Source: a virus. Taken from it: a stretch of DNA of 22,705 bases. The notes beneath the pieces were generated by a model, which was not told where the DNA came from, ran no database searches, and was given only the letters and a program-made list of their open reading frames with translations. The DNA is taken from positions 1 through 22,705 of IMG/VR virus record IMGVR_UViG_3300008516_000144, one strand, 5' to 3'. Both the position numbers and the translations under genes were made by a program. Each line of letters begins with the position of its first letter. Positions within the stretch are counted from its first letter, which is position 1. This document shows positions 1-22,705 of the stretch, piece by piece.

Positions 1-283
1 GCTCGGGGAGGGTGGAAATGCTATGGTGTATCCCGTCCCAATTCGGCTCTATGTCCACCCCGACGGACAACTCGCTCACCACGTCCGCCAACATGCAGGT
101 CGTCCTGCCCAGGTTCACGCCCAGCTCCAGTGTCGTGGCGATGGCGTATTCCCGGCACACCATGTATAGCCAATAGCGGAACGGCAGGTTATTCTCGTTT
201 ATGAGCCACTGCTCGGCGCCCAAGGTAACGTGCGACGTTCCCTCCAGGCGTTTCAATGTGTGTGCGTCCGGTATGCGATTCAT
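1..283 (-). CDS. SAM-dependent methyltransferase, N-terminal part (runs off window)
   Basis: The reading frame starts at an ATG at 283, with a GAGGGGG-type SD just upstream, and stays open to base 1, so only about 94 residues are seen. It begins MNRIPDAHTLKRLE and contains CREYAIATTLELGVNLGRTTC, split here as CREYAIATTLE and LGVNLGRTTC. That is the glycine-rich motif I region of a class I methyltransferase, and GVDIEPNW follows as the acidic motif II. It aligns along its visible length with the next gene upstream (291-914), so the two are tandem paralogues. The start lies 8 bases after the stop of that gene. The acceptor substrate is unknown; position after two glycosyltransferase genes suggests a sugar. 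The catalytic C-terminal half lies outside the window. Confidence 0.75.
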   Translation of the reverse strand, partial: MNRIPDAHTLKRLEGTSHVTLGAEQWLINENNLPFRYWLYMVCREYAIATTLELGVNLGRTTCMLADVVSELSVGVDIEPNWDGIHHSISTLPE

Positions 284-290
284 GTCCCCC

Positions 291-914
291 TCAATGGCAT
301 ATGATTACCGCCCCGAAACCGACCGTCGTGCCCCGCTCCTCGTAGCGCCCGCTGACCATGTGCAACGCGTCCAACTCGACCTGCGTCCCCGGCAGCGACC
401 AGAAAACCTCTTGCATCTCTGGCGGGTCCTTGCAATCGTCCATCACCACCAGCGCGGTAGGCGCCAGCATTGGGCCGTAGATTTCCCACTCCTGCATGGC
501 CTGGATCGCCCGGTGTAGGCTGTCGATGAATAGCAACTCGACCGGTCTCTCACCCAGCAGCCGCTCGGCCCGCGCCTTGGTGAAAGTGGACAAACTGTCG
601 CCCTTGACGATATGCAGCTTGCCCTTGTGCTCGTCCGGCAGGGTGCCGATGCTCGTTTCGATGGTGTTCCAGTCCGGGGCGATCTCCACGCCTATCGCCA
701 GGCCATTCACTCCCGCCGCCAGGAGGCACGTAGTTCTCGCCGTGTGCACGCCCAGCTCCAGCGCCGTCTCGATCCCGTATTCCCGGCACACCCGGTAGAG
801 CCAGCGGCGGTATGGCACCGCGTCGCGGTTTATCGTCTCCAGCCAGTCGTCCAATGGCTGCGCCGAGAGCTTCGCCAACCGTTCCAGCGTCTGCTTGTCC
901 GGCGTTCGATTCAT
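291..914 (-). CDS. class I SAM-dependent methyltransferase (Methyltransf_24-like)
   Basis: This 207-residue protein has the order of motifs expected of a Rossmann-fold methyltransferase. ELGVHTART (residues 53-61) is motif I, GVEIAPDW (75-82) is the acidic ribose-binding strand, ELLFIDSLH (126-134) resembles the aspartate-histidine motif of the Methyltransf_24 group, and VVMDD (156-160) follows. Members of that group often methylate sugars or small molecules and sit in glycan clusters; this is family knowledge, not proof of substrate. Its ATG overlaps the stop of the upstream gene in an ATGA junction, so translation is probably coupled. The following gene (1-283) is a diverged duplicate. No signal peptide is visible, so it should act in the cytoplasm. 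Confidence 0.8.
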   Translation of the reverse strand: MNRTPDKQTLERLAKLSAQPLDDWLETINRDAVPYRRWLYRVCREYGIETALELGVHTARTTCLLAAGVNGLAIGVEIAPDWNTIETSIGTLPDEHKGKLHIVKGDSLSTFTKARAERLLGERPVELLFIDSLHRAIQAMQEWEIYGPMLAPTALVVMDDCKDPPEMQEVFWSLPGTQVELDALHMVSGRYEERGTTVGFGAVIICH

Positions 915-1114
915 AGCTGTATCAGTGTCCCGTCCACGAACTCGTTGAATGCCGCGTCCCCTGCTAGGCTCATCGCCTTCACCGTGTTGCCGTGAATGAT
1001 GGCGTAGCGGCGGTTGTATAGCTCAATAATGCGATCCCGGATGGCGTTGGTGATCTGCACCCGATGTTCCCGCGTCAACCGCTCCTGATCTACCCACACT
1101 CCCTGTGCTTCCAC
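911..1114 (-). CDS. small hypothetical protein between glycosyltransferase and methyltransferase
   Basis: A 67-residue protein with a GTG start at 1114. The start is favoured because GGAGGGAGAC lies directly upstream, and only 10 bases separate it from the previous stop at 1125. The sequence is mostly helical and mixed-charge, with a block around RDRIIELYNRRYAIIHGNT. I do not recognise a family. Its stop shares bases with the ATG of the methyltransferase gene (ATGA), so it belongs to the same transcript as the sugar-modifying genes. It could be an accessory subunit or an unrelated small virion protein; nothing in the sequence decides. Confidence 0.7.
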   Translation of the reverse strand: MEAQGVWVDQERLTREHRVQITNAIRDRIIELYNRRYAIIHGNTVKAMSLAGDAAFNEFVDGTLIQL

Positions 1115-1124
1115 GTCTCCCTCC

Positions 1125-1892
1125 TCAATCTATGATTTCCTTGTCCCAATACGGATGTTCCCGCATGATTTCTGGTAGCTCATCTCTGTCGAATGGCTCG
1201 GGGTTCCAGATGTCCACTGCAGTTGGATGCACATCTTGGACGCCAGCACCTGGTGCCCAGGCCACGAACTTCTGCTCCCACCATTGCTGCGGGGGTTGCC
1301 GGAACTCGGCTCGGTGCCCGTGGATGGGCATCTTGTAGCGCACCAGCTCCGGCCGCTGCGCGTAGCCCAGGTGGTAGATGGGCTTGTCCAGCCGTAGGTA
1401 CGCCTCGCCCTCACCCTCGCGCTTCTGCAGCCGCACCGGCATCATCTCGTCGGTGCACACCCAATTGAACGAACGCCACAAGTGCACGAAGTTGAGGCGG
1501 AAGATATTGGCGTCGCTTTCCGCGGCCAGCGCCAGAGCTTGCCGCAAGCTCTCCGGGTGAAACACCTCGTCGCAGTCGAAGCTCAGGCACACATCCGCCT
1601 GCGCAACCTCGAACACTAGCTCGCGCCCAAATTCTCGATGATACTGCTCTTGGCCCCACCAGCTTCCCACGTGCCACTCGATTTTGCGCTGCGGGTCGGG
1701 GACGGCGTTGACGGCCCGGGCCAAATCGCCCAGGCTGTCGGGATTAGGCAGCTTGCTTCTCTCCCCGCGACTGGGCTCCTTGGTGTAGACCAGGAATATC
1801 TTCTCCACCTGGTCATAGAGGCTGCGGATGGCGTAGCCCAGGTATTCTTGGCCGTAATGGAGCGCGATGTACGCACTAACCCGCAAGGGCAT
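1125..1892 (-). CDS. GT-A-type glycosyltransferase
   Basis: This 255-residue protein looks like a family 2-like glycosyltransferase. The N-terminus MPLRVSAYIALHYGQEYLGYAI resembles the first nucleotide-sugar-binding strand and helix, with 'GQEYLGYAIRSLYDQVEKIFLVY' reading as the usual 'several small exchanges, then a beta strand' start (split: GQEYLGYAIR, SLYDQVEKIFLVY). FDCDEVF (residues 105-111) supplies a DxD-like metal and nucleotide-sugar motif. It would transfer a sugar from a nucleotide donor in the cytoplasm; donor and acceptor are unknown. The ATG at 1892 is preceded by AAGGAGGCGGTCT and overlaps the 3' end of the GT-B gene by 17 bases, so the two transferases are translationally linked. 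Downstream of a capsid gene, a virion glycan target is a reasonable inference. Confidence 0.75.
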   Translation of the reverse strand: MPLRVSAYIALHYGQEYLGYAIRSLYDQVEKIFLVYTKEPSRGERSKLPNPDSLGDLARAVNAVPDPQRKIEWHVGSWWGQEQYHREFGRELVFEVAQADVCLSFDCDEVFHPESLRQALALAAESDANIFRLNFVHLWRSFNWVCTDEMMPVRLQKREGEGEAYLRLDKPIYHLGYAQRPELVRYKMPIHGHRAEFRQPPQQWWEQKFVAWAPGAGVQDVHPTAVDIWNPEPFDRDELPEIMREHPYWDKEIID

Positions 1893-2688
1893 AGACCGCC
1901 TCCTTTACCGTCTTCCCGAATTCGTGGTCTTTGCACGCCCGCTGCCAGTTGCGCACCGAGCGCCCGAACCAGCGTTCCGGGTGGACACGCCAAGTGTCTA
2001 TCGAGATGTTCACGGCCTCCGCGACCGCGTTGTAGGCCACCATAACCGGCTCGAACGGGAACGGGTCGTCACAGACTTCGCTGATGACCGGCATCCCATA
2101 AGCCGCGGCCAGCGCGAACCTCAACGGTTCCAGCATCCCGAAGTCATCGCGGTGCACGTTCACCATGAAGACCGTCCGCGCCAATATCTCCTTCCGCTCC
2201 GGCGGCCAGCAAGCCTTCGCCGCTTGGCCCTTGATCCGGTGGTACACGCCAAGCCGCCTGGGATTGTTGTAGCTCAGGCCTGTCCAGTCGTAGAGCTTCT
2301 CGCTAGTGGGGTCGAACTCACCCAACCCCTCGTGGCTGCCCAGGGGCACGAACTTCCCCGGGCATTCCACCCGGCTGGCCCAGTGCCGGTCGCTAACCCA
2401 AATCTCGTCCACGCCCTCCGCGTTATGGCTATCCACAACCCACTTGTAACCCCCTGGCCGCTCCAGGCGCCACCATACCATCTTGCACCGGCGGCTTCCC
2501 CGGAGCCGGGGCAGCACATCCTTGTACTCCCCATTCATCGGGGTCAGGATGTATGTCGCGTCCCTGCCCGGCTCCAGGTCGTCCAGCCAAATCCAACCGA
2601 ACCCGGCGAGTTCCACCAACCGCCAGAAGTCGGTATATGACCGGTAATACTCAGGGGCAGCCCTGGTCTTGGTGAAAACGATTTCCAT
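1876..2688 (-). CDS. GT-B-like glycosyltransferase
   Basis: I start the gene at the ATG at 2688 (MEIVFTKTRAAPEYYR), 270 residues, because GAGGGAGAC precedes it and it follows the capsid stop by 19 bases. The longer open frame upstream is a shadow of the capsid gene. The C-terminal half reads MVNVHRDDFGMLEPLRFALA and then AYGMPVISE, resembling the region of CgeB-like GT-B transferases where the nucleotide-sugar phosphate is held ('N-H-R ... E-x-L-R-x-x-E-A-x-A-x-G'). The mid part (WVVDSHNAEGVDEIWVSD) fits the end of the N-terminal Rossmann domain. At 270 residues it is short for GT-B, so the N-terminal domain is compact. Substrate is unknown. Confidence 0.65.
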   Translation of the reverse strand: MEIVFTKTRAAPEYYRSYTDFWRLVELAGFGWIWLDDLEPGRDATYILTPMNGEYKDVLPRLRGSRRCKMVWWRLERPGGYKWVVDSHNAEGVDEIWVSDRHWASRVECPGKFVPLGSHEGLGEFDPTSEKLYDWTGLSYNNPRRLGVYHRIKGQAAKACWPPERKEILARTVFMVNVHRDDFGMLEPLRFALAAAYGMPVISEVCDDPFPFEPVMVAYNAVAEAVNISIDTWRVHPERWFGRSVRNWQRACKDHEFGKTVKEAVYALAG

Positions 2689-2707
2689 GTCTCCCTCATC
2701 ATCAGGC

Positions 2708-4144
2708 TTACCTCGGTGTGTGCAGCAAATCCCTATCGCCGCAATAGTCGTAGAGTTCCTTGCCCAGCGGTGTCCCGTGTCCGCCGTCCACGAAGTAGGC
2801 GCTGGCGGGGTTCGGGTCAGGATAATGCTGAGGCGACCGCACGCACACATTGGTGATCCGGCCTTGCAGCCACGGCGCCAACACGATGACCCTCGGCTTA
2901 AGCAGCACAGATGCGGTATAGCACCACTTGATGCGCTCGACGGTCCAGAGGAAACGCCCGCCATCGCTGGCGAATAGCGCGGCCTCCGGGTTGGGCAGGT
3001 TGAACATCTTCTGATCGGGTGCCTTCTCCATGTCCTGGAATTCGCCGAACACCAGCTCCATCGGCCCGTGCCTGCGAGTGAGTAGGAACAGGTCCGCGCA
3101 GGTCGCGTCGCCAAATGCCAGCCCTGTGGTTTTCGTCACGGTGGAATCCTTGAGATAGGGGATGTCCACGCCATCGATGTGCAACACCTGGTTGGCCACC
3201 ATGTTGTCCCGGAAGCGTGCCGCGCCGTCTGCGCTCAGGTTGAGGGCTGTGCTACCCACGCCCGCCAGGCATGGATAGTAAGTGCACGCCAAGCAGTCGA
3301 TTATGCCGTCGATGACCTCCGGCGCGCTCACCCATACCATGTCGGCGGGGTTGATCGACTCGTTGAAGGACATCATGGCCCGCATCTGGATCGTCCGGTA
3401 GAGCTGCGTCATGTACTGGTAGATGTTGTAGGGGTTGGTGCTGTTGGTGTCGCAGACGAACTGGTTGTTGAATGCCTTCACATCCGAATCCGCCGCGGCG
3501 CATAGCGCACCCGTCTCCACGTCCCGGTAGCCCGTGTTGATGAGCATGTCGAGGCCCTTGAACTCCCGATAGCCGCCGAGGGCGCTGTTATTGGCCGGTG
3601 TGCCAGGCCACATCATCTGGTTGAGACGACCCCGCATGGCAATCCCCGCCATGGTCCAGGCCCACTCGTCATCCCTGGTCACTGGCGAAGGCAGCGCGCC
3701 GGTGTTCCGCTCCGAGCCGTATATCCTACGCACGGGATACTGGCTGGATGGGTTCACCCCCATGTCATCGGCCAGGAACTCCGGCGTCTCGGTACAGAGG
3801 CGCCCAAAGCAGAATGAGATCTCGCAGCCCTTGAACACATAGCTGGGACAGGTGGTGCATGGCCCAGTCTGGTTCGCGCCGCAGTGGTCCTTGGTCATCT
3901 GCGAGATAAGTGCCTGCTCGCGGTTGCGGTCGACACTGGGATACCAATTCATCCACGCGGCGATGCCCACATCGCTGAGTGCCGCGTTGAGAATCGTGTC
4001 ATCAGCCCGATAGCTGAATAGCCCCTGCTGCCCCAGCCAAGGCGGAACAACCGGGGTGCCTACCGGCGCCTTCCCCCCTACCGCCATCTGCTTCGCAGCG
4101 ATGGCGAGGGCATTGGCGACGGCTTGTTGTACATTGTCCATCAT
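2708..4144 (-). CDS. putative major capsid protein (HK97-fold), cysteine-rich
   Basis: This 478-residue protein follows the protease/scaffold gene, the usual position of the major capsid protein. I rest the call on context, length and a mixed alpha/beta sequence without signal peptide or membrane segment, not on a diagnostic motif. The first visible feature is a cluster of six cysteines at residues 88, 96, 99, 107, 112 and 117, with more further on (for example in DCLACTYYPC). This could hold a metal or form disulfides in the shell; both are inference. Two ATGs lie at 4144 and 4141 after AGGAGGTAA; the second has the better SD spacing (6 bases), so the protein may begin MDNVQQ. The start lies 7 bases after the previous stop. 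Confidence 0.7.
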   Translation of the reverse strand: MMDNVQQAVANALAIAAKQMAVGGKAPVGTPVVPPWLGQQGLFSYRADDTILNAALSDVGIAAWMNWYPSVDRNREQALISQMTKDHCGANQTGPCTTCPSYVFKGCEISFCFGRLCTETPEFLADDMGVNPSSQYPVRRIYGSERNTGALPSPVTRDDEWAWTMAGIAMRGRLNQMMWPGTPANNSALGGYREFKGLDMLINTGYRDVETGALCAAADSDVKAFNNQFVCDTNSTNPYNIYQYMTQLYRTIQMRAMMSFNESINPADMVWVSAPEVIDGIIDCLACTYYPCLAGVGSTALNLSADGAARFRDNMVANQVLHIDGVDIPYLKDSTVTKTTGLAFGDATCADLFLLTRRHGPMELVFGEFQDMEKAPDQKMFNLPNPEAALFASDGGRFLWTVERIKWCYTASVLLKPRVIVLAPWLQGRITNVCVRSPQHYPDPNPASAYFVDGGHGTPLGKELYDYCGDRDLLHTPR

Positions 4145-4151
4145 TTACCTC

Positions 4152-4646
4152 CTACTCTTTACCCTGCATTTTGTCCGCCCAGACTTCTGCGGGCTCCCGC
4201 TGCGGTCCGGGCTCTTTCACGTCGTCTTCGACGTTGTCCTTGCTTTGGCTCGGCCTATTCCAGGACTCCTTGTCTAGCACAACCCATGGCCGGTCCGCGT
4301 CCTGGATGGCCTTGACCTGCTTCGCCAGGTCGGCCGCCGTCTCGGTGGCCTCCTTGGTGGCGGTTCGCAGCTCCTCCAGGCCCAATGCCTCGGCGACGCC
4401 CTCCACAATCAACTTCATGGCCTCGCCGTTCTTCTGCAAGACGAAAGCGGCTTCCTTGTCGGCCTCCGGCTCCTCATCCACTTTCTCCGGCGTGACCTCC
4501 GGCTCAGTCTCCGGCTCGTCCAGCTCCTTGAACGAGATGCCCGCGGCTTTCAATTCCTCCGCCTTCGTCTCGGCGGCCTTTAGCAAGGCCTCGGCCTGCT
4601 CATCGCCGATGAGCCCCACCAGTGCCGCTCTTCGCTTGTCATCCAT
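4152..4646 (-). CDS. possible in-frame internal product: free scaffold protein
   Basis: An ATG at 4646, residue 422 of the fusion protein, is preceded by GAGGAGGTTAAGGAA, giving a GGAGG site 8 bases from the start. Translation would give a 164-residue protein starting MDDKRRAALVGLIGDEQ. It is rich in Glu, Lys and Ala, with long predicted helices (AEALLKAAETKAEELKAAG) and an acidic middle with repeated EPE motifs, as in phage scaffolds. Known parallel: lambda makes its scaffold Nu3 from an internal start inside the protease gene C. That the site is used here is inference; the SD also encodes EEVKEM, so chance remains possible. Confidence 0.45.
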   Translation of the reverse strand: MDDKRRAALVGLIGDEQAEALLKAAETKAEELKAAGISFKELDEPETEPEVTPEKVDEEPEADKEAAFVLQKNGEAMKLIVEGVAEALGLEELRTATKEATETAADLAKQVKAIQDADRPWVVLDKESWNRPSQSKDNVEDDVKEPGPQREPAEVWADKMQGKE

Positions 4647-5909
4647 TTCCTTAACCTCCTCGAATACTTGAAAACTCGTCCAGGGGTTCGCTGGCCATAT
4701 GCCTGGCGGTAAGACGCTTCGCTCATATGACCAAATGGGGCGGGAATAGACCCCGTCCTCTCTATCTGTTGCCTCATGTAGATACCCGTGCGACATTCGG
4801 CAATCCTTACCATGCTCCCTTAGCGCCTTCACCATTGCCTGGGCATAGGGCGTGTCATCGAACTTTCCTATCTCCAAGAGGAAATGCTCGTGCATCCCCT
4901 TCCAGACCGGCTCGCCTATCCGCGAATAGGGAACGTGCGCATACCAAAGCTCACCATGAGGATTGGTGGGCAGCCCCCTCTCTTCGAGCCGCTCCAAAAA
5001 CAAGGCAGGCACTTCGCCCGTGTCCACTGCGGCCACATAGTCCTCCAAAACCTTGGTCTCAAAGGCCTCGTCCTCCAGGTCCATGAACGCGTTGGTGGTC
5101 ATCGCGGCCCAATGCGGCTCGCCCTCGATGTCGAAGACCTTGATGCCCACACCAAGACCTTCCAATGCTTTGGCCTGATATGTGACTTCCACCTCTTTGG
5201 CATCGCTCAACTCCATTTCGCCGTTATCATTGATGCTGTAATCCGCTCGATAGAGCTGGCCACGCTTTTCGATGATGGCATAGCCGGTCTTGGTATCAGG
5301 GAAAATACTCTGGATCCAAGCGTTTTCTTCCCTGACTGGCATCTCCGAAACCGAGGAGGGATTAAGCCGAACCTGGATTAGATTTTGGATATCATTCAGC
5401 GACAAATCCTTTTCATCCTTGAAGTTCTGGTCCTTCTTGTCCTTGAGAACCGCGGGCGTCCACTCGCCGAACTCGTCGTCATCTCCCAACAGCCACTTAA
5501 AAAAGGAGCGGAAGGACCCGCTCACGCTCATCTCCTTCCCCTCCTCCCGCCGCTCGCCCGTCTGCCGAGCCCGTAGCCGCGTCCCGCACTTGGGACATTC
5601 CAGCTGATTACAGCGTGCATTCTCCGGCACCTCGGTCTCATACCCGCACTCCGGGCAGTAGCAATCGTGCTCGCCGTGCGCATGAACCTCATCCTGTTTC
5701 ACCCCCTCTTCACGCTTCACCCAACCGTCGCCTTTCTTGACGAAACTCCGCTTGAACTGCGCGATGGCCACCGCCCAGACGTTCTCGACCTCGTCCGGGT
5801 CGAGGCCGTCGGCCACATTCGCTATCCAATTCACCTGCGCCAAGGTGAGGGACGCATCGTCCAGTTTCCTAATGTTTGCTGGCGCTTCGCTTACACTGCT
5901 GTACGGCAT
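4152..5909 (-). CDS. ChaB domain - zinc ribbon - prohead protease - scaffold fusion
   Basis: A 585-residue multidomain protein. Residues 18-65 (SLTLAQVNWIANVADG to FVKKGDGWVK) match the ChaB pattern. Residues 83-108 hold a zinc ribbon, with CPEC (85-88) and CPKC (105-108) plus C83 and C100. Residues 310-410 resemble a HK97 prohead protease: WYAH (322-325) for the histidine, RMSHGY (371-376) for the serine, and SYERSVLPPGIWPANP (394-409) for the usual 'EiSlV..PANP' end of the domain. Residues 422-585 are acidic and helical like a scaffold. Family knowledge: such proteases clip scaffold and capsid during head maturation. AGGGGGATCGG precedes the ATG at 5909. Two internal ATGs with strong SD sites (5531, 4646) could yield shorter products. 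Typical prohead proteases are far shorter. Confidence 0.75.
   Translation of the reverse strand: MPYSSVSEAPANIRKLDDASLTLAQVNWIANVADGLDPDEVENVWAVAIAQFKRSFVKKGDGWVKREEGVKQDEVHAHGEHDCYCPECGYETEVPENARCNQLECPKCGTRLRARQTGERREEGKEMSVSGSFRSFFKWLLGDDDEFGEWTPAVLKDKKDQNFKDEKDLSLNDIQNLIQVRLNPSSVSEMPVREENAWIQSIFPDTKTGYAIIEKRGQLYRADYSINDNGEMELSDAKEVEVTYQAKALEGLGVGIKVFDIEGEPHWAAMTTNAFMDLEDEAFETKVLEDYVAAVDTGEVPALFLERLEERGLPTNPHGELWYAHVPYSRIGEPVWKGMHEHFLLEIGKFDDTPYAQAMVKALREHGKDCRMSHGYLHEATDREDGVYSRPIWSYERSVLPPGIWPANPWTSFQVFEEVKEMDDKRRAALVGLIGDEQAEALLKAAETKAEELKAAGISFKELDEPETEPEVTPEKVDEEPEADKEAAFVLQKNGEAMKLIVEGVAEALGLEELRTATKEATETAADLAKQVKAIQDADRPWVVLDKESWNRPSQSKDNVEDDVKEPGPQREPAEVWADKMQGKE
5532..5546 (-). 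promoter_or_regulatory. internal ribosome binding site inside the protease fusion gene
   Basis: Reading on the minus strand, GGAGGAGGGGAAGGAG lies directly before an in-frame ATG at 5531 (residue 127, MSVSGSFRSFFKWL). A product from here would be 459 residues and would lack the ChaB domain and the zinc ribbon but keep protease and scaffold. The site encodes REEGKE, very like the EEVKE encoded by the second internal SD, so amino acid composition alone could explain it. Confidence 0.35.
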
Positions 5910-5928
5910 CCGATCCCCCTATGTACGC

Positions 5929-5954
5929 AAAAAGCCCCGCCGTTTAAGCGGGGC
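5929..5954 (-). terminator. intrinsic terminator in the leader of the protease gene
   Basis: On the minus strand GCCCCGC (5954-5948) and GCGGGGC (5940-5934) form a perfect 7-bp stem with loop TTAAACG, followed by TTTTT (5933-5929). The T run ends only 20 bases before the protease ATG at 5909, leaving no room for a promoter after it. Bases 5910-6063 hold this terminator and no gene that I can see. Confidence 0.8.
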
Positions 5955-6063
5955 GACCCTTTCGGGCGGGCCTGCTCTATGTTTGGCGGGGCCTATTCAG
6001 GCGCGGCCAGTATTGAATTGTTAACCTAACTCCACCGATGATCACATAATCGACAATACCAAT

Positions 6064-6315
6064 CTATCCGCTCCCAATCTCCACCTCTCCTTCGGGAGGG
6101 ATTAATTTCAACGCACCCGATACTGCAATCAAGTTCTCGACAAGCGTGTCGGATTCGGCTAGCTTTCCGACCATCGACTCTTCCTCCATACTGATGCCGC
6201 CATACCAATAGCCTCCCTTCTCATCCTCGGCATAGTAAGCCTTATAGAGTGTTTTCAGGTATGCTCTTGCTAGCCAAGCGATGACAAACTCAAGCCTAGC
6301 AACTCTCTCTTCCAC
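6064..6315 (-). CDS. small hypothetical protein before the protease leader
   Basis: An 83-residue protein with a GTG start at 6315, chosen because GGAGGAGGTGGCGTAG lies directly upstream (GGAGG spacing about 8) and the start immediately follows the stop of the preceding small frame. It begins VARLEFVIAWLARAYLKT after the first residues, a likely amphipathic helix, then an aromatic GGYWYGG segment and an acidic tail. I recognise no family. It is the only gene between promoter P3 (6365-6393) and the terminator at 5929-5954, so it may be expressed by itself when the terminator works. Function unknown. Confidence 0.65.
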   Translation of the reverse strand: MEERVARLEFVIAWLARAYLKTLYKAYYAEDEKGGYWYGGISMEEESMVGKLAESDTLVENLIAVSGALKLIPPEGEVEIGSG

Positions 6316-6465
6316 CTACGCCACCTCCTCCTTCAGAAACCTGTCAAGTGCACGCGCTATCAATAGTATACCACGTCTTATGCTAATTAGCAAGACCCGT
6401 GCTTCGGGACTTAGCGAGCTGCGGCTTTTACCGCTGCCCGCACCGCTTTTACCGCCTTCGGCCAT
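6316..6465 (-). CDS. possible 49-residue protein overlapping the connector-like gene
   Basis: An ATG at 6465 with GGAGAAGCG directly upstream opens a frame to a TAG at 6316. The C-terminal part, EARVLLISIRRGILLIARAL then DRFLKEEVA, is an amphipathic, Arg/Leu-rich helix of a kind common in small phage proteins; I cannot name a family. The first third overlaps the 3' end of the upstream gene by 55 bases in another frame. Promoter P3 lies inside its coding region and uses AT-rich codons there (TTG CTA ATT AGC ATA AGA). The stop abuts the GTG of the next gene, which supports it as part of the operon. Confidence 0.4.
   Translation of the reverse strand: MAEGGKSGAGSGKSRSSLSPEARVLLISIRRGILLIARALDRFLKEEVA
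6365..6393 (-). promoter_or_regulatory. promoter P3 with palindromic operator
   Basis: On the minus strand, TTGCTA (-35), a 17-base spacer and TATACT (-10). The -35 and spacer carry TTGCTAATTAGCAT, containing the perfect 12-bp palindrome TGCTAATTAGCA, at exactly the register seen in P1 and P2. It would drive the gene at 6064-6315 and, by readthrough of the terminator, the head genes. Confidence 0.6.
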
Positions 6466-6806
6466 CGCTTCTCCAATACGTCCTTCGGCTGCTTCCAACC
6501 GTAAGCCTTCGCCCATCTCACTTGCCTCGGCCCTTGCACATAAACATTGTACGGCGCAACCTGCCCCTGGCTCGCCACCGTGCCCACTATGGCGTTGGGC
6601 TTCATTTCCACCTTGTGCTGCCAGGAGCGGCCCAACGTGCCCGTACGCCTATATCCGATGGTCGCCTTCTGGGGCGGGTAGCTCGCCAGCTCATCATGGC
6701 AGCCAGTGACGAAGTCCCCCATGATGGCCTCGAAGCGCCTCGGCAGCTCGGCCAGCTTCCGCGGGCCGATGCCTTTCGGGATGATGGGCTTGAACTTAAT
6801 CGGCAT
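6411..6806 (-). CDS. HK97 gp10-like connector or minor virion protein (tentative)
   Basis: I start at the ATG at 6806 (MPIKFKPIIPKGIG), 131 residues; a longer version needs a TTG at 6836 with no SD. The middle holds YPPQKATIGYRRTGTLGRSW, then a beta-rich stretch ending in VAPYNVYVQGPRQ, and a helical Lys/Ala/Arg tail. This 'Y-x-R-T-G-x-L, then YA-x-Y-V-Q-G' arrangement resembles head-tail connector or gp10-like proteins of siphophages; similarity by eye only. It overlaps the upstream gene by 11 bases. Its place between the MuF-type protein and the protease fits a minor head role. Confidence 0.6.
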   Translation of the reverse strand: MPIKFKPIIPKGIGPRKLAELPRRFEAIMGDFVTGCHDELASYPPQKATIGYRRTGTLGRSWQHKVEMKPNAIVGTVASQGQVAPYNVYVQGPRQVRWAKAYGWKQPKDVLEKRWPKAVKAVRAAVKAAAR

Positions 6807-7038
6807 CGCGTTCCCTAATAATTTCTTCCAGGTCAAGCCAGCAACCGTTCAGCATACTCAATGCCCCATTCCAAAATCTCTGTTCCTTCAGGTCAGAGTA
6901 TGGGCCAAAACGCTCCATATGCAGCTTGGCGTGTTTGTCCTTCCACTGCGCAACCAGTTCGCGGAACTTCTCGTGTTTGTCCTGCTTGGCCGTTTCCGGT
7001 TCCTCATCGTCTCCAATCCCAGCAAAGTCGGCCAACAA
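6796..7038 (-). CDS. small acidic hypothetical protein
   Basis: Up to 80 residues; the first in-frame start is a TTG at 7038, followed at once by another TTG. No clear SD precedes them, so the start is uncertain and translation may be coupled to the upstream zinc-finger-like gene, with which it overlaps by 35 bases. The protein has an acidic N-terminus (GIGDDEEPETAKQDKHEKF) and helical segments (LVAQWKDKHAKLHMERFG, MLNGCWLDLEEIIRE). No family recognised. The reading frame fills the gap exactly between its neighbours and overlaps the next start by 11 bases, the pattern seen in the whole operon. Confidence 0.5.
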   Translation of the reverse strand: MLADFAGIGDDEEPETAKQDKHEKFRELVAQWKDKHAKLHMERFGPYSDLKEQRFWNGALSMLNGCWLDLEEIIRERDAD

Positions 7039-7240
7039 CTTTATGGCCCGCCAATTTGGAAAGTTCCTTCAAGCGGGACTGGGCCTTGACGAACAGGCAA
7101 TCGTCACAATGCCTTCCAGGCTCACGGAACTTCCAGGCTCCGCAGAAGCAACAATAAACACGGCCATATTCATCCTCTATCCAGCAGTTGCTATCTGCAA
7201 TCTCTCGATAGACACTTCTCAATTCCTCGGTCGCTTTCAT
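7004..7240 (-). CDS. small zinc-finger-like protein
   Basis: I start at the ATG at 7240 (MKATEELRSVYREIAD), 78 residues, since GGAGAGAGAC precedes it and it lies 11 bases after the stop of the MuF-type gene; the longer frame upstream is a shadow. YCCFCGAWKFREPGRHCDDC holds CxxC twice, spaced like a treble-clef or ribbon zinc site (two Cys pairs about 15 residues apart). A basic C-terminus follows. A DNA- or protein-binding role is inferred from the finger alone. Its position in the head block may be incidental. Confidence 0.65.
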   Translation of the reverse strand: MKATEELRSVYREIADSNCWIEDEYGRVYCCFCGAWKFREPGRHCDDCLFVKAQSRLKELSKLAGHKVVGRLCWDWRR

Positions 7241-7251
7241 GTCTCTCTCCT

Positions 7252-8124
7252 TCACGGCGCCATCCTCGGATTGTAATCCTTTATCGGTGTAATCCAACAG
7301 CGACAATTCGGGTGCGCGGGGGGAATACCACCGGGCACGGGGAACCCCTGCCCCAAAGGCATTTGCCTGCCATTCAACGGCAAACATATCGGACACACCA
7401 AGTCATCCCTGGCCGTCTGCCAACGCATCGCCGTTATGCCCGTGGCCTGCTGCATATAGGGATCGGTATAGCTATTCTGCCACGCTTCGCGGTTGCCCAG
7501 CCCGTATATTCTGGTCGCCTCCGTCACCGCTATCCGCTTGGCCCGCGCCGGACTGAACCACTGCTCCAGCGTCCCAGTCAGATCGGGCAAGCCCCGATCC
7601 CCCAGCTCCCCGTCCATCCACCGCACCAGCACGTCCCTCACGCCGGTCCTGGTGGCCGCGACTATGCTCTCCGGCCCATCCAGCTTGATGAGGTTGGGGA
7701 TGTATGTATCCACCGTGAAAGCCCGCACAGCCTCGTTTACCGCGTTCATGTCCACATAGAAGTAGAACCGGCTGGCCTGGTAGCTACTGGCGATGGCCGC
7801 GCCCTCCAGTGGTATGCCCTCGAAGCCCTCGCTCCACTCCCCGCTCACCGCGTCCCAGAACCGCTCCTCATCCCACATCGGCTTCGCCTTCACCGCGGCC
7901 TTCAAGTCGCTAGCCAGCGGCGGGGGTATTATCGCTCCAGTGATGATGTCCTGCATGATGTTCCCCACCACTTCCTTCTGCAACTGAGCCAATGCGGGCA
8001 CAAGCCAATACTCGATGACCCCGATTATCTCGTCCTGTACCTGCGTATCGGTGCGCAAGCCGCGGGCCAGCAAGGTCATTTCGCCCCGTGTCGGCGGGCG
8101 CTCAATTCTCGGCGCGACTACCAT
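7252..8124 (-). CDS. MuF-type minor head (head morphogenesis) protein
   Basis: A 290-residue protein with the C-terminal signature of phage Mu gpF / SPP1 gp7 proteins: AKRIAVTEATRIYG (residues 195-208), MRWQTARDDLVCPICLPLNG (233-252) with CxxC at 244 and 247, and PPAHPNCRCWITP (268-280). In the family these proteins enter the prohead with the portal and aid head assembly and DNA ejection. The N-terminal 190 residues are mainly helical. The ATG at 8124 overlaps the stop of the 61-residue gene upstream; no strong SD is visible, so coupling is likely. It lies two genes downstream of the portal gene, a usual order. Confidence 0.88.
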   Translation of the reverse strand: MVVAPRIERPPTRGEMTLLARGLRTDTQVQDEIIGVIEYWLVPALAQLQKEVVGNIMQDIITGAIIPPPLASDLKAAVKAKPMWDEERFWDAVSGEWSEGFEGIPLEGAAIASSYQASRFYFYVDMNAVNEAVRAFTVDTYIPNLIKLDGPESIVAATRTGVRDVLVRWMDGELGDRGLPDLTGTLEQWFSPARAKRIAVTEATRIYGLGNREAWQNSYTDPYMQQATGITAMRWQTARDDLVCPICLPLNGRQMPLGQGFPVPGGIPPAHPNCRCWITPIKDYNPRMAP

Positions 8125-8303
8125 GATGTTTTATCGCCCTCACCCAAAGTATAACGCAGCACTTCAAGCGCAACCTCAACTTCACACCCCAGCTCCTCGC
8201 GTATCCTATGGAGTCTGACAATACACCTATTGATCTTCTGAAGCTGACGGTCTTCCAGCGCCTTTGCTCTTTCCTCTTCCCACTTTCTGTCTTCCTCGTC
8301 CAT
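8118..8303 (-). CDS. small charged helical protein
   Basis: A 61-residue protein starting at the ATG at 8303 behind AAAGGAGGTATGAG. The N-terminal half, MDEEDRKWEEERAKALEDRQ, is a charged coiled-coil-like helix; the rest (CIVRLHRIREELGCEVEV) is also helical. No family recognised. It sits between two head genes and its stop lies within the first codons of the MuF-type gene, so it may serve partly to deliver ribosomes to that weakly initiated gene. A role as a small head accessory protein is possible but not shown. Confidence 0.7.
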   Translation of the reverse strand: MDEEDRKWEEERAKALEDRQLQKINRCIVRLHRIREELGCEVEVALEVLRYTLGEGDKTSW

Positions 8304-8318
8304 CTCATACCTCCTTTC

Positions 8319-8597
8319 TCAATCCTCGGCGCGGCCACCATCTTTCGGATTGCCTATGTTCACAATCTTCGCTACCACACGGCCTGTCTTAGCCGAAGCG
8401 AGCCATATTTGGTCATCAGGTGGTTCTTGACCCCCGACTGAAAGGTGCCAATTGTCAATAATGCCAGGGGAGCCATTGCCCAGGTGAACCCTGATGAGAA
8501 CCTTGTTTTCCCATATCCACCTACTTACCCTGTTAGGGCCGAACAGCGCCACCAGCTGCGCTAGTCTCCGCCACCATCGCCACCATTGCCAATTCAT
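8319..8597 (-). CDS. small Trp-rich hypothetical protein after portal
   Basis: I choose the ATG at 8597 (MNWQWWRWWRRLAQLVALFG), 92 residues, because it forms an ATGA overlap with the portal stop and GGAGGGTAGCAGCAAG lies upstream; an ATG at 8615 is less well placed. The N-terminus packs five tryptophans and several arginines before a short hydrophobic stretch, as in membrane-interface peptides. The rest (VLIRVHLGNGSPGIIDNW, DQIWLASAKTGRVVAKI) reads as a small beta domain. No family recognised. Confidence is for the gene, not a function. Confidence 0.65.
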   Translation of the reverse strand: MNWQWWRWWRRLAQLVALFGPNRVSRWIWENKVLIRVHLGNGSPGIIDNWHLSVGGQEPPDDQIWLASAKTGRVVAKIVNIGNPKDGGRAED

Positions 8598-9943
8598 CTT
8601 GCTGCTACCCTCCATGCCTTATCCGCCTCCGTATCCTGCACCACCTCCGTCCGCGTCACATCCACGATGCGGAACTCCTCTGGCAGTATCTCCTCATCCA
8701 CCAGCAGGTTGCGGGCCTCCTCTAGCGTTATCAGGCCTTGCATGGTCACCTGGTCCGGCTCCCACATCTGCCGCACCATAGCCACTTTCTCTTTTCGTAT
8801 CTCGGTTTGCAACCGGTCTTCCTCGTCATCCTGGAAGTCAAACCGGAAATTGCAACCCTTGGGCATGACCTTGGTGTTGATCTGGAATTCTATCTGATTA
8901 ATCAGTTCACCCGGCCCCTTCCCCCGGGCCTTCTGCGCCTGCACCAACGCGTCCGCCTTGGTCGCGCCCGTCACCGTGGCGGGCCAGAACTCCCGGGCGT
9001 CGACCCCGAAGGCAAGAGCCAGAACATAGACGAAGAAAGTCGTCTCCTCGACGAAGGAGAACCCATCCGGGACGCTGCGGAACTCCACCAGGTCGACCCC
9101 GGCCTCATAATCTCCCGCCATAGCCGCGACAATGGGGAAGTTGCGGAACATCAACCGCCCATGCTTCTTGACATCCTGCTCATCAGCGGCTATAAGGGCC
9201 TTCTCCAGGGCCTTGGGGGTCACTCCCTTCGCTAGCGCGATGCCTGGCACGGGGCGACTGGACAGCTTCTCGTCCTTGTATTGCATCATCTCCTGCATGA
9301 CTGCACCCGATTTGAGCACCCTAGACACCGCGCACATGCCCAGGTTCTTGTCATCTTCCCCAGGGCTAGGCATATCGAGGAAGTGCAGGACCTGGTCGTC
9401 GCGCAGAATGTGTTTCCGGTTCGTCTTGTCCATGTAGATAACGGGCTTATCGGGGTCGTTCGTCGCGGTGCAACGGGCCGAATCCAGATGGCAGATGGAG
9501 ACAATAGGGCTTGCGGGGCTAACCCCGGCCCGCACGATCTCCCAGAACGCGCCCTTGTCCTGGTCCAGATAATCCTGCACCCCTTTGGATAGAAGGTTCA
9601 GCCAGCCCTTCCCCATCTCTGATTGCCGCGCCAGTATCCATTGCCAACGCTTGGCCGTGCGTTCCGGCCCCTCGATCGTCCAGTTCAAGCCGTTCATCTT
9701 CTTAACGAAAGTGGACACCGCGCCGGCCAGCAGATCCATTCCTGGCGCCCGCACCAAGTCGCGCAAAGCCTTATCGCGCCGCGGGTCGCCCCAAGCCGGG
9801 ATGCTGCCGTGTTGGTCGGCCATTCGGAACACGAACCAATACACCTGCGCATCCTCCGCGCTCTCCGAGAAGCGCGGCTGCACGGAGTGGCCTTGAACCG
9901 TGGCCTTCTCCATCACTGTCACTTCGCCGTCACCGTTGCTCAT
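8594..9943 (-). CDS. phage portal protein
   Basis: A 449-residue protein starting at the ATG at 9943 (MSNGDGEVTVMEK); a TTG one codon earlier is less likely. Features typical of SPP1/HK97-type portals are visible: an N-terminal helical part with RDLVRAPGMDLLAGAVSTFV, a beta-rich part with an LDSARCTATNDPDKPVIY segment (LD-S ... P-x-x-Y), RDDQVLHFLDMPSP, and a helical crown with FVYVLALAFGVDAREFWPAT, equivalent to the 'alafgVpp.e' helix. It would form the ring that receives DNA from the terminase. It is separated from terL by five small genes. Its start overlaps the previous stop by 14 bases; GGGGGTG lies upstream. Confidence 0.85.
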   Translation of the reverse strand: MSNGDGEVTVMEKATVQGHSVQPRFSESAEDAQVYWFVFRMADQHGSIPAWGDPRRDKALRDLVRAPGMDLLAGAVSTFVKKMNGLNWTIEGPERTAKRWQWILARQSEMGKGWLNLLSKGVQDYLDQDKGAFWEIVRAGVSPASPIVSICHLDSARCTATNDPDKPVIYMDKTNRKHILRDDQVLHFLDMPSPGEDDKNLGMCAVSRVLKSGAVMQEMMQYKDEKLSSRPVPGIALAKGVTPKALEKALIAADEQDVKKHGRLMFRNFPIVAAMAGDYEAGVDLVEFRSVPDGFSFVEETTFFVYVLALAFGVDAREFWPATVTGATKADALVQAQKARGKGPGELINQIEFQINTKVMPKGCNFRFDFQDDEEDRLQTEIRKEKVAMVRQMWEPDQVTMQGLITLEEARNLLVDEEILPEEFRIVDVTRTEVVQDTEADKAWRVAAR

Positions 9944-10139
9944 CAAACACCCCCGCTTCTCTATCTCGCTTGTCCATCTCCAGAAGGGAGGGTGGAGTGG
10001 GAGGAGGATTATCCGAATCGGTCACCAAGGCCCATAGCTCCTCTCGGCTAGGTATTCTGCCTTCCTTTTCTCGTATAGCCTCAGCTGCCAAAACCATAGA
10101 CATGGCAAGCAAGCCAGGCACTTCATCAGCTTTGCTCAT
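9930..10139 (-). CDS. small hypothetical protein before portal
   Basis: A 69-residue protein with the ATG at 10139 behind GGAGGAGGAATGGGCGG. It begins MSKADEVPGLLAMSMVLAAE, a helix, then IREKEGRIPSREELWALVTD, and ends with a proline-rich and charged tail. I see no known domain. It lies 23 bases after the stop of a 58-residue gene and overlaps the portal start by 14 bases. Position suggests a small accessory packaging or head protein, but that is only context. Confidence 0.65.
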   Translation of the reverse strand: MSKADEVPGLLAMSMVLAAEAIREKEGRIPSREELWALVTDSDNPPPTPPSLLEMDKRDREAGVFDEQR

Positions 10140-10162
10140 CCGCCCATTCCTCCTCCGTCACC

Positions 10163-10339
10163 TCATAGCCACTTCTTCAAAATCTCCAACTCTGCTTTCT
10201 TATGAATGTCATTAAACATCTCCTTAGACCATCTCCGCCAGGGGATACCCGGGTAACACTCCTCCCCAATTCTTTTGAGGCGAACAGAAACAAGGCCAGT
10301 GGCCCCCATAGCCTGCTCGATATCAAATTGCCTTGTCAT
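10163..10339 (-). CDS. 58-residue protein, tandem paralogue of the upstream gene
   Basis: This short frame starts at an ATG at 10339, with AAGGAG seven bases upstream, and ends at a TGA at 10163. The protein begins MTRQFDIEQAMGATGLVSVR and contains CYPGIPWRRWSKEMFNDI. That segment matches LYPDVPWQQWTPAMWDEI in the gene just upstream (10323-10529), giving a shared pattern YPx(2)PWx(2)Wx(3)Mx(3)I. The two genes overlap by 17 bases. I know no family with this motif. Duplication within a row of tiny genes suggests a dimer-like or paired function, or neutral gene doubling. Confidence 0.65.
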   Translation of the reverse strand: MTRQFDIEQAMGATGLVSVRLKRIGEECYPGIPWRRWSKEMFNDIHKKAELEILKKWL

Positions 10340-10529
10340 TCACCCACTCCTTCTCCGCCACCTCAAAGATTTCGTCCCACATCGCCGGCGTCCACTGCTG
10401 CCAAGGCACATCGGGATAGAGCTCCGCGGCCGCCTTCTGCAGTCGCTCGCTTACATCCGCAAAAGCCAAGGCTTGCTCCTGTTGCGCCTTGGGGAGCTTG
10501 CGACCAAATTCGGTTAGCTTGGCTGTCAT
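10323..10529 (-). CDS. 68-residue protein with YPxxPWxxW motif
   Basis: The ATG at 10529 follows AGGGGGGATAG. The protein begins with a charged helix (MTAKLTEFGRKLPKAQQEQA), continues with a second helix (LAFADVSERLQKAAAELY) and ends with the PDVPWQQWTPAMWDEI segment shared with the next gene. It looks like a compact helical protein. No family recognised. It lies 10 bases after the stop of the 83-residue gene and overlaps its paralogue. Both are between the terminase and portal genes. Confidence 0.68.
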   Translation of the reverse strand: MTAKLTEFGRKLPKAQQEQALAFADVSERLQKAAAELYPDVPWQQWTPAMWDEIFEVAEKEWVNDKAI

Positions 10530-10539
10530 CTATCCCCCC

Positions 10540-10791
10540 TCACAGCCAAAGGTCACGGCGCGCCAACCGTAGCCTTCCCCAATAGTGGTCCGAACGATAA
10601 TCGACTAGCTCCTCACAAGAGCGCCCCTCCATCGCCAAAAGCAGCGCCTTGAGACGCCAGGGCATGCCGTACCAAGTTCTCAACAAGCAATCCTTAAAGA
10701 CGGCGACAACCTTCTTTATGGCCGCCATGAAATTGTCGATGGCCTCCACCAGCTTATCGTATTCCAGTCTGTAGCCAGTCTTTTGCCTCAC
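10540..10791 (-). CDS. small hypothetical protein, GTG start
   Basis: An 83-residue protein. The GTG at 10791 is chosen because GGAGGGGTAG lies directly upstream and it forms a GTGA overlap with the stop of the 40-residue frame before it. It is basic and helical (EAIDNFMAAIKKVVAVFKDC) with an aromatic C-terminal part (YRSDHYWGRLRLARRDLWL). I see no catalytic motif or membrane segment. No family recognised. Confidence 0.65.
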   Translation of the reverse strand: MRQKTGYRLEYDKLVEAIDNFMAAIKKVVAVFKDCLLRTWYGMPWRLKALLLAMEGRSCEELVDYRSDHYWGRLRLARRDLWL

Positions 10792-10910
10792 CTACCCCTC
10801 CTTAGCCAACATAGCGGCCTATGCCAACACCAATACCATAGCCAAAAGGCTACCTCCATAGCCATATTGTGTAGCATCGATATCGCCACTTGTATCGGGG
10901 AGCGGCTCAT
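10788..10910 (-). CDS. 40-residue Trp-rich hydrophobic peptide
   Basis: A frame that starts at an ATG at 10910, overlapping the terL stop in ATGA, with GGAGGGATAG upstream. It ends in a TGA that overlaps the next GTG. The peptide runs MSRSPIQVAISMLHNMAME, then VAFWLWYWCWHRPLCWLRRGR minus the last residue split here for length (VAFWLWYWCWHRPLC, WLRRGR). The middle is a hydrophobic, tryptophan-rich stretch ending in a basic tail, as in small single-pass membrane peptides. Both junctions and the SD support it as a real gene. It could be a membrane-active peptide; this is inference. Confidence 0.6.
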   Translation of the reverse strand: MSRSPIQVAISMLHNMAMEVAFWLWYWCWHRPLCWLRRGR

Positions 10911-12310
10911 CTATCCCTCCTCAGCCAACACAGATAGCTCACCACATCCGCACCGTGGTCGTCATCGTGCTTCTCCGGGTCATCCGAGAACACCGGCTTG
11001 CCGTCCGGCCCCGCGGGCAGCTCCTTAAAGTGGTGCTTGCCGATGCTACGGATAATGTTAACACACCTTGGGTGAATTTTCAACATGCGCGTCCCCCTGG
11101 CGTCCCGTATCCACCTGCGCACCGTCTTGGCACCCTCCGCCCGGCGATAGTTCTTGGGGGGGAAGGTCATGACGTTCACGCGATGCAGCGCGCCATGCAT
11201 CTCCTTGGCGGTGGGGTCGGGGATGGCATAGTCCGGAGCTTGATAGGGGTAGCGCTCCTTGTCCTCCAGGATGTCAGCCATAGTCTCCGAAGAGGTACGA
11301 TGCCTTCGGTAGTACTCGTCGAAGATATGCAAGAAGCCGGTGTTGGGATCCTCCTGGCAGAGCGCAATACATCGTGGTTGCTCGTAGTTGTCGTCGGCGC
11401 CCCAGAATACCGGCCACGCCGGGTTGTATTCCGCAGCGGGCGTCACGTTGCTGCCCTCCCGCGGCGTGGAATCGAAACTCGGCCAGCACAAGCCCGTCAG
11501 GCTCGGCTCTTCGCAGAATAGCTCCGTCCGAATCGTCTCCGTGTCCATCTGCAGGGCCTTGTCCACCACCACGCTGCGGGGTATGTGGCCCTCGCTGTGC
11601 TGGTGCTTCCCCTGGCAGAAGTCCCATAGCTCACAATCGCTCTTGAGACATTCCGCGCACTCAGCTTTCACGTCCCAGATACAGTACTTGTAGACCCGGA
11701 TGCCACGCTTGGGTGCCTCCTGGAGGAGGTTGTGCATCATCCCGTACTTGCGGCTGCGGGTGCTAGTATAGACGGTCTGTATCTGCGCCGCGTCGGGGTC
11801 GTTCTCCGTCATGCCCATGCCGAGGAACTTCTGCCACACGCCCCAGCTCCACAGGTCGAACTCATCCGCCTGCTTGCGGTGGGGATGCCCACCAGAGGCC
11901 TGTTTCTCGGTGGCCGTGTGGATGGTCAGCTGCGAGCCGTTGGCCCACAGCGCGAAAGTCGCCCTCGGCTCGCCCCTGAGCGTCGCGCCGATGCCTTCCT
12001 TGCTGGCTATCTCTTTGACATACGCCTGGCATTGGAGGGCCTGCTGCATCGAGCCGCCGAAGTGCGCTATCTTGTAGGCGTCCTTCGCCGCCGCGCTCAC
12101 CCAATGGAGGCAGGCAGAGCCTAGCGTCTTGCCGCCGCCACGCGGCCCTACGATGGCCACGCGGTTCTCACGCTCGAAGAACACATCGGCAACCCAGGCG
12201 AATGGCGCGTCATGGTCGGGGCAGCTAGCGTGTTCCGCGATGCCAAAGCCCGTCACCACCTGGAGCCAAGTATGCAGCTCTTTATCGGTAGTCGGGCGGG
12301 CCTTCGCCAT
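10907..12310 (-). CDS. terL: terminase large subunit (DNA packaging ATPase/nuclease)
   Basis: I start at the ATG at 12310 (MAKARPTTDKELHTW), 467 residues. Walker A is GPRGGGKT (residues 55-62); QADEFDLW (148-155) fits Walker B with the catalytic acid pair D149-E150. The C-terminal nuclease domain shows FWGADDNYEQ (303-311), YAIPDPTAKE (361-370) and DDHGADVVSYL (450-460), giving the expected scattered acidic residues. The ATPase moves DNA into the prohead and the nuclease cuts it. Between the domains lies a Cys-rich insert (C218, C221, C226, C232) that may bind zinc. The start overlaps terS by 29 bases; the stop overlaps a 40-residue gene (ATGA). The SD is weak, so coupling to terS is likely. 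Confidence 0.92.
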   Translation of the reverse strand: MAKARPTTDKELHTWLQVVTGFGIAEHASCPDHDAPFAWVADVFFERENRVAIVGPRGGGKTLGSACLHWVSAAAKDAYKIAHFGGSMQQALQCQAYVKEIASKEGIGATLRGEPRATFALWANGSQLTIHTATEKQASGGHPHRKQADEFDLWSWGVWQKFLGMGMTENDPDAAQIQTVYTSTRSRKYGMMHNLLQEAPKRGIRVYKYCIWDVKAECAECLKSDCELWDFCQGKHQHSEGHIPRSVVVDKALQMDTETIRTELFCEEPSLTGLCWPSFDSTPREGSNVTPAAEYNPAWPVFWGADDNYEQPRCIALCQEDPNTGFLHIFDEYYRRHRTSSETMADILEDKERYPYQAPDYAIPDPTAKEMHGALHRVNVMTFPPKNYRRAEGAKTVRRWIRDARGTRMLKIHPRCVNIIRSIGKHHFKELPAGPDGKPVFSDDPEKHDDDHGADVVSYLCWLRRDR

Positions 12311-12806
12311 CGCCGCCCGGATCCGGAGCGGCATCCTCCCGGGTGAGGAAGTCGATGTCCTCCGGCGTGAACTTGCTAAATATTTCTTGAAGGTTGCCAA
12401 GTTCTTCAATGGTCAGCTTCTCCAGAGGGTCTTCCGCGGTGATGGTCATGTCCGACTTGATCTCGATGGGCTTGTCCAGGCCGTGCAGCCGACAGAGGCG
12501 CTCCAGGAGCTTCATGGCGCGATCCATAGCCTGCAAGTCGGGCTGCTTCGCAATCGCATGGGGCCAGACCGCTTTCAGCAAACGCAGCAGACGGGCGTTC
12601 ATAACCGCCCGCATCCGCTCCACCTCTTCCTGCGGGCATTCGCGCTTAAGCGCCGCGTTGATCGCGTAGTAGACGCTGCTAGCGTTGCCGTAGTCTAGCT
12701 TGTCGGCGATCTCCTCCAGCTGGAGGCCCGCGAGCCGCAATTCCAACGCCTTGTGCTGGCGCAGCCTGCTAGTTATCGTGGACTTGGATAGCTTCTGGCG
12801 GCCCAT
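12282..12806 (-). CDS. terS: terminase small subunit (probable)
   Basis: A 174-residue protein. The N-terminal part holds a helix-turn-helix: LAGLQLEEIADKLDY, then GNASSVYYAINAALKRE as the recognition helix region. A helical oligomerisation part follows (ERMRAVMNARLLRLLKAVW), and the tail is acidic and proline/glycine-rich. Position directly before terL and overlap with it fit TerS, which binds the packaging site and regulates the motor. The ATG at 12806 has no SD. Promoter P1 lies 10 bases upstream, so the message would start about three bases before the ATG and be essentially leaderless. I see no other good start nearby. Confidence 0.8.
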   Translation of the reverse strand: MGRQKLSKSTITSRLRQHKALELRLAGLQLEEIADKLDYGNASSVYYAINAALKRECPQEEVERMRAVMNARLLRLLKAVWPHAIAKQPDLQAMDRAMKLLERLCRLHGLDKPIEIKSDMTITAEDPLEKLTIEELGNLQEIFSKFTPEDIDFLTREDAAPDPGGDGEGPPDYR

Positions 12807-12815
12807 CTTATGCTC

Positions 12816-12844
12816 ATTCTACACGATTGTTTGCTAATTGTCAA
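12816..12844 (-). promoter_or_regulatory. promoter P1 (packaging genes) with operator-like site
   Basis: Minus strand: TTGACA (12844-12839), 17-base spacer, TAGAAT (12821-12816), an almost consensus sigma70 promoter. TTGACAATTAGCAA spans the -35 and the spacer and is an imperfect form of the shared palindrome TTGCTAATTAGCAA. With P2 it also shares GTGTAGAAT and, three bases on, CATAAG. Confidence 0.82.
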
Positions 12845-12854
12845 GGATGTGGGC

Positions 12855-12904
12855 AAAAAAACTAGGGTGCTGGCAGGAGAGCTACATGGACACCCGGCTC
12901 CTCT
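12855..12904 (-). terminator. possible weak terminator before P1
   Basis: On the minus strand GGGTG and CACCC can pair across about 21 bases, followed after TAG by TTTTTTT (12861-12855). The stem is short and the loop long, so this may be only a T run. It lies at the end of the gene at 12862-13308, where a terminator would be expected before the next promoter. Confidence 0.35.
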
Positions 12905-13308
12905 TTGCCCTTCGGCCTATTGCTGATCGTCTCATTATACCCATCGGCCGCGCCAATGGTCTGGTCGCGTCTGCCTTTGAAATAGGCCACACCATCCATA
13001 GAACCGAAATACCAGCCCTGGTAGGGAACAAAGGTCCAAGCTACTTTGCGTTGATCCCAAATTGGGATGAATTTCGGCCAATTCTTGACAATGTAAGTCC
13101 TCTTGAATTGTGGCTGTAAGCCAGCTTTCCGCCTTTTGCGCTTGCCCTCAATATGCCGAGCAATGACAGTTTTGGGAATAGGCCCATCTTCCTCCGTTGG
13201 CCCGCTCATGGCAACCTCCATCGCGGCCTCTTCCAAGCGCCTTTCAGCCCGCTCCGCCATTTTCCTTTTGAATTCGGCCCGTGACCGGGGGTCTTTAAAC
13301 TTAGGCAT
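12862..13308 (-). CDS. basic hypothetical protein downstream of ParB-like gene
   Basis: A 148-residue protein with the ATG at 13308 behind AAGGAGGAAGAG. It begins MPKFKDPRSRAEFKRKMAER and is strongly basic over the first third, with HIEGKRKRRKAGLQPQFKR in the middle, then an aromatic stretch (WDQRKVAWTFVPYQGWYFG). The charge suggests nucleic-acid binding; no fold is recognisable. It overlaps the ParB-like gene by 8 bases and is the last gene before P1, so it is probably made with the ParB-like protein and could be its partner. Confidence 0.7.
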   Translation of the reverse strand: MPKFKDPRSRAEFKRKMAERAERRLEEAAMEVAMSGPTEEDGPIPKTVIARHIEGKRKRRKAGLQPQFKRTYIVKNWPKFIPIWDQRKVAWTFVPYQGWYFGSMDGVAYFKGRRDQTIGAADGYNETISNRPKGKEEPGVHVALLPAP

Positions 13309-14335
13309 CTCTTCCTCCTTCTAGTTTTTCGATTAGCTCGTCCTCATAACCCCTTATGTCCTCAAGCCGGGTCAGAACGAATTCCTTCGCTTCTGGTGAG
13401 AACTTGCCCTGGTCAACTTGCTCCAAAGCCACATATACCGCCTTACTCCATTCCCTTGCAGCATCGAGGAAGTCCTTGACTTTTCCCGTGGCCTCATACC
13501 GCTTCTGCTTCGCCCTTGCAGTTTCCGCCTTTTCCCTCGCCCTCTGGGCAGCTCGCATATCCAGGGCCTTGTCCACAGCCTCCTCTTCAAGCTCCTGCGC
13601 GGGCCTCACCCAGGGCGTCTCTAGTAGCACCTCCAACGCTTCAGGGTCATCCTCCACCGCCCGCACCGCCTTGGTCATTTCGCCTACCGCCTGGGAGCCC
13701 CCGATTTCCTCTTGGGCCAGCTTCTTCGCCACCCGCTCCTGCAACTCTGAACGTCCAGTGAGGCCCTCCGCAACATGCCGTGCCTGGCTAGATGTGATTT
13801 CGCCTTTGGAAAGCATCTGGCGGACGGGGGGGGCGATGGACTTGTAGGCAGATAGCCAGTTCTCCACCGAGACGAGAGAACCGAAACGCACCTTCAACTT
13901 GCCCAAAGGGTCGCCACATCGCTGATTGAGGTCGGCCCAACTGCCGTGACGACGATAAGAATCAACAAAGGCAAATGGGGTAGGCAACTTGCCATCACCG
14001 GTGATGGCAAATTGCTTCTCCAGCCACCTCCACACCATCTCGCCCTTCTCCACCTCCGAGTGCGGCCGCGTGCCTATCTCCACGGCAATTGAGGCCAGCT
14101 CATAATCATCGGCTTCGTAGAGCGTTACAGGCGCGCTCTCCGCTCCCATCGCCTTCAGCGCGGCCAGCCTGCGATGTCCGTCCACCACCTCATAACCACC
14201 CTCCACCTCACGCACTAACAGGGGGTAGATTAGCCCCACTTCTGCTTGCTGCTTCAGTTCCTCAAAGTCCTCCTTTCCATAAGTGTCTCTGACCTGATAC
14301 GGCGATGGCCTAATCTGGTCAATCCTCAGTTTCAT
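13301..14335 (-). CDS. ParB-like nuclease-fold / CTPase DNA-binding protein
   Basis: A 344-residue protein beginning MKLRIDQIRPSPYQVR, the usual ParB/Srx opening ('i.PnpyQPR'). GYEVVDGHRRLAALKAMG (residues 47-64) is the conserved 'y.iidGerRl.AlkalG' motif, here with GHRR at 53-56. The central part, VENWLSAYKSIAPPVRQML then SKGEITSSQARHVAEGL, resembles the helix-turn-helix-bearing ParB middle domain. The C-terminal third is a charged, coiled-coil-like helix. No parA-like gene is next to it, so it may be a regulator or packaging/replication factor rather than a partition protein. Promoter P2 with a short leader and AAGGAGGAG lies directly upstream. Confidence 0.82.
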   Translation of the reverse strand: MKLRIDQIRPSPYQVRDTYGKEDFEELKQQAEVGLIYPLLVREVEGGYEVVDGHRRLAALKAMGAESAPVTLYEADDYELASIAVEIGTRPHSEVEKGEMVWRWLEKQFAITGDGKLPTPFAFVDSYRRHGSWADLNQRCGDPLGKLKVRFGSLVSVENWLSAYKSIAPPVRQMLSKGEITSSQARHVAEGLTGRSELQERVAKKLAQEEIGGSQAVGEMTKAVRAVEDDPEALEVLLETPWVRPAQELEEEAVDKALDMRAAQRAREKAETARAKQKRYEATGKVKDFLDAAREWSKAVYVALEQVDQGKFSPEAKEFVLTRLEDIRGYEDELIEKLEGGRDA

Positions 14336-14354
14336 GTCTCTCCTCCTTATGTGT

Positions 14355-14383
14355 ATTCTACACTATCCCTTGCTAACTAGCAT
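14355..14383 (-). promoter_or_regulatory. promoter P2 (ParB-like gene) with operator-like site
   Basis: Minus strand: ATGCTA (-35, poor), 17-base spacer, TAGAAT (14360-14355). TGCTAGTTAGCA overlaps the -35 and spacer and is a one-base variant of the P3 palindrome. The -10 and its flanks match P1 closely (GTGTAGAAT, then CATAAG). The transcript leader would be about 13 bases and carry AAGGAGGAG for the ParB-like gene. Confidence 0.7.
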
Positions 14384-14393
14384 ACTTCACCTC

Positions 14394-14428
14394 AAAAACA
14401 GGGGGCGCGGGGAGCGTAGGCCGCGCCC
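14394..14428 (-). terminator. strong intrinsic terminator ending the right-hand transcript
   Basis: Minus strand GGGCGCGG (14428-14421) pairs with CCGCGCCC (14410-14403), an 8-bp GC-rich stem with a 10-base loop, followed by CCTG and TTTTT (14398-14394). It separates the Tat-signal gene from promoter P2, so it marks a transcription unit border. Confidence 0.85.
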
Positions 14429-14465
14429 TAACCAGTTCCGCCACCTCCTTTCACGCTCCAATGTT

Positions 14466-14681
14466 TTACTCCTGCCGCATCCGCACGGTGCAGTTCACAC
14501 CAGCCTGCGGGCTCCGCCGCGACTGCGCCTTCACACCGGCCCTCTCGTTTGATGGCGGCTTCTCGTTGGGATTGCCTAGCGTAGGCTTCTCGTTCGTGTT
14601 GCCGCGGTCATTCCCGTTCCCCGCTATGGCCATTGCCACCAAGCCAAGCCCCATGACCCTCAAGAACTCTCTGCGCTTCAT
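14466..14681 (-). CDS. small exported protein with Tat-like signal
   Basis: I start at the ATG at 14681 (MKRREFLRVMGLGLVAMAI), 71 residues, since GGAGGAGGAGAA precedes it and it overlaps the previous stop (ATGA). The N-terminus has KRREFLRVMG, very close to the twin-arginine S/T-RR-x-F-L-K motif, then a short hydrophobic segment ending near AIAG. The mature part is polar, low in complexity, with NEKPTLGNP and NEKPPSNER as an internal repeat, and a basic tail with a single Cys. Export through Tat or insertion as a small membrane protein is inferred. No family is recognised; such a signal is unusual in a phage. Confidence 0.65.
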   Translation of the reverse strand: MKRREFLRVMGLGLVAMAIAGNGNDRGNTNEKPTLGNPNEKPPSNERAGVKAQSRRSPQAGVNCTVRMRQE

Positions 14682-15091
14682 TTCTCCTCCTCCTTTTTGC
14701 ACTTATGATTTTTGAAACGGTGGCGTCGGTCCTTCTCCTCCAGTATCAACTCGAACTGCTCGATCATAGCCTGCCCCAGGTTATAGGCTTCCGCCGCGTC
14801 CCCCAGCGCTTCCCGCGTCTCGCGCCGCAACGCTTCCCGGACGCACCTCGCCTTCCATGGCTGGCTGTATCGCTTCACGCATTCCGGGTGGTAGAGCGCG
14901 CGGCAGAAGTCGCACGCGAATTCGTAAGTCGCCTTGTTCGGCTTGATGATATCGTTTTTAAGATGGCCAATTATCCCCTCCAGGAGATCCCAATAGACCT
15001 CTATGGGCACGTCCAACGAACTAGTGAAGGGCTCAAGCTTCAGGCCTTCCGGCAAGCTGCGACCACGGCGGGTATAAAGACTTACCGTCAT
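14678..15091 (-). CDS. hypothetical protein after the replication protein
   Basis: I start at the ATG at 15091 (MTVSLYTRRGRSLPEGLKLE), 137 residues, because it makes an ATGA overlap with the upstream stop. The middle holds FACDFCRALYHPECVKRY, with CxxC and a later Cys/His, perhaps a small metal site. The C-terminal half is helical (EALGDAAEAYNLGQAMIEQF) and ends in a Lys/Glu-rich tail. No family recognised. It is coupled to the replisome-organiser-like gene on one side and to the Tat-signal gene on the other, so a helper role in replication is possible but only by context. Confidence 0.7.
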   Translation of the reverse strand: MTVSLYTRRGRSLPEGLKLEPFTSSLDVPIEVYWDLLEGIIGHLKNDIIKPNKATYEFACDFCRALYHPECVKRYSQPWKARCVREALRRETREALGDAAEAYNLGQAMIEQFELILEEKDRRHRFKNHKCKKEEEK

Positions 15092-15825
15092 TTCGCCTTG
15101 CTCTCTTCTGGTCCTTTTATCGTGAGCTCCCATTCCGGGCCAACATGCCGCCGTAGGATATCTTTTGTCCGCTTCATAGACCTCGGTTGGTTCAATGCTT
15201 CAGCGCTCAGGGCGCTGGCGCAGACGATGGTCATTTCGCGCTCGTTGCCGTTTATGCTTGGAATTATCGCTGCTCTCAGGTAGTGGTCGTCGTAGTAGGC
15301 CCCTGGGATTCCTGCCCTTAAACCACGAAGGAAAGAAAGGCCGTAATTCTCTGAAACTTCTTCTTTTCTATTTTCTTCTTCTATACTCTTCTCTAATGTA
15401 CTCTTATCTACTCTTATCTTATCTACTCCGACATTTGGCCTTTTCTGGTCTTTGTCGGCCTTTTGCGGCCTTTTGCGGTCTTTATCCCTTTCATAGTCGT
15501 GATAGTCCCGCTGGCGCTCGGTTAGCGCGTACTTCGACCAGCTCAAGACCACCAAATCTGCGCCTTCTTCCTTCAGCCTCGGGTCCGGCCCCTCGAGGCA
15601 TTTTCGGATGGTGCTTTGGAGCGTCCGCCACGGGGTGTTGCTGATGCGCCTGACCCTATTTGCGCCGCCCACTATCCGACCCTCCCGGTTGTCCATATAT
15701 GCGATGGCCAGAAAGTCGACCCACGCACCCCTTTCGCTCGGCGTCAAGTCGTCCCGGATACTGCCGAAAAGCCATTGTTGCACGTACAAGGGAAACCAGA
15801 TGAATTGTCTTTTGGGTCGTGGCAT
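15088..15825 (-). CDS. replisome organiser / replication initiator-like protein
   Basis: A 245-residue protein. Residues 1-100 (FIWFPLYVQQWLFGSIRDDL then TPSERGAWVDFLAIAY) look like the winged-helix N-terminal domain of phage replisome organisers. Residues 105-160 are a charged linker rich in Lys, Arg and Asp. Residues 163-238 (LRAAIIPSINGNEREMTIVC, AEALNQPRSMKRTKDILRRH) resemble the small alpha/beta domain at the N-terminus of DnaA, which contacts helicase loaders; that match is by eye. The linker DNA contains 10-bp repeats beside an AT-rich stretch, like the origin inside lambda O. GGAGGG lies 11 bases before the ATG. No helicase or polymerase gene is in the window. Confidence 0.7.
   Translation of the reverse strand: MPRPKRQFIWFPLYVQQWLFGSIRDDLTPSERGAWVDFLAIAYMDNREGRIVGGANRVRRISNTPWRTLQSTIRKCLEGPDPRLKEEGADLVVLSWSKYALTERQRDYHDYERDKDRKRPQKADKDQKRPNVGVDKIRVDKSTLEKSIEEENRKEEVSENYGLSFLRGLRAGIPGAYYDDHYLRAAIIPSINGNEREMTIVCASALSAEALNQPRSMKRTKDILRRHVGPEWELTIKGPEESKAK
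15399..15428. repeat. AT-rich 10-bp direct repeats
   Basis: The plus strand reads TACTCTTATC at 15399 and again at 15409, with a related TTATCTACTC at 15419 and a further TACTCTT at 15384. The period is again 10 bases, out of step with codons, so it is not simply repeated amino acids. Confidence 0.6.
15431..15490. repeat. 10-bp iterons, consensus TTTTGCGGCC
   Basis: Successive plus-strand decamers are TTTTCTGGTC (15441), TTTGTCGGCC (15451), TTTTGCGGCC (15461), TTTTGCGGTC (15471), with partial units either side (ATTTGGCC before, TTTATCCC after). Four units in exact 10-base phase equal one helical turn each, as for protein-binding iterons. The period is not a multiple of three, so protein repeats do not explain it. 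Confidence 0.75.
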
Positions 15826-15903
15826 ATTGGTTTTACCCTCCCTGCCGTTACCAGTTCGCCCAATCCTGGCTTATGGGGAAATCGTACAGCTCAATCCGCT
15901 TCA

Positions 15904-16194
15904 TCACTTACCATCCGGGGGCTTATCCAAATACTCAGATACTCCACAACAGGCAAATAAGAACTGGCCTGCATCCTCCAAGTTGAGAACCCAGGCCAGA
16001 ACAGTCTCCACATGGTCCAGCATTTCCACACGGCGTTGTTTCTCCTTGGTAGCCCAATATGGCGAATAACCCTCCAACTCTCTGTCGTGGAGTTGCTTTA
16101 TTCTACCGTAGAGCTTCTCAATCTCCGCCTCTGTGCGTATATCTCTATCTGGTGGTCTCCAGAAAGTCGTCGCCTTACTTATCACTTCGCTCAC
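15904..16194 (-). CDS. hypothetical protein upstream of the initiator gene
   Basis: About 96 residues. Two GTG codons are close together; the one at 16194 has the better distance (8 bases) to GGAGG, while the one at 16200 would form a GTGA overlap with the preceding stop but lies too near the SD. The protein is helical and charged (RTEAEIEKLYGRIKQLHDRE), with EKQRRVEMLDHVETVLAWVL after it and two adjacent Cys near the end. No family recognised. Bases 15826-15903 after it hold only an 18-codon frame that I do not call. Confidence 0.65.
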   Translation of the reverse strand: MSEVISKATTFWRPPDRDIRTEAEIEKLYGRIKQLHDRELEGYSPYWATKEKQRRVEMLDHVETVLAWVLNLEDAGQFLFACCGVSEYLDKPPDGK

Positions 16195-16196
16195 CG

Positions 16197-16472
16197 TCAC
16201 CCCCTCCTCTCGAATTCTTCACGGCGAAGCGGTATCACCGCCTGCAGTCTAGGCCTGAGTTCCTCTTCTGTGAAATATTGCCGACAAGCAGGGCAAACAC
16301 GAAACCAACCATCATAAAGCTCTATAGTGCCCCATTCCTCGGTCGGCAAGCCCTCTGTGCCGCAATTTACGCACAGTGCATTGAACCGACCACATCGGTT
16401 GCATTTGACACATACCATTCCGTAGCTATCAGGATTCGTGCATCCAGGAACGGGTGCAAGGCTAACGTGCAT
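16197..16472 (-). CDS. small protein with multiple CxxC zinc motifs
   Basis: I start at the ATG at 16472 (MHVSLAPVPGCTNPDSYG), 91 residues, as AAAGGAGG lies 8 bases upstream; two earlier start codons are too near the SD. Cysteines fall in CVKCNRCGRFNALCVNC and later in CPACRQYF, enough for one or two zinc ribbons. The C-terminus is basic and charged (RLQAVIPLRREEFERRG). Such proteins often bind nucleic acid or stabilise partners; the function here is unknown. It overlaps the previous gene by 11 bases. Confidence 0.7.
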   Translation of the reverse strand: MHVSLAPVPGCTNPDSYGMVCVKCNRCGRFNALCVNCGTEGLPTEEWGTIELYDGWFRVCPACRQYFTEEELRPRLQAVIPLRREEFERRG

Positions 16473-16818
16473 TGGCATCACCTCCTTTCTCTCCCCACCG
16501 GTCTATCGGACAATAGCTCTTCTTGGCGTCTGGATGCCTACACCTCAATGTGCCGTCCCCGGGAAAGATTTCATATGAATTAGGGCCAAGTCCCGCGACT
16601 GCTTTACGAACATAATACCGCCAATAGAAACAGGGTATACCATCGATGCGCGCGCCACAGAACTCGTGCTCGCCAGGCTTGGCGGTTAGCTTATGGATAA
16701 TCTTCCGGATACTGTTCGAAAGCCAACACCCCACCCCAACTGGGGCAATCAAGCCACCATCGAATAATCGTTTTTCGAGTACTTCCGCCTGTGCAGGTGT
16801 CAGCCTCACCTCATTCAT
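16462..16818 (-). CDS. hypothetical protein with Cys/His-rich half
   Basis: I start at the ATG at 16818 (MNEVRLTPAQAEVLEKRLFD), 118 residues, behind GGAGGAGGGAG. The N-terminal half is helical (SNSIRKIIHKLTAKPGEHEF). The second half carries Cys and His residues (FCGARIDGIPCFYWRYYV, LRCRHPDAKKSYCPIDRW) that could hold a metal. No family recognised. It overlaps the RusA-like gene by 4 bases and the zinc-motif gene by 11, so it belongs to the same coupled group near the replication genes. Confidence 0.65.
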   Translation of the reverse strand: MNEVRLTPAQAEVLEKRLFDGGLIAPVGVGCWLSNSIRKIIHKLTAKPGEHEFCGARIDGIPCFYWRYYVRKAVAGLGPNSYEIFPGDGTLRCRHPDAKKSYCPIDRWGEKGGDANAR

Positions 16819-17234
16819 CTCCCTCCTCCCCACCTAATCGTAATCCTCAGAAAAGCCTCCTTCGCGCTTCCCCCTACTCGATAGCCCAGATCGTGCCACC
16901 GAAACTCACGGTCGTTGATGCCCGTTGCCGCCTGCACCGCGTCGCCAATGAGCTTATGCAGATTAGCCAAGTCGGGACACGCTCGCTTGTTCACGAAATG
17001 GCCATAGAGATATATTTCGATTGGCGGCCTTGGTGGATTCGGCACTCGTTGCAGCGCGGGCTTTATCACCATCGCGAGGTCGTCCCGCCACTTTTCTGCC
17101 TCCCACCGGAGCGCACGGCCTCCTGTGCGAGTTCTGGTATAGCAGTGGTTCACACTGCACGTCTGGGCGTCCACATATGGCCAGCTAATGGAGATGTGGC
17201 TTTGCCCTATCTGCACTCCGCAATCCCATACCAT
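16815..17234 (-). CDS. rusA: RusA-like Holliday junction resolvase
   Basis: A 139-residue protein of typical RusA size. CPDLANLHKLIGDAVQAATG (residues 86-105) matches the RusA core 'p D.dNl.K...Dal.g', followed by INDREFRWHDLG with the conserved Asp (D108). The acidic residues D88, D98 and D108 and K94 fit the metal-dependent active site. RusA cuts four-way junctions made during recombination or replication, helping to resolve branched phage DNA before packaging. The ATG at 17234 has GAGG nine bases upstream and overlaps the membrane-protein gene by 50 bases; a GTG at 17216 is an alternative start. Confidence 0.82.
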   Translation of the reverse strand: MVWDCGVQIGQSHISISWPYVDAQTCSVNHCYTRTRTGGRALRWEAEKWRDDLAMVIKPALQRVPNPPRPPIEIYLYGHFVNKRACPDLANLHKLIGDAVQAATGINDREFRWHDLGYRVGGSAKEAFLRITIRWGGGR

Positions 17235-17475
17235 TCTCCTGATCCTCCTCTTCCCAATGCTTGCGTTTGCGGCTCAACTCATTAACCATAGCATCCAATA
17301 TCCAATGAGTCTCATCATCCCTCCACCAAGCGAGCAAGAATTGGTTAAGCTCCTTTATCTTGCGCTTGTTTTTCTCCCGCTGGCGCTGCCACCACCAATC
17401 GAATGCGTTGTAAAGGAAAACAGTAACGACACCACCAATGACAATTCCTAATGCGCAGAATACTAGCTCCATCAT
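17185..17475 (-). CDS. small single-pass membrane protein with charged tail
   Basis: A 96-residue protein from ATG-ATG at 17475, behind GGAGGGGAGGGA. Residues 3-22 (ELVFCALGIVIGGVVTVFLY) form a clear transmembrane helix, followed by aromatic FDWWWQRQ and a long charged, coiled-coil-like tail (REKNKRKIKELNQFLLAWW). The layout (N-terminal anchor, charged helix) is seen in spanin-like and many other phage membrane proteins, but there is no lysis cassette here, so function is open. It begins 18 bases after the tRNA gene. Confidence 0.65.
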   Translation of the reverse strand: MMELVFCALGIVIGGVVTVFLYNAFDWWWQRQREKNKRKIKELNQFLLAWWRDDETHWILDAMVNELSRKRKHWEEEDQENGMGLRSADRAKPHLH

Positions 17476-17493
17476 TCCCTCCCCTCCTCTCAG

Positions 17494-17567
17494 CAGCCCT
17501 GACGGGATTCGAACCCGCGACCCCTGGCTTGACAGGCCAGTGCTCTAGTCCACTGAGCTACAGGACT
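17494..17567 (-). tRNA. tRNA-Asp (anticodon GTC)
   Basis: The minus strand folds as a full cloverleaf. The acceptor AGTCCTG pairs with CAGGGCT (one G-T pair), and the D-stem GCTC pairs with GAGC. The anticodon stem CTGGC/GCCAG has loop CTGTCAA, so the anticodon is GTC. The T-stem GCGGG/CCCGT has loop TTCGAAT. The base after the acceptor is G, the usual discriminator for Asp. CCA is not encoded. It sits between two small protein genes in the same direction. Confidence 0.95.
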
Positions 17568-17572
17568 ATTCA

Positions 17573-17860
17573 TCACTCCCCCTCCCACAGTGCTGTCTGC
17601 TCCATTATTGGCCCGCTGACCGCAAGTAGCTTCACCTCACCGATAGAGGGCGCTGGTGGAGCAGTGCCCTTGTACTTTCTGCGGTAAGGAGCATACCACT
17701 CCTTCCATTCCCCACTCGCCAGCACTAGCTCCTTGGCCTTAGCCCTCGAAGGAGCGATGACGAACTTCTCCCCCGAGTATCCCAGCGTGTCGCCCCCCCA
17801 AGGTGCGAGTACCATGAAGTGCACCCGCCAGAGCCTGATGTGGTCAGGCATTGCGTGCAT
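17573..17860 (-). CDS. hypothetical protein before the tRNA
   Basis: A 95-residue protein from the ATG at 17860 (MHAMPDHIRLWRVHFMVLAP); a second ATG three codons on is also possible and neither has a good SD. RVHFMVLAPWGGDTLGYS looks like a beta strand start; SRAKAKELVLASGEWKEW is a helix. A small alpha/beta domain is likely, but I recognise no family. It lies 26 bases after the previous stop. The tRNA gene begins 6 bases after its stop. Confidence 0.6.
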   Translation of the reverse strand: MHAMPDHIRLWRVHFMVLAPWGGDTLGYSGEKFVIAPSRAKAKELVLASGEWKEWYAPYRRKYKGTAPPAPSIGEVKLLAVSGPIMEQTALWEGE

Positions 17861-17886
17861 CCGCCAGGTAGAGGCGGGCGAGGCCG

Positions 17887-18213
17887 TCAGAGTAGTGGAG
17901 ACCTTTCATAGACCTCGACCCATTCCTGGTAGTTCTCATCGTATATCGACTTGCGGCAGAAGCATTTTCTCTCCAGGATGCGTCTCATTATGTTAGACGG
18001 AGTTGGGACTTGTATTCTGTATCCTGCCCGCCAGATCATCCCTAAGAGATCTGAGAAGTGCCCTTGATTGGGAGTTAACGATATGACGAGGGATATGATT
18101 ATTGTATTCCCCATCTTCCAAAGATAGCCCTCAAATCTATCCTTGGTAAAATCCAATTCATTCGCCAAGGGCGAACCCAACTTAACGAGACCATCAGCGT
18201 AGTGTGGCGTCAC
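17887..18213 (-). CDS. hypothetical protein, GTG start
   Basis: A 108-residue protein. The GTG at 18213 overlaps the upstream stop (GTGA) and follows GGAGGCTACGGA. The sequence (GYLWKMGNTIIISLVISLTP, then DLLGMIWRAGYRIQVPTPSN) shows beta strands and helices and a pair of Cys (RKCFCRKS). The base composition is more AT-rich than its neighbours. I do not recognise a family. The overlap with the ABA-sandwich-like gene suggests co-translation. Confidence 0.65.
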   Translation of the reverse strand: MTPHYADGLVKLGSPLANELDFTKDRFEGYLWKMGNTIIISLVISLTPNQGHFSDLLGMIWRAGYRIQVPTPSNIMRRILERKCFCRKSIYDENYQEWVEVYERSPLL

Positions 18214-18575
18214 TCCGTAGCCTCCGCGTACGCTTCGCAGATGGCGCGGCCTGGCCTGCTATGGAGCATAAACCACCAAAGGGGCGGAACGCGTTCAGGC
18301 ATGTTTTTGTCTGGGTAAGAAACATCGACAACAGCCCGTTTCCGTAATGCCTCCATAAATGAGAATCTGGTAGAAAACAGCCCCTCCCGCACCCACTCCA
18401 CCACGCGCCACCAATGGTCGGCGCGGTTGCAGGGGTCCCAGTGCGTAGTCTCCCCTGTTGGCCAGTGAACAATAACTTCCTCGTCATCGTATTGTCGAAA
18501 ACGCAACCCCCTCCTCTCCGCCACCAGAGCACCGAGTTCGGTGTCGGTAAGCTCGCTTAGCTTCTTATCCATCAT
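18210..18575 (-). CDS. phage ABA-sandwich-like protein
   Basis: A 121-residue protein from ATG-ATG at 18575, ATGA overlap upstream, AGGGGGA as SD. The pattern 'WDPCNRADHWWRVVEWVREG' followed by a short acidic stretch and ending PGRAICEAYAEATE is that of the small phage ABA-sandwich family ('y.PStd..daw.vve ... aicrAaL.a'). These proteins are widespread in phages and of unknown function. The N-terminal MDKKLSELTDTELGALVAER is a helix common in the family. Confidence 0.65.
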   Translation of the reverse strand: MMDKKLSELTDTELGALVAERRGLRFRQYDDEEVIVHWPTGETTHWDPCNRADHWWRVVEWVREGLFSTRFSFMEALRKRAVVDVSYPDKNMPERVPPLWWFMLHSRPGRAICEAYAEATE

Positions 18576-19075
18576 TCCCCCTGCGCCATCCGCTCCGTGA
18601 ATTCACCATCCACAATATCACCATCTGGCGGAGCTAATGCTGGCCTCAACAATCCACCAAGGATGGCATCCGCAGCTCTGACTGGCCCGTCTGCTGTCTC
18701 CAACATCATGTAGGGGATCAATGACTCCTCTAACGGAGTAAGAAGTTGTATAGCTAGGAGGTTTTTGAGATACCAATAAAGCAGCCGCATTGCCTGGCGT
18801 TGCAGTCGTGCCACCTGGGAAACTGTTTCTTCTGCTATTCTGGCCCGCCTGACAGGGATGACATATCCTTCCCCCTTCAGTTGAAAGGCTACAGCGAATT
18901 GCCCGCCCTGGCGTTCGCTGATGACAACCTGGTCAGCGGCATAATCGTCTATGAGCAATCTCTGTATCTCCGCTTGGGTTTTCGCTGTGCTCACGGTTGT
19001 ATCGCTGTAACTGGTCTTGGCACGCCATTCGGTGAGATTGTCAAAGACCAAGTTACCCTCTCTGTCCCTTTTCAT
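18572..19075 (-). CDS. conserved-type phage hypothetical protein
   Basis: A 167-residue protein; the ATG at 19075 follows GGAGCAAGCT. The core reads QGGQFAVAFQLKGEGYVIPV, then a helical region with RQAMRLLYWYLKNLLAIQLL and TPLEESLIPYMMLETADG. This 'beta hairpin, VP motif, basic helix, then E-E-x-x-L-x-Y/x-x-L' layout resembles an uncharacterised family often seen near single-strand annealing or RusA genes in phages; that is memory of pattern, not a search. No catalytic motif seen. It may bind DNA. Confidence 0.6.
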   Translation of the reverse strand: MKRDREGNLVFDNLTEWRAKTSYSDTTVSTAKTQAEIQRLLIDDYAADQVVISERQGGQFAVAFQLKGEGYVIPVRRARIAEETVSQVARLQRQAMRLLYWYLKNLLAIQLLTPLEESLIPYMMLETADGPVRAADAILGGLLRPALAPPDGDIVDGEFTERMAQGE

Positions 19076-19084
19076 AGCTTGCTC

Positions 19085-19219
19085 CTAGTCCCCCTGCGCT
19101 AGCCTCTCTAGCTCGTCGCGGAATTCCCCCCACAGCCACGCCAGCAGCCTCACAACCAGCCGGATCAGCAGAATGGTGCCGATAGTGAGGGCGAGCGCAA
19201 GCGCGGCGACCAGTGTCAT
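19085..19219 (-). CDS. 44-residue single-pass membrane protein
   Basis: I start at the ATG at 19219, which overlaps the DUF5131 stop (ATGA) with AGGAG eight bases upstream; the longer frame is a shadow. MTLVAALALALTIGTILLIR is a transmembrane helix, followed by LVVRLLAWLWGEFRDELERL, an amphipathic basic-then-acidic helix. Such tiny membrane proteins can be toxins, holin-like or anchors; none is indicated. It is separated from the next gene by only 9 bases. Confidence 0.65.
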   Translation of the reverse strand: MTLVAALALALTIGTILLIRLVVRLLAWLWGEFRDELERLAQGD

Positions 19220-19950
19220 TTCGGAAACTCCTGTGGGCGCGGGATGTAATAGCCAGTCCGCTCTTCGCTCAGGTTGTCCTTGACGAAGGCGGGAATCCGC
19301 GCCTGCCGGGCCTCCCACAGTAGCTCATTCACCCAATAGGAGTCTGGTATGACTGTGGGCTGCGTCTGCGAACCAACGATTATCCAATTTGGAAGCTGGC
19401 CCTCCCCCATCTCCACTGGACCGAGCAATGGCTCGAAACTGACAAACTTGACTTTGGCTTCCACCTTCGCCAGTATCGGCCATCGCTCATCCCAATCCCG
19501 TTGGCATGTTACGGTGATCCCGAGCCATTCGTTGTCCGCCTGATTATCGAGCCAGTTCGCGGCATATCGTTGTGGGTTTTTTGTCAAATACATAAATGTA
19601 TGCTGGGGCGCTAGAGGTGGAATTGAGCAGACACGCTGTATCCAATCCCTGGACACATTAGCCCCAAACAAGTCCCCCATGTCCACCACGAATATTCGTG
19701 TGGCCTTCCGGCGCCCCCTGGGGCCGTTGAGTCGCTTCGGCCAGAAGCGTGGGGAAAACGGGTCGTCAGGATCGCAGCCGGGCGCGACATTCGGATTGCT
19801 TAGATAGAGTGGTTTCAGCCTGCCATTCGCCAGGCGGTGAGCATAGCAGTATGGGCATCGCTTAGGGTTGTCGGGTGTCCCCGCGGGGCCGAGGCAACCC
19901 GTTATAGGGTTCCAGGTGAAATCGCACCATTCGATTGCGGTTCGGTTCAT
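19216..19950 (-). CDS. DUF5131 (phage Gp37/Gp68-like) protein with Cys triad
   Basis: I start at the ATG at 19950 (MNRTAIEWCDFTWNPITGC), 244 residues, since GGGAGGGGAA precedes it and it overlaps the previous stop. The opening 'IEWCDFTWNPITGC ... RCPYCYAHRLANG' is the hallmark of the DUF5131 family. Cysteines C19, C32 and C35 form a Cx12CxxC set that could bind an iron-sulfur cluster. Later motifs are IFVVDMGDLFG and VKFVSFEPLLGP, as in the family. The biochemical role is unknown; the Cys set and barrel-like strand pattern suggest a radical-SAM-type enzyme, as inference. It is coupled to an ASCH-like gene. Confidence 0.85.
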   Translation of the reverse strand: MNRTAIEWCDFTWNPITGCLGPAGTPDNPKRCPYCYAHRLANGRLKPLYLSNPNVAPGCDPDDPFSPRFWPKRLNGPRGRRKATRIFVVDMGDLFGANVSRDWIQRVCSIPPLAPQHTFMYLTKNPQRYAANWLDNQADNEWLGITVTCQRDWDERWPILAKVEAKVKFVSFEPLLGPVEMGEGQLPNWIIVGSQTQPTVIPDSYWVNELLWEARQARIPAFVKDNLSEERTGYYIPRPQEFPK

Positions 19951-20438
19951 TTCCCCTCCCATTGATAATCCCCCATGCCGATGATCCAGACACTGGGATT
20001 GCCAACCCAGCGCTCGCCTTCCTTGTGGAGGCTGTCCCAGAGGTCGATAAAGGCCCATCGGCGGTCTGGGGGATTCTTTGAGAGAACACCCCTGGCAAAT
20101 GTATATGGTGCAATGCCTTCTGCGATAACGTCTGTACGTGATATATCCTGCAACCGCTCCCCTCGGAGACTGGTGCAGAGATAGCTCCCGATGGCCTCCT
20201 TTCCACGTCCTCGCTGGATGGCATAGCGGCGGCCAACCTGCCATTTGATTCGACCGTGTTTGTCGAGGATGGTCGGCACAGTGTAATCGCCCGTTGGCTT
20301 GCTTTGGTAGACACGTTCCCATCGTCTACCTCTGTGTGCATAGACCAAAATTTCCCCCTCGTTCTGCACCCGCCGCGTCTGCGTCTTCCGCGGGGGCTCG
20401 GCCTGCATCGCCTTGATGCTAGATTGGTGGTATCTCAT
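19947..20438 (-). CDS. ASCH-domain-like protein
   Basis: A 163-residue protein whose ATG at 20438 overlaps the previous stop and follows GGAGAAGGGG. It opens SSIKAMQAEPPRKTQTRRV, the 'f..m...i..G.KtqTRR' start of phage ASCH-like proteins, then WQVGRRYAIQRGRGK, RLQDISRTDVIAEGI (the 'i..is.eda.aEG' helix) and WVGNPSVWIIGM at the end ('np.VwvieF'). The ASCH fold is PUA-like and binds RNA or nucleotides. Linkage with DUF5131 suggests the two act together on a nucleic acid, which is inference. Confidence 0.75.
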   Translation of the reverse strand: MRYHQSSIKAMQAEPPRKTQTRRVQNEGEILVYAHRGRRWERVYQSKPTGDYTVPTILDKHGRIKWQVGRRYAIQRGRGKEAIGSYLCTSLRGERLQDISRTDVIAEGIAPYTFARGVLSKNPPDRRWAFIDLWDSLHKEGERWVGNPSVWIIGMGDYQWEGK

Positions 20439-20644
20439 TTCCCCTTCTCCACCTCGCCTATGCGCGTTCTGGCATACTCCGCCTGCTCATCTGTGATAGC
20501 GATGCCATCCAGCCAATCGTAGAGCATCTCGGCAAACTCCTTCCGCAGCTCGGCATTCTCCGCCTCCAGCTCCTCGATGCGCTTCTGCATCTCCCGTGCA
20601 TCCGCTTCTACGCTCTGCTCCCATGCTACATCAACCCCCATCAT
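20435..20644 (-). CDS. small coiled-coil protein
   Basis: A 69-residue protein from ATG-ATG at 20644 behind AAAGGAGGAGGAG. The middle, REMQKRIEELEAENAELRKE, has regular heptads with Leu and Ile and should form a coiled coil; LYDWLDGIAITDEQAEYART follows. No family recognised. It may bring together other small proteins of this operon. Its stop overlaps the ASCH-like start. Confidence 0.72.
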   Translation of the reverse strand: MMGVDVAWEQSVEADAREMQKRIEELEAENAELRKEFAEMLYDWLDGIAITDEQAEYARTRIGEVEKGK

Positions 20645-20663
20645 CTCCTCCTCCTTTCATGCC

Positions 20664-20750
20664 GCGGGGCAGGCTTCGAACCTGCGAGGGTGGAAGCCTG
20701 TGCACTCTGGCACACACCCTATTTGGTGCTGCGTTACCAATCGGCCCCGC
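20664..20750 (-). other. tRNA-like relic 1
   Basis: On the minus strand there is a perfect T-arm (GCAGG TTCGAAG CCTGC). GCGGGGC at the 5' side can pair with GCCCCGC at the 3' side, sharing two bases with the T-stem, and a GATTGGTAAC segment looks like a D-loop. The middle does not fold into a standard anticodon arm: CACC-AAATAG-GGTG has a 6-base loop, and an extra hairpin (GTGTGC/GTGCAC) follows. I read it as a degenerate tRNA gene. No protein gene covers 20645-20841. Confidence 0.4.
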
Positions 20751-20799
20751 TTCAGGGTTTCGCCCACACCCCGTCCCCAAGACGGCCCACGGCTCGCAT

Positions 20800-20842
20800 A
20801 GCGGAGGCAGGGTTCGAACCTGCTCTACTCCGCATCTCCGCT
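20800..20842 (-). other. tRNA-like relic 2: acceptor-T-arm minihelix
   Basis: On the minus strand AGCGGAG pairs perfectly with CTCCGCT as an acceptor stem. A perfect T-arm (GCAGG TTCGAAC CCTGC) abuts it, but only 12 bases join them instead of a D-arm and anticodon arm. It equals the top half of a tRNA, 43 bases long. It may be a deletion derivative, a functional minihelix, or the tRNA 3' end of a phage attachment site. Confidence 0.45.
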
Positions 20843-21030
20843 TATTCCTCCTCCCTCTTTCGCTTCTCGTACATCTGGCAGTCGGGCGAATAGCTAGCAG
20901 AAATCGAGATCACAGATAGTGCACATAGGCCCTCCCCTGTATTGTGCACACACTGCCTAGCATGGCACAGCACAATCGGTGTGCGCACTGTGACCGTTGC
21001 CTCCACCAATGGATGTTTTATGTCCTCCAT
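20842..21030 (-). CDS. small Cys-rich protein, DUF1540-like
   Basis: A 62-residue protein from the ATG at 21030 behind AAAGGAGGAGGAG, part of repeat copy 1. CHARQCVHNTGEGLCALSVI then SISASYSPDCQMYE gives four Cys in the spacing C-x4-C-x7-C-x13-C with an Asn between, resembling DUF1540 ('C....C.yN....C.a..I.v......dC..f'), a putative metal-binding module. The C-terminus is basic/acidic (KRKREEE). Function unknown. Confidence 0.65.
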   Translation of the reverse strand: MEDIKHPLVEATVTVRTPIVLCHARQCVHNTGEGLCALSVISISASYSPDCQMYEKRKREEE

Positions 21031-21061
21031 CTCCTCCTCCTTTCACCCCCGCCTCCCAGCC
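21031..21061 (-). repeat. stop-plus-SD repeat, copy 1 (partial)
   Basis: Minus strand GGCTGGGAGGCGGGGG, then TGAAAGGAGGAG. It encodes the end of the 33-residue gene (AGRRG and stop) and the SD of the next gene. Copies 2 and 3 are longer and identical to each other; this one lacks their upstream half. Confidence 0.75.
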
Positions 21062-21144
21062 TCGTTCTCAGCCAACCTGTCCGCTCGTTGACCATAGCTC
21101 CAATCAGCATATTCCCAACATTCCTCTTCGGTCCATGTGCTCAT
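21043..21144 (-). CDS. 33-residue protein
   Basis: A short frame from the ATG at 21144, with AGGAGAAGGA directly upstream, to the TGA at 21043. The peptide begins MSTWTEEECWEYADWSYGQR, acidic and aromatic, then ADRLAENEAGRRG. It fills the space between two other small genes with the spacing used throughout the operon, which is the main support. No family recognised. Its last codons lie in the repeat shared with two other gene junctions, so this gene's end may be the source of that repeat. Confidence 0.5.
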   Translation of the reverse strand: MSTWTEEECWEYADWSYGQRADRLAENEAGRRG

Positions 21145-21152
21145 TCCTTCTC

Positions 21153-21389
21153 CTATCCCATCCTTCCCCAACCCCTTTTTTCCATAACCCATCCTACCCC
21201 TAGGCTATGTCCGACCCAGGGACGGACATGACAAAGCCCAGCTAATACGGCCTGGACCACTACGTTTTGCAGTCTGTATAATGATGCAGATGTAGGTTGG
21301 CGGTAGAGCCGCGTGTTTTTGCCGTCACGGAACATTACGCTTGTGGCACCATGATCTAGCCTATAAACCGTGATTTGCTTCTTGCGCAT
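21153..21389 (-). CDS. small basic hypothetical protein
   Basis: A 78-residue protein from the ATG at 21389, 8 bases after AAAGGAGG that belongs to repeat copy 2. It begins MRKKQITVYRLDHGATSVMF and looks like a small beta-rich protein (RLYRQPTSASLYRLQNVVVQ), then a Gly/Trp-rich tail. No family recognised. The tail is low-complexity, so the true protein might end earlier in evolution; nothing shows a break. Confidence 0.55.
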   Translation of the reverse strand: MRKKQITVYRLDHGATSVMFRDGKNTRLYRQPTSASLYRLQNVVVQAVLAGLCHVRPWVGHSLGVGWVMEKRGWGRMG

Positions 21390-21395
21390 CCCCCC

Positions 21396-21437
21396 CTCCT
21401 CCTTTCACCCCCGCCTCCCAGCCGACGGGGGCAGGCT
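21396..21437 (-). repeat. stop-plus-SD repeat, copy 2
   Basis: A 42-base sequence identical to copy 3. On the minus strand CCCCCG and CGGGGG can pair around a 12-base loop just before TGAAAGGAGGAG, placing a hairpin immediately upstream of the SD of the gene at 21153-21389. Confidence 0.85.
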
Positions 21438-21449
21438 TTCTCTGCCACT

Positions 21450-21668
21450 TCACCTTTCAGTAGACTCCAACCAAGCCACAGCGACAGCGCTGACTTGTAT
21501 TAGTTCAACCCTGGTCTCAGTTGGCTTGCCTTTGACGAGCGCCTTCGCAACTTCTCCGACCTCCTCCATCAAAATTGCGAACCAATATAAATCATCATGA
21601 TCTTGTTGGCCCCACACTCTATCCTGTCGGGCGCGCTCTTCCTGGATCAATTTGATAAAGTAGTCCAT
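21450..21668 (-). CDS. MazG-like nucleotide pyrophosphohydrolase
   Basis: I start at the ATG at 21668 (MDYFIKLIQEERARQDRVWG), 72 residues, behind GGAGGAGAA of repeat copy 3. The frame continues upstream to another ATG at 21773 (ATGA overlap, AAAGGGAGGA), which would add 35 low-complexity residues partly encoded by the repeat; I prefer the short form. LMEEVGEVAKALVKG carries the EExxE metal motif and VELIQVSAVAVAWLE is the following helix, as in small phage MazG-like proteins. MazG hydrolyses NTPs or alarmones; the small size means half of the usual four-helix set, acting as an oligomer. Activity here is inferred. Confidence 0.72.
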   Translation of the reverse strand: MDYFIKLIQEERARQDRVWGQQDHDDLYWFAILMEEVGEVAKALVKGKPTETRVELIQVSAVAVAWLESTER

Positions 21669-21672
21669 TCTT

Positions 21673-21714
21673 CTCCTCCTTTCACCCCCGCCTCCCAGCC
21701 GACGGGGGCAGGCT
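21673..21714 (-). repeat. stop-plus-SD repeat, copy 3
   Basis: Identical over 42 bases to copy 2; carries the hairpin-forming CCCCCG/CGGGGG pair, then the SD of the MazG-like gene. In the longer MazG frame it would be translated in a different frame from the one ending in copy 1, so protein conservation does not explain it. Confidence 0.85.
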
Positions 21715-21769
21715 AATCGCATAAACCCCATCATTATATTTGTTGCAGCGTGCTGGGCCGCGTAGGGCA

Positions 21770-22132
21770 TCATTCCTCCCTTTCGATTATCCATGCCTTT
21801 ACTCTCACCATACCATGGCGGAGCGGCGCCAGCTCCCCGAACGCCCGTTTGCTGAGATCGAGCGTCACCCCGCTGTCCGCAAGCCACCCTGTGTCATTTA
21901 CCCGTACCATCACGCATTTCCTCTCCGCGCATATCAGCAGTCGCCAGCCCCGCATCTCCGGCCACAACCTGTCATCCACCGCGGCCGTGAGGCCATTCTG
22001 GTCAAACACCTCTTCGGAGCGCGTCAGTCTCCCGTGATAATAGTCGTGGTAATGGGTCGCCTTCCCCACCATGTCTGATGGGCGGTTCAGCGCGGCGAGC
22101 AGGGCGAGCCAAGCGAGCAATTGTGGCATCAT
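21770..22132 (-). CDS. secreted RlpA-like double-psi beta-barrel protein
   Basis: A 120-residue protein. MMPQLLAWLALLAALN is a short signal peptide or anchor. The rest is one RlpA-like barrel: GKATHYHDYYHGRLTRSEEV (residues 23-42), LTAA (48-51), VMVRVNDTGW (74-83) and TLDLSKRAFGEL (90-101), matching 'G.aSyY....G..TAnGe.f...lTAA', 'V.V.DRGP' and 'iDLS..Af..L'. In RlpA the acidic residues of these motifs (E40 or E41 and D80 here) cut peptidoglycan glycan strands. A cell-wall role at entry or lysis is likely. ATGA overlap with the upstream stop; GGAGG 10 bases before. Confidence 0.78.
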   Translation of the reverse strand: MMPQLLAWLALLAALNRPSDMVGKATHYHDYYHGRLTRSEEVFDQNGLTAAVDDRLWPEMRGWRLLICAERKCVMVRVNDTGWLADSGVTLDLSKRAFGELAPLRHGMVRVKAWIIEREE

Positions 22133-22380
22133 TCGCGGATTGCCTCCTCAATATCCACCTGAATGCCGCGGATGCACTTTCTAATGCCATCGGCCAGCTC
22201 TTCTGGGCTATGCAGGCCGAGGATAGTTTTCGTTACTAGCATTAGGATGGTTGCCGTCCACCTATCTTCCCAATCCTCCGTCCCCGGCTCTCCCTTCGGT
22301 TCTAGGTCGGCGATCGGTAAAGCAATACCACCGCAAACTTCGGTGGCGCGTTTATGGCTGCGATACCACAGCGGCTCCAT
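22129..22380 (-). CDS. small hypothetical protein
   Basis: I start at the ATG at 22380 (MEPLWYRSHKRATEVCGGIA), 83 residues, with GGAGGCCGAA directly upstream; a further ATG at 22401 has no good SD. The C-terminal half is helical (ATILMLVTKTILGLHSPEEL, ADGIRKCIRGIQVDIEEAIR). No family recognised. It overlaps the upstream partial gene by 29 bases and the RlpA-like gene by 4, so it is translated in series with them. Confidence 0.65.
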   Translation of the reverse strand: MEPLWYRSHKRATEVCGGIALPIADLEPKGEPGTEDWEDRWTATILMLVTKTILGLHSPEELADGIRKCIRGIQVDIEEAIRE

Positions 22381-22705
22381 TTCGGCCTCCTTTTGGCGCA
22401 TTCGCCTCCATATACTTTAGCGCCTCATCGTAGCGTTTCTGGTTGCGTGGATTGTCAGCCCAAAGCGCCAGGAATTCCTCCACGCGTTCCGGCGGATAGT
22501 TCAGCCTTTCCGCGTGTTCCCGTAGCCCCGTCGCCCACTTCTCCTCCTGCTTGAGGTCCACCTTCTTAACTTCCGCCTGCGGGAAGGCATCCTGGATAGC
22601 CTCCGTTTCCTCATCGGGTAAGTCTCCGCTGTCATCCAGCTCCTCGGAAGCCTCGTAATCGAGATCCTCGGTGAGCTCCTTCTCCATTTCCGGTGTGGCC
22701 TGGGT
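22352..22705 (-). CDS. acidic protein, C-terminal part (runs off window)
   Basis: The frame is open to the window edge. An ATG at 22687 could start a 111-residue protein, but no SD precedes it and the codons before it (TQATPE) remain open, so I treat it as partial. It has a very acidic stretch (LTEDLDYEASEELDDSGDLP), then a small helical domain (ATGLREHAERLNYPPERVEE, FLALWADNPRNQKRYDEALK). It could be the tail of a larger protein, for instance a recombination protein, but there is no motif to decide. Confidence 0.6.
   Translation of the reverse strand, partial: TQATPEMEKELTEDLDYEASEELDDSGDLPDEETEAIQDAFPQAEVKKVDLKQEEKWATGLREHAERLNYPPERVEEFLALWADNPRNQKRYDEALKYMEANAPKGGRNGAAVVSQP

Follow-up and report, generated by a model that had tools for sequence, protein, structure and literature searches.

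Replication origins embedded in the gene of their own initiator are already established for the bacteriophages lambda and SPP1. In lambda, the origin lies within the initiator gene O and consists of iterons followed by an AT-rich tract (PMC7466680). In SPP1, oriL is found in gene 38, which codes for the replisome organizer gp38, and both its direct repeats and its AT-rich unwinding element are inside the gene (PMC6316719). For P1 RepL/oriL, an origin has been postulated inside the initiator gene, where synonymous base changes were tested (PMC9948254). Binding of the helicase by domain I of DnaA, a fold that reappears below, has been demonstrated for E. coli DnaA only (PMC5448010).

The window analyzed here is an entire IMG/VR record of 22,705 bases from a bacterial virus in an environmental sample, classed as linear and possibly a fragment. 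An initial annotation had flagged 15347–15490 as a candidate origin with 10-bp iterons inside an initiator gene. The segment 15344–15486 is highly likely to be a phage replication origin located in its own initiator gene, in the part that encodes the linker between the protein's domains; judged from the sequence, it is very probably an embedded origin of the lambda/SPP1 type. This reading is supported because the repeats surpass those of shuffled sequences, the weakest duplex and the strongest predicted curvature coincide with the site, both ends of the protein resemble replication domains, and the same layout recurs in a survey of distant phage genes. The features are as follows (coordinates in the window, strand, description and basis):

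15088–15825, minus strand: putative initiator gene, 245 aa, holding the candidate origin (ORF)
15481–15813, minus strand: N-terminal domain, residues 5–115, DUF1376-like, presumed origin-binding winged helix (profile comparison)
15437–15446, plus strand: iteron 1, GGCCTTTTCT (sequence)
15447–15456, plus strand: iteron 2, GGTCTTTGTC (sequence)
15457–15466, plus strand: iteron 3, GGCCTTTTGC (sequence)
15467–15476, plus strand: iteron 4, GGCCTTTTGC (sequence)
15477–15486, plus strand: iteron 5, GGTCTTTATC (sequence)
15441–15482, no strand: helically phased A/T tracts; no other 42 bp of the window has so strong a predicted intrinsic curvature
15344–15424, no strand: AT-rich tract, candidate DNA unwinding element (GC 27.5%, the weakest duplex in the window)
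15362–15431, minus strand: 14 pentamers nnAGA in exact 5-base phase; the purine-rich strand is the coding strand
15091–15360, minus strand: C-terminal domain, residues 156–245, predicted DnaA-domain-I (KH-like) fold (AlphaFold2 and Foldseek)
16815–17234, minus strand: gene of a RusA-like Holliday-junction resolvase, lying upstream of the putative initiator gene; context of a replication/recombination module

The initiator gene is preceded by a good ribosome-binding site, GGGAGGG at 15836–15842, read directly from the sequence. No Pfam, PHROG or NCBIfam model matched the 245-aa protein and, at the sensitivities used, no close relatives of it were found in IMG/VR, GTDB genomes, INPHARED phages or PLSDB plasmids. 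Residues 5–52 were compared with a DUF1376 profile made from five phage proteins not selected by the query (L011, which had been picked through the query's own motif, was left out); the hhalign score was 33.2, the best of 200 shuffles reaching 19.5. The curated Pfam model of DUF1376 (PF07120) did not match the protein, and the likeness comes from a profile comparison of about 45 residues only; the N-terminus therefore resembles DUF1376 and is termed here DUF1376-like, not a member of that family. Proteins of the DUF1376 type, or similar to it, match the PHROG annotations 'primosomal protein' or 'replisome organizer', and DUF1376 genes of other phages were located beside a DnaB helicase gene (L016), beside a DnaA-like gene (L017) and near a primase gene (L018). 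In L017 (2449–3024), the gene immediately after the phage DUF1376 gene encodes the C-terminal, box-binding domain of DnaA.

The AlphaFold model of the whole protein was too poor (pLDDT 45); the C-terminal 90 residues modelled alone with AlphaFold2 gave a fair model (pLDDT 77, pTM 0.67). Among the Foldseek matches listed for solved structures, DnaA domain I (4tps_B) had the top TM-score (0.63/0.68, probability 1.00), and the C-terminus is accordingly predicted to adopt the KH-like alpha/beta fold of that domain, a likeness at the level of fold only. The Foldseek E-values were about 0.02 and other KH-like folds appeared as well; since ribosomal S3 KH domains were similar by E-value, the DnaA reading of this domain rests on TM-score and context. 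The curated Pfam model DnaA_N (PF11638) did not match the protein. When viral models were searched, Brevibacillus phage SecTim467 supplied the second-ranked match, its replication-initiation protein (TM 0.68, probability 1.00). Taken with the RusA gene nearby, the two remote domain likenesses favor the view of the initial annotation that the protein is a phage initiator, but no profile matched it directly.

The iterons and the AT-rich tract sit in the linker between the N- and C-terminal domains. The decamers had been described as 'four or more' in exact 10-base phase; the phase and the sequence proved correct, and the count could be refined to five units at 15437–15486, with the plus-strand consensus GGYCTTTTSY (TTTTGCGGCC when read in another register). 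Tandem Repeats Finder, run on the whole window, gave its two top scores to the AT-rich array (69) and to the adjoining iteron array (52). Period-10 agreement was seen at 29 of 37 positions in the GC-rich array and at 66 of 97 over both arrays. When the codons of the whole gene were shuffled synonymously 10,000 times, the score of the GC-rich array was rarely equalled (P = 0.0003) and that of the combined array never (0/10,000); when synonymous codons were reshuffled within the linker only, P was 0.0014 for the GC-rich array. Since none of the 10,000 linker-only shuffles reached the combined score, the period belongs to the DNA and not to the protein, as had been proposed from its being out of step with the codons. 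The tandem direct repeats inside this coding sequence thus exceed what the protein requires. When the codon-aware repeat statistic was applied to the 15 long genes of the window, the initiator gene stood out (Z 8.0), and no such signal was detected in the 14 other genes (best Z 2.3).

Tandem-repeat and PWM scans of the record revealed no second iteron array; the array was found only inside the initiator gene. An inverted unit at 15336–15346, on the far side of the AT-rich tract, was rejected, since its PWM score ranked only 17th in the window and did not rise above background. No other phages with the same iteron were found. The predicted curvature of the 42 bp within the iterons was 84.6, against a window mean of 18.5 (s.d. 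10.1), in a wedge model with which a simple count of A-tract phasing concurs.

The tract of about 80 bp adjoining the iterons is poor in GC compared with the record (57.5%), and is the window minimum in both GC content and thermodynamic stability at scales of 40, 60, 80 and 100 bp. An easily melted tract therefore lies next to the repeats, as it does in lambda and SPP1. The initial annotation was right to place an AT-rich stretch beside the iterons; the 10-base repeats that it saw there have a basic period of 5, not 10, and correspond to the nnAGA pentamers. This tract also has a weak 5-residue period at the protein level (VDKIR/VDKST, a 15-bp period).

The lambda origin is similar in having iterons in mid-gene followed by an AT-rich tract, bent iterons with an A-tract core, and nearly identical nucleotide positions (PMC7466680). 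Tested in the same way, the lambda O gene gave a layout matching that of the window gene, in agreement with the initial suggestion of a shared plan: the repeats and the AT-rich tract lie at gene nt 348 and 465 in lambda O, and at 342–388 and about 430 in the window gene. However, the lambda iterons are 18 bp long and spaced 20–24, while those of the window are 10 bp long and in exact tandem; further, no sequence relation of the window protein to O was detected, and no lambda P-like helicase loader gene was recognized adjacent to it. SPP1 oriL likewise has repeats and an AT-rich element within the gene of the origin-binding protein (PMC6316719), although in SPP1 the origin is duplicated, with oriR at another site. 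P1 RepL/oriL is like the window gene in that its origin, too, is postulated to lie within the initiator gene (PMC9948254).

A similar domain order was found in the initiators of Brevibacillus phages SecTim467 and Jenst, which have a DNA-binding N-terminal domain, a repeat-bearing linker with an AT-rich tract, and a DnaA-domain-I C-terminal domain. In SecTim467, HTH_36 is followed by a linker with DNA-level repeats and an AT tract, and then by DnaA_N; none of 19 other genes of that phage stood out in the codon-aware repeat test. These initiators differ from that of the window in that their N-terminal domain is HTH_36 and not DUF1376-like, their repeats are of about 22 bp, and they match Pfam DnaA_N directly.

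The array might instead be an operator through which the initiator or the replication operon is autoregulated. Initiators often repress their own genes by binding to iterons, and the array does sit inside the operon. An operator would, however, be expected near a promoter and not 340 nt into the gene; nor would it have any need of a neighboring melting-prone tract of 80 bp, and the order of iterons followed by an AT-rich tract copies that of known origins. We consider the operator reading very improbable.

The initial annotation had named relatives with the protein linker but not the repeats as a finding that would count against an embedded origin; in the absence of close relatives, a more general version of that check was made by surveying a wider class. 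The set comprised 39 dereplicated relatives of L010, a DnaD-like phage gene (PHROG 2514/186, 'DnaD-like helicase loader'); these relatives (L021–L083) are not demonstrated homologues of the window protein, and they show how the class behaves, not the window sequence. The codon-aware repeat test was positive for 32 of the 39 DnaD-like genes and for 1 of 39 neighboring ORFs, a separation which suggests that origins in metagenomic phages might be found systematically from sequence. Since local codon bias could pass for repeats in whole-gene shuffles, a strict test was also used, with local-block shuffles and offsets that were not multiples of three; it was positive for 20 of the 39 genes and for none of the 39 controls. 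Lambda O, the positive control, was detected by both the codon-aware statistic and the strict test. In the L010 family, the repeats peaked at gene nt 361 (IQR 350–384) and the AT minimum was at 446 (IQR 412–454); the repeats lay upstream of the AT minimum in 32 of the 39 genes.

In a second family (L004–L009), the two members scanned gave weak matches to PHROG replisome-organizer or primosomal families. At gene nt 412–447 of L004 (gene L004:1265–2047, minus strand), 12-bp near-palindromic iterons (TTGCCGCGGCAA, GTGCCGCAGCAA and ATGCCGCGGCAA) are followed by an AT tract, and the arrangement is similar in L005, L008 and L009. The codon-aware repeat test was not significant for L005, L009 and L011, nor for the short genes L015 and L018, and L004 failed the out-of-frame repeat test. 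Across these distant families the linker repeats differ in sequence yet keep the same place, which suggests that the arrangement of an origin embedded in its initiator gene is common among them. The DUF1376/DnaD-like primosomal and replisome-organizer genes (PHROG 2514, 186, 9327 and 13246) are thus like the window gene in a remote N-terminal similarity to DUF1376 and, in most members tested, in having repeats in the linker and then an AT tract, at matching positions in the gene; they differ in their repeat sequences (e.g. the 12-bp TTGCCGCGGCAA of L004) and in that none was seen to have a DnaA-domain-I-like tail.

These observations also bear on a neutral origin of the repeats, in which a disordered linker rich in Lys, Glu and Arg would have grown by replication slippage and left functionless tandem repeats in the DNA. 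The linkers are indeed of low complexity, and the weak protein period in the AT-rich tract fits such a history. Nevertheless, the motif is kept although the 10-bp units are out of step with the codons, the array adjoins the stability minimum of the record, and in most of the 39 genes surveyed the repeats occupy the same place, as a rule immediately ahead of an AT tract, while the neighboring genes lack them. Neutral expansion therefore appears unlikely.

In the mechanism that we infer from the sequence for an embedded origin, covering binding, melting, helicase recruitment and origin activity, the first steps are modelled by analogy on lambda O (PMC7466680) and SPP1 gp38 (PMC6316719). The N-terminal DUF1376-like domain would bind the five 10-bp iterons; spaced by one helical turn, these would all face the same side of an intrinsically bent DNA, so that the bound protein would form a compact nucleoprotein complex. 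This complex would strain and open the adjoining AT-rich tract, whose pentamer repeats may be held single-stranded on the purine-rich strand, and the DnaA-domain-I-like C-terminal domain would bring the host's replicative helicase or helicase loader to the tract once it is open.

What is new here is very probably a further origin of the embedded type, in an initiator that carries no annotation and ends in a DnaA-domain-I-like tail; the figure for repeat prevalence in DnaD-like phage genes may also be new, within a limited literature search. A specific candidate origin is thereby located in an uncultivated phage whose initiator is recognized by no profile library, and a function is pointed to for DUF1376-like phage proteins. 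More tentatively, the initiator could be an origin-binding domain fused to a DnaA-domain-I-like helicase-recruiting tail with the origin in the linker, and one instance of a rule by which the origin sits at a set position inside most DnaD-like/DUF1376-like phage initiator genes, the repeats and the protein evolving as one portable, self-contained unit. If this rule were true, phage origins would be predictable from a single gene.

The recognizable genes of the record (terminase large subunit, terminase-small-like, Mu F-like, ParB-like and RusA) are all on the minus strand. Only weak phage matches were obtained for the terminase and, at the sensitivities used, neither it nor the ParB-like gene had close relatives in IMG/VR. 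No switch in GC skew was seen at the site; in a linear record whose recognizable genes all share a strand, skew is uninformative. No DnaA boxes (0–1 mismatch) were found at 15344–15490, and the scattered matches elsewhere were near chance; a bacterial oriC-type origin was rejected, there being no DnaA box cluster at the site. No helicase or helicase loader gene was recognized in the window, a record that may be a fragment.

The ParB-like gene (13301–14335) has the replication gene on one side and the terminase genes on the other, with no recognizable ParA. The array could in principle be a parS-like partition site for the product of this gene, which is about 1 kb away, and some plasmids have iteron-type centromeres. 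The lack of a recognized ParA gene, the confinement of the array to the initiator gene and the presence of repeats at the same place in many phage initiators all speak against a partition site, which we regard as very improbable.

Several minor observations were made. The gene at 14678–15133 overlaps the 3′ end of the initiator gene, in the position of a helicase loader, and could not be firmly assigned to any family; its CxxC motif, after which comes a further Cys, hints at a metal site. An Rfam scan detected only a tRNA, and no RNA element at the iteron/AT site; the tRNA-Asp gene is located at 17493–17567 on the minus strand. In L010, an array of 18 copies of a 27-bp tandem repeat is present at 3032–3527, an unrelated part of that phage contig.
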